Part shown: in pieces, positions 1-64,000 of the stretch
Layout of the letters: each line of letters begins with the position of its first letter
Position numbering within the stretch: position 1 is the stretch's first letter
NCBI RefSeq assembly: GCF_016862575.1
Contig: NZ_BONF01000015.1
Coordinates: 1 to 64,000, forward strand
From: Catellatospora bangladeshensis
Lineage (GTDB): Bacteria > Actinomycetota > Actinomycetes > Mycobacteriales > Micromonosporaceae
DNA: 64,000 nt
Direction of reading: 5' to 3'
The notes under the pieces: model-generated
Told to the model about the DNA's origin: nothing
The model's input: the letters and a program-made list of their open reading frames with translations, nothing else
Database searches by the model: none
Position numbers and translations under genes: made by a program

Positions 1-747
1 AGTCGACGCCGAGCACGTCAGCCGCCCCGTCACCGCTGAAGTCCGCCGCCATGACGTGCCGGAACGTGCCCCAGCCGTGGCCGATCTGCGCCGCAGCGCT
101 CAGCGCCAGCCCGTTGTTCGCGTAGTACAGCAGGTTCCCGGCGGAGTTCACGCCGAGCACGTCCGCGTAGCCGTCGCCGCTGAAGTCCGAGACGTGGTCG
201 CGCCGGGGCCGCCCGCAGTTGGCGCTGGTGATGTTGCGCGCGCCCGCGCCCTCCCAGTTCATGCCGGACGGGACGCCGTTGAAGTAGGCCTCGGTCGTGC
301 CGCCGTCGCGCCATACCTCGTAGTGCAGGTGCGGGCCGGTGGAGTTGCCGGTGCTGCCCACCCGGCCGATCTGCTGGCCCTGGGCCACGCCCTGGCCGCG
401 GCCGACCGACGGCGCCTCGATCATGTGGTAGTAGTTGGTGCGCCAGCCGCCGCCGTGGTCGATGATCGCGTAGTTGCCGCTGCGGCTGCCGTATCCGGTC
501 TCGGCGACGACACCGCCCGCCGCGGCCACGATCGCGCGGCCGCTGCTGCCACCGCCCGTGTAGGTCATGTCGATGCTGTAGGCACCGTGGCCGCTGTAGG
601 TGGCCATCCGCCACGTCTCCCCGCACGGGAACGGGAGCTGGAAGAACGGCATCGGCCCGGCCGCGCGGGCCGGGCCCGCGCCGACCGCGAGCAGCGCCAG
701 CAGCATGGCTGACGCGCTCGCGACGGCGCGCAGGATTCTGGTCGACA
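1..747 (-). CDS. Secreted M23 metallopeptidase with FG-GAP repeats (3' end beyond window)
   Basis: Probable extracellular peptidoglycan endopeptidase. From a TTG start at 747 the protein opens with a signal peptide (STRILRAV, then a hydrophobic stretch ending ARAAG). An M23 (lysostaphin-type) domain follows: an SIDM segment supplies the metal-binding Asp, NYYHM lies in the middle, and TGPHLHYEVW carries the HxH zinc motif. After it come DFSGDGYADVLGVN and DFSGDGAADVLGVD, Asp/Gly-rich FG-GAP/VCBS repeats that run off the window edge, so the C-terminus is missing. The first M23 zinc His is not in the textbook HxxxD spacing; a His lies six residues before the Asp. The ATG at 708 would cut the basic part of the signal peptide, so TTG is preferred. 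The domain call is firm; the substrate is inferred. Confidence 0.85.
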
Positions 748-790
748 AGGGTGGTGTCCCATCTGGAGTGTGGCCCGGGGTGGGCCGCAG

Positions 791-830
791 CATAGATGGG
801 TGCATATATAGGGCGCGTACATTCCGCGTA
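791..830 (-). promoter_or_regulatory. AT-rich candidate promoter of the M23 peptidase gene
   Basis: In a GC-rich background this 40-bp patch upstream of the minus-strand peptidase contains TATATA (near 805-810) and TAGATG. It is a plausible -10 region; no convincing -35 was found. The rest of the 256-bp gap between the peptidase and the DinB gene shows nothing else I recognise. Confidence 0.3.
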
Positions 831-1003
831 CCGCCGGACTGCGATCCGCTACTGCTTGACGCACTGCGGAGCGAAGCAGCCCGCTGCCCGTGCGCACGTC
901 ACAGCCTCTGAGGGTGTCCTAGGACCCTGGACCGCTGCCGGATGGCCCCTGCCCTGGCCGGCCGTAGGGCAGCCGTCGAAGTGACGCGAGACGGCGGCGG
1001 GGC

Positions 1004-1582
1004 TCAGCCGGCGGCGTCGCGGGCGGCCTGCTCGATGCGGTCGCGCAGGGCGGACCAGTCCGGGTCGGCCCCCGGGATGTTCGTCGCGTCCGCCCGCATC
1101 CCGACGGCGCCGTCGATCAGCTCGCGTACGAGGTCTGCGTGCCCGGCATGCCGGTGCGTCTCGGCGATCATGTGCACCAGGATCCGGTGCAGCGTGACGG
1201 TGTTGGTTTCGGGGTTCCACCACGGCACCCGGCCGGGCGAGTCCAGCTCCAGCGCTTCGATGGTGGCGTCGGAGTGTGCCCACACCCGGCGGTAGAGGCC
1301 GACGATGTCCTCGCGGGACTGCTCGGCGGTCGCCCACATGTCGGCGTTGTCCTCGGCGTCGGCCGCGAACCACGGCAGCGGTTCGGGGAACGGCCTGCCG
1401 AACGTGTCGCCGAAGTATCCCGCTTCGACGCTGGCCACGTGCTTGATCACGCCCAGCAGGTTGGTGCCGGTCGGCACCAGCGGGCGGCGCACGTCGTATT
1501 CGGACAGGCCGTCGAGCTTCCACAGCAGTGCGTCGCGGCCGTGCTGCAGGTAGCGGTGGAGGTCGGCTTTCGGAGAGGTCAC
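1004..1582 (-). CDS. DinB/DUF664-family protein
   Basis: A 192-residue cytoplasmic protein of the DinB/YfiT-like four-helix-bundle superfamily, whose members are often metal-binding thiol-dependent transferases. Support comes from the early HRYLQHGRDALLWKLDGLSEYDVRRP segment (shown here in part: RDALLWKLDGL), the GVIKHVASVEAGYF segment with a helix-2 His, and HMIAETHRHAGHADLVRE near residue 140, which carries the family's His triad region. The GTG at 1582 is chosen because AGGA lies seven bases upstream; a longer reading frame exists but its first 41 codons are poorly biased. It diverges from the GH18 gene with a 115-bp spacer. The substrate cannot be read from sequence. Confidence 0.82.
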   Translation of the reverse strand: MTSPKADLHRYLQHGRDALLWKLDGLSEYDVRRPLVPTGTNLLGVIKHVASVEAGYFGDTFGRPFPEPLPWFAADAEDNADMWATAEQSREDIVGLYRRVWAHSDATIEALELDSPGRVPWWNPETNTVTLHRILVHMIAETHRHAGHADLVRELIDGAVGMRADATNIPGADPDWSALRDRIEQAARDAAG

Positions 1583-1697
1583 CCCGCCATCCTGCCACTT
1601 CGATGATCGTCTGCGTCCCCGCGCCCTGCGGCGGGCGGACTTGCCATCAGGGTGAAGCCGGGCCGCCGGTCTCGGCCGTCCCTGATAGCGTGCGTAG

Positions 1698-2780
1698 ATG
1701 ATCAACGGGCAGACGGTTCTGGGCGCCTACTTCCAAGGCACGGACGACGACACCCGGCCGCTCGACGGCCTGCCGCCGGGCCTGCTGACCCACGTCTTCT
1801 ACGCGTTCGCCACCCTCAGGGACGGGCGCCTGAGCCTGCCGCCGCAGGCGCCCACGCACCTCGCGGCCCTCGCCGCGCGCAAGCAGGCCGACCCCGGCCT
1901 GCGAATCGTGCTGTCGATCGGCGGCTGGGGCGCCGGCGGGTTCTCCGACGCGGCACTCACCCCGCACTCGCGGGCCGACTTCGCCGAGCAGGCCCTGGAG
2001 CTGGCCGACGGCTTCGACGGCCTGGACCTCGACTGGGAGTTCCCGGTGGCGGGCGGTCCCGCCGAGCTGACCCACCGGCCCGAGGACCGGCGCAACGCCA
2101 CCCTGCTGGCCGAGCAGCTGCGTGCGGGCCTCGGGCCGTCCCGGCTGCTGGTCGCCGCGCTGCCGGCCGGGCGGCTGCAGTCGGCCGGCCCGTACGACCC
2201 GGCGGACAGTTACGAGCTGGCCGCGTTCGCCGACGTGCTGGACTTCGTCAACCTGATGACCTATGACTTCGGCACGGGCTTCTCCCCGATCGCCACGTTC
2301 AACGCGCCGCTGGTGGAGGTGGCGGAGGATCCGCTCGACGCCGGCCTGCGCCGGTGGAACAACGTCACCGGGGCCGTCGACTACTACGAGCACCACGGCG
2401 TGCCACGGGACAAACTCGTGCTCGGCGTGCCCTTCTACGGCCGCGGCTTTCGCGTCGCCGCACCCGGGGAACAGGCCGGGCTGTTCCAGCCGCAGGTGGA
2501 GACCTTCTGGGCCGGAGACTGGCGCGACATCGAGCGCGACCTGCTGCCCGACCCGGCCTGGCAGCGCCACCGCCACCCGGTGGCCCGCTCACCGTGGCTC
2601 TACCACGCCGGCGACCGGAGATTCGTGAGCTACGAGGACGCCCCGTCCATCGAGGAGCGGGCCGCGTTCGCGGCCGAGCGCGGGCTGCGGGGCGCGTTCA
2701 CCTGGCATCTCGGCGGGGACGACGACGAGCGTACGCTGCTGGCCGCGATGGCCCGCCCCTTCCGGCCCGGCCCGAAGTGA
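1698..2780 (+). CDS. GH18 family glycosidase (chitinase-like), no signal peptide
   Basis: A 360-residue GH18 TIM-barrel protein, probably cleaving beta-1,4-linked N-acetylglucosamine polymers or oligomers. The strand-3 motif SIGGWGAGGF (73-82) and the catalytic DGLDLDWEF (107-115, acid/base Glu114, full DxxDxDxE) are intact, and LMTYDFG (186-192) supplies the Tyr that stabilises the oxazolinium intermediate; the barrel closes with GAFTWHLGGD. There is no signal peptide, unlike the other glycosidases in this window, so an intracellular oligosaccharide role or non-classical export is possible. No clear Shine-Dalgarno precedes the ATG; GATAGC upstream could be a -10 for a leaderless transcript. 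It converges on the GH2 gene, with a shared hairpin terminator. Confidence 0.88.
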   Translation: MINGQTVLGAYFQGTDDDTRPLDGLPPGLLTHVFYAFATLRDGRLSLPPQAPTHLAALAARKQADPGLRIVLSIGGWGAGGFSDAALTPHSRADFAEQALELADGFDGLDLDWEFPVAGGPAELTHRPEDRRNATLLAEQLRAGLGPSRLLVAALPAGRLQSAGPYDPADSYELAAFADVLDFVNLMTYDFGTGFSPIATFNAPLVEVAEDPLDAGLRRWNNVTGAVDYYEHHGVPRDKLVLGVPFYGRGFRVAAPGEQAGLFQPQVETFWAGDWRDIERDLLPDPAWQRHRHPVARSPWLYHAGDRRFVSYEDAPSIEERAAFAAERGLRGAFTWHLGGDDDERTLLAAMARPFRPGPK

Positions 2781-2786
2781 GGTCAG

Positions 2787-2822
2787 GCGCGGGCGGCGGG
2801 GATCACCCACCGCCGCCCGCGC
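2787..2822. terminator. Bidirectional terminator between GH18 and GH2 genes
   Basis: A perfect 13-bp GC stem (2787-2799 with 2810-2822) closes a 10-base loop, seven bases after the GH18 stop and seven before the convergent GH2 stop. No T-run follows, as is common in actinomycetes. Confidence 0.8.
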
Positions 2823-2828
2823 CGCGGG

Positions 2829-5651
2829 TCACGGCGCCCAGGGCGCCGCGACGGCCCAGCTGCTGTCCGCAGTCAGCGTCTGGGGCCGGTTGAAGCCCCC
2901 GTCACCACCGCCGGAGGCGATGTACACCTGTGACTCGAAGTGCCGCAGGTACGAGCCCGGGAAGTTCAGCGACTCGAAGGTGACCCCGGTGCCGCCGACG
3001 CCGGGCCGGGCGCAGAACGTGGCGTCCTGGCGCATCAGCGCCGTGCCGTCGTCGGGCGAGTTGCGCACCCGGCCGGCGGCATGGCGCAGGAACTGCCCCG
3101 GGAAGTTCACCGACTCGAACGAGTAGCACGACGAGTCGGCCAGCCCCCGGCGGATCGTGTACGTCGCGTCCGCCTTCAGCAGCGCGCTGCTGCCGGAGTT
3201 CACGATCTCGGTGTAGGCCAGGCTGTCGGCGTGGCGCAGGTACCGGTCGGTGTGCCCCCAGGTGGTCACCCGCAGTGACTGCCGGACGTTGGTCGCCAGC
3301 AGCACCGAGCTGCGCCACAGCGCCGGAGCGTTCAGGTCCCAGGTGCTGTCGGCGGCGAACCCGGCGGCGCCGTCCCACGCGTTCGGGCCGCCGCTGCGGG
3401 CCAGGTACACGTTGTCGGCGTAGTGGCGCAGGTAGTGTCCCGGCAGGTTCAGCGACTCGAACGACATGCCGCCCGCGGCCAGGCCGGTCCGGCTGCACCA
3501 CGTCGCGTCGGCGGTGAACGTGCCGCCCGTGTCGCCGTCGAGGCGGACCCGGAACGCGGCGTGGCGCAGGTACCGCCCCGGGAAGTTGACCGACTCGAAC
3601 GAGTAGCAGCGCGGGTCGGCCAGGCCGGGCACGGTGCGGAAGGACGCGTCCTGCCGCGCGCCGTCGGCGCTCGCCGCAGTCAGCACGTCGGTGCGGGCCA
3701 GGGAGTCGGCGTGGCGCAGGTAGCGGTCGGTGAAGCCGGGGGTGGTCACCCGAAGCGACCTGACGTGGCCGAGGGTCAGCACCACGGGCGCGTTCAGGTT
3801 GCGCGAGGCCGCGATCAGCCCGGCGTGGGCCGCGCGGACCAGGTTCGTGTCGACCTTCTGCACCTGCCGGTCGTAGGTGAACAGCCCGTTGTACTCGCCC
3901 TCGACGTCGGTGATCTCCGTGTAGATGTACGCCGACACGCCCTTGACGGTCATCAGCTGCCGCACGTCGCGAACCATGCCGGTGTAGCGGTCGTTGAGCT
4001 GGGCCGCGCTGCCCATCTGCTCGTAGGCGAAGAACTGCCCGTTGGGGCTGTACTCGTGGCCCGGGGTGCGCAGGCCCAGACCGCCGAACTCGCCGAGCAC
4101 CGACACCCTGGTCGCCGACGGGCGCGGCGCGTCCGGTCCGGTGTAGACGTGCCAGTCCATGATGTCGCCGGTGCCCGGGTCGCCCTTGGACACGCAGCAG
4201 TTGTAGCCGCTGTGCGCGTTCATCAGCCGCGTCGGGTCGTAGCTCTTGAGCTGGCTGGTGATCCGCTGCGTGTCGGCCAGGCTCCACTCGCCCCAGCCCT
4301 CGTTGAACGGCACGTACGTGATCACCGCCGGGGAGAACCGGTGCTCGTCGATGATCTCGCGGGCCTCGGTCTCGAACTGGGCGATCTGCGCCGGGGTGCG
4401 GCCGGCGTCGAACGCCGGGGTCGACGGCACGTCCTGCCAGACCAGCAGGCCCAGGCGGTCGGCGTGGTAGTACCAGCGGGCGGGTTCGACCTTGATGTGC
4501 TTGCGCACCATGTTGAACCCGAGGTCCTTGTGCTTCTGCAGGTCGAAGGCCAGTGCCGCGTCGGTCGGCGCGGTGTACAGGCCGTCGGGCCAGAAGCCCT
4601 GGTCCAGCGTGCCGATCTGGAACACGAACTCGCCGTTGAGGGTCGGGCGCAGCACCCCGTTGACGAGCTTCGTGCCGACCTCGCGCATGCCGAAGTAGTT
4701 GACGACCTGGTCGACGACGGCGCCGGAGCCGTTGCGCAGCGAGACCCGCAGGTTGTACAGGTACGGGTCGTCGGGCGACCAGCGCCGCGCGCTGGGCACC
4801 GGCACGGTGAACTCGGTGAAGCCGCCGGTCGCGCTGCCCACCACGGTCGTACCGGCCATGGCCTCGGCCAGCACGGTGTGCCCGCTGACGTCGCCCCGGG
4901 TGAAGACCCGCACCCGGGCGGTGTTGTTCGCCAGGTTCGCGTAGACGTCCACCGAGTAGATCGACGACACCGGCGTGGGCTCCAGCCACACGGTCTGCCA
5001 GATGCCCGAGGTCGGCGTGTAGAAGATGCCGCTGGGGCTGTTGACCTGCTTGCCCACCGGCTGCTTCTCGCCGCGCCCGTCGGTCGGGTCGTAGACCCGC
5101 ACCACGATCTCGTTCGTGCCGCCGTTGAGCTGCGGGGTGATGTCGGCCTCGAACCGGTCGTAGCCGCCGCGGTGGCTGGTCACCTGCACCCCGTTGACCC
5201 ATACCGTGGCCTCGTAGTCGACGGCGCCGAAGTGCAGCTGCACGCGGCGGCCGGACCACGACGCCGGGACGGTGAAGGTGCGCCGGTAGAACATCAGGTC
5301 GCGGTTGTCGTTGCGCATGATGCCCGACAGCGCCGACTCCACCGGGTACGGCACCAGGATGCGCTCGGGCAGCGTCTGGCCGAGCGGCGGCGCGGCGTTG
5401 CGGTTGACGTTGCCGGCCCCGTCGGTGGCGGGGTTGAGGAACTGCCACTCGCCGTTCAGTGACTGCCAGTCCGGCCGGGTCATCTGCGGGCGCGGATACT
5501 CCGGCAGGGGGTTGGTCGTGGACACCTGGCTGGTCCACGGTGTCGTCAGCGGTGGCGTCTTGGGCGTGACTGCTGCGGCCGGAGCGGCGCTGAAGACCAG
5601 CACTCCGGCCAGAGTCAGCACGGCCGCCGCGGAAGCGGTGAGGCGGCGCAT
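2829..5651 (-). CDS. Secreted GH2 glycosidase with two AbfB-like beta-trefoil domains
   Basis: A 940-residue extracellular glycoside hydrolase. Signal peptide at 1-27 (MRRLTASAAAVLTLAGVL, ending PAAA). GH2 sugar-binding and immunoglobulin-like domains span about 40-330; the TIM barrel follows, with VPFNEGWGEWS holding the acid/base Glu451 after the diagnostic Asn450, and LGEFGGLGL holding the probable nucleophile Glu521. From about residue 630 to the end lie two AbfB-type (CBM42-like) beta-trefoils, seen as repeated blocks such as SFESVNFPG and YLRHA; these usually bind arabinose side chains of arabinoxylan or arabinan. The start at 5651 has AAGGAG four bases upstream and begins the signal peptide cleanly; a longer frame would add 24 residues. 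Regulation is probably through the palindrome at 5799-5818. Exact substrate (galactoside, mannoside, glucuronide) is not decidable. Confidence 0.88.
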   Translation of the reverse strand: MRRLTASAAAVLTLAGVLVFSAAPAAAVTPKTPPLTTPWTSQVSTTNPLPEYPRPQMTRPDWQSLNGEWQFLNPATDGAGNVNRNAAPPLGQTLPERILVPYPVESALSGIMRNDNRDLMFYRRTFTVPASWSGRRVQLHFGAVDYEATVWVNGVQVTSHRGGYDRFEADITPQLNGGTNEIVVRVYDPTDGRGEKQPVGKQVNSPSGIFYTPTSGIWQTVWLEPTPVSSIYSVDVYANLANNTARVRVFTRGDVSGHTVLAEAMAGTTVVGSATGGFTEFTVPVPSARRWSPDDPYLYNLRVSLRNGSGAVVDQVVNYFGMREVGTKLVNGVLRPTLNGEFVFQIGTLDQGFWPDGLYTAPTDAALAFDLQKHKDLGFNMVRKHIKVEPARWYYHADRLGLLVWQDVPSTPAFDAGRTPAQIAQFETEAREIIDEHRFSPAVITYVPFNEGWGEWSLADTQRITSQLKSYDPTRLMNAHSGYNCCVSKGDPGTGDIMDWHVYTGPDAPRPSATRVSVLGEFGGLGLRTPGHEYSPNGQFFAYEQMGSAAQLNDRYTGMVRDVRQLMTVKGVSAYIYTEITDVEGEYNGLFTYDRQVQKVDTNLVRAAHAGLIAASRNLNAPVVLTLGHVRSLRVTTPGFTDRYLRHADSLARTDVLTAASADGARQDASFRTVPGLADPRCYSFESVNFPGRYLRHAAFRVRLDGDTGGTFTADATWCSRTGLAAGGMSFESLNLPGHYLRHYADNVYLARSGGPNAWDGAAGFAADSTWDLNAPALWRSSVLLATNVRQSLRVTTWGHTDRYLRHADSLAYTEIVNSGSSALLKADATYTIRRGLADSSCYSFESVNFPGQFLRHAAGRVRNSPDDGTALMRQDATFCARPGVGGTGVTFESLNFPGSYLRHFESQVYIASGGGDGGFNRPQTLTADSSWAVAAPWAP

Positions 5652-5798
5652 GGTGCTCCTTGGGATCGGGAAGGGACGATCGGGGGACGGGCGGCGCCGG
5701 GCACGACGCGGTGAGGCGAGCACGGCGGTGCCGCCCGCGGGCTGCGGGCAGCGCGCAGCGTTCCGCCGGAAAAGAGACGGATGTCGACTATGAGCCGC

Positions 5799-5818
5799 GC
5801 TCTATAACGTTATAGAGC
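5799..5818. promoter_or_regulatory. Perfect 20-bp palindromic operator, LacI-type
   Basis: The half site GCTCTATAAC is followed directly by its exact inverse. A central C-G step in a symmetric site of this size is typical of LacI-family operators of sugar-utilisation genes. It covers the -10 of the GH2 promoter, so bound protein would block transcription. No LacI-family gene lies within the window. Confidence 0.75.
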
Positions 5819-5838
5819 CCGATGCCCGGCAGCGTCAA
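5809..5838 (-). promoter_or_regulatory. Promoter of the GH2 glycosidase gene
   Basis: Read on the minus strand: -35 TTGACG (5838-5833), 18-bp spacer, -10 TATAAC (5814-5809), each matching consensus at five of six positions. A second TTGAC element lies 13 bp further upstream within a direct repeat (5834-5843 and 5847-5856). The 5' leader to the ATG at 5651 would be about 150 bases. Confidence 0.6.
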
Positions 5839-5884
5839 TGCTTTGGGTCAATGCTTCGATCCCGTCGGCACCCCGGGGACGGCG

Positions 5885-5919
5885 AGGCCGGCGCAGAGCC
5901 ACCCGCTCTGCGCCGGCCT
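5885..5919 (-). terminator. Terminator of the padR-signal peptidase operon
   Basis: A perfect 14-bp stem (AGGCCGGCGCAGAG with its inverse) and a 7-base loop lie 20 bases past the signal peptidase stop codon. Confidence 0.8.
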
Positions 5920-5939
5920 AGATGCTGCCTCGGCTGTGC

Positions 5940-6635
5940 TCAGCCCGCCGGCCGGACCGGCCACATGCGAGTCAGGACGCGCCCGGTCACGCCGGCGGCC
6001 GCGAGCGTGCCGAGCTGCCGGGAGTCACGTGAGGCCTCCCGATGGTCGCCGAGCACGTAGATCTCCCCCGCCGGGACGGTCACGGCCGAGCACTCCGTGA
6101 CGGTCCCGTCCGCCAGGTAGCCCTCGTCGACCCTGGCCGCGTTGCGGTAGACGGCGCCGTCCCGGCACTCGATCACGTCACCGGGCAGCCCGATGACCCG
6201 CTTGATCCACGTTTCGCTGCCGGTCCCCCAGGTGGCGTCCTGGATCACCACGATGTCGCCGTGGTCGAGACCGCTCCAGCGGAAGCTCAGCTTGTCGATG
6301 AGAACGCGGTCCTCGATCTGCAGGGTGGGCTCCATCGAGCCCGACGGGATGTAGGCGACGCCCGCCGCATAGGCGTTGACCGGCACACCGATGGCCACGG
6401 CGGCGACCACGGCCACGACAGTACGTCGCCGGACACGGACCCGCCGGGGGACCCGCGCCGCCCGCCATGTCGCCCGCAGGCCGCTCAGGGTCCACCGCAC
6501 CGCCTCCCAGGAGCCCGAGGTCTGCTCGAACTCGCCGATGAGCGCCTCGCCCCATTCACTGCCGCGTGCGCCGCGCCCGCGCACGCCGAGGACGAGCGTG
6601 CGCCGGGCGGCGCGCCGCAGCCATGGCTCGGTCAT
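5940..6635 (-). CDS. Type I signal peptidase (S26) with PadR-partner-type N-terminal region
   Basis: Membrane peptidase removing signal peptides at the outer face. All S26 boxes are present: PSGSMEPTL (catalytic Ser100), WIKRVIGLPGD (general-base Lys145) and GDHREASRDSRQ. One membrane segment (about 72-92) precedes the catalytic domain. The first 60 residues, containing GEALIGEFEQ and WTLSGLRATW, look like the cytoplasmic segment found at the start of small membrane proteins co-encoded with PadR regulators rather than a normal signal-peptidase leader. The start codon overlaps the padR stop (ATGA), so the two are translationally coupled. It may be a dedicated peptidase made only when PadR is relieved. 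Peptidase call is firm; the N-terminal comparison is from memory. Confidence 0.9.
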   Translation of the reverse strand: MTEPWLRRAARRTLVLGVRGRGARGSEWGEALIGEFEQTSGSWEAVRWTLSGLRATWRAARVPRRVRVRRRTVVAVVAAVAIGVPVNAYAAGVAYIPSGSMEPTLQIEDRVLIDKLSFRWSGLDHGDIVVIQDATWGTGSETWIKRVIGLPGDVIECRDGAVYRNAARVDEGYLADGTVTECSAVTVPAGEIYVLGDHREASRDSRQLGTLAAAGVTGRVLTRMWPVRPAG

Positions 6636-6955
6636 GATGCCGTCCTCGGTGTCGCGGTGATGGGGTTGGCGGCGGCACGCGGCTTCGCCGCCGCCAGCCG
6701 GGCGCGGGCGAGTTCGAGCCCGTCGCCGGTGAGCCGGTAGAGGTGGCGCGGCGGGCGGCCGGGCTGCTCGGAGGGTTCCCAGCGGGTTTCCAGCAGGTCG
6801 CGCTCGACCAGGCGGGCCAGAATCGGGTAGAGGGTGCCGGGCGCGAGGCCCGTCTGCTTGCTGAGGCCGTAGCCGTAGTGCCAGGCCGATGGATCGTCCA
6901 CCAGGGAGCCGAAGACCTTCAGGGTCTGCGGTGAGCTGTCAGGTATTCGCGGCAT
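6632..6955 (-). CDS. PadR-family transcriptional regulator
   Basis: A 107-residue winged-helix regulator; PadR proteins are usually repressors of their own operon. The PadR core reads HYGYGLSKQTGLAPGTLYPILARL, here cited in its parts GYGLSKQTGL and GTLYPILARL, followed by a wing with GRPPRHLYRLT. The ATG at 6955 is used; a TTG six bases upstream is also in frame. There is no Shine-Dalgarno, but TATATA ends about ten bases before the ATG, which suggests a leaderless message. The four-base overlap with the downstream signal peptidase makes that gene its likely target. Confidence 0.9.
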   Translation of the reverse strand: MPRIPDSSPQTLKVFGSLVDDPSAWHYGYGLSKQTGLAPGTLYPILARLVERDLLETRWEPSEQPGRPPRHLYRLTGDGLELARARLAAAKPRAAANPITATPRTAS

Positions 6956-6980
6956 GTCCAAAGTCTATATATGAAGAGTT
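6956..6980 (-). promoter_or_regulatory. padR promoter/operator candidate
   Basis: TATATA (6966-6971) sits at -10 distance from the padR ATG and belongs to an alternating AT tract of the kind PadR proteins bind. Direct evidence is limited to this AT patch. Confidence 0.4.
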
Positions 6981-7049
6981 TGGGCGACAAGGGTCCGCCG
7001 CGAGCACGAGAACCACGGCCACCGTCCACTGCCGACCTGCCGAAGGTGC

Positions 7050-7641
7050 TCAGGCGACGTCGGGCCGGGTCGTCAACGGCGACCGCAGGTGCAACTCCAG
7101 GCTGGGGCCGGTCAAGGGCACCGTGCTCCACGTCGCTGTCGCCGTCGCGTAGGTGGTCGCGTTGTCGTAGGTGTGCCGGGTCCCCTCGGGCTCGGCGAAC
7201 GGGACGCTCAGGAAGCCCTTCACCAGGTCGTCCGGGTGCAGCCGCCAGGCTTCGGCGAGGCTGTCCGTGCCGTGCCCGGCGGTCATGGACAGCAGATGGT
7301 GCACGGTGATGCGGCGTCCCTGCGCGGAGATGCCGGCGGGAACGCGGTCGGGCAGCACCTCGACCACGCGGTCGTCCAGTGACAGCAGCCCTTCGGTGAT
7401 CGCGAGGCCCACCGCGACCGAGGTGAACGACTTGGTCAGCGAGTAGAGCAGGTGCGGGCGCCCGGCCGAGTACGGCGCCCACCAGCCTTCGGCCACGATG
7501 TGCCCATGGCGTACGACCATGATGGAGTGCAGTTCGACGGATCGCGCTTCCAGCCGGTCCAGCAACACCGCGACGGAACGGGACGAAGACTCCCGAAGCC
7601 GCCGGTGTCGACCGCGGCAGCAGGGCCGGCTGAGCATGCAT
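7050..7641 (-). pseudogene. Beta-lactamase-like serine hydrolase pseudogene (frameshift and internal deletion)
   Basis: Remnant of a class C-type serine hydrolase (penicillin-binding-protein fold). The family's opening, LLPRSTPAASGV, is read from the ATG at 7641 in one frame; its continuation, SSRSVAVLLDRLEARSVELHS, lies in another frame. The switch falls at 7584-7590, where one extra T (minus strand) would explain it. The catalytic SLTK motif (Ser-x-x-Lys) and YDNATTY (Tyr-x-Asn) survive. Right after the Tyr-x-Asn, about 200 residues expected of the family are missing and the reading jumps to WSTVPLTGPSLELHLRSPL, which resembles the far C-terminus of such enzymes. Two independent lesions make function unlikely. 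The deletion is inferred from family length, not from a repeat at the junction. Confidence 0.75.
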
Positions 7642-7761
7642 CCGGGCACCCTGACAAGGCGGATCGCCCGGTTCTCCCGGATTCTCGCGCGGGAAGGGGC
7701 CGAAGGACGGCGGCCGTCCGCCCTTCGGCCCCGATATCCGTGGAGCACCGAGCCAGGCGCC

Positions 7762-8442
7762 CTAGGGGGTCGGCGGCGGCGGGCCGGTCAGCACCGTGAA
7801 AGGCCCGTTGTCAGCGATCGGGTACTCGGATTCGCCCGCCTCCAGGCAGTCGGCGCTGAGCCCCGGGGCGGGCCCGCGGCCGGTGCACACCCTCTCCTTC
7901 ATGGTCACGAACAGGGTGCTGGTGTGAGTGCCCGGGCGAAGCGGACGGAGGACCGGCGACACGGGCACGACGTACGGCAGCCCGCGGGTCGCCGGCGGCT
8001 GCACGTCGTTCGGGATCGTCCCGGAGCGCAGGATCTCCGGGCCCACCGTGATGGACCGCTCGTGGGCGGTCCCGGCGTCGATCACGTAGCGGGCGCTCTT
8101 GAAGCCGGCGATGAACGCCGCCTGTTCGGTCTGCGTCGCCGTGATCCAGGGCGGGACGGCCCGGACCCACTTCTCCCCCGCCAGCGCCGTGCGGCAGCCG
8201 GGCCCGCCGGGCGGGTCGGGGATGTCGTCGGTCGCGGGCGCGGGCGGGCCGATGATCCGTTCCCGCACGTCGTAGCGCTGGTTCAGATCCCTCCATTGCT
8301 CGCTGCCGCCGAGGAAGATGGGGCTGATGCACTCGCGGTGGCGCGGTGGCCCCGCCTGGGCGACGCCGTTCATGAGACCCAAACTCAGCCCCAGCGCCGC
8401 CAGGATCGCGGCCGCTTTCGCGGACCGCAGGACAGTGGTCAT
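7762..8442 (-). CDS. Secreted protein of unknown function
   Basis: A 226-residue exported protein with a clean signal peptide (MTTVLRSAKAAAILAALG, cleavage near AQAG). The mature part starts PPRHRECISPIFLGG and has few cysteines and no domain I recognise. The ATG at 8442 is chosen because it starts the signal peptide; upstream in-frame codons would add 60 residues without coding character. It stands alone, divergent from the GNAT gene. About 320 bp separate it from the serine hydrolase remnant's intact opening downstream. Confidence 0.7.
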   Translation of the reverse strand: MTTVLRSAKAAAILAALGLSLGLMNGVAQAGPPRHRECISPIFLGGSEQWRDLNQRYDVRERIIGPPAPATDDIPDPPGGPGCRTALAGEKWVRAVPPWITATQTEQAAFIAGFKSARYVIDAGTAHERSITVGPEILRSGTIPNDVQPPATRGLPYVVPVSPVLRPLRPGTHTSTLFVTMKERVCTGRGPAPGLSADCLEAGESEYPIADNGPFTVLTGPPPPTP

Positions 8443-8611
8443 GTTGAACCCCCGTAGCTCGTACGCTGACCTCGTACGTGGTTGGGCCAGTCCCCCTGGC
8501 CCGGTGCGAAGCGTATGAAAAGTTCCCGAGGCACTGGACGCCCGACACGCCGAATTTGTTCGGGTTTCGACCATTTGACGGCTTCCAGGACGTGCTGCGA
8601 GGAGGTGGCGT

Positions 8612-9100
8612 GTGGACACCATGCGCGTGGGAGTCTTCGAGGAGACCGACCGGCCGGCGCTGTGCCGGATGCTGGCGGACTCAGAGGACTTTCCGCAGCA
8701 CCTGCTGTACCTCTACCGGCGCGCGGGAAGTCACCACACGACGCTCGTCGCCCGCCGTGGCGAGCAGATCGACGGGATGCTGGGCGGATCGTTCGATGCG
8801 GACCTTGCGGTGACCGGCGTCTTCGACGTGTTCGAGCTTCCACCCGCACCTCACGCCTTTCTCGACAGGATTCATGTACGCGAGGCCGCGCGGGGCCGGG
8901 GCGTCGGGCGGGCGCTGATCGAGGCGTTCGCGTTCGAGGCCATGGAACGCGAGTGCACCTTCATCGGCGGGTCGATCGACCTATCGCCAGGGCTCACGGC
9001 GAGGAAGGTCTTCTTCGAAGGGCTCGGGTTCAGCATTCGCGAGCATGGCAACATCGGCGCCGACCCGACCGGTGTACTCGCGGCGATCATGAACAGCTGA
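8612..9100 (+). CDS. GNAT family N-acetyltransferase
   Basis: A 162-residue acetyl-CoA-dependent acyltransferase. The acetyl-CoA loop is visible in FLDRIHVREAARGRGVGRALIEAF (motif A, RGRGVG), followed by the helix with SPGLTARKVFFEGLGF (motif B, the usual 'FYeklGF' site). GTG at 8612 is preceded at six bases by AGGAGG, a strong ribosome site, which decides the start over the ATG nine bases later. The acceptor is unknown; there is no operon partner. Confidence 0.87.
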   Translation: MDTMRVGVFEETDRPALCRMLADSEDFPQHLLYLYRRAGSHHTTLVARRGEQIDGMLGGSFDADLAVTGVFDVFELPPAPHAFLDRIHVREAARGRGVGRALIEAFAFEAMERECTFIGGSIDLSPGLTARKVFFEGLGFSIREHGNIGADPTGVLAAIMNS

Positions 9101-9215
9101 GCCCCGCGCCCGGAGATCGACGGGCGTCTTGACAACCGCGGAAGGGTTCCCCGATCCTCGAGAGAGCGCTCCCTCGAAGATCGTCGGAGTACGGCCCACG
9201 CGCGCGGCAGGATTT

Positions 9216-10397
9216 ATGACAACGACAGCTGTACACCTCGACCGTGTGGTCGCGCGGGCCGCTGTGGCGCGGGCGGTCCTGCTCGGACGGGCGGCGGCCA
9301 CCCTCGCCGTCGCGGGCGGCGTGCTGCGCCTGCGCGAACGGCCCGCACCGCTGGTCACCGTGCTGCTGATCATCGCGCTGACTGCGGCCGTCGCGCTCGT
9401 GGCGCTGGCCCGCGACCCCCACATCGTCGCCCGTCCCGTGCCGGTGCTGACGGCCGACGCCGCGCTCGTCGCCGCCGTGCTCGGCATCGGCGGCGCCGAC
9501 GTCGCCTTCTTCTGCTGTGCCGCCGGAGCGAGCGCGCTGGCCGGAGTGCTCGCCGGGTTCTGGGCGCTGCTGCCGGCCGCCTGCTACACCGGGCTCGGCT
9601 ACCTGGTGGCCGGGCACGTGCTCGGCGCGGCCCCGGACACCGCGCACCTGGCCGGGTTCGTGCTGGCCTTCCCGATCGCCAACGTGCTGGCCGCCGTCGG
9701 CGCCGCGGTGGCCACCGCCGCGCTGGCCGCCCACGTCGAGCTGTCGGTCCGGCTGGTGGCGTCGGCGCAGCGTACGGCCGCGGCGGCGGAACGGTCCCGG
9801 CTCGCCCGCGAGCTGCACGACTCGGTCACCAAGACGCTGCGCGGGGTGTCGTTCGCGGCGCTGGCGCTGCCGACGTCGCTGCGGCGGCAGCCCGCGCTGG
9901 CCGAGCAGCTGGCGGCGACGGTGTCGGCCGGGGCCACCGCGGCGGTGCGCCAGGCGCAGGAGGTCCTGGAAGGGCTCCGCCTCGACGACCCGGACCACGA
10001 GCTCGGCGTGACGGTGGACAGGATCTGCCGCAGGTGGTCCGACGGTGCCGGCGTCCCGGTGCGCAGCACGGTCACCACCGGGGACCTGCCGGTGGACGTG
10101 CGCTACGAGCTGGTGCGGATCCTGCACGAGTCGCTGGAGAACGTCGCCCGGCACGCCGGGGCGGGTTTCGTGACGGTGGAGCTGGCGTACGCCGACGGCG
10201 GTGTCCGGCTGCGGGTCACCGACGACGGAGCCGGGTTCCGCGTGCCGGACGAGTGGAGCGGCTGCTTCGGCCTGATCGGGATGGCGGAGCGGGCCGCCGC
10301 GATCCGCGGCACGCTGCGCGTGGTGTCCGCACCGGGCGCGGGCACGACCGTCGTCGCGGACATCGCGCTGCACCTCCCCGCGGGAGCACCGGCATGA
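9216..10397 (+). CDS. NarL-type sensor histidine kinase
   Basis: A 393-residue membrane kinase of the HisKA_3 type. About five or six membrane segments fill residues 20-175 with no sizeable extracellular loop, so it probably senses the membrane or an intramembrane signal. The phospho-acceptor box is SRLARELHDSVTKTL (His201). The ATP-binding domain shows the N box ILHESLENVARHA, the G1 box DDGAGF and the G2 region GLIGMAERAAAIRG. The ATG at 9216 is favoured (CAGGA just upstream); the TTG at 9129 also opens the frame but is itself part of a TTGACA that looks more like a promoter -35. Its stop overlaps the regulator start (ATGA), giving a coupled two-component pair. Confidence 0.9.
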   Translation: MTTTAVHLDRVVARAAVARAVLLGRAAATLAVAGGVLRLRERPAPLVTVLLIIALTAAVALVALARDPHIVARPVPVLTADAALVAAVLGIGGADVAFFCCAAGASALAGVLAGFWALLPAACYTGLGYLVAGHVLGAAPDTAHLAGFVLAFPIANVLAAVGAAVATAALAAHVELSVRLVASAQRTAAAAERSRLARELHDSVTKTLRGVSFAALALPTSLRRQPALAEQLAATVSAGATAAVRQAQEVLEGLRLDDPDHELGVTVDRICRRWSDGAGVPVRSTVTTGDLPVDVRYELVRILHESLENVARHAGAGFVTVELAYADGGVRLRVTDDGAGFRVPDEWSGCFGLIGMAERAAAIRGTLRVVSAPGAGTTVVADIALHLPAGAPA

Positions 10398-11053
10398 TCT
10401 CGGTGATGGTCGTGGACGACAATCCCATCGTCCGCGCGGCCCTGTCCGGCAGTCTCGCGCTCTGCCCGCAGGTGCGCGTGTCGGCCCAGGCCGCCGACGG
10501 GCGCGAAGCCGTCAGCCTGGCCCGGCGGGACCGGCCCATGGTCACTCTGCTCGACCACCGTATGCCGGTGGCCGACGGGCTGTCGGTGCTCGGGCAGCTG
10601 GTCGCCCACACCCGCGTGCTGGTGCTCACCAGCGACGCGAGCCCACAGCTCATCGGGCAGATGCTGCGCGGCGGCGCACGCGGCTACCTGGTCCACGGCG
10701 CGTTCGATCCGGCGGAGCTGCACCGCGCGGTGCTGGCCGTCGTGGCCGGGCAGGGCTGGCTGTCACCGGCGGCGGCCGCGGTCGCCACCGCGACCCTGCG
10801 CGAGCAGGCCGATCAGGAGCGGGCCCGCCGCGACCTCGCCGAGCGGCGGCGGCTCGCGAAGTCCCGCTACGGGCTGACCCGGCGCGAGCAGGAGGTGCTG
10901 TCGCAGCTCGCGCAGGGCCTGTCGAACGCGGCCATCGCCCACCGGCTGATGCTGGCCGAGAAGACCGTCAAGAACCACCTGCAGCACATCTTCGCCAAGC
11001 TGGGCGTGGCCAGCCGCACCGAGGCGGTCGTCGTGTGGACCGGGCAGCGGTAG
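10394..11053 (+). CDS. NarL/LuxR-family response regulator
   Basis: A 219-residue regulator. Receiver domain: acidic pair Asp8-Asp9 (VVDDNPIVR) and phospho-acceptor Asp54 (LLDHRMPVADG). The usual beta-5 Lys (K in GYLLK) is replaced by His in RGYLVHGAF, so the phosphorylation switch may be altered. The C-terminal LuxR helix-turn-helix is intact: LTRREQEVLSQLAQGLSN then EKTVKNHLQHIF and KLGVASRTEAV. Start overlaps the kinase stop; the downstream secreted protein begins five bases later, so all three are probably one operon. Confidence 0.92.
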   Translation: MISVMVVDDNPIVRAALSGSLALCPQVRVSAQAADGREAVSLARRDRPMVTLLDHRMPVADGLSVLGQLVAHTRVLVLTSDASPQLIGQMLRGGARGYLVHGAFDPAELHRAVLAVVAGQGWLSPAAAAVATATLREQADQERARRDLAERRRLAKSRYGLTRREQEVLSQLAQGLSNAAIAHRLMLAEKTVKNHLQHIFAKLGVASRTEAVVVWTGQR

Positions 11054-11057
11054 CGGC

Positions 11058-11708
11058 GTGTCCGTCCTGTCCACCCGGGTGCTGGGCTGGGCCGCCCTGG
11101 TGCTGGCCGTCACGGCGACGATCGCCGTCGTACCGCCGCTGATCATGCCCGGCCCGGGAGCGGAGCGCCCCCCGTCGGCCGGAGGTCCGCCCGGGTCGCC
11201 GACCGCGCAACCGTCATCCGCGCCGACCGCTCCGTCTACCCCCGCGCCGCCGCGGAACTCACCGGCGTCGGCGCGGCCGGACCGCCCGGATGCGGCCCTC
11301 CCGCCGGTGAGGACGACCGCGCCCGCGGCGTTCAGGCCGATCACCGTGCATGCCGCCGACCCGGCCAACCTACGGGTGGGTGCTCGCATCATCGAATGTC
11401 CCACCTGTGTGGACGGCAGCCGGGTCGGCTACATCGGCGGCCCGAACACCCTCGCGGTGCGCATCACGGGTGTACCGCGGGCCGGTGAGTGGACGCTGAC
11501 CGTCGTCTACGAGACCGAGCAGCCGCGTACCCTCAAACTCGCCGTCGACGGCGGCCCGGTCCGCGAGCTGCACCTCGCGGGAGCCCGGAGCTGGCTGATC
11601 CCGGTGCGGGTGTCGGTGCGGCTGCGGCTGCCGAAGGGCGCCTGCTGGATCAGGTTCTTCAACGACACCGGCTCAGCCCCTGACATCAACACCGTCACCG
11701 TCGGCTGA
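11058..11708 (+). CDS. Membrane-anchored or secreted protein with CBM-like domain
   Basis: A 216-residue exported protein. The hydrophobic N-terminus (VLGWAALVLAVTATIAVV) is followed by about 60 residues rich in Pro, Ala, Thr and Ser, a spacer, and a C-terminal beta-sandwich of about 115 residues starting ITVHAADPANLRVGAR. That domain has a two-Cys element (ECPTC) and strands resembling a CBM6/CBM35-like carbohydrate-binding fold (NTLAVRITGVPRAGEW; INTVTVG at the end). It begins five bases after the response regulator, so it may be an accessory or output of that two-component system at the cell surface. Function is inference. Confidence 0.7.
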   Translation: MSVLSTRVLGWAALVLAVTATIAVVPPLIMPGPGAERPPSAGGPPGSPTAQPSSAPTAPSTPAPPRNSPASARPDRPDAALPPVRTTAPAAFRPITVHAADPANLRVGARIIECPTCVDGSRVGYIGGPNTLAVRITGVPRAGEWTLTVVYETEQPRTLKLAVDGGPVRELHLAGARSWLIPVRVSVRLRLPKGACWIRFFNDTGSAPDINTVTVG

Positions 11709-11743
11709 CCCGGGCGGGCGCCTCGCACGCCGCCCGCCCGGGT
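11708..11743. terminator. Bidirectional terminator
   Basis: A perfect 12-bp stem (ACCCGGGCGGGC with its inverse) closes a 12-base loop between the convergent CBM-like and DUF1996 genes, beginning at the last base of the former's stop codon. Confidence 0.8.
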
Positions 11744-11749
11744 GGCCGG

Positions 11750-13141
11750 TCAGAACTGCCCGGCGCTGTTGCACTTGGCGGACTGGACGATGCAGTTCTT
11801 CACCCGGTGTCCCTGCGCGTCGTTGTCCCAGACGTTGACGAAGTCGCCGTGCATGGACGACGCCATGCCCGACGCCAGCGTGAACCCGTCGGCGCTGCCC
11901 ACGGCCGGGTAGGCGATGACGAACGACACCGACGGGATGGCCACCGGGAACGCGCTCGGACACGTTCCGTTCGGGGTGTATGCCACGTGCGACTTGTGGT
12001 CGGGGCTGTCCAGGTGCACGCCGTCCCAGCAGTCGGGGAAGACGAGCTGGTACATCAGCGTGCCGCCCGGCGAGCAGACCGGCCAGTTGCCGTCGGCGCT
12101 GCGGCCGATCTCGCCGCCGGTGGTCCCGCCGACGCAGTAGAACTGGTTGACCGCGCCGGCAGGTGTCGGGACCTGGCGCCCGGCACTGCCCGCGATCATC
12201 TTGAAGCCCAGCGGGAACGGCACGGTCCGGCTCGGGTCGGCCAGCCGCGAGCCGTAATACACCACGACCCCCTTCGGCTCGACCACGGCGCCGCGCTCGT
12301 ACAGGGTCGGCACCCAGTACGCCGACAGGTCGGCCGGGGCCGGGGTGCACGTCGTGGTGGCGTTGGCGCGCAGGGTGGCCAGTGTGGACGCGGCGTTGGT
12401 GCTGCGGTTGCCGAAGAAGCTGTGCATATGGGAGGCGCCCGGCAGCCCCGGGAACACGATGGGGTCGTCCCGGAAGGAGTGGCTGTAGGTGCAGGTCGCG
12501 TTGAACTCCGGGACCCGCACGGCGTTGGCCGGCGCCGGTGCCATGGCCATCGCCCGGAAGGCGGCGAGCTGCGCGTTCCACGCCACCGGATCGACGTCGA
12601 CCCAGCCGGTGCCGGAGCCGGTGCCGCCGGAGCCGAACGACAGCCAGTTGAGGTTGACGAAGTCGGCGCCGCTGCCGGTGTTGGCCATGACCGCGTACAC
12701 CGTCTGGGCGCCCGCCGGGTGGCTGGTGAGGTTCACCGTCTGGGTGACCCACGCCTGCCAGCCGCCGGTCGCGGTGATGGTGAACCGGGCCAGCACCGGC
12801 CCGGTCAGCGACGCCGTACGCAGCTCGATCGTGCCCTGCCCGCCGACGGCGGAGGCGACCCGCGCGGAGACGGCCATCGTGCCCGAGGCGCCCAGGTCCA
12901 CGCCGTCGTAGCGCAGCCAGTCCCCGCGGGCCAGGTAGCCCACGGCGGAACCCCCGCCGGTGTCGACGGTCGGCTCGACGACGGCACCGGACTGCGCCGC
13001 GTACGCCTCGGCCTGCACCACCAGTTCGGCGGCGGCGCCCGCCGACGGCGTCAGCGCGACCACGGCCATCGCGAGCACCATCGCCGCGGCACCGCCGCCC
13101 AGCGGGAGCAGCCGCCGCCGTCTCATCCAGCCCCTTGTCAT
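11750..13141 (-). CDS. Secreted DUF1996 protein with N-terminal CBM6-like domain
   Basis: A 463-residue extracellular protein. Signal peptide with MRRRRLLPLGGG and a hydrophobic core; a CBM6-like domain at about 40-168 (AEAYAAQSGAVVEPTVDTGG, GDWLRYDGVDLG, VYAVMANTGSG); and a DUF1996 domain at about 200-455, recognised by GASHMHSFFGN, FPDCWDGVHLDSPDHKSH and the closing CIVQSAKCNSAGQF. DUF1996 proteins are abundant in actinomycetes and fungi, and act outside the cell, but their chemistry is unknown. The ATG at 13141 has AGGAGG six bases upstream. With the GH2, GH18 and GH26 genes it suggests polysaccharide-rich habitats. Confidence 0.88.
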   Translation of the reverse strand: MTRGWMRRRRLLPLGGGAAAMVLAMAVVALTPSAGAAAELVVQAEAYAAQSGAVVEPTVDTGGGSAVGYLARGDWLRYDGVDLGASGTMAVSARVASAVGGQGTIELRTASLTGPVLARFTITATGGWQAWVTQTVNLTSHPAGAQTVYAVMANTGSGADFVNLNWLSFGSGGTGSGTGWVDVDPVAWNAQLAAFRAMAMAPAPANAVRVPEFNATCTYSHSFRDDPIVFPGLPGASHMHSFFGNRSTNAASTLATLRANATTTCTPAPADLSAYWVPTLYERGAVVEPKGVVVYYGSRLADPSRTVPFPLGFKMIAGSAGRQVPTPAGAVNQFYCVGGTTGGEIGRSADGNWPVCSPGGTLMYQLVFPDCWDGVHLDSPDHKSHVAYTPNGTCPSAFPVAIPSVSFVIAYPAVGSADGFTLASGMASSMHGDFVNVWDNDAQGHRVKNCIVQSAKCNSAGQF

Positions 13142-13455
13142 GCGTGACCTCCTGCCGTCGATGACGAACGATTCGTTTCAACGTAGTTACGGAGCCGGGT
13201 CTGTTCCTGAGGCGAAAGCCTCATGGACCGCCGGTTTCAAGGCCCACATGCCGGCAGGCGGGCGTACGGCCGTACGCAAACCGGTGGACCGGGGCCGCCG
13301 CGCGCCGCTAGCCTGCTGCCCAGCCAGACCGTCGAGCCAAGGACCGGCCGTTGTACTCCCGTTGAGAACCACCGAGCGCTGAACCTGTCGCGCGTCGCGC
13401 CTGTGCGCCGCGCACCTTCCTGCTGCGGACTTCTCACTGAAACGGGTGTACCTCC
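13142..13455. other. Intergenic region with short palindrome
   Basis: A 314-bp stretch upstream of the DUF1996 gene. It holds the 11-bp palindrome AACGATTCGTT (13167-13177), 26 bases before that gene's start, a possible operator, and nothing else I can assign. Confidence 0.35.
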
Positions 13456-13809
13456 ATGCTCGACAACCGGGCAGCCGTGCCCATCTGCCTGCCGCTCGCC
13501 CTTCGCCGCCACCCCTGCGCAGCCGAGCGCAGGCCGGCCGGCGTCATCTTCCGCGTCGACATCGACCACGAGCTGCGCGACGCCTGGCTCCTCGCGCTGT
13601 GCACCGCCCGTGCGGACACGGCGGAGCCCACGGTCGTGGAGCGGATGACGGTGCGGCTGCGCACGACGCGAGGTGTCGGACCGGACACCTGGCGGCGTCG
13701 GTCCGACAGCCGAGCTGCTCGCGGGTCAGGTCGTGCGATGCCGCACTCGCCTCGCCTCGAACTGGCGCGACGCCTGACCCGCCGCCACCGGCGGATCGGA
13801 CCACTGTGA
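13456..13809 (+). CDS. Hypothetical protein, doubtful
   Basis: An open frame of 117 codons. The first 75 or so have the G/C third bases of real genes (for example VIFRVDIDHELRDAWLLAL), while the end (RRHRRIGPL) is basic and poorly biased, so a real short gene may have a disturbed 3' end. No Shine-Dalgarno precedes the ATG and I recognise no family. Confidence 0.3.
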   Translation: MLDNRAAVPICLPLALRRHPCAAERRPAGVIFRVDIDHELRDAWLLALCTARADTAEPTVVERMTVRLRTTRGVGPDTWRRRSDSRAARGSGRAMPHSPRLELARRLTRRHRRIGPL

Positions 13810-13866
13810 CGCCGGGCGCAGGTGATCTGATCTGATGGTCTACGGAGGCGGGAGGAGGGCGCTCAC

Positions 13867-13896
13867 ATGACCGGCAGCTCACGCCGCGCGCCGTGA
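13867..13896 (+). CDS. Nine-residue leader ORF coupled to the methyltransferase
   Basis: ATG at 13867 follows a strong GGAGG-type ribosome site (GGCGGGAGGAGGGC) and encodes MTGSSRRAP; its TGA (13894-13896) overlaps the GTG start of the next gene in a GTGA arrangement. That next gene has no ribosome site of its own, so ribosomes probably reach it by termination-reinitiation. Alternatively the minigene is the true N-terminus separated by a frameshift. Confidence 0.45.
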   Translation: MTGSSRRAP

Positions 13897-14387
13897 CCCG
13901 GCACCGGTTCCACGGTGACGAGACCCGTTTCGACGTGCTCGCCGAGTTCATCACGGCACGGTTCCCGCAGGCCCGGTATGTCGCCGACGTGGCCGGCGGG
14001 CAGGGCATGCTGACCCGGCTGCTGCGTAAGCGGTTCGGTCTGGAGGCCGAGGTCGTCGACCCCCGCGGCTGGACGCTCAAGGGCGTGCCGGCCCGGGCGG
14101 AGCCGTACCTGGCGACGCTGGCCGACTACTACGACCTGATCGTCGGCCTGCACCCGGACGAGGCGCTGCGCGAGGTGGTGGACTCGGCCCGGGTGCGTCC
14201 CGTGCTGGTCGTGCCCTGCTGCAACTTCTGGGACAGGGACCGCAAGCTGGGTCGCGACGAGCTGCTTACCGCGATCACCGCCCATCACCGCGCCCTCGGC
14301 GGCCGGGCCGAGCAGGTCGAGCTGGCGTTCCGCGGCCCGAAGAACCACGCCCTGGTCCTGCTGCCGCCGCCGGAGCACCACGGCTGA
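13893..14387 (+). CDS. Small SAM-dependent methyltransferase-like protein
   Basis: A 164-residue class I methyltransferase-like fold. The glycine motif is YVADVAGGQGMLTRLL (motif I), the acidic end of strand 2 is EVVDPRGW, and DLIVGLHPDEALREV with PVLVVPCCNFW follow where motifs IV and V are expected. The protein is short, with no substrate-binding extension, and VPCCNFW resembles a family of methyltransferases said to act on small molecules or RNA. The GTG start overlaps the stop of a nine-residue leader ORF. Convergent with the kinase gene downstream. Confidence 0.65.
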   Translation: MTRHRFHGDETRFDVLAEFITARFPQARYVADVAGGQGMLTRLLRKRFGLEAEVVDPRGWTLKGVPARAEPYLATLADYYDLIVGLHPDEALREVVDSARVRPVLVVPCCNFWDRDRKLGRDELLTAITAHHRALGGRAEQVELAFRGPKNHALVLLPPPEHHG

Positions 14388-14444
14388 CGCCGCCCGTCAG
14401 ACCGACCGGGCTGCCCTGCGCCGCCAGGACCGGGTCCGCGCCGG

Positions 14445-15875
14445 TCAGCCTGCCGTCTGGAACACCGACCCGGTGGTCTCGCCGCCTTCGCTGCGGGCGG
14501 CCAGGCAGTACAGCAGCCAGGCGTCCTCGCCGACCTGGATCGGCCAGGCCTCGCGCCGCCAGCCTTCGGTCGTGGCACCGGCCCGGGTTCGCCGCGCCAT
14601 GGTCTGCGCGGAGCAGAGGGCGGCGACCTCGTCCCGCTCCATGAGTTTGCTGTGGTCGGAGAACTGAGCCCCGGCCGGCAGCACCCCCACGACGAATGTC
14701 TCCCAATTGTGCAGCTCATCGCAGGCGAGCCGCCTCGGCCGCTGCGCCGCGCCGCTCGACATGGTCAGGCCGGCCCAGCACTCGGGTGTGGGCGGGCAGG
14801 CGGCCGCGCCGCACACCACGAATCCGGCGGGCACCTTCGCCCCGGTGGTGGTCCCATCCGGGGCCGTCCACCCGGGAGACGAGTTCCAGCGCCACACCGC
14901 CCATCCGGCCAGCCCGCCGCCCGCGAGCACGACGAGCGCGATGGCGGCCGCGACGACCACCGGGATCCGGCGGCGCGCGGGCGTCCCGCCGCCTCCACTG
15001 GCCGGACCGGTGACCTCACTCGCGTGTGGACTCCGGGCCGGGGCCTGCCTTTCGGGCGAGGCACCGCCCAGCACGCCGAGGGCGGCCTCGGCCAGTGCGG
15101 CGGCCGACGGCCAGCGCTGCTCGGGATCGACCGCGAGCGCCCGCTCGACCATTACGGCCACCGGCGCGGGAATGTCGGCGCCGAGCGGTGGCGGCGGCTG
15201 GTTCACCCGCTGCATGGCGACCGCGAACGGGTTGTCGCCGCTGAACGGGCGGTGTCCCGCCAGGCACTCGTACGCCACGACGCCCAGCGCGTAGATGTCG
15301 CTGCGCGGACCGGCGGGCCGGCCGAGCACCTGTTCGGGAGCAAGGTAGGACGGTGTGCCCAGGATGCCGCCCGGCGTGGTCAGCGAGGTGTGCTCCTGCG
15401 CTCGGGCGATGCCGAAGTCCGTCAGCACGATGGTGCCGTCGGGGCGTACCAGCAGGTTGCCGGGTTTGACATCGCGATGCACGATGCCGCGCTCGTGCAC
15501 GGCGTGCAGCGCCTCGGCGGTCTGCGCGACCACGGCAAGGGTGGACTCGACGGTCAGCCGGCCGTGGCGGGCGAGCGTCTGCGACAGCGACTCGCCCTCG
15601 ACGTGCTCCATCACCAGGTATGCGCTGCCGGTGTCGCCGTGGTAGTCGTGGATGGTGACCACGTTGCGGTGGCGTACCCCGGCCATCGCGCGCGCCTCGG
15701 CGAGGAACCGGCGGACGAACCCGGGATCGTCGAGCAGCGCGGGCAGCACCGTCTTCACCGCGACGACGCGGCCGAGCACCGTGTCGGTCGCCCGCCAGAC
15801 CTCCCCCATGCCGCCTGCGCCGATCCGCTCGTCCAGGCGGTAACGGCCGCCGAGCAGCGCTCCTGGGCTGTGCAT
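14445..15875 (-). CDS. Membrane Ser/Thr protein kinase (PknB/Hanks type)
   Basis: A 476-residue receptor-like kinase. Cytoplasmic kinase domain at 1-270: glycine loop IGAGGMGEVW, ATP-anchoring Lys41 (VAVKTVLP), catalytic HRDVKPGN (Asp135) and DFG (153-155), then GTPSYLAPEQ. A basic/proline juxtamembrane stretch leads to one membrane helix (VVVAAAIALVVLAGG), and an outer domain of about 150 residues with several cysteines (CGAAACPPTPEC, ACDELHNWETF, plus later Cys) resembling a septum-formation/DUF4190-type sensor module. The ATG at 15875 starts MHSPGALLGGRYRL, directly before the kinase fold; longer frames add unbiased sequence. The FHA domain encoded at 24.9 kb is a possible reader of such phosphorylation, though not genetically linked. 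Confidence 0.92.
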   Translation of the reverse strand: MHSPGALLGGRYRLDERIGAGGMGEVWRATDTVLGRVVAVKTVLPALLDDPGFVRRFLAEARAMAGVRHRNVVTIHDYHGDTGSAYLVMEHVEGESLSQTLARHGRLTVESTLAVVAQTAEALHAVHERGIVHRDVKPGNLLVRPDGTIVLTDFGIARAQEHTSLTTPGGILGTPSYLAPEQVLGRPAGPRSDIYALGVVAYECLAGHRPFSGDNPFAVAMQRVNQPPPPLGADIPAPVAVMVERALAVDPEQRWPSAAALAEAALGVLGGASPERQAPARSPHASEVTGPASGGGGTPARRRIPVVVAAAIALVVLAGGGLAGWAVWRWNSSPGWTAPDGTTTGAKVPAGFVVCGAAACPPTPECWAGLTMSSGAAQRPRRLACDELHNWETFVVGVLPAGAQFSDHSKLMERDEVAALCSAQTMARRTRAGATTEGWRREAWPIQVGEDAWLLYCLAARSEGGETTGSVFQTAG

Positions 15876-16008
15876 GACGTGTCTCGCTCCTCGCTGTGAT
15901 CGGGTGGCCCGCCGACGATAGCGTCGTGCCCCGACACCCCGGCCCCGTGATCGCATACTGAGAAGGGCCAGGCGCCCGACCGCAGTCAGGCAGACGGCAG
16001 CAGGCTGG

Positions 16009-16548
16009 TCAACGTAGGTCAGCCAGGGCACGGCCGGCGAGTTCGACGGCCAGCGCACGCAGGTCGCCGCGGCGCAGGTCCCTGCCGGCGATGCCGAGGT
16101 TGACGACCAGCAGGTCCTGGTCGACGGCGACCAGCAGCCGCGCGCCGTGCTCGAACCACTTGGCGCGCATCCCCGAGATCCGCAGCTCCTCGGCGCCGGT
16201 GCCGGAGTCTAGGCTGCCGGCCGTGCCGAGCTGGTACTGCACGTAGATCGCCGGCGACGCGGCGTCGGTGCCCTGGTGGTAGGCGCAGATGATGAGGCCT
16301 TTGCCGGGCTCGGCGCGGTGGAACGGGATGTCGGTTCCGGCCGCGTCCGCCACTTCGGCAGGGCTCAGCAGCGTGCACAGGTCCGGCAGCCCGGCAGCGG
16401 CACGAGACGGCCCGGGCGAGCCGGGGGCAGCCGGTGCGGGCGGGTCCGCCGCGGGCCCCGCCGCGGGCGACCCGCACGCCGCCACGGTGAGCGTGCCGAG
16501 CAGGGCGAGCACGGCGAACGTGCGGGACGGGCGCAGAACGTGAGTCAT
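16009..16548 (-). CDS. DUF3558-like lipoprotein
   Basis: A 179-residue lipoprotein: basic N-terminus, hydrophobic core and lipobox TVAAC (Cys about 25), then a Pro/Ala linker and a globular domain starting LPDLCTLLSPAEVADAAGTD, the characteristic opening of actinobacterial DUF3558 lipoproteins; a second Cys in IICAYHQ probably pairs with the first. Function is unknown for the family, but it is cell-envelope-bound. The ATG at 16548 is chosen as a compact signal peptide; a GTG 27 bases upstream is also open. Upstream of the kinase on the same strand, 133 bp apart. Confidence 0.75.
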   Translation of the reverse strand: MTHVLRPSRTFAVLALLGTLTVAACGSPAAGPAADPPAPAAPGSPGPSRAAAGLPDLCTLLSPAEVADAAGTDIPFHRAEPGKGLIICAYHQGTDAASPAIYVQYQLGTAGSLDSGTGAEELRISGMRAKWFEHGARLLVAVDQDLLVVNLGIAGRDLRRGDLRALAVELAGRALADLR

Positions 16549-16780
16549 GCGAACATGACAGAAGACGATCTTCACCGCGGCAACGGGAAGTCAATTACCG
16601 GACAGCCGCCGTATCCGTTGCCGCCGTGCGGGATCGTGCACGGCTGCGAGGTGCGGCTCGGCATCCGCCGGCATGGACGGCCGGCATTACTGTTCTCGGC
16701 ACGTGGACGGGGGCTCACGCGGCTCGCCGTCGGAAGGTCTGCGCCGCGCACTGCGGCAGCCGTGCATGTGGAGCAGCCGA

Positions 16781-18109
16781 ATGGTCGACGCCGACGGGTT
16801 CGTGGTCGTGGAACTGGTCCTGCCCGATGCCGCGACCGGGCTCGTCCTGGCCGACGAGCGGCACGGCGTTCCGCGCCTTCCCCGGCTGGAGTTCCCCGGC
16901 AGGCACGTTCCGATGAACGAACGCCTGACCGACGCGTTCCGGGCCGCGACCGGGGTCAGCGTCAGGCTCGTCGAGCCGCTCGACTTCACGACCGCCGTGC
17001 TCGCGCTGGGCTCGCCCGGTCCCGAGCTTCCCGCGGGATACGGATGGCACGCGCTCAGCGGGGTCGCCCGGAACAGCACCACCGTGGCGGAGTGGGCCGT
17101 GCGGTCGGGCGACGCCAGGCTGCCCTGGTTCACACCGAGCTGGTTGGGCCGGGCAGACCGATACATCGACGACACGCTCGCGCGGCTGGGGCGATCCCGT
17201 GTTGCGCCGACCCGGCAGATGAAGCTGTGGAGCATGTCGTCGGTCCTGCGGGCCGAGAGCGACACCGGCGCCGTCTACCTGAAGGCCGTGCTGCCGCAGC
17301 TGGCGCACGAACCGCTCGTCACGGGCTTTCTCGCCGCCCAGGGCGTGGGCGACTTCGCCCAGATCATCGCGCATTCCCCGCAGGATCACTGGTGGATCGC
17401 CGAGGACTTCGGCGGGGTGGACGGCTGGTCGCTGCCCGAAACGGAACGGAGGAAGGCCCTGCAGCAGCTCTGCCGCCTCCAGCTGGCCATGGTCGGCCAG
17501 ACCGCCGGCCTGCGGCGCGTCGGCTGCCCCAGGATCAGCCTGCCTCAGCTCGCGTCCGCGCTACCGGGACTGCTGGCCCGTGATGACATCTGGAATGCGC
17601 GTAGTGCACCGCACAACGGCCACCGGGCCCTGGCGCCGGACGAACGCGTACGGCTGCTCGGGCTGGCTCCCTACCTGGCGGAGTGCTGCGAGCGGCTGGA
17701 GGCGCTCGGCATGCCCGATACGCTGGTGCATCGCGACTTCCATCCCGGCAACGTCGTGCTGCGTGACGAAGGCGTGCTGCTGCACGACTGGAGCTTCGCG
17801 GCGGTGGCACATCCGATGTTCGACCTCGCACCTTGGCTGCTCGACATGACCGAGCCCGCGGCGCGGGCACATGTCACCGCGTTCGTGCAGGCATGGGCCG
17901 CCTCGACGGCGCCGGACGTGCTGTGGCGGGCGTGGCGGCATGCCAAGCCGCTGGCCGCGGTGATCGAGATGCTCAAGCTGGTGGGGCTGTCCGACATCGT
18001 CGGACGCGACTACCACTTCAACTGGATGCCGATGACCTACGGCTGGGCCCGGCGGCTGCTGACCGCCGCAGCCGACTCCGAGATGGAGATCTGGGGCTGG
18101 CGGCAATGA
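16781..18109 (+). CDS. Aminoglycoside-phosphotransferase-fold kinase with NUDIX-like N-terminus
   Basis: A 442-residue protein. The C-terminal two thirds are an APH/choline-kinase fold: LVHRDFHPGNVVL holds catalytic Asp319 and Asn324, and LHDWSFAAVAHP holds the metal-binding Asp336. The first 100 residues (GLVLADERHGVPRLPRLEFPGRH is the visible part, cited as VLADERHG and LEFPGRH) look like a NUDIX fold, but the catalytic REXXEE helix is lost: the place reads AFRAATGV. A degenerate NUDIX domain may serve as a substrate or nucleotide sensor. The ATG at 16781 has GGAG seven bases upstream and is preferred over one 108 bases earlier. A real NUDIX gene follows. Substrate is unknown; resistance function should not be assumed. 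Confidence 0.75.
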   Translation: MVDADGFVVVELVLPDAATGLVLADERHGVPRLPRLEFPGRHVPMNERLTDAFRAATGVSVRLVEPLDFTTAVLALGSPGPELPAGYGWHALSGVARNSTTVAEWAVRSGDARLPWFTPSWLGRADRYIDDTLARLGRSRVAPTRQMKLWSMSSVLRAESDTGAVYLKAVLPQLAHEPLVTGFLAAQGVGDFAQIIAHSPQDHWWIAEDFGGVDGWSLPETERRKALQQLCRLQLAMVGQTAGLRRVGCPRISLPQLASALPGLLARDDIWNARSAPHNGHRALAPDERVRLLGLAPYLAECCERLEALGMPDTLVHRDFHPGNVVLRDEGVLLHDWSFAAVAHPMFDLAPWLLDMTEPAARAHVTAFVQAWAASTAPDVLWRAWRHAKPLAAVIEMLKLVGLSDIVGRDYHFNWMPMTYGWARRLLTAAADSEMEIWGWRQ

Positions 18110-18394
18110 GCTCGTGACGTTCTCGACAGTGCACCGACGCACCTTCGCGACGCCTCACCGAGCCGCCAGCAACCACGGAATGATCGCAGCTCCACTCCGG
18201 GCAGGGTACGGATCCCGGTGGCCACCGTGCGTGACGGGACAATACGCGAGCCCTCGTGCCGGTCTGCCACTACGCTCACCGGCTATGCCGAATCCGGTGA
18301 CGCCGCAGCGCGGGTGGCAGCCACGCAGCCAGCCACAACAGCCGTTGACGCAGGTCAAGCCCACTGCCGGGGCGAGCTCCGCCGGTGGTATGTC

Positions 18395-19363
18395 GTGAGG
18401 GCAGCGGTGCAGGTGGCCGTGATATTGCTCGTCAATCGGGCCGGTGACCTCCTACTTCAGCAGCGAAGCAGCAGCTCGGCGCGGTTTCCGGGCGCGTGGG
18501 GCGTGCCCGGGGGTCACTGCGAGCCCGGCGAGGCCCCCGAGCAGACGGCCGTACGTGAACTCTGGGAGGAGGCGGGCCTTCGCCCGGACGGCGCCGTCGT
18601 GCTGTTTGAGCGGCACGTGGATGCGTGGACCGACGGGCTGATCGAACACTGTTTCGCGGCAGGCACCGTGGCTGTCCAGGACGATGTCATCCGGGACGAC
18701 GGGGGCGCCATGATCTTCGTCCCCGCGCCGGAGGCCGTCGCCGGTCGCGAGTTCACACCCGGTACGGCCGAGGTCCTCAAACGCTTCCTTCGTTCGCCGG
18801 AGTACGCACGGCTGGCCGGCGGGGTACCCGAGCCGTACGACGGCGACCGGGAGGACGACGAACGGTTCGCGGGCTGGGACTATCTCGGTGACCGGTACGT
18901 GTGCCCGCTCGCCGACGAGCACCGGACCTGCCATCGCCGAGCGAATCTGCTGCTCGCACAGGAGCGGGCCGACGCGCTGCGGGCAATGGCCAACGACGGT
19001 CACCGGTGCGCGTTCGTCCGGCTCATGCAGTGGTACGTCGACGGCGACCGCGTCGACGAACTGCACGCCATAGCCGCGGCCGGAGACGACCGCGCCACCG
19101 TCACGCTCTACCAGTACCTTCAGCACCGCCATCGCGCTGCCGATCTGGAGACCGCACTCGGCCGGTACACCGAGTCCGTGCCACGGCTGCGCATCTGGCT
19201 GGCCGCGCACATCGGCGGGGACCCCGGCCGCGCCGACGAGGCCCTCGAACTGCTCTCACCGCTGCTCGACCACGACTGGTACGCCCAGGAGGCTCGGCAA
19301 GTCGCATACCGCATCCAGGTCGGGGCGGGCCGGGTCCCACCACCGGCCGGGCGCAAACGTTGA
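18395..19363 (+). CDS. NUDIX hydrolase with helical C-terminal domain
   Basis: A roughly 322-residue protein hydrolysing a nucleoside-diphosphate-X compound. The NUDIX box is intact: G in VPGGHCEPGEAPEQ, then AVRELWEEAGL (REXXEEXG). It is preceded by LLQQRSSSSARFPGAW. After residue 140, a helical, TPR-like region (LRAMANDGHRCAFVRLM, AADLETALGRY, RADEALELLSPLL) fills the second half, an uncommon addition to NUDIX. The start is uncertain: an open frame reaches 18218, but its first 59 codons lack G/C third-base bias, so GTG 18395 just before VQVAVILLVNRAGD is used. The 285-bp stretch before it holds no other gene. Confidence 0.8.
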   Translation: MRAAVQVAVILLVNRAGDLLLQQRSSSSARFPGAWGVPGGHCEPGEAPEQTAVRELWEEAGLRPDGAVVLFERHVDAWTDGLIEHCFAAGTVAVQDDVIRDDGGAMIFVPAPEAVAGREFTPGTAEVLKRFLRSPEYARLAGGVPEPYDGDREDDERFAGWDYLGDRYVCPLADEHRTCHRRANLLLAQERADALRAMANDGHRCAFVRLMQWYVDGDRVDELHAIAAAGDDRATVTLYQYLQHRHRAADLETALGRYTESVPRLRIWLAAHIGGDPGRADEALELLSPLLDHDWYAQEARQVAYRIQVGAGRVPPPAGRKR

Positions 19364-19479
19364 GCCGCGACCGCGCCCTGCTCGACGGCCCGTCGGAACC
19401 GCACGGCCTGCACCCGAATACCGGTGGTCTGCGTCCTCAACCGGCCGGTACCCTGCCTCGACCAGGAAGGGGGCAAGAG

Positions 19480-19845
19480 ATGACGGAGACGATGACCTTG
19501 TGGCGGCCGACCGGCCCCCAGGAGCTTGAACTCGTGCGCGCCTCCGGCTGGAAGGCGTGGCCGCCCCGCCTGCCCGACCAGCCGATCTTTTACCCGGTAC
19601 TCAACGAGCAGTACGCGATCATGATCGCCCGGGATTGGAACGTGCCGGCCTCCGGCGTCGGCTACGTCACCCGCTTCGAGGTCGACCGGCGGTTCGCGTC
19701 CCGCTACCCGGTCCGGCAGGCCGGCGGGCGCGACATCCTGGAGCTCTGGGTGCCCGCGGAAGAGCTGGACGAGTTCAACCGGCACATCGTCGGGCTCATC
19801 GAGGTCGTGCGCGAGTTCCGCCCGGTGGCGGACTCGGCCGAGTGA
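19480..19845 (+). CDS. Small conserved actinomycete protein ('crystallin J1-like' label)
   Basis: A 121-residue protein: TLWRPTGPQELELVRASGW, PDQPIFYPVLNEQYA, ARDWNVPASGVGYVTRFEV and LELWVPAEELDEFN. Close relatives in Streptomyces are commonly labelled ADP-ribosylation/crystallin J1, a name that the short sequence does not justify. No catalytic motif is evident. AGGAAGG ends eight or nine bases before the ATG, giving a clear start. Function unknown. Confidence 0.75.
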   Translation: MTETMTLWRPTGPQELELVRASGWKAWPPRLPDQPIFYPVLNEQYAIMIARDWNVPASGVGYVTRFEVDRRFASRYPVRQAGGRDILELWVPAEELDEFNRHIVGLIEVVREFRPVADSAE

Positions 19846-19902
19846 GCGACCTGGGCTCCGCCGAGCACGCGGGGCCCGGCATCTGCCGACAGGCCCGCCT
19901 GG

Positions 19903-20694
19903 TCACTCCTGAGGCATGTCGCGCACGGTCGTGCCACCCGGCCCGGACCGCTCCACGAGGCGGCCCTCGGGACCGAAGCCGAAGCGGCGCGGCCCGATTC
20001 TGCGCATCTGGTCTATCAGCCGCGCCTGCTCCGCCGCGCGTGCCGCCGCATCGGGATCGGTCAGGCGGTAGCCGTGCAGCTGGATGTCGTCTGGGTTGAC
20101 GCCGTCCGGATCGAGGCGGCCTTCGAGCACGAACCCGAACAGCGCCCGTAGCGCTTCCTCGCCGAGTTCCAGCGGATGGAACGGCAGCGCGTATGGTTCG
20201 TCGTCGTCCCATCTCGGCTCTGGCTCCACCGGGCGCTCCCCCGCCCAGTAGGCGGTCTCGAAGGGAAGGCGTTCACCGATGTCTTCCACGATGCCGCCGT
20301 CCGGCGACAGGCTGAGCGAGCGGACGAGGCGCCCGTCCACCCAGACGGCGAAGGCGAGCCAGTCCACGACGCTGTGCATGGCGTGCAGCGCCATGGTGCG
20401 GCCCCGGCCAGCTTCGACAAGGTGTTCAGGCATCTGCGACGGGTAGTCGAGCATGAGCCGCCGATCGCACACGATGTCGATGCCGGGGAACGCCGCAGCG
20501 TAGGCGACGCCGTCAGGCGGGTAGGCCGCCTCACCGAGAGTGTCGCCGTCGACGGCTTCCAGCGGCCAGCCGGGCCGCAGCAGCCGGACCAGGTCCGTCG
20601 TGGCTCCGATGTCGGCCTGGCACGCCCGCACCCGCCGCAACGCGGCGCGAGCATCACCGTCCGCGTACACCAACACACCGGTCTTGGCACCCAC
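19903..20694 (-). CDS. DUF6928-family protein
   Basis: A 263-residue cytoplasmic protein recognised, from memory, by its opening GAKTGVLVYADGD, and by ALHAMHSVVDWLAFAVW and LPFHPLELGEEALRALFGF. Family function is unknown. GTG start at 20694 with GGAGG upstream. Convergent with the small gene before it; divergent from the M23 gene. Confidence 0.75.
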   Translation of the reverse strand: MGAKTGVLVYADGDARAALRRVRACQADIGATTDLVRLLRPGWPLEAVDGDTLGEAAYPPDGVAYAAAFPGIDIVCDRRLMLDYPSQMPEHLVEAGRGRTMALHAMHSVVDWLAFAVWVDGRLVRSLSLSPDGGIVEDIGERLPFETAYWAGERPVEPEPRWDDDEPYALPFHPLELGEEALRALFGFVLEGRLDPDGVNPDDIQLHGYRLTDPDAAARAAEQARLIDQMRRIGPRRFGFGPEGRLVERSGPGGTTVRDMPQE

Positions 20695-20822
20695 CGAGCT
20701 TCCTCCCGATCGCTGACCGCTCCCGCCTTGGCCGCGCAGACCCTACCTCGTAGCTATTCGCAAAGTCGGTGCATGAGCCGCCGCCGCAGGGCAGCTGAGG
20801 CGGCAGGCGGCTCGCGCCATGA

Positions 20823-20851
20823 TTGGCATGTTTCCTTCATCGACGTATCCA
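20823..20851 (+). promoter_or_regulatory. Candidate promoter of the second M23 peptidase
   Basis: TTGGCA (20823-20828), 17-bp spacer, TATCCA (20846-20851). The -35 matches consensus at five of six positions, the -10 only weakly. Confidence 0.35.
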
Positions 20852-20892
20852 TCGAAGTAGACAAGCTTCAAACACGGTCCTACCGTACAACG

Positions 20893-22095
20893 ATGAACAT
20901 AAATTTTTATCCACGGAAGTCCGGGGTGGCCGGTCCTCGACGGCAGGCTCGCGGCCTGGCGATATTGCTGATGGCGGCAAGCCTCGTCGTCGCCGCACCG
21001 GTGGCGGCGCAGGCCGCACCGCGCTCGGACGCCGCCGTCGCCGAAGCGGTCACCGCGAAACTACTCGCCCAGACCGCGACCACGGCAGCGGCGCCCGCGA
21101 CCGGCGACGACGCCCGCGTCACGATCACCCGCCGGAGCGGGAGCTGGGCCTTCGGCACGGCCGTCCTGATCGCGCCGCGCAGCCACGACGCCCATCCGAC
21201 CGGGTCGATCTTCGTCGCGCGGGCCGAGGCCGGCCGATGGCGGGTCGCCTTCGACGGCGAAGCCGCGTTCGCCGCCCTGGCCGCCGAGTCGCCGGTGGTC
21301 ACGCGGCATGAGCGTGAGGTTTTCACCACCCCCGCCCCGGCGTTCGCCGGCGGGGACTTCCGCACCGGTATGGCACTGCCCTTCACGATCGGGCAGACCT
21401 GGACGCTGTCGGGCGGACCGCACGGGTGGGGCGGCGGCGAAACCCCGTTCAGCTCGATCGACCTGGCCGGCGGCGACCAGGTGGTGCGGGCGGCGCGCGG
21501 CGGCACCGCGTACACGATGTGCCAGGGCTGGATCCGCGTCATCCACGACCGCGGCTACTCGACCGACTACTACCACCTGTGGAGCAGCATCTCCGTCAAC
21601 GGGGCGGCCGTCGCGCAGGGGGCGTACCTCGGCTACACCGGCACCGACGTCACCTGCGGCGGCGCGGCGTCGGGACGGCACGTCCACTTCGCACTGCGCC
21701 AGAACAGCGCCTACGTGCCGATCAGCGACCACGCCATCGGCAAGTGGGTGTTCGTCGGCGGCGCCGCCTACCAGGGCGGGGCTCGCCACGGATCGGCCTG
21801 GGCGGGTGTCGGCAGCGGCCTCTACAACTACGGGGTCCTCGGCTTCACCCAGGGGATCGTCGACGCCAACGGCGGTGGGACGCTCACCCGGCGCGCGGGC
21901 CCCGGCACCGGCTACGCCGCCCTCGGCTCGCTGGCCGACGGCGCGACCGTGAGCATCTCCTGCTCGGCCAACGGAACGACCCATACCGGCCGGTACGGCG
22001 CCACCGCCCTGTGGAACCGCCTCACCGACGGCAGCTGGGTCTCCGACGCGTTCCTGTGGACCGGCGTGAACGGAGCGGTCAACGGCTGGTGCTGA
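20893..22095 (+). CDS. Secreted M23 metallopeptidase with C-terminal SH3-like domain
   Basis: A 400-residue exported enzyme likely to cut peptidoglycan peptides. Signal peptide at 1-41 (LAILLMAASLVVAAPVAAQAA); an N-terminal region (45-150) of unknown fold; M23 domain at about 160-290, with HGWGGGETPFSSIDLA giving the His177/Asp190 pair in a stretched spacing, DYYHLWSS, and GRHVHFAL giving the HxH zinc motif (His263, His265); C-terminal SH3-like repeat (320-400: LTRRAGPGTGYAALGSLADG, typical bacterial SH3). No ribosome site precedes the ATG. Related in domain type, not in detail, to the peptidase at the left edge. It ends with a strong hairpin. Confidence 0.87.
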   Translation: MNINFYPRKSGVAGPRRQARGLAILLMAASLVVAAPVAAQAAPRSDAAVAEAVTAKLLAQTATTAAAPATGDDARVTITRRSGSWAFGTAVLIAPRSHDAHPTGSIFVARAEAGRWRVAFDGEAAFAALAAESPVVTRHEREVFTTPAPAFAGGDFRTGMALPFTIGQTWTLSGGPHGWGGGETPFSSIDLAGGDQVVRAARGGTAYTMCQGWIRVIHDRGYSTDYYHLWSSISVNGAAVAQGAYLGYTGTDVTCGGAASGRHVHFALRQNSAYVPISDHAIGKWVFVGGAAYQGGARHGSAWAGVGSGLYNYGVLGFTQGIVDANGGGTLTRRAGPGTGYAALGSLADGATVSISCSANGTTHTGRYGATALWNRLTDGSWVSDAFLWTGVNGAVNGWC

Positions 22096-22101
22096 CGAGT
22101 A

Positions 22102-22130
22102 CGGCCGGGAGGGCGGCACCCTCCCGGCCG
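22102..22130 (+). terminator. Terminator after the M23 gene
   Basis: Perfect 12-bp stem (CGGCCGGGAGGG with its inverse) and 5-base loop, six bases after the stop codon. Confidence 0.8.
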
Positions 22131-22160
22131 CACCGCGGCACACGTTTCCGGCAACAAACT

Positions 22161-22190
22161 TTGCAGTACTTGTGGACTTTGCCCTCTAAT
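22161..22190 (+). promoter_or_regulatory. Candidate promoter of the prpE-like pseudogene
   Basis: TTGCAG (22161-22166), 18-bp spacer, TCTAAT (22185-22190, five of six -10 matches) in an AT-rich patch just after the M23 terminator. The 160 bases from here to the ATG are in-frame open without clear ribosome sites. Confidence 0.5.
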
Positions 22191-22352
22191 GCTGGGGATC
22201 AGGGCGCGCTGCCGGATGCATCATCCGGCGCCATCCGGGGTACTGCTGAGGGCACGTCCGTGACGAAGGTCGACGAACGCCGAGCCTGGCTGGCCCGAGC
22301 CGGAAGGGCATCCGGCCCGGCGCCGGTCCACGCATTGCCGAGGGTGCCGATC

Positions 22353-24242
22353 ATGGACTACACGGAGGCGTACCGCCGCAGTATCCGGGACCCCGCCGGC
22401 TTCTGGGGTGAGGCGGCCGCGGACATCGAGTGGTTCCGCGCACCCACCACGGTGCTGGACGACACGCGGCCGCCGTTCTACCGCTGGTTTCCCGACGGTG
22501 TGCTCAACACGTGCTTCAACGCGCTCGACCGGCACGTACGCGACGGCCGAGGCGAGCAGGCCGCGCTCGTGTACGACACGCCGGTCACCGGCGCCGACCG
22601 GACGCTGACCTATGCCGAGTTGCTAGACCAGGTGGCGCGGTTCGCCGGCGTGCTGCGGGGCCTGGGCGTGGGGCACGGCGACCGGGTGCTGATCTACATG
22701 CCGATGGTGCCGGAGGCGGTCGTCGCGATGCTCGCCTGCGCGCGGATCGGAGCCGTGCACTCGGTGGTGTTCGGCGGGTTCGCCGCCCACGAGCTGGCGC
22801 TGCGCATCGAGGACGCCGAACCTGCCGTGATCGTGTCCGCGTCGTGCGGCATCGAGGTCAACCGGGTCATCGAGTACAAGCCGATCCTGGACAGGGCGAT
22901 CGAGACGGCGGCTCATGAGACCCGTGCCTGCGTGATCCTGCAACGGCCGCAGGCCGCCGCCGCGCTGACGGCGGGACGCGACGTCGACTGGTCCGAGGCC
23001 ATGGCCACGGCCGAACCCGCCGGCTGCGTGCCCGTCGCGGCGACCGACCCGCTCTACATCCTCTACACCTCCGGCACGACCGCCCGCCCGAAGGGGGTGG
23101 TCCGGGACAACGGCGGGCACGCCGTGGCGCTGCGCTGGAGCATGAGGTACATCTATGACACCCACCCCGGCGAGGTGTTCTGGGCCGCCTCCGACATCGG
23201 CTGGGTGGTGGGGCACTCCTAGATCGTGTACGGGCCGCTGATCACCGGCTGCACCACGGTGCTCTACGAGGGCAAGCCGGTGGGCACGCCGGATTCCGGT
23301 GCGTTCTGGCGGGTCATCGCCGAGCACGGGGTCAAGGCGCTGTTCACCGCGCCGACGGCGTTCCGGGCGATCCGCCGTGACGATCCCGAGGGGCTTCGGG
23401 TCCGGGACGCGGACCTGTCCGGCCTGCGGTATCTCTTCCTCGCCGGCGAGCGCCTGGACCCGGATACCTACGGCTGGGCGGCGCGGCTGCTGGGCGTGCC
23501 CGTCATCGATCACTGGTGGCAGACGGAGACGGGCTGGCCGGTCGCCGCGAACCTGATGGGGCTGGAGCCGCGTGAGCCGCGGCCCGGTTCCGCGACGGTG
23601 CCGGTGCCGGGTTATGACGTGCGCGTGGTCGACTCGCTGGGCAGGCCCGTGCCGGCCGGCGAGGACGGGGAGATCGTGATCCGGTTGCCGCTGCCGCCGG
23701 GGACGCTGCCGACGCTGTGGCGCGACGACACCCGGTTCGTGGAGTCATACCTGTCCGCGCACCCGGGCTTCTACCTGACCGGCGACGGCGGGCACGTCGA
23801 CCCCGACGGCTATCTCTACGTCATGGGCCGTATCGACGACGTCATCAACGTCGCCGGCCACCGCCTGTCGACGGGTGCGATGGAACAGGTGCTCGCCGGT
23901 CACCCGGCCGTGGCCGAATGCGCGGTCATCGGTGTTCACGACCCGGTCAAGGGGCAGGTGCCGAGGGCGCTGGTCGTGCTCAAGGCCGGTGCCCAGGTCG
24001 AGGCGGACGCTCTGCGCCAGGACCTGGTCCGGCTGGTGCGCGAGCAGATCGGCCCGATCGCCGCGCCGTCCGCCGTCGACGTCGTATCTGCGCTGCCCAA
24101 GACGCGGTCCGGCAAGATCCTGCGTAAGACGATGCGCGCGATGGCGGACGGGCGGGACGAGCCGGCCCCGTCCACCATCGAGGATCCGGCGGTGCTGGAG
24201 ACGCTGCGGCCGCTGTTGACGCCTCGATCAGCACAGTGGTGA
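22353..24242 (+). pseudogene. prpE: Propionyl-CoA synthetase-like gene interrupted by an amber codon
   Basis: AMP-forming acyl-CoA synthetase of the PrpE/Acs type, 629 codons. The opening MDYTEAYRRSIRDPAGFWGE, the P-loop YTSGTTARPKGVVRD, the YLTGDGG core and the C-terminal acylation-site Lys in PKTRSGKILRK are all present and in one frame. The frame is broken once: TAG at 23220-23222, after GWVVGHS and before IVYGPL. In the family this position is Tyr (GHSYIVYGPL), so one C-to-G change explains it. The rest retains perfect codon bias, so the lesion is recent, a sequencing error, or read through. Without suppression the N-terminal product lacks the whole C-terminal half. ATG 22353 has AGGG eight bases upstream. 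Confidence 0.85.
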
Positions 24243-24419
24243 ACAGGGCCCACGTCGCGCCGCTGACGCCGAGGTCGACCTAACGGATCCCGGCATTCGC
24301 CGATCATCGGATCATCGCCGGGCACCGGTCTGGCTAAACTCGACAGTGGCGGCCGATTCGCCTATCAGGCCGTACGCCGGACGGGCGGCAAGCCGGTCCA
24401 GAGCCCTTGTGGAGGTGGC

Positions 24420-24863
24420 GTGCGGGTCAGCGACGTGATGTCGGCGTTCCCGGCGTACATACGGCTCGGCGCCACGATCCGGCGGGCGGCCGAGGTGGTC
24501 AGCGTGTCGGAGGTCGGCAACCTGATGGTGCTGGACCACGAAGGCCGGTTCGTCGGCTCACTGTCCGAAGAGGACCTGGTGCGGGCCATGCTGCCCGGCT
24601 TCGACGACGTCACCGCCGGCGGCGGCACGCTCGCCGACGCGTTCCGGATCTTCCTGGAGCGCGGCCGCACCCTCGCCGACCGCCCCGTCGACCCGCTCGT
24701 CGTGCGCGACACGGCGAGCGTCCGCTCGACCGACGAACTCGCCCGCGCGGCGATCGTGATGCTCGACCGCGGGATCCGGCGGCTTCCCGTCGTCGACGAC
24801 GGCAAGCTCGTGGGCACGCTGTCCCGCGCCGACCTGTGCCGAGCGGTGATCTACCATTCCTGA
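24420..24863 (+). CDS. CBS-domain protein
   Basis: A 147-residue protein made of two CBS motifs, a tandem that usually binds adenine nucleotides as an energy sensor: VSDVMSAFPAYIRLGATIRRAAEVVSVSEVGNLM is the first (cited parts VSDVMSAFPA and EVGNLMVLDHEG), and DTASVRSTDELARAAIVMLD with GIRRLPVVDDGKLVGTLSRAD the second. GTG 24420 is preceded by GGAGGTGGC. Its stop lies only 50 bases before the GTG of the FHA-IDO gene and probably overlaps that gene's true start, so the two are coupled. It may regulate the fusion enzyme; that is inference. Confidence 0.88.
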   Translation: MRVSDVMSAFPAYIRLGATIRRAAEVVSVSEVGNLMVLDHEGRFVGSLSEEDLVRAMLPGFDDVTAGGGTLADAFRIFLERGRTLADRPVDPLVVRDTASVRSTDELARAAIVMLDRGIRRLPVVDDGKLVGTLSRADLCRAVIYHS

Positions 24864-24912
24864 ACTCCGGCTGATCCTGACCGATCGGCACACCCAGGCG
24901 ACCAGCGAGCGG

Positions 24913-27900
24913 GTGTGCGCGCTGCCGATCACGTTCGGCCGTGACGCGGGCATGGCCGCGGTGGCGCTCGACGACAGCAGCGTCTCCCGGCGCCACGCCC
25001 GCCTGGAGATGGTCGACGACTATCTCGTGCTCACCGATCTCGGCAGCACCAACGGCACCTACGTCAACGACCAGCGGCTGACCCGCCGCCAGGCGCTCGC
25101 TCCCGGGGACCGGATCCGGATCGGCCGGTACGACCTGACGTGGCGGTACGTCGACCCGAACGCCACGATGTCCGTCGACGGCTCCCACCTGACCGTCCAC
25201 CGGCCGGACGCCCCGCCCGACGTCGCCGCCCGGCGGGTGGTGACCGCCGCGCAGGCGCACAACCAGCGGGTCGGCCACGAGCTCGACGGCTTCCTGTCGG
25301 TCGCGCACGGGTTCCTGCCCGCGCAGCCGCCGCTGCTGGCCTTTCCCGACTCGCACCGCGCCTGGGACGAGATGACCGACCGGCTGCCGGACCTGTTCCG
25401 GCGGCTCACGCTGCGCCGGGCGTTCGACGCGATGCCGGTCCTCGACGCCAGACCGGAGGCGCTGCCCGACCGGTACCTGCTGCGCGCCTCGACCATGCTG
25501 GGCGTCTTCGCCCACGCCTACCAGTACATGGCGATCGACCCGCCCGCCGCGCTGCCCGACTCGCTGCTGCGGCCGTGGACCACCGTCTCCCGGCGGCTGG
25601 GCAAGCAGACGCCGGCCGTGTCGTACATCGACCTGTTCTTCTACAACTGGCGCCTGCGCGACCCGGCCGGCCCCCGGGCGCTGGACAACATGGATCTGCT
25701 CGTGCCGACGTGGAACAACGCCGCCGAGCGGGTGTTCTACCTGGTCACGACCGAGTTCGCGATGGGGCTCACCCCCGTCCTGGGCGCCATGCTCGACGCC
25801 CAGGAGGCGGTGGTCGCCGACGACCCGGCCGCGCTGGAGGGCGCGCTCCTGGTGATCCTCGACCAGCTGCAGCACGTCACCCAGGCGATCTACCCCCAGA
25901 TCGATCCCAACCCCCGCGCCCGGCATCCGCTGGACCAGGTGCTGTGGGCCAAGACCGTCGGCACGGCCGGAGTGCCGATCTTCGACGGCGCGCCCAGCCC
26001 GAGCGGCACCGCCCAGCCCCAGATCCACGCGCTGGACGCGTTCCTCGAACGCCGGGACTACGGCTCGCTGGTCGGGCAGCAGAGCACCTACCTCGCCGGC
26101 TACTTCCCGCGGCACTGGCAGGAACTGGTGGCGGCGCTGCGTGAGGTGTCGGTGCGCCAGTACGTGGAGGACAGCCGCAGCAGCGCCCTGCGCGGGGTCT
26201 ACAACGCCATGTTGAACGCCTACGTCGGCGACCGCGGCTGGATGGGCCTGCACCGCATCAAGGCGTACGGCTTCCTGGAGGTGGCGTTCAAGGTCGGCCG
26301 GCAGGTGACCACCGGCGCCCGGTTCACCGGCCTGTTCAAGGACCGGACCTGGGACAAGGTGGACGGGGAGCTGGCCGTCGTCCGCGAGGAGCGCCGCCCT
26401 CCGGTGGGCGCGCCCGTGGTGTTCGGGACCGCTCGCCGGGGCCGGGTCGTCACCGGCGAGTCCGGCGCCTGGACCTGCTACCTGGACATCGACGTCACCG
26501 GCCAGGGCGTGCACCACCTGCCCGGCGACCGGGTCGGGGTGCTGGCCGAGCACGACGACGACCTGGTGCGCCGCACCGTCGCCGCGCTGCAGGCCACCGG
26601 CGACGAACTGGTGCCGCTCACCCCGAGCTGGCGTGCGGCGGTGGCCTGCCGGGAGGGCTACGGCGAGGTCGACGTCCTGCCGCTGCGGACGCTGCTGCGC
26701 TTCGCCCGGCTCCGGCCGATCGGCCGGGAGGTGGCCAAACGGCTGGTGAAGCTCACCGCCGTCGGCGCGTGGCAGCGGGTCGTCGACGCCCGCATGGAGG
26801 ACCAGTGGGAGCTGTGGGACGTCCTGAACCTGCTGTACGCGGGCGGGTATGACGTCGCCCGGCTGTGGAAGGCCGACGCGGGCGAGCACGACGCCTTCTG
26901 CGCGGTCATCGCGCCCGAGCCGTTCCGGCTGTACTCGATCGCTTCGGCTCCGCCGCCCGGCGAACCGGCGACCGCCCTGAAGCTGGTCGTCGCCGGGCTC
27001 GACTACACCTCCGCCCGTACGCCGTGGTCGTACCCGCGCAAGCGCCAGGGTGCGGCCTCGCACTTCCTGCGCCGGGCCGGCCTCGACGGGCGGCAGCGGC
27101 TCGCCCTGCAGATCGTGGCCACGCCCAGGTTCCGGCTGCCGGCCGACCCGGCCCGGCCCGTCGTCATGTTCGCCGCCGGCTCCGGCATCGCCCCGTTCCT
27201 GGGGTTCGTCGCCGCCCGCACCGGGCCCGGCGAGAACCGTCTCTACCTGGGCATCCGTACGCCGGACGAGTTCGTCGAACACCCCGAGCTGGATACGGCG
27301 GTCGCCGCGGGCCGGCTGCACCTGTCCGTCGCGTTCTCCCGCGCCGATGCCGCGATCCAGTTCGACGGCCGGCGTCACGGCGTCGGGGCCGGGCAGCGGC
27401 GCCGCGTCGACGACGTGATCCGCGCCGAGGCCGACGCCCTGTGGGAGCTGCTGCGGCCCGTCGCCGACGGCGGCCGCGGCGCGTTCGTGTACGTCTGCGG
27501 CAGCTCACGCTTCGCCGTCGCCGTGCTCCAGGCGCTTACCGGCATCGTGCCCGGCGACGGCCGCGAGTTCCTGCGACAGCTGGTGGCCGACGGACGCCTC
27601 GCCCAGGACGTGTTCACCACGTATCTGGGCCACGCGCAGCAGACCCCTCGCTTCGAGATCTCGGACCTGGCGCAGCACGACACGCCCGAGGCGGGCTACT
27701 GGATGGCGATCGGCGGCGCCGTGATCGACGTCAGCGAGTTCATCCACCTGCACATCGGCGGGCCGCACATCGTGCGCAACTACGTCGGCATGGACGCGAC
27801 CGCGGCGTACCGCAAGGTGCTGCACCACGCCCACGCCGAGATCGACTCCCAGCTGTCGATGTACCAGATCGGCCACCTGCGCCGGCTGCAGTTCGGCGCC

Positions 27901-28620
27901 CGCTGGGGCGTGGTGCTCGACGAGGACGGCCTGCACTCGCTGCCGCTGGAGGAGCTGTTCCGGACCTGGGTGCGGTTCCTGTACATGCTGGTCGCGATGC
28001 GGAACGCGCTCACCGCCGACTACGGCTTCACCACCTCGGTCACCACGATGGGCGAAGACCCCCGGGAGCTGACGCCGTTCAAGGCGCAGTACGTCATCGA
28101 GGGGCACCGCAGGTTCCTGGTCAGCTATCTCGACGGGCTCCTGCACGACGACCTGCGCACGCTGTGGCAGCACACCGTCGGCTTCTGCGACCCGCGGCAG
28201 GACGTCCGGCAGCTAGACGCCGAACTCGCCGCCCTGTCGGAACGGCCGGACGTCACCCTGGTGCGCAGCTCCGTAAGCGCCGTCAAGGAGCTGCTGCTGA
28301 TCGGCGAGGACCTCCCCCGGGTCACCGCGCTGTGCCGGACGTACGCGCACGCCGACGTGCAACTGCTCGGCGACCTGAAAGCCGCCGTGCTGCAGGGCAT
28401 CCGGGCCTTCGAGGTGCACGAGGCCGACGTCGTCGAGCAGGCGGGAGGCACGCTGCTGACGGCCGTCCGTGACGTGCTCGCGGCGGTGTCCGCCTACTAC
28501 GAGCGCCTGGCCGGGCAGACCCGCGCTCAGGGCGTCGTCGCCCACGGGGCGGTCGAGGAACCGATTCCGGTGGACCGGGGGCTGCCCGGTCACGGCGGTC
28601 CGCTGCTGCTCCCCGATTGA
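24913..28620 (+). CDS. FHA - IDO-like haem dioxygenase - diflavin reductase module - cytochrome b5-like fusion
   Basis: A self-contained redox fusion of at least 1235 residues. 1-80: FHA domain (ITFGRDAG, SVSRRHARLE, GSTNGTYVN) for phosphothreonine binding. 105-465: indoleamine 2,3-dioxygenase-like haem domain (LPDSLLRPWTTVSRRLGK, YIDLFFYNWRLRDP, VSVRQYV; proximal His447 in GWMGLHRIK). 495-905: FAD/NADPH module of the P450-reductase/NOS class (RLYSIAS 672-678, AAGSGIAPFLGF 754-765, VYVCGSS) with a connecting domain but no FMN domain. 928-985: cytochrome b5-like (His947 in LHIGG, GMDAT, second His near 971). 990-1205: helical, unknown. Predicted action: NADPH to FAD to cyt b5 to haem to keep IDO ferrous. 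The GTG at 24913 cuts off the first FHA strand (ELRLILTDRH is encoded upstream), so ATT 24856 or CTG 24871/24877 may be the real start. Confidence 0.85.
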   Translation: MCALPITFGRDAGMAAVALDDSSVSRRHARLEMVDDYLVLTDLGSTNGTYVNDQRLTRRQALAPGDRIRIGRYDLTWRYVDPNATMSVDGSHLTVHRPDAPPDVAARRVVTAAQAHNQRVGHELDGFLSVAHGFLPAQPPLLAFPDSHRAWDEMTDRLPDLFRRLTLRRAFDAMPVLDARPEALPDRYLLRASTMLGVFAHAYQYMAIDPPAALPDSLLRPWTTVSRRLGKQTPAVSYIDLFFYNWRLRDPAGPRALDNMDLLVPTWNNAAERVFYLVTTEFAMGLTPVLGAMLDAQEAVVADDPAALEGALLVILDQLQHVTQAIYPQIDPNPRARHPLDQVLWAKTVGTAGVPIFDGAPSPSGTAQPQIHALDAFLERRDYGSLVGQQSTYLAGYFPRHWQELVAALREVSVRQYVEDSRSSALRGVYNAMLNAYVGDRGWMGLHRIKAYGFLEVAFKVGRQVTTGARFTGLFKDRTWDKVDGELAVVREERRPPVGAPVVFGTARRGRVVTGESGAWTCYLDIDVTGQGVHHLPGDRVGVLAEHDDDLVRRTVAALQATGDELVPLTPSWRAAVACREGYGEVDVLPLRTLLRFARLRPIGREVAKRLVKLTAVGAWQRVVDARMEDQWELWDVLNLLYAGGYDVARLWKADAGEHDAFCAVIAPEPFRLYSIASAPPPGEPATALKLVVAGLDYTSARTPWSYPRKRQGAASHFLRRAGLDGRQRLALQIVATPRFRLPADPARPVVMFAAGSGIAPFLGFVAARTGPGENRLYLGIRTPDEFVEHPELDTAVAAGRLHLSVAFSRADAAIQFDGRRHGVGAGQRRRVDDVIRAEADALWELLRPVADGGRGAFVYVCGSSRFAVAVLQALTGIVPGDGREFLRQLVADGRLAQDVFTTYLGHAQQTPRFEISDLAQHDTPEAGYWMAIGGAVIDVSEFIHLHIGGPHIVRNYVGMDATAAYRKVLHHAHAEIDSQLSMYQIGHLRRLQFGARWGVVLDEDGLHSLPLEELFRTWVRFLYMLVAMRNALTADYGFTTSVTTMGEDPRELTPFKAQYVIEGHRRFLVSYLDGLLHDDLRTLWQHTVGFCDPRQDVRQLDAELAALSERPDVTLVRSSVSAVKELLLIGEDLPRVTALCRTYAHADVQLLGDLKAAVLQGIRAFEVHEADVVEQAGGTLLTAVRDVLAAVSAYYERLAGQTRAQGVVAHGAVEEPIPVDRGLPGHGGPLLLPD

Positions 28621-28669
28621 CCGCCCATCGCGAGCTGACGTGCTGGAACTCCAGCGCCGAGCACCCTGC

Positions 28670-28709
28670 CGGCGGCCCGCAAGACCGCGGCCGGTATGAC
28701 CGCGGCCGG
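28670..28709. terminator. GC hairpin region between convergent genes
   Basis: A direct repeat of GACCGCGGCCGG (28683-28694 and 28698-28709), with a CCGGCGG arm upstream, can fold into imperfect hairpins between the FHA-IDO gene and the convergent aminotransferase. Likely a weak bidirectional terminator. Confidence 0.35.
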
Positions 28710-28716
28710 CCGGACC

Positions 28717-29931
28717 TCAAGAGCGTGGGCACTGCGCCACTGCCCGGCCGAGCCTGGCCGCGGCCTCGGCCAGGTCGTCGGCTGCCAGCATCGAGAACGA
28801 CAACCGGAGGTGGGACCGGCCGCCGGTGCCGTCGGCGAAGAACCGGGATCCCTCCACGAAGGCGACCCCGTTCGCCTCGGCGGACGGCGCAAGCGCGCCT
28901 GCCGTCAGCGGCGGGGGCAGCTCGGCCCACAGGAACCAGCCGCCGTCCGGTGTCGACACCCGCAGGTCCGGTGCTGATTCGCGCAGGCCCGCCAGGAGCG
29001 CGTCACGCTGTGCGGCGTACTGCCGGCGAAGGTCGGCGACATGGCTCAGGTAGGCCCCGGACGCGCCGAAGGCGGCCATGGTCAGCGCGGTCGTGTGATT
29101 GACGCCCCCGCCACTGGTGATGTACCCGAGGCCGGTCAGCCGCCGCACGAACGCATCGTCGGCGTTGATCCAGCCCAGCCGCAGCCCCGGTGCGACGGTC
29201 TTGGCGAACGTGCCGAGCCGGACGACGGTGCCCCGCTCCCCCAGGCTCCACAGCGAGGGCGGAGCCGCGCCTTCGTACACCAGCTCGCGGTACGTGTCGT
29301 CCTCCACGATCGTGAGCCCGGTGCGGGCGGCCAGCTCGACCAGCTCGACCCGGCGCTGCCGGGGCAGGCAGCGGCCGGTCGGGTTGGCGAACGTGGGCAC
29401 GAGGTACAGCATCGGGACGCGCCGCCCGCCGCGCGTCAGCCGCCCGATCAGCTCCGCCGTGGCGGCCACGTCCATGCCCTCCGCGTCGGCCGGCACGCCG
29501 ACCAGCTCGGCACCCCGGTCGAACAGGGTCCCGAACGCGAGGTGGTAGGTCGGCGAGTCGACCAGCACCACGTCGCCGGGCTGGACGAGCAGCTCGGCGG
29601 CCAGCGCGAGACCGTGCGAGGCGCCGTTGGTGACGAAGACCTCCGAGGTGCGCGTGCCGCCGCCGTCGACGTCGGCCAGCCACTCGACGAGGGGTCGCGG
29701 GCCGGCCGCGGCGCCGTAGGTCAGCGCCTGCCACCCGTGTGCGCGCAGCGCGCCGCCCGCGGCGTCCAGCCACTGCTCGACGGGCAGCAGCTCGGGCCGC
29801 GGATGACCCCACGCCAGGTCGAGGATCCCCGGCCGGCCGACGTACTGGATCTTCGCCTGATGGATGTCCACCGACCAACCATAGGGATGTCGGCGAATCG
29901 CGGAAGCCCGGATCTCGAAAGGCGGATTCAT
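28717..29931 (-). CDS. PLP-dependent class I/II aminotransferase (2-aminoadipate/kynurenine type)
   Basis: A 404-residue fold-type I enzyme without the MocR DNA-binding domain. Visible motifs: TYGAAAGPRPLVEWLA, FVTNGASHGLALAAELL, DSPTYHLAF, LVPTFANPTGR, IVEDDTYRELVY (cofactor-binding Asp) and FAKTVAPGLRLGW (PLP Schiff-base Lys), with RLSFS (substrate Arg) near the end. The fold resembles LysN/AADAT, the group that contains kynurenine aminotransferase II; it converges on the IDO-like fusion, so a kynurenine-using step is tempting but unproven. ATG 29931 (AAAGG just upstream) gives a typical length; the frame extends further with unbiased codons. Confidence 0.85.
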   Translation of the reverse strand: MNPPFEIRASAIRRHPYGWSVDIHQAKIQYVGRPGILDLAWGHPRPELLPVEQWLDAAGGALRAHGWQALTYGAAAGPRPLVEWLADVDGGGTRTSEVFVTNGASHGLALAAELLVQPGDVVLVDSPTYHLAFGTLFDRGAELVGVPADAEGMDVAATAELIGRLTRGGRRVPMLYLVPTFANPTGRCLPRQRRVELVELAARTGLTIVEDDTYRELVYEGAAPPSLWSLGERGTVVRLGTFAKTVAPGLRLGWINADDAFVRRLTGLGYITSGGGVNHTTALTMAAFGASGAYLSHVADLRRQYAAQRDALLAGLRESAPDLRVSTPDGGWFLWAELPPPLTAGALAPSAEANGVAFVEGSRFFADGTGGRSHLRLSFSMLAADDLAEAAARLGRAVAQCPRS

Positions 29932-30006
29932 GCGCCTTTCTGCCGGTCGCTTCATACGGCCGCGGCGCCGTCTATCGTCGGTGTGTTTTCGCATGTGCAA
30001 GAAACG

Positions 30007-30049
30007 ACATCGTGGCATCCGTGACATACGATGTGGCGAGCAATCTAAT
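30007..30049 (+). promoter_or_regulatory. Promoter of the SCO2524-2522-like operon with overlapping inverted repeat
   Basis: GTGACA (30021-30026), 17-bp spacer and TCTAAT (30044-30049) each match consensus at five of six. ACATCGT (30007-30013) and its inverse ACGATGT (30028-30034) flank the -35 and form a 7-14-7 inverted repeat, a candidate operator. The leader to the ATG would be about 90 bases. Confidence 0.55.
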
Positions 30050-30148
30050 CTAGACCGCCGTCCGCTTGCGCTGCGATGCCTGCTGAGCCGCCGCGTGAGC
30101 AGGGCAGGGCGGCGGCAGGCCGTTACCGTGGGGATGGTGTCCTGGCGC

Positions 30149-31996
30149 ATGAGAATCAAGCCGAGGCAAGAACTCATGGACATCTGGAGCGCGACCGCCA
30201 GAGTCGCCTTCGTCCCGGTGCCGGGCTCGCGGGGAAAGCGGGAATGGCGCTGGGGCGGCCGGGACGGCTCCAATTCGATCTCCGACGCCGAGCAGCTGCT
30301 CTGCCTGATGCTGCCGTCCACCGAGATCCCGCAGTTCCGGCTGGACGAGCCCAACTCCACCGATGAGGATCTGCTGACGGTGCTGCGCCCTTTCGGCGGC
30401 GCGATCGACATCCCGCAGTTCCTCATCGGGCTGGTGATGGAGTACCTGGAGCGCTACACCGCCCCCGACGGCACACCGATCTTCTCGGGCGGCAGCTACT
30501 TCTCTCCCCTGTTCCCCGGCGAGGAGCCCACCGCCGAGCAGCGCGCGCTGCCGGTGGTGGAGTCGTTCGCGGCCTCGATCCCGCTGATGCTGTCGTCGCT
30601 CGGTTTCATCAAGGTCTTCAGCCGGTCGGTGACCCGCCCCGAGCTGCGGGCGCGGCTGGCGAAGGTCGAGGAGGCGGCCAGCCGGCGCCTGTCGGCCGCG
30701 ATGATCGGCCTGCTGCGCAGCTTCTCGATCAGTGTCTTCCCCGTCGACAGCGAGTTCGCGACGACGCTGCTGCGCACGGTGAACCAGGGCAACGAGCCGC
30801 ACCGCCGGGTGGTCGAGGACCTGCGGGTGTCGCTGCGGGAGGTCGCGGCCGGCCTGCGCGACCTCACCTTCGGCCTGACCCAGGTCGAGCAGATCGAACG
30901 CGAGGACATGCTCTTCGAGTGCGGCTGGTCCTGGAGCGTGCACAGCAACGCCACGCCGGTCGACTTCCCGGTCGACCTCGGCCAGCAGGTCCCCGGCGTC
31001 GCGCTCGACGCGCCCTACCTGTACTTCACCGTGGTGGCGCTCGACGCCATCGCCGACCTCAACAACGACCGCACCCGGCTGCTGCGCCTGCTCGACGACG
31101 AGCAGCTGAAGATCGCGACCGCGCTGCGCCTGCGCTGGGACCTCACCCAGCGGTACTGGTCCATCGTCGCCTCGTTCGGCACCAAGCGGTGGCCGCTGCA
31201 GGACATCCCGTGGCGCACCGTGGACGGCGTCGAGTCCGACTACTTCAGCCTTCTGGTGACCTCGATCGCGGCCCGCAACCTGTCGGTCCGCCCGAACGAC
31301 CTGGACCTGCAGCGGCTCGGCGAGATCCTCGCCGAGCTGGCCAACCGCAGCCGGATGACCCGGCGGCCGCTGCGTGAGGACCCGGCGCTGAACCTGCACT
31401 CCCCCGGCGTCGCGATCGAGGTCGAGGGCGCCACGGAGTTCTCGCCGCGGCTCAGCTGGGTGGCCGCCGACTTCGCGCCGCTGCTGCTCAAGCGGGCGGT
31501 CATGGTCGCGGGGCTGGTCGACCGCATCGACCTGCGCGGCGACGCGGTCAACCTCGCCGACGACCTGTGGGACCACGTCGCGCAGCGGCGCAGCGTCGTC
31601 GACGAGGAGCCGGGGCTGTGGGACGACCCGAGCCGGGTCTACCCGCTGCAGCCCGGCGACCCGAGCCCGTCCTGGCACCACACGGTCCGGGTGGTGGAGA
31701 GCCTGGTCCTGGCCGCGCGCCTGGCCTACGACCAGCCCCTGCGCAGCGAGTCGCTGCTCGACCACGCGCACAGCCTGCTGGCCGAGGCAGACCACCTCTA
31801 CTCCCAGGAGCTGCTGGCGGGCACGTCGGAGAGCGGCGCGCCGGAACGCAAGCGGCTGGAGGCGGTGCGCCAGCGGATCCGCAGAGCCCGCGAGATCATG
31901 CCCTCCCGGCCGGGCACCGCGGTGTCGCTGCTGCTGCTCGCGCTGGCCGACCTGGACTCCCTCGTCGCGTCCCGGGACACGACGGAGGTCTTCTGA
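30149..31996 (+). CDS. SCO2524-family protein
   Basis: A 615-residue cytoplasmic protein, first of a three-gene operon. The opening MRIKPRQELMDIWSAT, GGRDGSNSISDAEQLLCLM and the end LLLLALADLDSL match the actinobacterial family named after S. coelicolor SCO2524. It is mainly helical with no known fold and no catalytic motif I can see. The next ORF starts two bases past the stop. ATG 30149 aligns with the family start; ATG 30134 is also in frame. Family function unknown; placement rests on memory of related sequences plus the matching neighbours. Confidence 0.75.
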   Translation: MRIKPRQELMDIWSATARVAFVPVPGSRGKREWRWGGRDGSNSISDAEQLLCLMLPSTEIPQFRLDEPNSTDEDLLTVLRPFGGAIDIPQFLIGLVMEYLERYTAPDGTPIFSGGSYFSPLFPGEEPTAEQRALPVVESFAASIPLMLSSLGFIKVFSRSVTRPELRARLAKVEEAASRRLSAAMIGLLRSFSISVFPVDSEFATTLLRTVNQGNEPHRRVVEDLRVSLREVAAGLRDLTFGLTQVEQIEREDMLFECGWSWSVHSNATPVDFPVDLGQQVPGVALDAPYLYFTVVALDAIADLNNDRTRLLRLLDDEQLKIATALRLRWDLTQRYWSIVASFGTKRWPLQDIPWRTVDGVESDYFSLLVTSIAARNLSVRPNDLDLQRLGEILAELANRSRMTRRPLREDPALNLHSPGVAIEVEGATEFSPRLSWVAADFAPLLLKRAVMVAGLVDRIDLRGDAVNLADDLWDHVAQRRSVVDEEPGLWDDPSRVYPLQPGDPSPSWHHTVRVVESLVLAARLAYDQPLRSESLLDHAHSLLAEADHLYSQELLAGTSESGAPERKRLEAVRQRIRRAREIMPSRPGTAVSLLLLALADLDSLVASRDTTEVF

Positions 31997-31998
31997 TC

Positions 31999-32928
31999 AT
32001 GCTGGTCTTCGCCACCTCGGACAAGGGCGGCACCGGCCGGTCGGTGACCAGCAGCAACCTCGCCTATCGCAGGGCGCTGACCGGCAGCAACGTCGCCTAC
32101 CTGGACTTCGACTTCGGCTCGCCGACCGCCGGGACGATCTTCGACATCGACTCGGTACGCCGTGGCGCGGCCAGCGGCGGGATCCACTCCTACCTGCAGG
32201 GCCGGGCCGACCCGCCGCTGCGCCTGGACGTGTGGTCGCACTCCGACCGGTCCAGCCTGCGCGGACGGCCCAGCCGGGCGGGCAAGCTGGTGCTGTTTCC
32301 CGGCGACGAGTTCGGCGGCGAGTTCCCCGGCACCCGCGAGATCGTCAAGCGCTGCGCGCGCCTGCTGGCGCGCCTGGACGCCGAGTTCGACGTCTGCCTG
32401 ATCGACCTGAGCGCCGGGCGCTCGCACGCCACGGAGATCGTGCTGGCCGCGACGGCGCTGCCGGAGCTGCAGCGGGTGGACAGCCGCTGGCTGGTGTTCC
32501 ACCGCTGGACCCGCCAGCACATCATCGCCGCCCACGGGCTGGTCTTCGGCAAGCACGGGCTGCTGGAGCTGGGCAGGGAGAACAACGGCACGCCCAAACT
32601 CGACCCCGCCTGGCTGCTGGAGCGGGTGCGTTTCGTGCGCACCGCCGTGGTCGACCCGGAGTCCGACTCGCTGGCCGGGCTGCGCCCGGAGCAGGTGGCC
32701 TGGCTGCGCAAGTGCGACACCGACCTCAAGGCGCTGGCCACGAAGCTGCGGATCGGCCGTACGACGACCATCGGCTCGGTCCCGCTGGACCCGGTGCTGC
32801 AGTGGCGCGAGCAGCTGATCACCGACACGGACACGGTCTCGCGGCAGGTGGCCAATGCCGAGACGGTGGAGGCGTTCGTGGCGCTGGCCCGCAATCTGGA
32901 CAGCGAGAATGCGTGGGCGATGCTGTGA
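31999..32928 (+). CDS. SCO2523-family variant P-loop protein (ParA/MinD-like)
   Basis: A 309-residue deviant-Walker ATPase-like protein. The P-loop reads ATSDKGGTGRSVTSSNLA: the ParA-type leading Lys is kept, but the central catalytic Lys of KGGxGKT is Arg. Later, YLDFDFGSPTAG fits Walker A' (ParA switch) and CLIDLSAGRSHATEIVLA fits Walker B. Without the invariant Lys it may bind nucleotide weakly, or have become a partner-dependent switch. It starts two bases after the SCO2524-like gene, and its stop overlaps the next start. Relatives are labelled SCO2523 family variant P-loop protein. Confidence 0.82.
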   Translation: MLVFATSDKGGTGRSVTSSNLAYRRALTGSNVAYLDFDFGSPTAGTIFDIDSVRRGAASGGIHSYLQGRADPPLRLDVWSHSDRSSLRGRPSRAGKLVLFPGDEFGGEFPGTREIVKRCARLLARLDAEFDVCLIDLSAGRSHATEIVLAATALPELQRVDSRWLVFHRWTRQHIIAAHGLVFGKHGLLELGRENNGTPKLDPAWLLERVRFVRTAVVDPESDSLAGLRPEQVAWLRKCDTDLKALATKLRIGRTTTIGSVPLDPVLQWREQLITDTDTVSRQVANAETVEAFVALARNLDSENAWAML

Positions 32929-33986
32929 GCGCCGTATACGTCGAGGCCGCGGCGCAGGACCGGGTCGCGGAGCTGCCCCTGGCGCACCTGTCGATCGAGC
33001 TGGGCCATCTGTACATGGAGGACTACATCGCCGGCCCGGCCCGGCTGCGTGAGACGTTCGAGCAGGTCGCGCCTTGGGTGCGGACGGCCATGGCGGTCTG
33101 CGGGGCCGGGGTGGCGCCGCGTACGGCCAGGATCAGCACCTGCTTTCTGGTCGACGACTACTTCACCCGGCCGGACGTGGCCGGCCGGCTGGCCCGCAGC
33201 GATCTGCCCTGGTCGCCGCGGGCGGTCATCCCGCAGCTGCTACTCGCGGCCGAGCAGGCCGGCCTGACGATCGACTACCTGGCCCGGGAGTCGGCGTGCG
33301 CCGTCGCGTCGGGGGTGCCGCTCGCGAGCCTGGTGCAGGCGCAGCTCGTCCCGGATCCGGCACCGGGCGCCAGCGGCGTGAGCGAGGCCGAGCATGAGGC
33401 GGGCTGGCTCACCAACGGCACCCGCGAGCAGGAGCGGGACCTGCGCCCGCCGACGGCCGAGTCAGGCTGGCGCAGCAACGGGGCGAGCAGCCCCGCCGTG
33501 GACGTCGCCGAGGCGATGCGGTCCGGGGCGAGCTGGCGCGGGCCGAGCGAGAACGGCGCCGGCAACCATTCCGTCTTCATCGACGTGGAGCTGTGGCGCG
33601 ACGAGCCGGACGGACGGCTCTGGTCGTGCGCGTTCCTGGCCTCGGTGTGGCAGCTGCTGCGGCTGGGCATGGTGCGCGACCGGGGTGCGATCGTGGCCGA
33701 GCCGCAGCTGTGGGAGGGCGAGTTCCCCGAGGACTGGGCGGACCTGCCGCCGGTGATCCGGCTGCGCCCGGAGGCGGCGCACTTCTCGGCATACCGGACG
33801 TTCTCCGTGCTGGCGGGCCGGTTCCTGCCGGTGGAGCAGGCGGTGCGCACCATCCTGAGCCAGGTGGCGGTGGAGCGGGCGGTGACCGCCCAGGTTCAGG
33901 CGCGGGCGAAGCGGGAGCAGCTGGCGCTGCCGGCGGAGGTCGTCGATCGGATCGAGTACGCCTTCACCGGCAGCCGCTGGCGGTGA
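32925..33986 (+). CDS. SCO2522-family protein
   Basis: A 353-residue soluble protein of unknown fold. Recognisable parts: LPLAHLSIELGHLYMEDYI, RTARISTCFLVDDYFTRPD, VIPQLLLAAEQAG and IDVELWRDEPDGRLWSCAFL, all characteristic of the SCO2522 group as I recall it. Between about 150 and 205 a low-complexity, polar linker (ASGVSEAEHEAGWLTNG) separates two halves. Its GTG overlaps the preceding stop (GTGA), so it is translated with the P-loop gene. The stop is only four bases from a convergent gene, so the two operons may interfere. Function unknown. Confidence 0.75.
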   Translation: MSAVYVEAAAQDRVAELPLAHLSIELGHLYMEDYIAGPARLRETFEQVAPWVRTAMAVCGAGVAPRTARISTCFLVDDYFTRPDVAGRLARSDLPWSPRAVIPQLLLAAEQAGLTIDYLARESACAVASGVPLASLVQAQLVPDPAPGASGVSEAEHEAGWLTNGTREQERDLRPPTAESGWRSNGASSPAVDVAEAMRSGASWRGPSENGAGNHSVFIDVELWRDEPDGRLWSCAFLASVWQLLRLGMVRDRGAIVAEPQLWEGEFPEDWADLPPVIRLRPEAAHFSAYRTFSVLAGRFLPVEQAVRTILSQVAVERAVTAQVQARAKREQLALPAEVVDRIEYAFTGSRWR

Positions 33987-33990
33987 CGGC

Positions 33991-35019
33991 TCAGGACCCG
34001 GCGGCCGGGCCGGGGTAGGGCTTGCCGGACGCCCACAGGTCGGTGAAGCGGTCCTTGCGCTCGCTGACCCGGTCCAGGTTCGTCACCAGGGTCGTGGTGA
34101 TGATGATGGGCCGGTTGGTCTCGTTGATGCGCGAGGCGGTGGTGGACTGGTAGCTCAGCACGCCGTCGAAGACGATGAAGTCGAACAGGGTGGCCCGCCG
34201 GGTGCCCTTGATGTCGGCCGGGTTGAGCGTGCGCACCTGGACCCCGATCGCGACGTGCTGGTCGAGGATGTTGGTGAACTCGCCGTCCATCTGGATCGGG
34301 CGGTCCATGATGAACACCCGCCGGATGGTCACCCCGCGGCGGACCGCCTCGCGCTGCGCCTCCATGTAGAGCTGGCCGAGGTCGCTGGTCCACAGGCCGC
34401 CGTCGACGGAGTTGCGGCCGCCCGCATCGACGGTGGTGAGGCTGGTCGCGTCGATCGACTCGGCGGCGACCTTGGTCAGCCCGAGCAGCCAGTCGCGGTC
34501 CTCGCCCTCGTAGGTGACGTCACCGGCCTGCCCGAGGTCCTTCAGGTAGCCGGACAGGCGCGCGATCTCGGCCCGCGAGAAGTCGAACAGCAGCGAGCGC
34601 GGCGTACGCCCGATCGTGGTGGCGTTCTTGACCAGCTGGGTCATGGCGTCGGTGTTGAGCGCCGACGCCTCCACGGCGCCGAACAGCTGGGTGGCCTCGT
34701 TCACCTTCGCGAACTCGTCTTTGATCATGACTCTGGTGCCCGCGACGTGCTGGGCGAAGCTGTGGTCGAGCACGGCCAGCCCGGCGCCGACCCTGGCCAC
34801 GCGGTGGTCGACCTCGATGAGGAACTGGGTGATGAACGCGACGCCGGAGATGAACACCGACAGGCCCAGACCCAGCACCATGTCGGAGGTCAGGTCGCCG
34901 CCCAGGGCCTGCGCGAGGGTGAACGCGACCAGGCCGAACAGCACGGAGACCCCCACCTTGGTGAGGATCCGGGAACGGAAGCTGCTGGTCGGGGTCGTCG
35001 GTAACTTGGGGGCGGCCAT
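33991..35019 (-). CDS. Membrane protein with phospholipase-D-like domain lacking HKD
   Basis: A 342-residue protein. Two membrane segments lie at the N-terminus (ILTKVGVSVLFGLVAFTLAQAL; SDMVLGLGLSVFISGVAFI), then a cytoplasmic half built like the PLD fold: RGVTIRRVFIMDRPIQMDG, VAIGVQVRTLNPADI and FDFIVFDGVLSYQSTTA, but with no HxKxxxxD catalytic motif. Such inactive or binding-only PLD-like domains occur in prokaryotic signalling and conflict proteins. GGAGAG lies just upstream of the ATG. It is downstream of the SCO2521-like gene by 24 bp, in the same operon, and faces the SCO2524-2522 operon with a 4-bp gap. Confidence 0.65.
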   Translation of the reverse strand: MAAPKLPTTPTSSFRSRILTKVGVSVLFGLVAFTLAQALGGDLTSDMVLGLGLSVFISGVAFITQFLIEVDHRVARVGAGLAVLDHSFAQHVAGTRVMIKDEFAKVNEATQLFGAVEASALNTDAMTQLVKNATTIGRTPRSLLFDFSRAEIARLSGYLKDLGQAGDVTYEGEDRDWLLGLTKVAAESIDATSLTTVDAGGRNSVDGGLWTSDLGQLYMEAQREAVRRGVTIRRVFIMDRPIQMDGEFTNILDQHVAIGVQVRTLNPADIKGTRRATLFDFIVFDGVLSYQSTTASRINETNRPIIITTTLVTNLDRVSERKDRFTDLWASGKPYPGPAAGS

Positions 35020-35043
35020 GCGCTCTCCGATCGGTCGAGGCGG

Positions 35044-35961
35044 TCAGCGTCCCAGCCGTTCGATGGTGTCCAGTGCGAGCTGATCCCGGATGCGGTCGAC
35101 GTTGACGCGCCACTGGCGGCTGAACCCGGGGCGGTGTTCGAGGTCGCGCCAGAGTTCTTCGAAAGCGGGGTCGGTGCGGGCGGCCGGCATCCACAGGTGC
35201 AGCAGGAAGTCGATCGCGGGACGCACCCGCGCGACCGTCTCCGCGCGCGCGGACCCGGCCGGACGGCTCTCCACCATCGCGAGCAGGGTGGTGAGCAGCC
35301 AGTCGTGCAGCGCGAGGTCCTCGCAGAACTCGACGACGGCGCGGTCGTCGGCGGCGGTGTGGCGCAGCCGCAGGGTGCGGGTGGTCGGGTCGTCGACGCG
35401 GAGGCTGACCGCGACAGGCGTGCCCGCGGGTCCGGCCGCCCAGCGCAGCCGGGTGCGGGCGGTGCGGAAGGCGGGCCGGTGGTCGAGGCGGTGGTCGTGC
35501 TGCACCTGGTCGAGGGTGCGGTTGCCGATCGCGTCGAGGTTGAGCGCGTCGCCGGGCTCGCCGGTCAGGACGGCGTCGGTGATCCGGCCGGCGTCGACCT
35601 TGCCGATCGTCTCGATGGTGCCGGGTGTGGCCAGGTAGTGCGACCAGGGCAGGCGGCGGCCGGCGGTGCCGCGGACCACCCGGGCGTACGCCGACGCCTG
35701 GGCGACGTGACCGCCGGTGATCGTGGCGCGGGTGCAGACCGTGCCGACGCCGCGGACCCGGGCTCCGGAGTTCGCGAGGGGGCAGTCGACGCCTATATGG
35801 CGGTCGGGTGACTGGGCGTGGGCGATCGGCCGCTCCGAGCGGCGCACCTGCCGACCCTGCACCAGGTCGAGCAGTGCCTCGGTGTCGGTGGCGGCCAGCG
35901 CGGTGGAGGTGCGCAGCAGTCCGGTGTGCACCTCGCCCACCGTCACCAGATGTTCGGCCAC
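35044..35961 (-). CDS. SCO2521-family protein
   Basis: A roughly 305-residue protein: LVTVGEVHTGLLRTS, VRRSERPIAHAQSPD, DCPLANSGARVRGVGTVCT, RLPWSHYLATPGTIET and, near the end, LLHLWMPAAR. These match the SCO2521 group, whose gene neighbours SCO2522-2525 in Streptomyces. No catalytic motif is apparent. GTG 35961 is preferred: GGGGGG lies just upstream and codons before it are less biased; ATG 35991 would add ten residues. Transcribed with the membrane PLD-like gene. Function unknown. Confidence 0.75.
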   Translation of the reverse strand: MAEHLVTVGEVHTGLLRTSTALAATDTEALLDLVQGRQVRRSERPIAHAQSPDRHIGVDCPLANSGARVRGVGTVCTRATITGGHVAQASAYARVVRGTAGRRLPWSHYLATPGTIETIGKVDAGRITDAVLTGEPGDALNLDAIGNRTLDQVQHDHRLDHRPAFRTARTRLRWAAGPAGTPVAVSLRVDDPTTRTLRLRHTAADDRAVVEFCEDLALHDWLLTTLLAMVESRPAGSARAETVARVRPAIDFLLHLWMPAARTDPAFEELWRDLEHRPGFSRQWRVNVDRIRDQLALDTIERLGR

Positions 35962-35988
35962 CCCGCACCCCCCGGCATGCGCTGCATT

Positions 35989-36021
35989 CATTGCACCCCA
36001 TGGTGGCCGATCGATGCAATG
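35989..36021. promoter_or_regulatory. Inverted repeat upstream of the SCO2521-like gene
   Basis: CATTGCA (35989-35995) and TGCAATG (36015-36021) form a 7-19-7 inverted repeat in the region between divergent genes (36190 and 35961), an arrangement suiting a dimeric repressor. The same words recur nearby. Unproven. Confidence 0.35.
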
Positions 36022-36189
36022 GGCCGACGCGTCCCTGATCACGTGTCATCCGATCGGCTGCACGACACATTCAGGCATTGACAGTCATGCACCGTGCCGC
36101 TTTCCGGATTCGTTGCCGGGCAAGGAATTCGTCGCCGAGCGCGACGAAGCGACTCCTCTTCGTGCGTAGATACACGTTAATGTAATCGA

Positions 36190-37176
36190 ATGGTGATTCC
36201 AGTGAAGCCTGACGTGATCATCGTCGGCGCGGGTGTGTCCGGGTTGACCACCGGAGTGTGCCTGGCCGAGGCCGGACTGTCCGTGCACGTGCTGTCCCAC
36301 CAGGCGCTGCCGGAGCGGACGTCGTACGCGGCCGGCGCCAGCTGGGGGCCGTACATGCTCGAGGGCGACGCCCGAGGGCTCGAATGGAGCCGCCAGACCC
36401 GCGAGATCCTGCAACAGCTCGCGGCCGAGGGCTGCGGCGTGCGCATCGTGGCCGGCATCGACGCCGCCGAAGCCGCCGACGCCGAACCGCCCGCCTGGGC
36501 GGTGGCCATGCCCGGCTTCCGCCGCTGCGAACCCCACGAGCTGCGCGGCAGGTTCCGCAGCGGCTGGCACTACGAGGTGCCCCTGGTGGACATGCCCACC
36601 TACCTCACCTACCTGCAGGACCGGCTGCTGGCCGCCGGGGCGACCCTGTCCGAACGCACCGTCGACTCGTTCGCGCAGCTCTCCGACCTCGGCCGCGTCA
36701 TCGTCAACTGCGCCGGCATCGGCGCCCGCGAACTCGTGCCCGACGCCACCATGCAGGGCGTGCTCGGGCAGCTGGTGGTCGTGAAGAACCCCGACCCGCC
36801 GGTGGTGCGCTTCTTCCAGGACGACGCCGAACACGGCGACCTGACCTACATCCTCCCCCACGGCGACCTCGTCGTCCTTGGCGGCTGCGCCGTGGCCGAG
36901 GGCTCCGCGCTGGACCACGACGCCGTCGCCGAAGAGATCAAGAGCCGGTGCGCGGAGATCGAGCCGCAGCTGGCCACCGCCCAGATCGTGGAGGTGCGCA
37001 CCGGCACCCGGCCCAAGCGACCGCAGATCCGGCTCGAACGCACCGACGTCGACGGGCGGGTGATCGTGCACAACTACGGCCACGGCGGATCCGGGCTGAC
37101 CGTCTCGTGGGGCTGCGCCCTGGAAGCGGCCGCCCTGGTCCGCGCCGCCCTCGACGGGCCGGGCCGGCCGGACTGA
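36190..37176 (+). CDS. FAD-dependent D-amino-acid-oxidase-like oxidoreductase
   Basis: A 328-residue DAO-fold flavoenzyme oxidising amines or D-amino acids to imines with H2O2 release. The FAD dinucleotide motif is VIIVGAGVSGLTTGVCLAEAG; later, RVIVNCAGIGARELV and VIVHNYGHGGSGLTVSWGCA are typical DAO C-terminal FAD-binding segments, and RPKRPQIRLE carries the substrate-carboxylate Arg. No signal peptide. Promoter sequence TTAATGTAATC lies directly before the ATG with no ribosome site, so the message could be leaderless. Divergent from the SCO2521-like gene, within the SCO252x block. The D-amino acid specificity is inferred. Confidence 0.87.
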   Translation: MVIPVKPDVIIVGAGVSGLTTGVCLAEAGLSVHVLSHQALPERTSYAAGASWGPYMLEGDARGLEWSRQTREILQQLAAEGCGVRIVAGIDAAEAADAEPPAWAVAMPGFRRCEPHELRGRFRSGWHYEVPLVDMPTYLTYLQDRLLAAGATLSERTVDSFAQLSDLGRVIVNCAGIGARELVPDATMQGVLGQLVVVKNPDPPVVRFFQDDAEHGDLTYILPHGDLVVLGGCAVAEGSALDHDAVAEEIKSRCAEIEPQLATAQIVEVRTGTRPKRPQIRLERTDVDGRVIVHNYGHGGSGLTVSWGCALEAAALVRAALDGPGRPD

Positions 37177-37230
37177 GCCGTTGCCGGTGGTGGCCTCCGG
37201 CGCCGCGGGACACGACCGGCATCGCCGCCG

Positions 37231-40200
37231 TCACAGCACCTGATCAGCGAGGTCCGCGACCGCGGCCCCGTCATGCCCGATCAGCAGCTCCCGCAGGCCG
37301 GTCAACCCGGCTGAGCCGTCGAGGCCGAGCCCTCGCACCGCCGCCTGCCAGGCCTGCTCGTCCGCGGCGGCCCCGGCCAGCAGCCGCAGGCCGCGCGTGC
37401 CGCCCACGTGGCGGTGCAGCCCGCGTTGCAGCGCGGGCCAGCGGGTGACGATCTCGGCCAGGATCAGCAGGTGACGCGCCCTGGCGATCAGCGCGTCCGG
37501 CCGGGACAGCGGCTCCAGGCCCTCCATCAGGCGGGCGTACAGCTGCCACACGTTGATGAGCCGTTTCGTCTCGCGGATCGAGCGGACCGGCTGCGCCCGC
37601 AGCCGATCGAGCAGCAGAGCGCGCACCTGCGGATGCCGCTCCGCCGAGCGCCAGGTGAGGGTCCGCACGCGGGTGTGCGCCGCGCGCACCGGGCGGCTCG
37701 CGGGCCGGTGCGCCGGGACGGCTGCCACGAGCGGCGCGGGCAGCTGCGCGGCCGCCCGCTGCACCGGCACGGCCGGAAGCGGCGGCGGTGCCCCCTGCCC
37801 GGTCACCGAGTCGACGAGCCGGGCCAGGCCCCGGTCGGACACCTGCGGCACCAGCACCGGCAACTGGATCAGCTTGCGCAGGAACGCCCAGCCCGGCGAG
37901 GGATCCTCGCCGTGGTGCACCGCCGTCGGGTCGCCGTGATCGCGGTACATCTGGTCCAGGTGCCCGGCGACCACCCCGGAGTCCAGGCCCACCACGAACC
38001 GCGCCCGCAGCCCGCTGCGCGACACCACGTCGGCCAGGAACACGTTGATCGCCTCGAACACCTCGGCGATCGTGCCCGGACGGCACCGGTCGATGTCATC
38101 GACGAACACGACCAGCTGGTGACCGGCCTCGGTGAGGTCGTCGATCAGATCGGCCACGTGGTGCTGGTAGAGGTAGAGCGCGCCCGACCGGGCCCGGCGC
38201 AGCGGATCGGGCTCCGGCTCGGCGCCGGCCGGCGCGTCCAGGCGCGGCACGTCCATGGCCGGGCCGTCCAGCATCACCGGCGGGAGGTACGCCGACGCCA
38301 GCCCGAACCGGCGCCGCCACAGGGTGTGCGCGACGCCCGCCAGCATCGTGGTCACCGCCACGCCGGTGGCGAGCCACGTCGCGCCCACGGACATCCCGGC
38401 CAGGGACACCGGCTCCTCGACACCGAGCAGCGTCACGACCGCCGGCGCGAGGAACGCCGCGGCGGACAGGCCGAAGATGGGCGAGCGGGTCCGGCGCCGC
38501 AGCGCCCGCCGCAGCGCGAAGCGGTCGACCTGGCCGAGGTTGCGGCGAAGCCAGTACGCCTGCCTGTCCGCCGTCGTCGTGTAGAGCACGCCGTCCGCCG
38601 CGTCGATGATCTCGCTGGCCAGCCCCGCCCAGATCTGCTCGCCGGACTGGTACGCCCACGGATTGAACCAGGCCGTGACCACCCCCGCGCTGACCCCGGC
38701 CGCCACCGGCTGCGGCCCGGCGCCCGGCGCGGCGATGTGCCGGAGCGCGGCGCGCACGGTCAGGCCACGCCCCTGCGGAGCCGCCGGGACGGGCCGGCCC
38801 TCGCGCAGCAGCTCGCGGACCAGGTTCATGAGCGTGCTCTTGCCGCATCCCCATGGCCCTTCGATGCCCACCACCGTGGGCCCGTCCCCGGCCGGCCCGC
38901 CGCCGGGGTGCCGGATCTGCTGGGCGATGGCCTCGGCGAGGGCCTGCCGGCCGATGACGTCGCGTTTGGTGGGGGCGTCGGACACACCCCAGATGGAGAC
39001 CGGGCCGATCTCCAGGGTGCGTACGGCCCGGGCGCGCCGCGGGTCCCACAGCCGCACGGTGCCGTCCTGACCCGACGTGGCGAGCCTTACCTCGCCCTGC
39101 GCGTCGGTCCAGCCGGTCACCGCCCAGATGCCGCCCTCGTGCCCCCGCAGCGCGGGTTCCATCGGTGCTACCCGGTCCAGGTCCCAGCGGCAGATCACGC
39201 CGTCCGCGCCTGCGGTGACCAGCCGCGCCCCGCCGTCGGGCTCGGCCCAGGTCCATACCGCGCCCACCCGGCCGGCGTGGGCCCGCAGCGGCTCGTGGAC
39301 CGGCGCTCCGGTGTCCAGGTCCCACAGCCGCACGGTCCCGTCGTAGCCGCCGGAGATCAGCAGGTGGCGCCCGGGGCCCTGCCAGACCGACAGGGTACGC
39401 ACCCACCCGTCGTGGCCGGTCCACGGCTCGGCGGCGGGTTCGCCGGTGACCGGGTCCCAGATCCGGATCGTGCCGTCGTCGCCGCCGGAGGCGAGCCGCG
39501 GCCCCGCCGCACCGTCCCATGCGGCCAGTGACAGCACCCGCCCCTCGTGGCCGGTCAGCGGCGCGCCGATCGCGGACCGGGTCAGCGGGTCCCAGCGGCG
39601 GATGGTGCCGTCGATCCCGGCGGAGATCAGCATCGGGGTGCCCGCGGGAGTGGTCCAGGCGATCAGCGCGGGGACCCAGTCCCGATGCCCGGCCAGGGTG
39701 GCGAGCGCCGTCCCGGCCTGCGGGTCCCACAGCCGCACGGTGCCGTCGTCGCCGGTGGAGGCGAGCATCGACCGGCCGGCCGCGTCCCGGTAGTGGACGA
39801 GCTGCCAGATCGCCGCGGTGTGCCCGGTCAGCGGCCGGCCGGCGGTCTGGCCGGTGTCGGCGTTCCACACCTGGACGATGCCGCTGTCGCCGCCGAGGGC
39901 CAGACGGGTGCCGTCCGGCTCCTGCCAGCTCGTCAGCGCCCACATGCCCGCGACGTGACCGACCAGCGGGTTCCCTACGGCCTGGCCGGTGGCGATGTCG
40001 TACGAGCACACCCCGGCGCGCTGGGCGACGGCGACCCGTGGCGATCCGCCCGTCGAGGTCCACACGGCGGCGGACGGCAGCGCGCCGCCCGTGCCCTCGA
40101 TCAGCCGCCCGGTGGGTGCGGGCGCCGACACGTCCCAGATGCGGACGGTGCCGTCGGCCGCCGCGGAGATGAGCGCGGTGCCGCCGCCGGGCTGCGGGCA

Positions 40201-40950
40201 GGCGGTCAGGATCGGCACCCATCCGCTGTGGCCGGCGAGCGGCTCGCCGGCTGCCGCACCGGTGTCCGGGTCCCACAGCCGGATCCGGTCGTCGGGTCCG
40301 CTGGAGGCCAGCCGGGCCGCTCCGGAGGGGTCGGTCCACGCGCACAGCGCCCACAGCCCGCCGTCGTGGCGCAGGGTGTGCCGGTCGAGGCGGCGCCGGC
40401 CGTCGATGTCCCAGATCTCGATGCGGCCGTCGTTGAAGCCGACCGCGAGCAGGTCACCGCCGACTGCCGGCCACGAGGCCAGCGCGGCGAGGTGGCCCTG
40501 GCCGGTGAGCAGGGGTGGACCCAGTTCGGTCCCGGCGAGGGGATCCCACAGGCGTACGGTGCCGTCGTCCTGGCCCGCCGTGGCGAGCCGCGGCCCGGCC
40601 GGCGTGTCCCAGAAGCACACCGCCGGCACCCAGCCGCGGTGGCCGTCGAGGCGGCTGCCCACAGGGTCGTCCGACGAGACGTCCCAGGCGTACACGGAGC
40701 CGTCCTCGCTGGTCGACACCAGCAGCCGGCCGCCTGGCCACGCCCACGCGCCGAGATGCAGCACCAGCTGAGCCTGGCCGGGCACCGGCGCGCTCACCGG
40801 CTCTGCCGACTCGGGATCCCAGATCTGGATGGAGCCGTCGGTGCCGGACGACGCGACCCGGGGCCGCCCGTCAAGCGCGGTCCAGGCGGCGAGGGCGCCG
40901 ACACCGCCTGGTTCGCTGCCGATCCACGTGCCTTCGTCCGTCACCGACAT
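37231..40950 (-). CDS. 14-blade WD40 protein fused to a membrane KAP P-loop NTPase
   Basis: A 1239-residue sensor-effector. Residues 20-640 hold 14 WD40 blades, counted by their terminal W/Y-D or W-N (IWD, LWD, RWD, SYD, VWN) from about residue 43 to 636, enough for two seven-blade propellers. A KAP NTPase domain follows: Walker A GPWGCGKST (698-706), two membrane helices (826-843, 851-876), as KAP proteins have between the Walker motifs, and Walker B LVVFVDDIDRCRPG (946-959). The C-terminal 200 residues are a helical region. KAP NTPases often serve in phage exclusion, and WD40 repeats often sense partner proteins, so an immune-like sensor is possible. Transcribed with the two methyltransferases upstream (59-bp gap). 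Domain calls firm; defence role speculative. Confidence 0.9.
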   Translation of the reverse strand: MSVTDEGTWIGSEPGGVGALAAWTALDGRPRVASSGTDGSIQIWDPESAEPVSAPVPGQAQLVLHLGAWAWPGGRLLVSTSEDGSVYAWDVSSDDPVGSRLDGHRGWVPAVCFWDTPAGPRLATAGQDDGTVRLWDPLAGTELGPPLLTGQGHLAALASWPAVGGDLLAVGFNDGRIEIWDIDGRRRLDRHTLRHDGGLWALCAWTDPSGAARLASSGPDDRIRLWDPDTGAAAGEPLAGHSGWVPILTACPQPGGGTALISAAADGTVRIWDVSAPAPTGRLIEGTGGALPSAAVWTSTGGSPRVAVAQRAGVCSYDIATGQAVGNPLVGHVAGMWALTSWQEPDGTRLALGGDSGIVQVWNADTGQTAGRPLTGHTAAIWQLVHYRDAAGRSMLASTGDDGTVRLWDPQAGTALATLAGHRDWVPALIAWTTPAGTPMLISAGIDGTIRRWDPLTRSAIGAPLTGHEGRVLSLAAWDGAAGPRLASGGDDGTIRIWDPVTGEPAAEPWTGHDGWVRTLSVWQGPGRHLLISGGYDGTVRLWDLDTGAPVHEPLRAHAGRVGAVWTWAEPDGGARLVTAGADGVICRWDLDRVAPMEPALRGHEGGIWAVTGWTDAQGEVRLATSGQDGTVRLWDPRRARAVRTLEIGPVSIWGVSDAPTKRDVIGRQALAEAIAQQIRHPGGGPAGDGPTVVGIEGPWGCGKSTLMNLVRELLREGRPVPAAPQGRGLTVRAALRHIAAPGAGPQPVAAGVSAGVVTAWFNPWAYQSGEQIWAGLASEIIDAADGVLYTTTADRQAYWLRRNLGQVDRFALRRALRRRTRSPIFGLSAAAFLAPAVVTLLGVEEPVSLAGMSVGATWLATGVAVTTMLAGVAHTLWRRRFGLASAYLPPVMLDGPAMDVPRLDAPAGAEPEPDPLRRARSGALYLYQHHVADLIDDLTEAGHQLVVFVDDIDRCRPGTIAEVFEAINVFLADVVSRSGLRARFVVGLDSGVVAGHLDQMYRDHGDPTAVHHGEDPSPGWAFLRKLIQLPVLVPQVSDRGLARLVDSVTGQGAPPPLPAVPVQRAAAQLPAPLVAAVPAHRPASRPVRAAHTRVRTLTWRSAERHPQVRALLLDRLRAQPVRSIRETKRLINVWQLYARLMEGLEPLSRPDALIARARHLLILAEIVTRWPALQRGLHRHVGGTRGLRLLAGAAADEQAWQAAVRGLGLDGSAGLTGLRELLIGHDGAAVADLADQVL

Positions 40951-41009
40951 CCGGATCCCATCTCGAGGATGGATCCATTGTCATCCGATGTGGACGCTAC
41001 ACCGCGGAC

Positions 41010-41879
41010 CTACGACAGGACGGGCGTGATGGTGATGTCGGCCTCCAGCGGGCTGTTGCTCGCCAGGTAGTCCAAACAGATGTCGAACTGGTCGCCCGGC
41101 TGCAGGTCGATCGGCTTCTCCAGGAACACCACCTGCGGATTCAGCAGGAAGTCGGTCGGCTTGTCGCCGGAGATCCCCTCGGCGAAATCGATCCGGTACG
41201 CGATCTTGACGGCGTTCGCGCGGCCGGCGGTCGACGCCTTGAGCCGCGCTCGTCCGCGAATCGCCGGATCCGTCCAGTCCTCGAACCTGTTGTCGAGGTA
41301 TTGCCGGCTGTCGGTCAGCGGGCGGTCCTCTTCGAGCTCGGTGAACCTGGTGTCGAAGTTCAGCTTCAGCCCGTAGATGTCCTCCTGGGCCGAGATGAGT
41401 TCGACATAGTTCTGCATGCCCATCGGGATCATCGCGCCGCCCGGCTTGAGGAAGCGGCGGAGATTGTTGGTGATCTGCAGCTGCGGCTCGTAGAAGAACC
41501 CGGCGCTGATCACCTCGCTGATGACGACGTCGACGGCCTCGGGAAGGGCGCAGCTCGTCGCGTCCGCGTGGATCGCGATGATCTGGTCCGCCAGGCCGTT
41601 GCGCCGGGCGTTCTCCTCGATGACCGGGACGAAGTCGGCGTTGAACTCGAGGCAGTAGACGCGCCTGGCCCCCGCCTTGGCGGCGAGCAGGCCGAGCAGG
41701 CCGGTGCCGCTGCCGGCGTCCACCACGACGTCACCCGGTTTGACGGTCTTGACGATCGCGTCCTGGAGGTATTTGACCCGGCGGGTGTCGTACAGGCACG
41801 CCTGGATGTCGTAGGTCGTGAATGCCTTGTCGATCGCAGCCTTCGTCTCGAGGCTAGCGCGCGGCGTGCTGTCGGTCAC
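41010..41879 (-). CDS. Class I methyltransferase, PRMT-like
   Basis: A 289-residue SAM enzyme. Motif I is VVVDAGSGTGLLGLLAAKAG; YCLEFNADF follows at strand 2; DVVISEVISAGFFYEPQLQ stands at the place of the protein-arginine methyltransferase double-E loop, and the C-terminal beta-barrel-like part (PTDFLLNPQVVFLEKPIDL, PGDQFDICLDYL) resembles PRMT substrate-barrels. Bacterial PRMT-like enzymes are uncommon, and the second Glu of the loop is unclear, so small-molecule methylation remains possible. GTG 41879 has AAGGA nine bases upstream and overlaps the preceding gene by 26 bp. Confidence 0.75.
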   Translation of the reverse strand: MTDSTPRASLETKAAIDKAFTTYDIQACLYDTRRVKYLQDAIVKTVKPGDVVVDAGSGTGLLGLLAAKAGARRVYCLEFNADFVPVIEENARRNGLADQIIAIHADATSCALPEAVDVVISEVISAGFFYEPQLQITNNLRRFLKPGGAMIPMGMQNYVELISAQEDIYGLKLNFDTRFTELEEDRPLTDSRQYLDNRFEDWTDPAIRGRARLKASTAGRANAVKIAYRIDFAEGISGDKPTDFLLNPQVVFLEKPIDLQPGDQFDICLDYLASNSPLEADITITPVLS

Positions 41880-42696
41880 GTCGGCCCGTCCTTCCGATTG
41901 TGGTCCATCCGGGTTCACGCGAGGGTTCGCTTCGAGTGTCGCTGCGAACACCCGTGACCAGCATCATTCCGTCGTAGCCGTGACGGAACAGGTGAGGTGA
42001 CCGGATGTGGTGCAGCTCGATGTCACCGGCGACGCCCCTCAGCAGCGTCCGCACGTCCGCCTCCGTGACGGCCACGGCCGGGAAGGTGTGTCCGCCGACC
42101 ACGTAGCCCCGGGAGTTCTCCATGAACGTGGCCGCGAACGGCGCCCCGGGTTTCAGCGAACGTACGAACCTGGTGGTCGCCTTGGCGCACTCGTCTCGCA
42201 TCCCGGTGATGGACTCGGCGACGAAGAACATCGTCCCGAGGTCCCACCGGCCTTCTTTGAGATCGAAGATGCTGCCCTTCTGGACGTCGGCGACCTTCTT
42301 CAGCAGCACGCCCGGATCGGCGATGGCGCCATAGTGGTCGGAGCTGTCGGCCAGCGCCCGCCAGAACGCGTTCCATGACTCACGGTAGTTGCCGATCTCG
42401 TCCTCTAACCAGGCGATGTTGGTCGAGGAGTACTCCAGCAGAGTGATGCTCTTCGTGAAGGGCAGCATCGACATCGCCGGGTAGAGGTTCGTCCCCGGAC
42501 CGACGTCGATCGCCTCCAGATCGCTGCCGAGGTTCTGCTTCGCGAAGAAGCCGGCCAGCTTCGGGATGATTATCTGGTCCAGTTCGTGCAGCGTGGCATA
42601 GTTGCGTTGCTGATACGACTCGGAGTCGAACAGGTCCCAGGGGCACTCGGCGTTGTTGACAGCTGGCACGAGGCTTGCCTTCCCGGTGGCGGACAC
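41854..42696 (-). CDS. SCO2525-family SAM-dependent methyltransferase
   Basis: A 280-residue methyltransferase. WDLFDSESYQQRNYATLHELDQ opens it (cited as FDSESYQQRNYATLHE), motif I reads LEAIDVGPGTNLYPAMSML, then ITLLEYSSTNIAWL for the acidic loop; DLGTMFFVAESI and FAATFMENSRGYVVG follow. This layout resembles the NNMT/PNMT-like SCO2525 family. GTG at 42696 with GGAG nearby. Its end overlaps the next methyltransferase by 26 bp, so the pair is probably translated together. It lies about 6 kb from the SCO2521-2524 group, with the KAP gene downstream in the same direction. Substrate unknown. Confidence 0.78.
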   Translation of the reverse strand: MSATGKASLVPAVNNAECPWDLFDSESYQQRNYATLHELDQIIIPKLAGFFAKQNLGSDLEAIDVGPGTNLYPAMSMLPFTKSITLLEYSSTNIAWLEDEIGNYRESWNAFWRALADSSDHYGAIADPGVLLKKVADVQKGSIFDLKEGRWDLGTMFFVAESITGMRDECAKATTRFVRSLKPGAPFAATFMENSRGYVVGGHTFPAVAVTEADVRTLLRGVAGDIELHHIRSPHLFRHGYDGMMLVTGVRSDTRSEPSREPGWTTIGRTGRRDRQHAAR

Positions 42697-43556
42697 TCTG
42701 CTCCGTTCGGTCGATGACTGCCGCAGAGCATTCCCGTTGGTGTCCGGAAGGTGCGCCGACCGCGGTGGCGGAACTCTATCAATCTGGGTGGTTTTTGCAT
42801 ACGCGCCGTCACCGTAACCGCGTGTCGGACCTGCACCGATTCGTCCGATTGGGCGTCAGCGACGACCTGGCGGCTCATCGACGCCCGCCGGGCGGCCCAC
42901 GCCACCCGAAACGAGTTCGATTCGCACAGCCATTTAGATTGGAGACTGTCTATAGTACCTCGCGCGGGCCAGCTCGAGCAGCCGCGCACGCGACGTTCAA
43001 CGACGTCGCGGGCATATCGTTAGCTCAGCATCCCCCACCCGGCCCGGCCGATCGCCCCCATTCACCGAAGATCCTCGGCGAACAATCGCGGCCAAGGGCC
43101 GTCGACATCGACGGACATGCCTCACACCGGCGACCTTCGAATGTCCTGAGCTGCGGAAACAGCAGGATCCGAGATTGCCCGCCGATAACGGTCCACATGG
43201 TCGATCCGAGCTGCTCCCGAACCGCCCCCGCCCCGGCTGACAACTCCCCGACTGCCCCGCGACCCGCACAGATCTGTCCACAGGTCGATCCCATGACAAC
43301 GACATGGATGAATCGCTGAGGACCGCTCGCCGCCGTCGGCAGCCGGACGGCGGACAGTTCACTGGCAACTGGACGGCAGCCGCCCCACCGAGCGGACGAA
43401 GCGTCTCAACCACCCCGGCGACAACGACCGCCACGCCCGGCGTGGTACCGCTGCGCGCCCTCCGCAGCAACTAGCCTGAACGCGCCCAGGTGGGGAGATG
43501 ATCTAGCGGCCCTGGGGACCTTCAGTTCGCGCCGACAACGCACGGAGGCTGCCAGC
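42697..43556. other. Non-coding or decayed region
   Basis: About 860 bp with no gene I can support. Several weakly open frames exist, but their third-base bias is poor, and GC content drops. TATAGT (42950 region) and TTAGATTGGAG look like promoter pieces for either direction. The GH26-like gene begins at its right edge, preceded by GGAGG. Confidence 0.5.
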
Positions 43557-45215
43557 ATGAAGAGGATTCGCCCACGTCCCGCACCGCGCCGAGGGCTGCT
43601 GGCCCTGACCATGGTGCTGATGACCGCTCTACTGGGGCCGATCGCGCCTGCGACGGCCGCCGCCGAGCCCATGATCTGGGGAGCGCACGTCGCCCGCCGT
43701 GGGGGTGAGAGCGAGCAGCAGGCGGTCCAGAACCTCGAGGCGTCGCTCGGCCAGAGCCTGCGCGGCTCGCGCATCTTCGTCCTGTGGGACCAGCAGTTCC
43801 CCGACAGCTACCACAACTGGCTGCGCAGCACGAACCACACGCTGCTGCTGTCGGTCAAGGCGCGCCGGCTCAACGGCCAGCGCATCCCGTGGAGCAGCAT
43901 CGCGAACGCGGCACCCGGCCAGGCGATCTACGACGACATCGTGTCGTGGTCGACCAGGATCAAGAACTGGGGCGCACCGATCTACTTCATCTTCAACCAC
44001 GAACCCGAGGCGTCGACCAACCTCCAGAACGGAGACGCCACGGACTTCAAGAACGCCTGGCGCCGGATCGTCACGGTGTTCCGCGAGCAGGGCGTGACGA
44101 ACGCGAAGTACCTGCTGACCATGACCGACTACAGCTTCTTCGTCAATCCGACCGACCGCCGCCGCGCGGAGAAGTGGTATCCGGGTGACGACGTCGTCGA
44201 CGGCATCGGCGCGGACTCCTACAACTGGTACACCTGCCGGGGCAGTAACGAGGGCTGGAAGTCGCTGCAGTCGATCATCGATCCGCTGCGGCAGTTCGGG
44301 ACGCAGCACCCGGACGAGGAGCTCTGGCTGCCCGAGTTCGCCACGATCGAGGACCCCGCCCAGCCCAGCCGGAAGGCGGCGTGGCTCGCCGCCGCGCAGT
44401 CGCTGTTCAAGCAGCCCGGGTGGGAGCAGTTCCGGGGGGCGCTCTACTTCCACACCGAGCACGACAACAGCCAGTACCCGGCGTGCGACTGGTGGGCCGA
44501 CTCCTCGGCGCAGTCCCGCGACGCCTTCGCGGCCATGGGGGCGGACCCGTACTTCGGTGGCGAGGGCGCACCCCCACCCCCGCCTCCGCCGCCCGGCAGC
44601 GGACTGCTCTTCGTGGTCGGGGATCCGGCCGCACTCACCACGGGTGACACCGCCGTCCGCAACCGGCTGACCGCGGCGGGCTATACCGTGACCCTCGCCG
44701 ACGACGGCACGGTCACGGCAGGTGACGCCACGGGTCAGGCCGCGGTGCTGATCTCGGCGTCGGTGTCCTCCGGCCTCACCTCGCGGTTCCGGGAGGTCAC
44801 CGTGCCCGTGCTGACGTGGAAGCCGTGGATCTACGACGACATGCGGATGACGGGCACCACCGCGGACGTCAGCTACGGCAACATCTCCGCGTCCTCCGCC
44901 GCCGTCACCGCCGCGGGTCACCCGCTCGCCGCGGGCCGGACCGGCACGGTGGGCCTCTACGCCACGAACCAGACCATCGGCTTCGGGATACCCAACACCG
45001 GTGCGGGCGGTGCCACGACGGTGGCGACCGTCTCCGGGCAGCCCGGCATCTTCGTGTACGAGTCCGGGGCGAGCATGGTCGGCGGGGCACCCGCGCCGGG
45101 CTGCCGGATCGCGTTCCCGGCGAGCGCGACGAGCCCGGCCGCCTTCGAGTCCGGTGGCGGGGCGCTCTTCGACGCGGCGGTCGGCTACGCGGCGGGCAAC
45201 TGCGCCGCACCCTGA
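43557..45215 (+). CDS. Secreted GH26-like glycosidase with C-terminal domain
   Basis: A 552-residue extracellular enzyme. Signal peptide 1-37 (LLALTMVLMTALLGPIAPAT). A GH26-type barrel at about 40-330: IFNHEPEAS carries the acid/base Glu149 with its His148, and LWLPEFATIE carries the likely nucleophile Glu260; several Trp line the cleft (MIWGAHV, SYNWYTC). A run of eight prolines (about 338-346) is a linker to a C-terminal domain of 200 residues (LLFVVGDPAALTTGD to the end), Rossmann-like with a Cys pair near the end, seen after linkers in other secreted actinobacterial glycosidases. GGAGG is ten bases before the ATG. Substrate may be mannan or a related glycan; not proven. Confidence 0.78.
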   Translation: MKRIRPRPAPRRGLLALTMVLMTALLGPIAPATAAAEPMIWGAHVARRGGESEQQAVQNLEASLGQSLRGSRIFVLWDQQFPDSYHNWLRSTNHTLLLSVKARRLNGQRIPWSSIANAAPGQAIYDDIVSWSTRIKNWGAPIYFIFNHEPEASTNLQNGDATDFKNAWRRIVTVFREQGVTNAKYLLTMTDYSFFVNPTDRRRAEKWYPGDDVVDGIGADSYNWYTCRGSNEGWKSLQSIIDPLRQFGTQHPDEELWLPEFATIEDPAQPSRKAAWLAAAQSLFKQPGWEQFRGALYFHTEHDNSQYPACDWWADSSAQSRDAFAAMGADPYFGGEGAPPPPPPPPGSGLLFVVGDPAALTTGDTAVRNRLTAAGYTVTLADDGTVTAGDATGQAAVLISASVSSGLTSRFREVTVPVLTWKPWIYDDMRMTGTTADVSYGNISASSAAVTAAGHPLAAGRTGTVGLYATNQTIGFGIPNTGAGGATTVATVSGQPGIFVYESGASMVGGAPAPGCRIAFPASATSPAAFESGGGALFDAAVGYAAGNCAAP

Positions 45216-45252
45216 TCCCGGCGCCTCACCACCTGATCGCCGGCGACATCCT

Positions 45253-45278
45253 CGTTTCAGGGCTCCGGCCTTGAAACG
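45253..45278 (+). terminator. Terminator after the GH26-like gene
   Basis: CGTTTCAGGGC and GCCTTGAAACG pair over 11 positions (one G-T) around a four-base TCCG loop, 37 bases past the stop codon. Confidence 0.75.
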
Positions 45279-45335
45279 GGGATCTTCAGCCGCAACTCGG
45301 TGGCGAGCGTGCTCGGCAACCATCAGGATGCGATC

Positions 45336-46049
45336 ATGGCCGATGACTTCTTGATCACGCGGGCGCAGCGGGTCTGGCTTGAGCTGGCCGGCGTCCCTGT
45401 CACCTTCCCCGCCGAGGGCATGCAGGTGGTGGTCTCGGAGAGGTCGCTGCTGTGTCCGCCCGGCTGGGTCGGGATCGTCACGCTGGGCAACGCCGCGATC
45501 ATCACCGTTCCCGCGGAGCGCACCGGTGCGCTGGTACGGGAGCGGCTGGGCGGAGCACCGGTCGCCACGTTGACCCACCCTGACCGGGTGTACGACGCCC
45601 TGCCTGTCGCCGAGCTGCTGGGTCCGGCGACCCTGGCCTACTGTGACCAGCGCAGCTTCCGCCCAACCGAACCCGGCGTGGTCGACGTCATCCCCGCGAG
45701 CCATGCTGATCTCGCGGCATTCCTCGCCTCGGTTCCTCCGGACGACGCCGACGAGTGCGGGCTCGCAGAGATCACCTCGCCCGCCTTCGTGGTGCGCGGC
45801 GGGAGACAGGTCCTGGCGGCGGCCGGCTACCGGCGCTGGCCGGGTCAGGCGGCGCATGTCTGCGTACTGACCGCGCCGCGTCAGCGTGGGCGCGGGCTTG
45901 CCCGCCTCGTCGCGGGCACGGCGGTGGCTGACGCCCTGACCGGCGGCCTTCTGCCGCAATGGCGGGCCCGTCCCGAACCGTCGCGTCGGGTGGCACGGGC
46001 GCTCGGCTTCCATGAACTCGGCACCCAGCTGAGCATCCGGCTCTCTTGA
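45336..46049 (+). CDS. GNAT-family acetyltransferase-like protein
   Basis: A 237-residue protein: an N-terminal 100-residue extension (LITRAQRVWLELAGV, VTLGNAAIITVP) and a GNAT domain. RQRGRGLARLVAGTAV is the acetyl-CoA loop and ALGFHELGTQLSIRL is the final motif. Acceptor unknown. AGGA lies eight bases before the ATG; an upstream GTG at 45300 is less likely. Convergent with the ArsR gene. Confidence 0.75.
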   Translation: MADDFLITRAQRVWLELAGVPVTFPAEGMQVVVSERSLLCPPGWVGIVTLGNAAIITVPAERTGALVRERLGGAPVATLTHPDRVYDALPVAELLGPATLAYCDQRSFRPTEPGVVDVIPASHADLAAFLASVPPDDADECGLAEITSPAFVVRGGRQVLAAAGYRRWPGQAAHVCVLTAPRQRGRGLARLVAGTAVADALTGGLLPQWRARPEPSRRVARALGFHELGTQLSIRLS

Positions 46050-46112
46050 GGACCCGGGACCGCGGCCCCCCGGGAGGAACGGCCCCGCCCCGGTAATCCG
46101 GCGCGGTAGGCA

Positions 46113-47081
46113 TCAGCCCAGAAGGTGGTCGCCGCGATCGGTCCGCAGGTGCAGCACCGTACGGCCGGATCGGCTCGTGCTGACCAGCCCGCATGCACGC
46201 AGCACACCCAGATGCTGTGAAACCGCGCCAGCCGTCACGTCCAGCCGGCCGGCCAGGTCTGCGGTCGTCGCGGGCTGAGCCAGACTGACCAAGATCTGCG
46301 CCCGGGTGCGGCCCAGCAACGTGGCCAGGGCGTCGGAGACCGGTGCCGGCCGCTCCCACAGGGTCACCACTCCCCGCGCAGGGTAGCGGAGCGTGCCGGC
46401 CGCGACCGGTCGTGTCGCGGCGGTGACCCGGGGCCAGCAGAAGACGCTGGGGCACAGGACCAGCCCGTTGCCGTGCAAGCTGACGGGTTCGGCGTCCAGC
46501 GGCGGCCGGGTACGGTGCACCACCAGTTCGCCGCCGTCGAAGAGCACTTCGTCATGCAGATCGGTGAACAGCCGCTCCAGTCCCCCGGCCGCGAGCAACC
46601 CGGCCCGGTGGGTGATATCGGCTTCCAGCAGCCGCACCATCCGGGTCCAGTGCGGGGCGATGAGCTCGCGGTGGCAGCAGGCGATCGCCTCGGCGAGCTC
46701 GCGCAGGCCGGCGGACGGGTGGTCGGCCAGACGGCGGGTCCTGGAGGTGTGCACCGTCAGCGTGGTCAGCTCCTCACGTACTCGAGCGGGGGCGACAGCT
46801 CTGATACGGCGCAGCTCGCCCGCCAGCGTGGGCAGGCGGGTGTCCGGCGGCGGGATGAGGAAGCCCGGCTTGGCCCTGTCGTCGCCGGTCAGGTCGAGCA
46901 GGAGCCGCAGACCCGGGGTGTCGGGCAGGCGTGGTCGTGCCCAGCTGACCCACGGCAGGTGTACGGCGTGGACGCCTGGCCGCTGTATCGCCGCGAGCGC
47001 CATGACCGTCTCGTACGCGGGAGAGACGGCGAAGCGCACACGGGCCAGCTCCAGCCCGGCCAGGGAGATCCGCACCGCCAC
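46113..47081 (-). CDS. ArsR-type regulator with large N-terminal domain
   Basis: A 322-residue regulator. The last 85 residues are a winged helix: LLGRTRAQILVSLAQPATTADLAGRLDVTAGAVSQHLGVLRACG (cited parts TRAQILVSLA and GAVSQHLGVLRACGLV) and SGRTVLHL as the wing. The 230 residues before it are the DUF5937-type ligand or protein-binding region. GTG start at 47081, only eight bases from a perfect palindrome. It diverges from an MFS gene with 64 bp between, the standard arrangement of a repressor and its efflux target. Confidence 0.85.
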   Translation of the reverse strand: MAVRISLAGLELARVRFAVSPAYETVMALAAIQRPGVHAVHLPWVSWARPRLPDTPGLRLLLDLTGDDRAKPGFLIPPPDTRLPTLAGELRRIRAVAPARVREELTTLTVHTSRTRRLADHPSAGLRELAEAIACCHRELIAPHWTRMVRLLEADITHRAGLLAAGGLERLFTDLHDEVLFDGGELVVHRTRPPLDAEPVSLHGNGLVLCPSVFCWPRVTAATRPVAAGTLRYPARGVVTLWERPAPVSDALATLLGRTRAQILVSLAQPATTADLAGRLDVTAGAVSQHLGVLRACGLVSTSRSGRTVLHLRTDRGDHLLG

Positions 47082-47088
47082 GACGACA

Positions 47089-47106
47089 ATTTAGCCTGGG
47101 CTAAAT
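47089..47106. promoter_or_regulatory. Operator between the ArsR and MFS genes
   Basis: ATTTAGCC and its exact inverse GGCTAAAT, two bases apart, make an 18-bp palindrome in the 64-bp divergent gap; the strongest candidate binding site of the ArsR-type regulator. Confidence 0.75.
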
Positions 47107-47145
47107 GATGGCCGCGGCCGGGCCGGTGGGCGCAGCATCCCGGAC

Positions 47146-48393
47146 ATGACCATGACCGACACCGTGCCGAACGCCTCGCGCCGCCCGCGCCGGGACTGGC
47201 ATCTGCTGTGGACGGCGAGCGCCGTATCGACGATCGGCGACGGAGCGTTCCTCGCCGTGTTGCCGCTGCTGGCCGCTTCGATGACCGCGGATCCCAGGCT
47301 GATCGCCGGGGTGACCGCCTGGGGAACGCTGCCCTGGCTGCTGGCCGCGCTGCCGGCCGGTGCGCTCGCCGACCGGTGGGACGCCCGCCGGACGATGGCC
47401 CGATTCCAGGTGGCTCAGGCGCTGCTGCTCGGCGCGCTGGCTGCCGCGACCCTGACCGCCGTGTGCGGGGTCGCCGTCTTGTACGCCGCGGCGTTCGCCG
47501 TGGGGCTGGCCGAGACGATGGTGAAGGTGTCGGCGCAGAAACTGGTGCCGGCGGTCGTCGGCGCCCGGGATCTGGAGAGGGCCAACGGCAGGCAGAACGC
47601 GACGGTGTTCGCCAACCGCATGTTCCTGGGGCCGCCGCTGGGGGCGTTGCTGTTCTCGCTGGCGGCCTCGCTGCCGCTGTGGTGGTGCGCCTCGACGTTC
47701 GCCGTGTCCGCTGCGCTGGCGTGGCGTATCCGGACGCCCACCACACCCGGTCACCGGCGCACCCTGCGCGTGGAGATCGGTGAGGGCGTGCGGTGGCTGG
47801 GTTCGAACCGGTTGTTGCGCACGTTGTCGCTGCTGTCGGGAGTGGCGAACCTGGCGAACTTCATGGCCATGGCGACCTTCGTGCTGTTCGCGCGGGAACG
47901 ACTGGGCGTGAGCGACGCCGCGTACGGCGTCGTGGTCGCGCTGACCGGGGTCGGCGGGGTGCTGGGCAGCCTGCTCAGCGACCGGATCGTCGGCACGCTC
48001 GGCGGCCGGCGGACGGTCACCGTCACGATCTTCGCAACGCCGGTGGCGATGATCGCTCTCGGGCTGTTCGCCCAGGACGTCCTGACGCTGACCCTGCTCG
48101 CGAGCGTCACGTCGTTCTGCGCGTCGCTGTGGAACGTGGCGTCGTCGTCGGTGCGGCAGCGGACGGTGCCGGCCGCGCTCATGGGCCGGGTGAGCAGCGT
48201 CGGCCTGCTCCTGGCGTGGGGCACCCAGCCCGTCGGCGCGCTGCTCGGCGGGTTCGTCGCCGGATGGTGGGGGCTGGCCGCGCCGTGGCTGATCGCCGGT
48301 GGGGTGCGGCTGCTCGCGGCGTTGCTCGCGCTCCGCCCGCTGGCTTCGTGGCCGGGAAGCCGCCAGCAGGCCGGCGGCGCGCAGCGTGCGTAG
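47146..48393 (+). CDS. MFS exporter (EntS-like)
   Basis: A 415-residue transporter of about 12 helices. LLWTASAVSTIGDGAFLAVLPLL, ALADRWDARRTMARFQ (MFS loop 2-3 signature) and NGRQNATVFANRMFLGPPLGALL are typical of the enterobactin-exporter-like MFS-3 group. Substrate unknown; the divergent ArsR-type repressor and operator predict induction by a drug or metabolite. ATG 47146 sits 39 bases from the operator's edge. Confidence 0.85.
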   Translation: MTMTDTVPNASRRPRRDWHLLWTASAVSTIGDGAFLAVLPLLAASMTADPRLIAGVTAWGTLPWLLAALPAGALADRWDARRTMARFQVAQALLLGALAAATLTAVCGVAVLYAAAFAVGLAETMVKVSAQKLVPAVVGARDLERANGRQNATVFANRMFLGPPLGALLFSLAASLPLWWCASTFAVSAALAWRIRTPTTPGHRRTLRVEIGEGVRWLGSNRLLRTLSLLSGVANLANFMAMATFVLFARERLGVSDAAYGVVVALTGVGGVLGSLLSDRIVGTLGGRRTVTVTIFATPVAMIALGLFAQDVLTLTLLASVTSFCASLWNVASSSVRQRTVPAALMGRVSSVGLLLAWGTQPVGALLGGFVAGWWGLAAPWLIAGGVRLLAALLALRPLASWPGSRQQAGGAQRA

Positions 48394-48469
48394 TGCCGTG
48401 ATGCCTGCCGGCGGGACTGCGAACTCCGCGTGTTCTTGGAGCAGGTCGGCTCCCCTCCGGCGAATAGGC

Positions 48470-48499
48470 TTGACCCTTCATCTGCTGGAAGGTCGAGAC
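48470..48499 (+). promoter_or_regulatory. MerR-type promoter with inverted repeat in a 19-bp spacer
   Basis: TTGACC (48470-48475) is followed at 19 bp by GAGACT. The spacer holds GACCCTTC and GAAGGTC as an inverted repeat. An over-long spacer with dyad symmetry is the hallmark of promoters activated by MerR-family proteins. It drives the MerR remnant next to it. Confidence 0.55.
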
Positions 48500-48506
48500 T
48501 TCTCTC

Positions 48507-48653
48507 GTGAACCACCGCCTCACCATCAGGCAGCTCTCGCAGCGCACCGGTGTACCTGTCCGCTTCCGGGACGGCGGCGGCCGATCATCCGGTCGGCGGC
48601 CCGGCATCGTATCGATGGATCTGGACGTAGCGAGCCGTGCGCCGCTACTGTGA
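48507..48653 (+). pseudogene. MerR-family regulator remnant
   Basis: GTG 48507 opens a 48-codon frame. The first 19 residues, NHRLTIRQLSQRTGVPVR, are the first helix-turn-helix of a MerR regulator, normally continued by TLRYYE or similar; instead the sequence turns into low-complexity RDGGGRSSGRR and stops. Normal MerR length is 110-270 residues, so the gene lost nearly all of its 3' part. Promoter still recognisable. It stands 30 bp before the acyl-AMP ligase and may once have controlled it or the MFS gene. Confidence 0.65.
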
Positions 48654-48683
48654 CGCTTCTGACCAGGCGGAGGGGGCTCGGCT

Positions 48684-50240
48684 GTGGACGACGGTGTCCG
48701 TAGTTACGTGTGGCGTGCGCTGGACTCGTTCGCCGCATACGGCGACGCCGAGGCGATCCGGGCCCCGGGCCGCACCCTGACCTATCACGAGCTGCGCACG
48801 GCCGTGCTGACCATGGCCACGGCCTTGCACGAGCAGGGTGTGCGGGCGGGCACCTCGGTGGCGGTGCTGGTCGGCAACCCCTGCGAGGCGATCTTCCTGC
48901 AGCTGGCGCTGCACCTGCTGGGCTGCCGTTCGGTGTGGATGATCCCGTCCGCCCCGCACCGGCACCGGGTCGAGTTCCTGCGCCTGGCCGAGGCCGACGT
49001 GTTCGTGTACGACGCCCGCACCCACGACGAGCTGGGCCGCGAGCTGCTGGCCGAGGTGCCGCACGTGTCCGTGCTGTGCCTGGGGCCGGGCGGCCTCGGC
49101 CCGGACCTGCTCGCGCGGGAGCCCGCCGACGCCGCGCCGATCGGCCGCGACGGGCCGGGCGCCGAGCCGCACTCGCTGTTCCAGACCGGCGGCACCACCG
49201 GCACCCCGAAGCTGGTGCTGCACCGGCATGCGTTCTTCCAGACCCTGGCCCTGTTCTCCGACCACTGGACCGCCACCGGCGGCCATCGGCTGCGCCACCT
49301 CGCGGTGTCGGCGTTCTGGCACGTCAGCGCTCAGGTGCCGGTGCTGATGACGCTGTTCACCGGCGGCACCCTGGTGATGCACGACAAATTCGAGGCGCAG
49401 GCGTTCCTCGACGCCGTCGAGCAGGACCGGATCACCAGCATCCTGCTGCCGCCGCCGCTGCTCTACCAGTTCCTCGACGATCCGCGCCTGGACGCCTGCG
49501 ACACCAGCAGCCTCCAGATGATCTCGTGCGGCGGCAGCGCGGCCGCGCCCGTCCGGCTGGCCCAGGCCGTTGCCCGGTTCGGCCCGGTGCTGCGCCCGGT
49601 GTACGGCATGACCGAGGCGCCCTTCATCACCGCCCAGCCGAATCTCACGCTCGACCCGGCGCATCCCGAGCGGCTCGGCTCGTGCGGCCTGCCCTACGGC
49701 GACATGCGCGTCGAGATCCGCGATTCCGACGGCACGGTGCTGCCCGCGGGCGGCACCGGCGACGTGTGGATCAAGGGCAGCCTGATGATGGACGGCTACC
49801 ACGGCCAGCCCGAACTCACCGCTGAGACGATCGTCGACGGCTGGCTGCGCACCGGCGACATCGGCCGGCTGGACGCCGACGGCTACCTGTTCCTGGTCGA
49901 CCGCGCCAAAGACATGATCATCACCGGGTACGGCTCCACGAACATCTACAGCCGCCCCGTCGAGGACGCGCTCGCCGCGCACCCGCAGGTCCGCGCGGCG
50001 GCGGTGATCGGCGTCCCGGCCGACGACACCGGTGAGGCGGTGCACGCGTACGTCGTCGCCGAACCCGGCGCGGACATCACCGCCGAGGAGGTCCGCGACT
50101 TCGTCATCGGCGAGCTCAACGAGATGTGGGCGCCGCGCACGGTCGCGTTCGTCGACGCGCTGCCGCTCACCGCGATGGGCAAGGTCGACAAGAAGGCGCT
50201 GCGGGCGCGGTGGCTCGCCGCCGCCCCGGCCGCCGCGTGA
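48684..50240 (+). CDS. Acyl-AMP ligase / acyl-CoA synthetase (ANL superfamily)
   Basis: A 518-residue adenylating enzyme. Motifs in order: SLFQTGGTTGTPKLVLHRH (P-loop), GTLVMHDKFEAQAFL, SCGGSAAAPVRLAQ, PVYGMTEAPF (A5), LRTGDIGRLDADGYLFLVDR (A7/A8) and ITAMGKVDKKALR with the C-terminal catalytic Lys. Probably activates a fatty or aryl acid. The ribosome site GGAGG is ten bases upstream of the GTG; the stop overlaps the next gene (GTGA), so it is co-translated with the MFS transporter. The substrate is not decidable by reading. Confidence 0.85.
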   Translation: MDDGVRSYVWRALDSFAAYGDAEAIRAPGRTLTYHELRTAVLTMATALHEQGVRAGTSVAVLVGNPCEAIFLQLALHLLGCRSVWMIPSAPHRHRVEFLRLAEADVFVYDARTHDELGRELLAEVPHVSVLCLGPGGLGPDLLAREPADAAPIGRDGPGAEPHSLFQTGGTTGTPKLVLHRHAFFQTLALFSDHWTATGGHRLRHLAVSAFWHVSAQVPVLMTLFTGGTLVMHDKFEAQAFLDAVEQDRITSILLPPPLLYQFLDDPRLDACDTSSLQMISCGGSAAAPVRLAQAVARFGPVLRPVYGMTEAPFITAQPNLTLDPAHPERLGSCGLPYGDMRVEIRDSDGTVLPAGGTGDVWIKGSLMMDGYHGQPELTAETIVDGWLRTGDIGRLDADGYLFLVDRAKDMIITGYGSTNIYSRPVEDALAAHPQVRAAAVIGVPADDTGEAVHAYVVAEPGADITAEEVRDFVIGELNEMWAPRTVAFVDALPLTAMGKVDKKALRARWLAAAPAAA

Positions 50241-51931
50241 CCTCCGACGGGTCGGCGCCCCACTCCGGTACGCCCGACGGGGCGACGTCCGGCGGGGCGA
50301 CGTCAGGCGGCGTCGCCTCCGGCAGCGTGACGCCCGGCGGTGAGGCCGCCGGCGGCCCGCCCGAGGGCCGCTCGCGGCGGCGCGGCGGGCTGGTCGCCGT
50401 CCTCACCGCCGAGACCGTCTCGCAGGTCGGCACGAAGATGACCTTCGTGGCGCTGCCCTGGCTGGTGCTCGCGGACACCGGCAGCCCCACCATGATGGGT
50501 CTGGTCGCCGCCGCCGAGATGGTGCCGTACGTCGCCGCCGGCGTGCTCGGCGCGCCGTGGATCGACCGGCTCGGCGCGTGGCGCACCACCGTCGACACCG
50601 ACCTGCTCAGCGCGCTGGCCCTGGTCGGCATCGTGCTCGGCTACCGCGACCTCGGCTGCGGCGCGCTGCTGGTGCTGGTCGCCGTCGCGGGCGGCCTGCG
50701 CGGCCTGTCCGACCGCTCGCGCGCGGTGCTGCTGCGCCCGATGATCGAACTGGCAGGGGCGGACACCACCCGCGTCACCGCCGTGTACGACGGCATCGGC
50801 CGCCTCACCACGCTGATCGGCGCACCGGTCGGCGGCCTGCTCATCGCCTGGACCGACCCGCTGACGGTGATGGGCGTCGACGCGATCACCTTCGCCGTCT
50901 CCGGCCTGCTCGTCGCGGCGCTGGTACGCCTGCCCGGCTCGCTGCCCGCGTCCTCGCCCGCCCCGCCGGAGTCCTACCTGGAGTCGCTGCGCGGCGGGTT
51001 CGGGTACCTGCGGCACGACCGGCTGATCCTCGGGGTGCTGGTGATGCTGTTCGTCAGCAACCTGGCCACGCAGGCACACCAGGTCGTGTTCGTGCCGCTG
51101 TGGGTGAGCCGGCAGCTGGGCACCCCGGCCGGGCTCGGGGTCGTGTTCGGCTCGTTCGCGCTGGGCGCGGTCGTGGGCAACCTCGCCTTCACCGCGATGG
51201 CCAAGCGCCTGCCCCGCTACCTCACCCTCACCGCGGGCTACCTGGTGGGCGGCGCTCCCCGGCTGCTGGTGCTGGCGTTCACCGACGACCTGCCGACCGT
51301 GGTCGCCGTGCTGTTCCTGTCCGGCGTCGGCCTGGCCGCCGTGAACCCGATCATCGGCGCGGTGCTGTACCAGCGGGTGCCGGTCGCGTACCAGGCGCGG
51401 GTGTTCGGGCTGGCGGCGGCGTTCGCGTACGCCGGGCTGCCGGTCGGGAGCCTGCTCGGCGGCTGGCTGGCGCAGAGCGCGGGGCTCACGGCGGGCCTGC
51501 TCGTCTGCGGCCTGCTGCTGCTCGCGGCCACCCTCAGCCCCGTGTTCGGTTACCGCACCTGGCGCGAACTCGACCACACCACCACCGCGTTCGCCCTGCC
51601 CGAACCCGTGCCGCCGCTGACCGTCACCCTCGCCTACGCCGACGGCACGTGGCGGCTCGCCGCCGCCAGGGGCCGCACCGGCCTGGGCCCGCCCCGCGAC
51701 CTCGACGCCGCCGACGCGCTGCGCACGGTGGCCGGGCTCGACCTGCCCGAGGCGTACGCCGCCGCCGAGCACATCGTCACCGGCGACCGTGACCAGGCCC
51801 GTGCCGAGGCCGAACGCCTCCGCGCCCAGCTCGCCGCCGCCGAGGCCCGCCTGTACGCCCTCGACTCAGCCGCCACCGCGCCCCCTGCCGGGCCGGCCGG
51901 GGCACAGACAGCGGCGGCGCACCCCGGGTGA
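50237..51931 (+). CDS. MFS transporter with low-complexity N-terminus and C-terminal coiled tail
   Basis: A 564-residue MFS protein of 10-12 helices (VAVLTAETVSQVGTKMTFVAL, LGAPWIDRLGAWRTTV, FVSNLATQAHQVVFVPLW). The first 45 residues are Gly/Ser/Ala/Thr repeats (GATSGGATSGG), encoded by a duplicated GC-rich word. After the last helix, a cytoplasmic extension of about 120 residues ends with a charged coiled-coil (DQARAEAERLRAQLAAAEARLYAL). Fused to the upstream ligase gene by a GTGA overlap: ligase-activated product and exporter, or importer plus acyl-activator. The hairpin terminator overlaps its stop codon. Confidence 0.82.
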   Translation: MTSDGSAPHSGTPDGATSGGATSGGVASGSVTPGGEAAGGPPEGRSRRRGGLVAVLTAETVSQVGTKMTFVALPWLVLADTGSPTMMGLVAAAEMVPYVAAGVLGAPWIDRLGAWRTTVDTDLLSALALVGIVLGYRDLGCGALLVLVAVAGGLRGLSDRSRAVLLRPMIELAGADTTRVTAVYDGIGRLTTLIGAPVGGLLIAWTDPLTVMGVDAITFAVSGLLVAALVRLPGSLPASSPAPPESYLESLRGGFGYLRHDRLILGVLVMLFVSNLATQAHQVVFVPLWVSRQLGTPAGLGVVFGSFALGAVVGNLAFTAMAKRLPRYLTLTAGYLVGGAPRLLVLAFTDDLPTVVAVLFLSGVGLAAVNPIIGAVLYQRVPVAYQARVFGLAAAFAYAGLPVGSLLGGWLAQSAGLTAGLLVCGLLLLAATLSPVFGYRTWRELDHTTTAFALPEPVPPLTVTLAYADGTWRLAAARGRTGLGPPRDLDAADALRTVAGLDLPEAYAAAEHIVTGDRDQARAEAERLRAQLAAAEARLYALDSAATAPPAGPAGAQTAAAHPG

Positions 51932-51948
51932 CCGGGATGCGCCGCCGC
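51911..51948. terminator. Long GC hairpin shared by convergent genes
   Basis: GCGGCGGCGC-ACCCCGG (51911-51927) pairs with CCGGGAT-GCGCCGCCGC (51932-51948), one small mismatch, with a GTGA loop overlapping the MFS stop. It terminates both the MFS gene and the ALEF peptide gene from the other side. Confidence 0.8.
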
Positions 51949-51974
51949 CGCTTGCGTCAGAGGCCGGGAACGGC

Positions 51975-52028
51975 CTACTCGAGCGCGAACTCCAGCGCGT
52001 ACTCGAGAGCGAACTCCAATGCGGACAT
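51975..52028 (-). CDS. 17-residue ALE(F/Y)-repeat peptide
   Basis: The gene encodes MSALEFALEYALEFALE, a near-perfect four-residue repeat. Ribosome sequence AGGTGG lies eight bases upstream of the ATG, and TAG ends it. The tandem 12-base units carry synonymous changes (GCA/GCT/GCG for Ala, TTG/CTC/CTG for Leu), so selection seems to have kept the peptide rather than the DNA. As a helix it would form parallel stripes of Ala, Leu, Glu and aromatic side chains. It follows the SGNH hydrolase gene by 95 bp and is bounded by a strong terminator. Function unknown: signal, RiPP-like precursor, toxin or structural peptide. No tailoring enzyme is clearly adjacent. Confidence 0.6.
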   Translation of the reverse strand: MSALEFALEYALEFALE

Positions 52029-52122
52029 GGTGAACACCACCTTCCGAAGGATTGCCTGACGTGCTTGAACCCAGCTTCCTGCGCACGCAATGAAGTGTCA
52101 AGCACGTAGATATCTCGATTGA

Positions 52123-53379
52123 TTACGAGTCGAGCAGCCACTCCAGCGCGACGGCGTCGGCGATCGCCTCGTTGCCCGCGTCGTTGGGATGGATGTGGTC
52201 GCCGCTGTCGAAGGCCGGCTTCAGCTTTCCCGTCCCGTCCGGGTCCCGCAGCACCGCGTCGAGGTCGAGCACCTCGTCGAACAGGTCGCTGTCGCGGATG
52301 TACGCGTTCACCGCCAGCCGGGTGTTCTCCTTGCCCGGCGTCCACGAACTGAACCCCTGGAAGGGCGCGACCGTGCACACCAGCACCCGCAGGCCGAGCT
52401 GGCGGGCCTGGGCGGCGAGCTGGCGCAGCCCGAAGATGATGCGCTCGGGGGAATCGTCGTAGATCTGGATGTCGTTGACGCCCAGCGCCACGACCACGGT
52501 GTGCACGCCGGTCTGCCCGGGGCCGTCGCGCAGGAACCGGGCCAGCCCGTTGACGCCCAGCTCCGGGAAGCCGATCTCGCTGCCGTCGTGGGTCAGCGCG
52601 TTGCCCGCCAGGCCCTGGTTGAGGATGCCGGGGTCGGCCTCGCCGGGCTCGTCGCGCAGCCGGGCCGCCAGGTAGTCGGTCCAGCGCCGGTGCAGGCCGA
52701 GCGTGGACCCGTTGCCGGCGACCAGCGAGTCGCCGATGACGGCCACCGCCCCGGCCGCGTGCCGGGTGCGCACGTCCACGCCGCTGAGGAAGAACCAGTA
52801 GTTGCGGCTGTCGGCCACGGTGTACTCGGCCTTGGCCGCCTGGTCGCCCGCGCCGATGTAGGCCGGCTCGCGGGCGTTGAACTGGAACGTCACCGGGCCG
52901 GTCGCCACGGGCAGGAACACGCTGACGGTCAGCTCCTGCAACGGGCCCACCGCCATCGGCAGCGGGTCGCTGAGCACCTGGCCGCCCTTGGGCACGGTCA
53001 CCTGCTGGCGGCCGTCGAAGGTCAGCTCGCGCAGGGTGGTGGGCTGGATCTGCGGGGTGTCGTTGGCGACCGGCAGCGCGACCGTGGCCCGCCCGATCGT
53101 CAGCGCCTGCGTCCCGAACGTGTTCGACAGCCGTACCCGCAGCTCGTCGCCGCCGACGGACGTGCGCACGGTCATCCGTACCGTCTGATTGGTGAAGCCC
53201 TTGCCCGCGATGCCGCCGCCCGCGGGGGCCTGCGCCGCGGACCAGGTGCCGACCCAGCCCTCGCCCCCGGCGGCCTCGGCCCGGCCGCCCGCCCGCCCCC
53301 ACGCGACGGCCAGGGCGAGCACGGTGGCGGCGAGCACGGCCGCGGCGATGACGATCCGCCGCTGCGAGGGATGGGCCAC
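52123..53379 (-). CDS. Secreted SGNH/GDSL-family hydrolase
   Basis: A 418-residue exported esterase. Signal/anchor sequence at 1-35 (IVIAAAVLAATVLALAVAWG); a beta-rich N-terminal domain (WVGTWSAAQAP, VRLSNTFGTQALTIGRATVAL) typical of the actinobacterial type; catalytic block I VIGDSLVAGNG (nucleophile Ser in GDS), Gly in GNALTHDG, block III GVNDIQIYDD and block V DHIHPNDAG with the Asp-x-x-His pair. GGAAGG precedes the GTG start. Likely deacylates a cell-wall sugar, lipid or peptide; not proven. The tiny ALEF gene is just downstream on the same strand. Confidence 0.88.
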   Translation of the reverse strand: MAHPSQRRIVIAAAVLAATVLALAVAWGRAGGRAEAAGGEGWVGTWSAAQAPAGGGIAGKGFTNQTVRMTVRTSVGGDELRVRLSNTFGTQALTIGRATVALPVANDTPQIQPTTLRELTFDGRQQVTVPKGGQVLSDPLPMAVGPLQELTVSVFLPVATGPVTFQFNAREPAYIGAGDQAAKAEYTVADSRNYWFFLSGVDVRTRHAAGAVAVIGDSLVAGNGSTLGLHRRWTDYLAARLRDEPGEADPGILNQGLAGNALTHDGSEIGFPELGVNGLARFLRDGPGQTGVHTVVVALGVNDIQIYDDSPERIIFGLRQLAAQARQLGLRVLVCTVAPFQGFSSWTPGKENTRLAVNAYIRDSDLFDEVLDLDAVLRDPDGTGKLKPAFDSGDHIHPNDAGNEAIADAVALEWLLDS

Positions 53380-53597
53380 AGGCGTCGACCTTCCTGCCGG
53401 GACGGTGCGCCACGTCGCGCGGTGTCCGCGTAGGAGGTCATCAAAGTCAGTTCACGGTACGCACGTCAATACGTCGATCAGCCGAGCGGCGGGCGAGCCG
53501 GTGCTCGGCACGGGGTCGTCGTGGGACGCGGGCGTCGAGCCGCTCGGCGTTGCCTCAGCGAAGGTTTGCCTGCACGGAGCGTGGGCATCCGCAGGCC

Positions 53598-54734
53598 GTG
53601 AGAAGCGGACGGGTGACCGCCGGCGAGGTCTTCCGCTGGGCGGCGGCAGGTGCGTGCGGCCTTGCCCTGGTCGGGTTGGTTCTGGTGGCGCTGTGGACCG
53701 TGCGCGGCGTGCTTGCGCTGGTGCTGGTGTCCCTGTTCGTGGCGGTCAGCCTCGACCCCGCGGTGCGCTGGCTGGTCCGGCACCGCGTTCGCCGGCCGTA
53801 CGCGGTCGCCATGATCCTCGTCATCGTGGTGGGCTCGCTGGCGGCGCTGGTGATCGGCGTCGGGCCGTCCCTGGTCAGCCAGGCGGGCAACCTGGTCCGG
53901 GATCTGCCCGGCTACATCGCCGGCCTCGACGAGCGCTCGCCCCTCTTCCGTGACCTCAGCACCCGCTACGGGCTGGACGACCGGCTCAACGAACTCGCGG
54001 CGTCCGTGCCGGCCTGGATCGCCACGAACCTGCTCAGCATGTTCCAGACGTTCCTGGAAGGCCTGGCCACCGCGGTCACGGTCCTGGTCCTGTCGCTGTA
54101 CTTCCTCGCCGACATGCCGCGGCTGCGGCGCCGGGCCCAGCTCATCGCACCCGACCGGCACCGGGAGCGGGTGCGCCGCATCGTCGACACGGCCGTCGAC
54201 AAGGTCGGCACCTACATGATCGGCAATGCCGTAATCTCGCTGATCGCCGGCGCCGTCGCCTACCTGGGCCTGATGATCTTCGACGTCCCGTTCGCGCTCC
54301 CGCTCGCACTGATCGTCGCGATCACCGATCTCATCCCGCTAGTCGGGGCCACCCTGGGTATGGCGGTCTGCGGCACCGTCGCCGCGATGGCCGCCGGGCT
54401 CTGGCCGGCCGCGATCGCGATCGTGCTGTGGCTGCTGGCCTACCAGCAGCTGGAGAACTACTGGATCGTGCCGCGGATGATGCGACGCAGCCTGGACATG
54501 CCGTCACTGGCCGTCCTGCTCGCCGGCCTCGTCGGCGCGGCGCTGCTGGGTCTCATCGGCGCGCTGATGGCCATCCCGATCGCCGCCACGATCAAGGCCG
54601 TGATCGCCGAGCTGCGCACTCCCCTGCCTCCGCCCGGCTATGCGATCGACCATCCGGTCGACGATCCCGAGTTGAGTCAGCTCGCCGCTGAAGCGGACCC
54701 TGCCGTGCCGGCGATGAGGGCCGCCGCCGATTGA
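53598..54734 (+). CDS. AI-2E-family (PerM-type) membrane permease
   Basis: A roughly 378-residue protein with eight membrane helices and the family's loop architecture: LVLVSLFVAVSLDPAVRWLVRH, GPSLVSQAGNLVRDLP, VLVLSLYFLADMPRLRR, TYMIGNAVISLIAG and LIPLVGATLGMAV, then YWIVPRMMRRSLDM. The name reflects an old link with autoinducer-2 export; many members transport other things or ions. Start uncertain: GTG 53598 or 53613, no strong ribosome site; TTG 53550 is less likely. Divergent from the SGNH gene; 220 bp between. Confidence 0.8.
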   Translation: MRSGRVTAGEVFRWAAAGACGLALVGLVLVALWTVRGVLALVLVSLFVAVSLDPAVRWLVRHRVRRPYAVAMILVIVVGSLAALVIGVGPSLVSQAGNLVRDLPGYIAGLDERSPLFRDLSTRYGLDDRLNELAASVPAWIATNLLSMFQTFLEGLATAVTVLVLSLYFLADMPRLRRRAQLIAPDRHRERVRRIVDTAVDKVGTYMIGNAVISLIAGAVAYLGLMIFDVPFALPLALIVAITDLIPLVGATLGMAVCGTVAAMAAGLWPAAIAIVLWLLAYQQLENYWIVPRMMRRSLDMPSLAVLLAGLVGAALLGLIGALMAIPIAATIKAVIAELRTPLPPPGYAIDHPVDDPELSQLAAEADPAVPAMRAAAD

Positions 54735-54814
54735 GACCGGTCCGGTCCGGCTCCCGATGTCGGCGTGCCGGGTGGCGGACGGGTTGGGTGACCGGGCTTT
54801 CGCCCCTGGTGGGG

Positions 54815-55126
54815 CTACCCGAGCACCAACCCTCCGCCGGCACCGCGCGGCTGACGCGCCTCCGGCGGGCACGTGACGGCCGGGGCGCATGCCGGGCAGT
54901 TGCAGGCCAGCTCGATCATGCACCGGGCGCCGCTGTCCGGGGACCAGCTGAGCCACCACGCGTAATGACTGCTACCGCCCGTACGCTGGACGAACGCGAT
55001 GTGGTCACCGTGGTGGCCCCGTGGCCGTTCGCACCGCACCCGGCGCGGCGGCCGTGACCGTTGACCGGCGAACGGAACGAGGTCCTGCACCGTCAGGTCC
55101 TGGCGGCTGGAGCAACGCGGGGACAT
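54815..55126 (-). CDS. Small Cys/His-rich actinobacterial protein
   Basis: A 103-residue protein with a textbook ribosome site (AAGGAGG seven bases upstream of ATG). CERPRGHHGDHIAF and SHYAWWLSW precede a cysteine cluster ARCMIELACNCPACAP. Cys and His spacing suggests a zinc- or iron-binding module. Many short actinomycete proteins share the C-x-x-P-x-GHxGDH element; their role is not known. Confidence 0.65.
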   Translation of the reverse strand: MSPRCSSRQDLTVQDLVPFAGQRSRPPRRVRCERPRGHHGDHIAFVQRTGGSSHYAWWLSWSPDSGARCMIELACNCPACAPAVTCPPEARQPRGAGGGLVLG

Positions 55127-55274
55127 GGACTTTCCTCCTTACCCGAACAGTGATCAAATGCCCGCTGCCGGTCGGCCGAAACGGTCACCTGCGCCACGTC
55201 CCATGCGCCGACCGGTCGCCCCTACCGTCCGAGAACGACGATCATCGATCATGTTGCGACGCCCGGCCGCGCCC

Positions 55275-56822
55275 TCAGCCGGGTCCGGTGCCCTCGGCGG
55301 GCGGGCCGGTGCCCTCGGCGGGCGGGCCGGGCGGGCGGGCCGCCGCCGACTGCCGCCGTACGACTCGCCGGATGATCAGGTCCATGCACAGCAGTGCCGC
55401 CAGCGGTGCCGTGAACGTCGCGAGCAGGTACCAGAAGAACAGGTTCGGCGGCCCGTAGGTCGCCGGTCCGGCCGGGCGCGGCGGCAGGCGCAGCATGTCG
55501 GTGGCGATCTCCACGTGGGTGACGCCCGCGGGCAGGTCGAACAGCCGGGCCGGGGCCGCCCTGCCCCGGGTGAACACCTCGACCGCCCCGCCGACCTGGG
55601 CGACGAGCTGGTCGGGCCCGCGCCAGCCCTGCACCGCCAGTTCGGCGCCGGCTGGCAGCGGAGCGAACTCGCCGCCCGCGACCACCTGCCCGGTGTCCGG
55701 ATCGACCATCCGGATCGCGCGCGCCTGCCCGGCTTCGTGGTAGCAGGTGGGGCAGCCGTCGCGCCGGACGAGCGCCAGCAGGCTCCCGTCGGTGCTCCAG
55801 GCGACGCCGTCGCCGAGCCGCCAGCCTGCCAGTTGCCACTGCACGGGCTCGCCGCCGTCGACCGGGTACACCGCGAGGCGGTCGCCCTCCTCGACCGCGA
55901 CGCGGGCGCCGTCGGGCGAGAGCGCGACACCACCGGCGGTCGCCCCGGCGGGCAGCGTGATGGTGCGCGCCAGGACGTGCGACCGCGTGTCCCACACCTC
56001 CCAGGCGCGCTGGCCGCCGTCGACGACGTCGGGGACGCCGACCACGATCCGGCTGCCGTCGGCCGACCACGCGACCGGCGGCCGCGGCGGCCCGACGGGC
56101 GGGGCCGCGCCGGTGGCGAGGTCCACGACGTCCTGATTCACCGTGAGGTAGCGGCCGTCCGGGGACAGCAGCTGGATGCGGCCGAAGCCCACCTCGTACG
56201 TCCAGGGCTGGTCCAGCGGGTCGCTGAAGACGTCGAGCACCCGGTAGCGGTCGCCGTCCGCGGCGACGAACACGGCCCGGCCCTCCTCGAACCCGCCGTG
56301 TGTGTCCGGGCCGCTGAGAACCATTGCGACCCGGCCGGGCGGGGACTGCCGTATCTCGGCGACCCAGGTCCAGGTCGACGGCGCGGCGAACCGGTCGGGC
56401 AGGCCGGGCCGCTGCCCGTGCGGCTCGCCCCACAGCGCGGCGCCGGGCGGCGCGGCGATCACCAGCAGCGTTCCGGCGACCGCGGTGAGTGCGAGCCGCC
56501 GGAGCAGCGTCGCGCGGGGCGCGGCGCGCCAGCGCCAGGCCAGCAGGCCGAGCAGTGCCGCCAGCAGCAGCCAGCCCAGCGGCCCGCCGAGGCCGGGTCC
56601 GGCCAGGTCGCGGAGCAGGTCCGGGCCTGCCACGGACTGGTGCGGCGCTGTTCCGCCGGCGCCGAGCGCGGAGCTGAGCCCCGCCATGGCCACCAGCGCG
56701 AGGCCCGCGGTGGTCACCCGCCGGGTGCGGGCGCGGCGGCGCGACCGCTGGAACAGATCCGCGGGTACGGGCGGCTGCGGCTGCTCGTCGGCGATGGCAC
56801 GCAGGTGCTGTCCGAGGCTCAT
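55275..56822 (-). CDS. Membrane beta-propeller protein, sigma-factor partner
   Basis: A 515-residue protein with an N-terminal cytoplasmic region (residues 1-35: LGQHLRAIADEQPQPPVPADLF), three hydrophobic segments before residue 125 and one near the end (FFWYLLATFTAPLAALLCMDLII). The middle is a WD40/TolB-like propeller (IQLLSPDGRYLTVNQ, VAWSADGSRIVVGV, VALSPDGARVAVEEG). Its ATG overlaps the sigma-factor stop (ATGA), the place an anti-sigma gene normally occupies, though no zinc-binding anti-sigma motif (HxxxCxxC) is visible. The C-terminal tail is a short repeated GPPAEGT. Likely a regulator of, or target controlled by, the sigma factor. Confidence 0.75.
   Translation of the reverse strand: MSLGQHLRAIADEQPQPPVPADLFQRSRRRARTRRVTTAGLALVAMAGLSSALGAGGTAPHQSVAGPDLLRDLAGPGLGGPLGWLLLAALLGLLAWRWRAAPRATLLRRLALTAVAGTLLVIAAPPGAALWGEPHGQRPGLPDRFAAPSTWTWVAEIRQSPPGRVAMVLSGPDTHGGFEEGRAVFVAADGDRYRVLDVFSDPLDQPWTYEVGFGRIQLLSPDGRYLTVNQDVVDLATGAAPPVGPPRPPVAWSADGSRIVVGVPDVVDGGQRAWEVWDTRSHVLARTITLPAGATAGGVALSPDGARVAVEEGDRLAVYPVDGGEPVQWQLAGWRLGDGVAWSTDGSLLALVRRDGCPTCYHEAGQARAIRMVDPDTGQVVAGGEFAPLPAGAELAVQGWRGPDQLVAQVGGAVEVFTRGRAAPARLFDLPAGVTHVEIATDMLRLPPRPAGPATYGPPNLFFWYLLATFTAPLAALLCMDLIIRRVVRRQSAAARPPGPPAEGTGPPAEGTGPG
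55287..55328. repeat. 21-bp tandem repeat in the beta-propeller gene's 3' end
   Basis: Two exact, adjacent copies of a 21-bp unit (55287-55307, 55308-55328) encode GPPAEGT twice. In frame; probably replication slippage. Confidence 0.85.
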
Positions 56823-57409
56823 CGCGTCACCACCGGGGTCTCGTCGTGCCGGATGCGGCCGGCCGCGGCGGCCGGATCGGGGATGAGGTCGCCGAGTTCC
56901 GGGGCGAGTTCGCGCAGGCGGCGCAGGGCGTGCCTGGTCTGGCTCTTCACGGTGCCGACGGCGACGCCGAGCATGCGGGCCGTCTCCGTCTCGGAGCAGT
57001 CCTCGTAGAAGCGCAGCACCAGCACGGCGCGCTGGCGCGGGGTGAGCCGGCGCAGCGCCTGGGCCAGCATCAGCCGCAGCTCGGGGTCGCCGGGCGGCCC
57101 GGCCGGTTCGGGCGCGGCGTCGAGCAGCACCTCGCGCACCCGCCGCTGCCGGCTGCGCCACCAGGACACCGACTGGGTGTAGAGCACCCGCCGGACGTAC
57201 GCCTCGGGCTGGTCCAGCCGCCGCCAGCGCACCGCGGCGCGCTCGAGCGCGGTCTGCAGCAGGTCCTCGGCGAGATGCCGGTCGCCGGTGAGCAGGTACG
57301 CCGTGCGCCACAGCGCGCCGGTGCGGGCCCGTACGAAGTCGTCGAACCGCGCCTGCTGCTCGGGTGGCGCACCCGGGCCGGCCGGCACCCAGGCTTCATC
57401 ATGTGTCAC
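56819..57409 (-). CDS. SigE-family ECF RNA polymerase sigma factor
   Basis: A 196-residue extracytoplasmic-function sigma factor. Region 2: FDDFVRARTGALWRTAYLLTGDRHLAEDLLQTALERA (cited parts WRTAYLLTGDRHLAEDLLQ). Region 4: LRRLTPRQRAVLVLRFYEDCSETETARMLG, read as LTPRQRAVLVLRFYED and TETARMLGVAVGTVKSQTRHAL, the helix-turn-helix that reads -35. It matches the SigE-like actinobacterial group. GTG 57409 has GGAGGGG four or five bases upstream. The stop overlaps the next gene (ATGA), so a sigma/partner operon is clear. Confidence 0.93.
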   Translation of the reverse strand: MTHDEAWVPAGPGAPPEQQARFDDFVRARTGALWRTAYLLTGDRHLAEDLLQTALERAAVRWRRLDQPEAYVRRVLYTQSVSWWRSRQRRVREVLLDAAPEPAGPPGDPELRLMLAQALRRLTPRQRAVLVLRFYEDCSETETARMLGVAVGTVKSQTRHALRRLRELAPELGDLIPDPAAAAGRIRHDETPVVTR

Positions 57410-57534
57410 GTCGCCCCTCCATGCCCCTCACGACGCCACGGGCACGGCCCGCGGAGGGAACCCGCCGGGAGAATGGTCGCCGGGCGCGGCGGCACGGACC
57501 GGTCGGCGGGGTGCCGCCCGGGTTCCCGCTGGGA

Positions 57535-58797
57535 CTAGCGAGCGTCACGCCGACGACGCGCGAGTTCGAACTCGACGACGTCCGACATCCAGGGACCGTG
57601 CTGTTCGAGTGCGGCGCAGCCGCCGCGGACGAAGGCGCTCACCAGTTTCCGGTACCCGCTGATCCCGTCGACCAGGGTGTACTCGACCCGGTACTGCGGA
57701 TCCGACCCGGCTTCGCCCGCTCGCTCCGTCGTGATCCGGGCGATGGAGTCCGCGTAGAAGTGGAGCTGGATCCCTTCGCCCAGCTGCTCGTCCTCGATGG
57801 TGAACACTTCGTTGTCCGCGGCGGAGCGATCGGCGACGAACTCCCAGAACTCGGCGGAGGCAGAGCGAGGACCGTCCCGTAGCCACTTCCTCTCGCCGCC
57901 CTTGTCATCGGTGAACGACAGGGCCGTCTTTCGCGCACTCTCACCGGGGCCGGCGTGGTCGCCGACAGCCTCGTCGTCGTCTTCCACCGGTGCGGTCCTG
58001 GCGCGGTCCGCAGCCTCCGAGCACATCAGGAAGCTCACCGTACGCACCGCGTCATCGACGAGTCGCGGGTATGCACGGCGCACGGCCGCGTCGACCGTCG
58101 ACTCCATCCGGTCCCAGTCGCGCTTGTCCGTGGCCCGGTTTCCCCGTCGCGGATCCAGGCCGATCCGCATCCCGGCGCACGCCTGCTCCGCGGTGGCGAT
58201 CACACGCATGACCTCGGGCAGCAGCGCGGGGTCGACGGCGTCGGGCGTTCGCCTCGGCACCGTCGCGCCATGCAGATACTGGCCCGTGTACCTCAGGATC
58301 GCGGCGTCGAGCGGCCCGAGGACGACTCCGCGCTCGGCGCGACGGCGGTTCGCGTGATACTCCTGAGCACGTTTCTCGTTCGATCCCTCGGTCGCCGTGC
58401 GCATCGCCCCGCAGACCTGACCGCGCTCCAGCAGATCGATGTCGGCACCATGGGCGACGAGTCGGCTTCTGTCCCACCGGATGCGCCGGAAGAGCGCATC
58501 CACGTCCGCGGGCGAGGAGAGCAGGACCGAGTCCAGGAGCGCGACAGCAGCGTCCTCGTCGAGCAGGCCCCCCGTTCCGGCGGCGTCGCACAGCGGAAGG
58601 ACCGCACTCCACAGCAGCAGGTGCCTAGCCAGGTCCTCCTGGATCACCGCAAGGTGGGCTTCGCCCACCGGGAACGTGAACGTGCGGGGATCATGATTGG
58701 CGTCGGCCCCGGCGGCGAGCATCAGCTTCAGCTCGCCGTCCTCGCGGATCACGTTCGGGATCCAGCCGCTGCCGCGCGTGAAGACGATGTCTGTCAT
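57535..58797 (-). CDS. Uncharacterised protein, possibly DUF6357 family
   Basis: A 420-residue soluble protein: opening MTDIVFTRGSGWIPNVIRED, LTFTFPVGEAHLAV-type segment (RTFTFPVGEAHLAVIQED), YHANRRRAERGVVLGPLDAA and LHFYADSIARITTER. It reminds me of the DUF6357 group; memory only. No signal peptide or catalytic motif. AAGG lies about ten bases before the ATG. Placed 92 bp after the gene at 58890-59543 on the same strand; the pair likely works together. Confidence 0.6.
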   Translation of the reverse strand: MTDIVFTRGSGWIPNVIREDGELKLMLAAGADANHDPRTFTFPVGEAHLAVIQEDLARHLLLWSAVLPLCDAAGTGGLLDEDAAVALLDSVLLSSPADVDALFRRIRWDRSRLVAHGADIDLLERGQVCGAMRTATEGSNEKRAQEYHANRRRAERGVVLGPLDAAILRYTGQYLHGATVPRRTPDAVDPALLPEVMRVIATAEQACAGMRIGLDPRRGNRATDKRDWDRMESTVDAAVRRAYPRLVDDAVRTVSFLMCSEAADRARTAPVEDDDEAVGDHAGPGESARKTALSFTDDKGGERKWLRDGPRSASAEFWEFVADRSAADNEVFTIEDEQLGEGIQLHFYADSIARITTERAGEAGSDPQYRVEYTLVDGISGYRKLVSAFVRGGCAALEQHGPWMSDVVEFELARRRRDAR

Positions 58798-58889
58798 TGG
58801 TCAGGCCTTCGGAACGGCACCGGCTGGACGTGGTCGCCTCGGAACGGCGGCGGGCGTCACGGAGATGTCGCAGCCGCCGCGCCATCTGT

Positions 58890-59543
58890 TCACGACCATC
58901 GTGCGAATTCGGCGTCGAGGCGTGGGTCGGTGCGCACCCAGACTTCGCCGTCGGCGGCCCCGGCCGGGGCGTCGACTCGTTCGAGACCGAGGAATTCGAG
59001 CAGCTTGAGCAGTGCGGCTCGTTCGGCACGGTCATCGCCGGCACCGTGCGAGTCGAAGAAGACGTAGTACTGGTCGCTCGGGTCGACGATGCCCGAATCC
59101 GCCCAGATGCGAGCGACTTCCTCGATCGCCGCCGCCTCCGTCGTGATCGTGGCGGCGCGGGCGGCACCGCGGGTCTCCGGCGACGCGTCGAGGTCGGCGA
59201 GGTCGGCGAACCACTGGCCGAAGCGGTCGAGGCCCTTGAATCCGTTCTCGAAGAAGAGCATCGCGCTCGGAAGGTAGCGATTGGCCCTGTCGACCCGGAG
59301 GTACTCCGACCGAGGCTGGTCCGCATCCTTGATCCGGGAAATCACACCGGCACCGGGCATGAGCACCAGACTCTGCCCCGCCGGTTCATCCTTGATGGTG
59401 TAAATGTCAGCCTCTCGGCCCCGGTAGAACGCGGAGAACGCCACATAGGCCTCCTGCGGGTCGCCCACGGAGACCTGCTGGTCGTTGCCATCACCGGCAG
59501 CGAAGACGAACTGCTTCGGTCCGGGGTGGTAGGGGCGGGCCAT
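58890..59543 (-). CDS. Uncharacterised protein
   Basis: A 217-residue cytoplasmic protein I do not recognise: ARPYHPGPKQFVFAAGDGND, YVAFSAFYRGREADIYTI, SYVFFDS-like segment (YYVFFDSHGAGDD) and the end LDAEFARWS. Codon bias is good throughout, AAGGA is six bases upstream of the ATG, so it is a real gene. Probably co-transcribed with the next. Confidence 0.6.
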   Translation of the reverse strand: MARPYHPGPKQFVFAAGDGNDQQVSVGDPQEAYVAFSAFYRGREADIYTIKDEPAGQSLVLMPGAGVISRIKDADQPRSEYLRVDRANRYLPSAMLFFENGFKGLDRFGQWFADLADLDASPETRGAARAATITTEAAAIEEVARIWADSGIVDPSDQYYVFFDSHGAGDDRAERAALLKLLEFLGLERVDAPAGAADGEVWVRTDPRLDAEFARWS

Positions 59544-59676
59544 GTGCGTCCTTCGTTCACGTGTGACGGGTCCGCCAGTGTAGTGGATCAAAGGGGACAT
59601 GCCTGCGGTCCTGATCACACGCGCCGTGCGCGCTGGCTTTGCGCGAGCGCCACCGCCCACGAGCCCAGACCCGGAC

Positions 59677-60531
59677 TCAGCCGTCACTGCCCGGCCCTGT
59701 GTCGTCTGCGCATGAAACTGACTCGCGACGGCCCGCCGGTCGAGCATCGCGTCCGTGATCGGGTGACGGCCCCGGGCGGCGCGCCCAGACGACGGGCATC
59801 AACGCGAGGACGTCGAGATGCCCGGGCCGCCCGAACCAGGCCCTGCCCGCCTCGACCTGCTCGACGGTCAGCCGCCCGGTCGTCACCATCTTTTCGAAGG
59901 CCTGCTCGAACGTCGCCCGCATCACCCTCTCCCCCGGCCCGCCGTCACCGACCAGCAGTGGATGCACCGCCATCCGGATGTCGGTCAGGCCGTGGGCCGC
60001 GAGCAGCGGCGGCAGCCGTCGGCCGAACGTCGGCTCGGTTCCCATCTGCTCGCGGAACACTTCCAGCAGGGCACCGGTCACCGCCCGCAGTTCCGGATGC
60101 GGGGTCAGCGCCGACACCGTCAGGTCCACCCCGATCACCGCCAGGTGACCGCCGGGGCGCAGCCACTGCACCAGCCGCCCGACGGCGGCCTCGGGGTCAG
60201 GCAGCGTCTCTAGCAGGAAGCGCGCGTGGACGAGGTCGAACGGGCCGCCGGGCACCGGGTCGGTGGTCACGTCGTGGACCAGCACGGTCAGCCGTTCGCC
60301 GGGGGTCAGGAAGCGGGTGTCCAGGTCGGTTGCCACTACGCTGGCCGTCTCGGCCAGCCATCGGGACACTGAGCCGGCGCCGGCGCCGACGTCCGCGCAG
60401 AGCCACCCGGGTGCCAGGCCCAGGCCTGTGATGAGTTCCTTGGATATCGGGTCGCACAGTGCTTCCAGTGCGCGCAGGCGGGCCAGTTCGGTCGGGCTGT
60501 CCTTACCCAAGACTCCATCGGCGTACGTCAC
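59677..60531 (-). CDS. Class I SAM-dependent methyltransferase
   Basis: A 284-residue enzyme: motif I WLCADVGAGAGSVSRWLAE, acidic strand-2 end VVATDLDTRFL, motif IV DLVHARFLLETLPDPEAAV, LRPGGHLAVIGVDL. Resembles UbiE/Coq5-type small-molecule methyltransferases. GTG 60531 has no ribosome site; CTATCG upstream may be a -10 for a leaderless message. The last 30 residues are basic and low-complexity (GRDARPAGRRESVSCADD). Substrate unknown. Confidence 0.78.
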   Translation of the reverse strand: MTYADGVLGKDSPTELARLRALEALCDPISKELITGLGLAPGWLCADVGAGAGSVSRWLAETASVVATDLDTRFLTPGERLTVLVHDVTTDPVPGGPFDLVHARFLLETLPDPEAAVGRLVQWLRPGGHLAVIGVDLTVSALTPHPELRAVTGALLEVFREQMGTEPTFGRRLPPLLAAHGLTDIRMAVHPLLVGDGGPGERVMRATFEQAFEKMVTTGRLTVEQVEAGRAWFGRPGHLDVLALMPVVWARRPGPSPDHGRDARPAGRRESVSCADDTGPGSDG

Positions 60532-60733
60532 TGTTCAACGATAGGTCCGGGCTGGTCACGCAGGTGAGATCATTCATGCCGCCGCGTTGCCGGGAGGCGA
60601 CCCGGCAGCAGCCCACGCCCGTCGAGCGCCGGACGAGTTGCCCGACGCCCGCGCCAGGCCGGCTCATCCGGTGCTGTACGCGTGAAACGGTGTGCCCCGG
60701 AGCCGACGGTCCGGAGCACACCGGCCTGTCGCG

Positions 60734-61498
60734 CTACGGCGTCGGTGCCAACACGAACCGCATGTACCCCGGCTTCCAGGCACGGTCGTAGGTGCTCCAC
60801 ACCCCGAACCCGCTGGAGTTCATGTCGGTGATGTTGAGATACACCGTGCCACCCGAGAGGTAGTAGTGGTTCACCCAGCCGACATGGCCCAGGCTGCTGG
60901 TGGTCGCACCCGGCTCCATGACCACGACGGACCGGGCCCGCGGGGTGTCCACGACGGTCCACCCCTTCGCCGCCGCGTTGGTGTCCCAGTCCAGGGCGTT
61001 ACCGCCCCAGCCCGGGTAGGAGCCGGTCCGCGACCGCCAGATGTCGGCCGCGCCCCAGGTGCAGTAGCCGGCGACGAACCAGTTGCGGTCGGTGGTCGCG
61101 CCGCGGGCGGGCCAGTTGCAGCGGGTACCGGTGCCCGCGGCCTCGTAGCAGCGGGCGTTCAGCGTGGCGTTGCCGCCGACGTTGACGCCACCGGTCCAGT
61201 TGTCGCCCCACCAGCTGCCGCCGGTCCCACCGCAACCGATGTGCAGCGAGACCGTGCCGGACGACACCGCGCGGCTGTAGCTGGCCACGTTGACCCGCCC
61301 CGGAATCGCGCTCCAGCTCGCGAAACCGCTGCCGCCCGAGTTCGCCTGAACCCAGACCCCGACCACGGCACGCCCGTACTCGCAGGAGACCGTGCCACTG
61401 ACGGTGACCGTTGCCGCGTGCGCCGGCTGGGCCAGGCCCGGACCGGCCACCAGCGCGACGGCCGCCGCGACGGTGCCCAGGATGCGTGTGACTCTCAC
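60734..61498 (-). CDS. Secreted CHAP-domain amidase
   Basis: A 254-residue exported protein likely to cut peptidoglycan peptides. Signal peptide (RVTRILGTVAAAVALVAGPGLAQPAHA, cited as ILGTVAAAVALVAG). N-terminal beta domain with conserved Cys (VSCEYGRAVVGVWVQANS, HIGCGGTGGSWW) and C-terminal CHAP: catalytic Cys in VAGYCTWGAADIW, catalytic His in LGHVGWVNHYY. GTG 61498 has GGAGG upstream. Third cell-wall hydrolase of the window. Confidence 0.85.
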   Translation of the reverse strand: MRVTRILGTVAAAVALVAGPGLAQPAHAATVTVSGTVSCEYGRAVVGVWVQANSGGSGFASWSAIPGRVNVASYSRAVSSGTVSLHIGCGGTGGSWWGDNWTGGVNVGGNATLNARCYEAAGTGTRCNWPARGATTDRNWFVAGYCTWGAADIWRSRTGSYPGWGGNALDWDTNAAAKGWTVVDTPRARSVVVMEPGATTSSLGHVGWVNHYYLSGGTVYLNITDMNSSGFGVWSTYDRAWKPGYMRFVLAPTP

Positions 61499-61958
61499 TC
61501 GATCTCCCTCCAGAAAGAATGGTGTCCGTACGGTCACACAGTGGAATAGTCGCTGGCTACGGGCCGCTGGGACGCAACCGCAGGCCCGTCCGGCACGGCG
61601 AAGTGGCCGTTGTGCTTCCACCGAAAGAATCTCGTTTCACCTGGTCGGCCCGCTACGAGCGATCCGTTTCGATGCAGTCGGCCGGTGTTCGGATCTTTTG
61701 TCGATCGGTTGCCCAGCCCGGTCCGGGTCGCTCAGGCGCTTCCGTGGAAGCGACCAGGTTCAGCCGCGGGCGGAGATCGCCAGGGATGGTCGCCCGGCGA
61801 GGTGGCTGAAGTCGCGGGCGTGGTCGGTGAGCTGCTCATGCAAGCGGCGTCGCCGATCCCGCCAGGTCCGCTGTAGGTGTGGAGGCGGCCGGCAAACTTC
61901 CCGGCCAGGCCTACACGGCGCGGAATCCCCGTTGCCGGCACCACCCAGAATGGCCGCT
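61499..61958. other. Intergenic region
   Basis: About 460 bp between the divergent CHAP gene and the EgtD-like gene. Open frames on both strands have weak bias. No repeat, hairpin or operator stood out. Confidence 0.5.
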
Positions 61959-62882
61959 ATGACATTCACGCCATCCGATCTGGATGCGATAGCCGCCCGC
62001 TTGGCGACCACCGGGGAGATCGACGCCTCCTACTCGTATGTCGGCATGGGTGCCACAGCATGGGACCGTTATGTCCGGTGGCAGGAGGACGGTGGTTCCC
62101 CCAACATCCTGACGTCCACGTTGAGCATGCTGCGTGACGCTCACGAAGATCTGATTGCCCCGCTGCGTGGGCCGGTACGCGTCGTCGACCTCGGCCCTGG
62201 CAATGGTGCGCCTGTTCGGGGCGTGCTGGAGCGGCTGCAAGCGGCCGGACGGCTCGAACGGTATGTGGCCGTCGACACCAGTCCCGAGATGCTCACGATC
62301 GCGCAGACGAACCTACGTTCATGGCTTGGGCCCGCCGCGGAGCTGGAGTTCCATCGGCGCGACTTCGCCTCTGACGCACTGGCCGATCTGCGGGGACCGG
62401 CGACCTTGGTGCTGCTGACCGGTGGCACGCTGCTGAACTTCGCCGATCCGGTCGCGGTGCTGCGCCATGTCCGGCAGATCGCGAGAGTCGTCGCCTTCAC
62501 TGTCCGAGCCGATACGGTGGCCAACCGCATCGTCCGCTTCGGCGAGGACAAGGCTGACGCACGTGGAGAGGCTGAGGCGGATCTGCCCATGCGCCTCAGC
62601 GCGATGCTGGACCAGCTCGGCGTGCCACGCGAATACTACGAGCCGGAGTTCGGGTTCGACGAAACAACCCGGCAGCGGTACCTGCGGGTCCGCCTAACCC
62701 GCCCGGCGACGGTCGCCGGACGGGTCACGCTACCCGTCGGCTACCGGGTACAGCTGTTGCGGTACCTCCATCGCTCGCCTGAAGAGCTCACGTCGATGCT
62801 CGACGCGGCCGGATACCAGCCGCTGACCGTCCATCGGCGGGCGGACGGTGAGTTTCTCCTGATCGCCGGCCGCAGCGCCTGA
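61959..62882 (+). CDS. EgtD-like SAM-dependent methyltransferase
   Basis: A 307-residue enzyme resembling the histidine N-alpha-methyltransferase (EgtD) and related DUF2260 group. DRYVRWQEDGGSPNILTSTLS is similar in kind to the SAM-binding lid; RVVDLGPGNGAPVRGVLERL is motif I; YVAVDTSPEMLTIAQTNL the acidic segment; ATLVLLTGGTLLNF replaces the family's FFPGSTIGNF, an unusual change in the substrate loop; RVQLLRYLHRSPEELTSML is late. The ergothioneine partners (EgtB, EgtC) are absent here, so the substrate may be different. ATG 61950 could also start it. Confidence 0.72.
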   Translation: MTFTPSDLDAIAARLATTGEIDASYSYVGMGATAWDRYVRWQEDGGSPNILTSTLSMLRDAHEDLIAPLRGPVRVVDLGPGNGAPVRGVLERLQAAGRLERYVAVDTSPEMLTIAQTNLRSWLGPAAELEFHRRDFASDALADLRGPATLVLLTGGTLLNFADPVAVLRHVRQIARVVAFTVRADTVANRIVRFGEDKADARGEAEADLPMRLSAMLDQLGVPREYYEPEFGFDETTRQRYLRVRLTRPATVAGRVTLPVGYRVQLLRYLHRSPEELTSMLDAAGYQPLTVHRRADGEFLLIAGRSA

Positions 62883-63217
62883 CAGCGGGCGCACCGCTGG
62901 TCGGGTGAGCGAACACACCCATAGGTCGCCGTGCTAGTCGCCGCTCTCACCAGACACCGCCGCCCACATCCGTTCCCGTGAACGTGACGGTGCTGCCCGG
63001 CTGGCCCACGCCAAACCGACACGTCGCAAGCGCTACCGCACCCGGACGTGTCGCTCCACTGCCGACAGGAGGCAGCCGCAGGCTTACCAAGTGCGGGGAG
63101 CTGGTACCAGGGCGTCGAGATGGCCCACCATCATCACATCGCCAAGCATCCAGAACCGCCTACAGCAGGTCAGCGCCCAACCGTGACTGCCGTACCCGGA
63201 GAAGAATCGCCGAGCAG
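62883..63217. other. Intergenic region
   Basis: 335 bp between the convergent EgtD-like and small secreted-protein genes. I see no gene, and no stem-loop as clean as the others in the window. Confidence 0.45.
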
Positions 63218-63565
63218 TCACCCAGGCGCCCCGATGACGCCGTCCTTGCCGTTCACGTTGAGGATGCCGGAGGCGATCGCGAGGATCCCCGCGTCGAGGT
63301 CCTGGATGTCCGCGAACGACTTTGTGATGCCGTACTTCCTCAGGATGCCTTCCGCGATCGCGACGAGCTCGCTGAGCCCTGGGCCTACCGGGCCACCGTT
63401 GGCGATCTTGATGTCGTCGTCGCTGCCGGGCCGCAGGAGGTCGCTGATGACATCCAGTCCCCCGATCTGCTCGCGGGGTCCGGGATCGGCTGCCTGGGCG
63501 GGCGTCGCCAGGAACAACGGCATGGCCGCAAGGGCGATGGCCCTGAGTACGGCGCGTGGCTTCAT
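63218..63565 (-). CDS. Small secreted protein of unknown function
   Basis: A 115-residue exported protein: signal peptide MKPRAVLRAIALAAMPLFLATPAQAA, cited as AVLRAIALAAMPLFLA, then a mature domain with IGGLDVISDLLRPGSDDDIKIAN, ELVAIAEGILRKYGITKSF and LDAGILAIASGILNVNG. No cysteines. ATG 63565 begins the signal peptide; a further 32 upstream codons have poor bias. Unknown fold. Confidence 0.65.
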   Translation of the reverse strand: MKPRAVLRAIALAAMPLFLATPAQAADPGPREQIGGLDVISDLLRPGSDDDIKIANGGPVGPGLSELVAIAEGILRKYGITKSFADIQDLDAGILAIASGILNVNGKDGVIGAPG

Positions 63566-63841
63566 GCCGTGATCAACGATCCGGCCGATCACCAGATACA
63601 CGCTCGCACGAGACGCCGGTCTCGGAGCGGGCGGCGTCGAGGGTGTCCCGCAGCCGTGCATTGGCGTGCACCGTCCATGGTTCGTTCCACCATCCGGTGG
63701 ACCGCTCAGCCTTTCCGGTAGCAGGTATCCGACTCTAGATCGACTCTCGTCGTGGCGGCGGACACAATCGCAGCGTCATCGTGACTGCGTCCTGCGGCCC
63801 GCGGCAGCGTCGGGTCCGCCCGTCGGAAGGAGCCGGTCCTG

Positions 63842-64000
63842 GTGAGCGCACCCCTGCCGGGCGACGGCGGCACCGCGACGGCCGCACCGGCCGCGGCGCC
63901 GACCCTGTCCCTGCCCCACGCCGGTGGCGCCGTGCGGGGCATGGGCGAGTCCTTCGCCGCCAACCCGGTCACCGGCACCGCCTCGCTGAGCATCCCGCTG
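63842..64000 (+). CDS. SpvB / Tc-toxin B-component N-terminus (continues beyond window)
   Basis: The first 53 residues of a large protein. LPHAGGAVRGMGESFAANPV and TGTASLSIPL match the start of the SpvB/insecticidal-toxin-complex B domain (typically GGAIRGIGEKFAANPVTGTGSLSVPI). GTG 63842 is preceded by GGAAGGAG nine bases upstream. Family members form the BC cocoon that encloses a toxic C-terminus. What it carries lies outside this window. Confidence 0.8.
   Translation, partial: MSAPLPGDGGTATAAPAAAPTLSLPHAGGAVRGMGESFAANPVTGTASLSIPL

Follow-up and report, generated by a model that had tools for sequence, protein, structure and literature searches.

A single-chain IDO-type haem protein with built-in flavin reductase and cytochrome b5 domains in Catellatospora bangladeshensis and other bacteria

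IDO1 and IDO2 (PF01231) have their sequence family and proximal His in common with the protein described here, which differs from them in its fused reductase, cytochrome b5, C-terminal domain (CT) and optional FHA domain, in lacking an equivalent of Arg231 together with a nearby loop, and in scoring fewer Pfam bits than canonical bacterial IDOs. In vitro, IDO1 works with P450 reductase whether b5 is present or absent, and the in vivo role of P450 reductase and b5 in IDO1 reduction is called unclear in the accessible part of the same source (PMC13142367). PrnB, MarE and other histidine-ligated haem aromatic oxygenases (the HDAO superfamily) are related to IDO and catalyse diverse non-kynurenine reactions (accessible parts of PMC11791213, PMC11904535); PrnB supplied with b5 or P450 reductase in an assay gave no detectable product, according to the accessible part of PMC11791213. 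A fused electron supply, present in our protein, is not mentioned for these enzymes in the accessible parts of either paper (PMC11791213, PMC11904535).

A haem domain and an NADPH/FAD module are joined in one chain, as here, in the self-sufficient P450/P450-reductase proteins, which are among the top solved-structure matches of our protein but have another haem fold; the protein described here, furthermore, has no FMN domain and would use b5 as the carrier. Flavohaemoglobin is built on the same general plan, with a haem fold unlike that of IDO. The FAD/NADP module itself is common to CysJ and NADPH-P450 reductase, although our protein lacks their FMN domain and falls far under the equivalog cut-off. 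In Ncb5or (CYB5R4) and cytochrome b5 reductase, an FAD module hands electrons straight to b5, as we propose here, but the reductase is of another class and the terminal acceptor domain is different.

In the present case, P450-reductase-class FAD and b5 have been joined by evolution to an IDO haem within a single chain, and the electron path should therefore be directly measurable. We consider it reasonably probable that this is a self-sufficient haem oxygenase belonging to the IDO branch, in which electrons pass from NADPH through FAD and b5 to the IDO haem, the substrate is probably not L-tryptophan, and FHA and CBS domains gate activity. Domains, their order, conserved haem, FAD and NADP motifs and linkage to a CBS gene are observed directly; from these we infer electron direction, oxygenase activity, substrate class and gating. 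If true, this reading would give the haem-dependent aromatic oxygenases a further branch, regulated and not acting on tryptophan.

Domain architecture, gene start and relatives

The features in Table 1 were located in the window, i.e., the whole 64,000-nucleotide stretch analysed from this soil actinomycete. Residue numbers (His447, G350, His947, His971 and domain ranges) are those of the frame counted from 24913.

Table 1. Coordinates of the main gene, its domains and the adjoining CBS gene in the window
Feature	Position	Strand	Basis
CBS-pair gene, 147 aa	24420..24863	+	Pfam CBS 75.1 bits
GGTGA, possible ribosome-binding site of main gene	24845..24849	+	read from sequence
Main gene FHA-IDO-FNR-b5-CT, 1254 aa	24856..28620	+	most likely start
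ATT, most likely start codon of main gene	24856..24858	+	conserved in relatives
FHA domain	24856..25170	+	Pfam FHA 68.4 bits
IDO-type haem domain	25210..26400	+	Pfam IDO 104.6 bits
WAKTVG motif; G350 at IDO1 Arg231 position (FFSVLR)	25945..25962	+	alignment to IDO1
Proximal His447	26251..26253	+	aligned with canonical IDO His
FAD/NADP(H) reductase module, CysJ/CPR class, without FMN domain	26434..27615	+	NCBIfam, NAD_binding_1, motifs
Cytochrome b5 domain	27661..27879	+	Pfam Cyt-b5 46.9 bits
b5 haem ligands His947, His971	27751..27753, 27823..27825	+	conserved in relatives
C-terminal helical domain (CT)	27880..28587	+	helices in model, no Pfam family

An earlier note on this DNA had read FHA, IDO-like, P450-reductase-class FAD/NADPH and b5-like domains in one frame, and Pfam and NCBIfam searches bear this out. 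Curated Pfam cut-offs are exceeded by FHA (residues 6-71), IDO (residues 129-436; cut-off 26 bits), Cyt-b5 (residues 917-989) and NAD_binding_1 (26.6 bits, residues 752-871). In the main protein, FAD_binding_1 reaches 13.7 bits, under its cut-off of 32.3. It is over the cut-off in seven of nine relatives' proteins tested (L077, L092, L093, L094, L100, L106 and L115) and under it in L117 and L107, which have no reductase. The AlphaFold model of residues 100-1235 has a pLDDT of 88.7 and a pTM of 0.88. None of the PADLOC anti-phage defence families matches the main protein or the CBS protein up to an E-value of 0.001. The domain that follows b5, the CBS partner gene and the upstream start had been absent from the earlier note.

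That note placed the start at 24913, a GTG; its single frame stands, and its start most likely does not. The frame is open from 24850, the N-terminus is conserved upstream of the GTG, and the gene most likely begins, judging by comparison with relatives, at ATT 24856. We rejected GTG 24913 because it would cut the first FHA strand. ATT is present at this site in 31 of the 38 distinct FHA-type loci, the window counted in, and Pseudonocardia oroxyli has ATG in its place. The GGTGA element falls in the conserved overlap of the CBS and main genes. A +1 frameshift at UCC-UGA, fusing CBS to FHA, was also considered and is thought unlikely: the Ser codon varies (25 UCC, 3 UCG, 2 UCU and 1 UCA among the 31 ATT loci) and AUU is constant, these counts being descriptive only, since the loci are related to one another.

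One scan recovered 67 loci, spread over Actinomycetota, Chloroflexota, Myxococcota, Bacteroidota and other groups; their selection relied on an IDO motif alone. The distribution is sporadic. In the bacterial family of the host, the full-length gene is found in 11 of 150 genomes, its own and ten others with 79-97% identity in the best-matched stretch, and a search of a plasmid collection gave no match. A chance fusion or assembly error can be rejected because the same domain order recurs in many genera. The earlier note knew of no described protein with this arrangement, and among the literature matches listed the FHA-IDO-reductase-b5 architecture is not described; subscription journals were mostly outside the reach of this search.

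The IDO-type haem domain and its probable substrate

The haem domain is all-helical and predicted with high confidence in the AlphaFold model. A family profile of 42 rows, three of them canonical bacterial IDOs, matches solved IDO1 with an E-value of 1.2e-55, and also matches solved IDO2. Proximal His is kept in all 67 loci; His447, proposed earlier for this role, lines up, in the L-INS-i alignment, with the proximal His of canonical bacterial IDOs, and two other alignments place the preceding gap so that it lies one or two residues off. The b5-type domains form a group distinct from the canonical bacterial IDOs: their Pfam IDO scores are 94-107 bits versus 298-356, and a fully supported branch separates the 39 b5-linked rows from three canonical rows. 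An SGT loop in the pocket region is conserved across phyla. A possible conserved pocket Glu was considered and dropped, because some canonical IDOs carry Asp at that place.

Membership in the IDO family by profile, the match of the 42-row profile to solved IDO1 and IDO2, and the SG and TxGG loop remnants seen in the b5-type domain would all suit a self-reducing tryptophan or indoleamine dioxygenase, with the same electron path and with conversion of L-tryptophan or a close analogue to N-formylkynurenine. We nonetheless regard this as improbable. The position of IDO1 Arg231, which we take to be the residue that binds the substrate carboxylate, is occupied by Ala or Gly in all 67 loci (Gly350 in the main protein), a count biased by the fact that the position adjoins the search pattern that picked the loci; in a motif-free PF01231 search, it is Ala or Gly in 5/5 b5-type loci and Arg in 8/8 canonical bacterial loci. 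The loop that follows is deleted relative to canonical IDOs. The host genome, moreover, encodes a separate TDO beside kynureninase. Of 16 member genomes, 14 contain TDO and 13 contain kynureninase; the two that lack a TDO match are a point on the other side. No kynurenine-pathway family appeared among the neighbour representatives submitted to Pfam. With the carboxylate-binding Arg missing, with Arg retained by the canonical IDOs, and with TDO beside kynureninase elsewhere in the genome, L-tryptophan appears an unlikely substrate, and the tryptophan or indoleamine conversion suggested earlier is not supported.

Electron supply and the C-terminal domain

Residues 508-901 are similar to sulfite reductase alpha/CysJ (NCBIfam, 100.9 bits, the equivalog cut-off being 432). 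The R-Y-S and GxG motifs are conserved in relatives: the FAD Arg and the Gly-x-Gly are each kept in 56 of 57, the single miss lying at a contig end (L102). The Ser-Arg pair of NADP type is missing from some loci (Ser 50/57, Arg 48/57), which, like the low FAD_binding_1 score of the main protein, counts against the oxygenase reading. No flavodoxin or FMN family matches the main protein in Pfam up to E = 1. The two b5 haem ligands are conserved in 65/65 and 64/65 loci, the one exception, L097, having a gap there. Thus the view that FAD feeds b5 directly, the FMN domain being absent, gains support from the missing FMN match and from the conserved bis-His b5 and proximal His.

Every locus with an intact 3' end (65/65) has b5, in 64 cases in frame and in one case in an adjacent gene; in this last case, L107, separate neighbouring genes encode IDO and b5, and the locus gives no reductase match. 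In nine others, IDO and b5 share one frame without a reductase. Since b5 is retained in these nine, it is likely, on comparative grounds, to be the immediate electron donor to the IDO-type haem, and the proposed single-chain electron path is supported likewise. The same constancy of b5, even where there is no reductase, speaks against the very remote idea that reductase and b5 supply some other partner and that the IDO domain is a scaffold or haem store. In the self-sufficient oxygenase that we prefer, NAD(P)H would reduce FAD in the CysJ-like module, FAD would reduce the b5 haem directly, and b5 would either keep the IDO-type haem ferrous or give one electron per turnover; the ferrous haem would then bind O2 and use it on a small organic substrate.

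A haem domain and an FAD/NADP module in one chain, as in flavohaemoglobin, might also make a haem detoxifier or redox buffer, active, for example, in NADPH-driven nitric oxide dioxygenation or in O2 or peroxide reduction, but with an IDO fold in place of the globin; general signalling domains (FHA, CBS and sometimes a receiver) would fit a stress response. We think this rather unlikely, as conservation of the SGT-loop pocket region across phyla fits a specific organic ligand and the distribution is sporadic.

Residues 990-1235 form the further conserved domain, CT, which is helical in the AlphaFold model, matches no Pfam family and has no invariant His or Cys. A CT profile matched 6 of 249 genomes, two of them weakly; each has a b5-type IDO, so that in this search CT is seen only beside b5-type IDO. 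A b5-CT query matched b5 chains, its CT part giving one insignificant match (E 1.2).

Regulatory domains and gene neighbourhood

The CBS gene, preceded by GGAGG at 24411-24415, lies directly upstream of the main gene, and its stop overlaps the main-gene start region. A CBS-domain gene is upstream in 45 of 67 loci. FHA is found in 31 of the 67, and all 31 rows keep G, R, S, R, H, S, N and G, presumably the phosphothreonine-binding core of the domain. Because FHA was not found in the remaining 36 loci (a few of them cut at the 5' end), it looks like an add-on, plausible as a regulator; the phosphothreonine switch suggested earlier is tenable in this sense and not as a general part of the system. 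In this scheme, FHA would read phosphothreonine, whether in cis or carried by a partner, the CBS protein would read an adenine nucleotide, and between them they would set when the enzyme runs.

The same FHA and CBS domains, the receiver domain over the cut-off in two proteins, and a CT without invariant His or Cys could instead belong to a sensor that reports haem and redox state through FHA and CBS, with turnover incidental. This seems quite improbable to us: FAD and most NADP motifs are conserved also where FHA and CBS are absent, for example in Aquimarina. Returning to the oxygenase reading, a broader and more tentative proposal is that it applies to a widespread, hitherto undescribed group of single-chain IDO-type oxygenases, in which b5 would be the obligate built-in reductant, the substrate would lack a free alpha-carboxylate, and phosphothreonine (FHA) and adenylate (CBS) would act as switches.

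The 50 loci clustered for neighbours share no product-processing gene, which speaks against the oxygenase reading. An upstream acyl-CoA-synthetase-like gene, named by eye, was rejected as a clue to function; among L037-L118 it stands beside the gene only in L049. Gene context of the b5-type IDO loci, in the same 50 clustered loci, differs between clades.

Domain order and distribution of the predicted enzyme

The main protein gives four Pfam matches over cut-off, namely, in this order, FHA, IDO, a FAD/NADP reductase module (FNR) and cytochrome b5 (b5), which bears out the earlier note's reading of these domains in a single frame. The closest matches of the reductase module are CysJ and P450/P450-reductase fusions, but, unlike them, the module has no FMN domain, an absence that the earlier note had pointed out and that is confirmed for this module. 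The approximately 240 residues that follow b5 (C-terminal domain, CT) form a mostly helical bundle and have no Pfam family in the search of the main protein. AlphaFold modelled residues 100-1235, with 41 aligned sequences as input, at a mean pLDDT of 88.7 and a pTM of 0.88.

Coordinates of the main gene, its neighbours and related loci
Feature	Position	Remark
Main frame, + strand	window 24913-28620	GTG at 24913; frame open back to 24850
ATT codon	window 24856-24858	overlaps stop of CBS gene; same arrangement among L052-L084, several actinomycete families
CBS gene	window 24420-24863	directly upstream of main gene
Acyl-CoA-synthetase-like gene	window 22240-24242	named by eye; intact copy in nearest relative, L049
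In-frame stop in this gene	window 23220-23222	mutation or sequencing error
RidA-like gene, then receiver-CBS gene	L089:1145-2586	Chloroflexota, and similar loci; upstream of enzyme
DUF2231 membrane protein with cytochrome b5 domain	L122:2777-3646	adjoins canonical stand-alone IDO
DsbA-like gene	L096:2758-3525	directly upstream, also in four more Aquimarina loci; weak match (26.4 bits, one representative tested)

We scanned named genomes with a pattern that lies within the IDO domain only; 73 stretches matched and 67 encode a relative, though not as 67 independent events, since several loci share one genus. The full FHA-IDO-FNR-b5-CT order is found at 31 loci, all with a CBS gene upstream. FHA is an optional part: 12 loci encode IDO-FNR-b5-CT with the CBS gene, and 12 more the same form with no CBS gene seen (L091 and L097, both at a 5' contig edge, six Aquimarina loci, and four with a GGACT/AIG2 domain in front). 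This gamma-glutamyl cyclotransferase-like domain is fused before IDO in L092, L093, L094 and L115, from Myxococcota and Oligoflexales. Two loci, both with the CBS gene, end at a 3' contig edge; nine are IDO-b5-CT without reductase, and one has IDO and b5-CT as two separate genes. Every locus with an intact 3' end (65/65) has b5. Herbidospora solisilvae carries a full form (L057) and a reductase-less form (L111) on one contig.

Counting the window's own genome each time, the full gene occurs in 11 of 150 genomes of the bacterial family, while 7 of 298 genomes matched in the order search (six b5-linked, one canonical, i.e., stand-alone) and 4 of 396 in the phylum sample, of which one has just a canonical IDO and another has a canonical as well as a b5-linked one. 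The closest named relative is Catellatospora paridis (93%).

Residues were counted in a MAFFT alignment of the 67 loci wherever the domain is present. The proximal haem His (His447, numbered from the GTG) is found in 67/67, the two b5 His ligands in 65/65 and 64/65 (the miss is a gap in L097), the GG following the first of them in 65/65, and FHA core residues in 31/31; the FAD motif retains Arg in 56/57 and Tyr in 55/57, and the NADP motif Ser in 50/57 and Arg in 48/57. The WAKTV columns belong to the search pattern, and their invariance therefore proves nothing. In a tree of 42 IDO domains, a branch with full support separates all 39 b5-linked rows from three canonical ones; the branches between the groups are long, and the program flagged a junction of long branches. 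Placing the FHA rows on this tree takes one or two changes, which means one or two gains or losses of FHA.

Translation start and neighbouring genes

The residues encoded upstream of the GTG are conserved at the protein level and supply the beginning of the FHA domain, and the ATT codon is the plausible start of the main gene there. Of 38 distinct FHA-type loci (39 rows minus four duplicate genomes, plus the window, L009 and L011), 31 have ATT at this position. The other seven (L037/L074, L038, L039, L071, L078, L079, L082) have other starts; one of them, Pseudonocardia oroxyli, has ATG exactly at the ATT position. In the 31 loci, chosen for ATT, its middle T falls on the wobble position of a His codon in the CBS gene, and is probably retained for initiation, because CAT is rare among His codons of their main genes (80 of 1112, a count that ignores kinship of loci).

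No neighbour is commoner than the CBS partner. Among seven longer CBS proteins run against Pfam, two (L089 and L102) have a response-regulator receiver domain over its cut-off; in three (L043, L085, L086) the match falls short of it, and Pfam lists none for L104 or for L090, the latter searched only to E 0.01. Sequence clustering of 50 loci places a RidA-like gene further upstream in nine, with its identity Pfam-tested in one, L089. FHA and the CBS and RidA-like neighbours would suit a regulated enzyme, the product of which may be reactive.

Substrate and electron path

In the family profile aligned with IDO1, Ala or Gly replaces the Arg of FFSVLR, which we take to be residue 231, the one that binds the substrate carboxylate. 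A Pfam IDO search of 394 genomes of the class (E up to 1e-10), which avoids pattern bias, matched 13. Eight are canonical IDOs (open frames of 390-468 residues, 298-356 bits), all with Arg at this position; five, own included, are of the b5 type (94-107 bits), all with Gly or Ala, and a loop following the site is also missing. Of 16 member genomes, 14 have TDO and 13 have kynureninase (E up to 1e-30, with 10 above the family cut-off). The two genes adjoin on contig 43 of the window's genome, so that tryptophan breakdown has its own enzymes in this organism.

The nine one-frame members that lack the reductase still have b5 beside IDO, so that b5 looks like the direct electron donor to IDO, and the reductase like an added electron source. 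CT seems specific to the b5-type family: among 249 genomes searched in the order, its profile matched six (two weakly, E 6e-6 and 6e-5), each of which holds a b5-type IDO. The main protein would be a self-contained IDO-type haem enzyme, made of known parts in a new combination, with b5 as built-in carrier, and this electron route is likely; among the matches listed, we found no description of such a protein in the literature. One account of IDO1 states that P450 reductase supports activity in vitro with or without b5, and describes the in vivo operation of its reducing systems as unclear (PMC13142367).

A relative of the Aquimarina DsbA-like gene lies near the split IDO and b5 genes of L107, and the reductase-less Streptomyces form (L110) lies near an AraC-type regulator, a monooxygenase-like FAD_binding_3 gene and an MFS gene.
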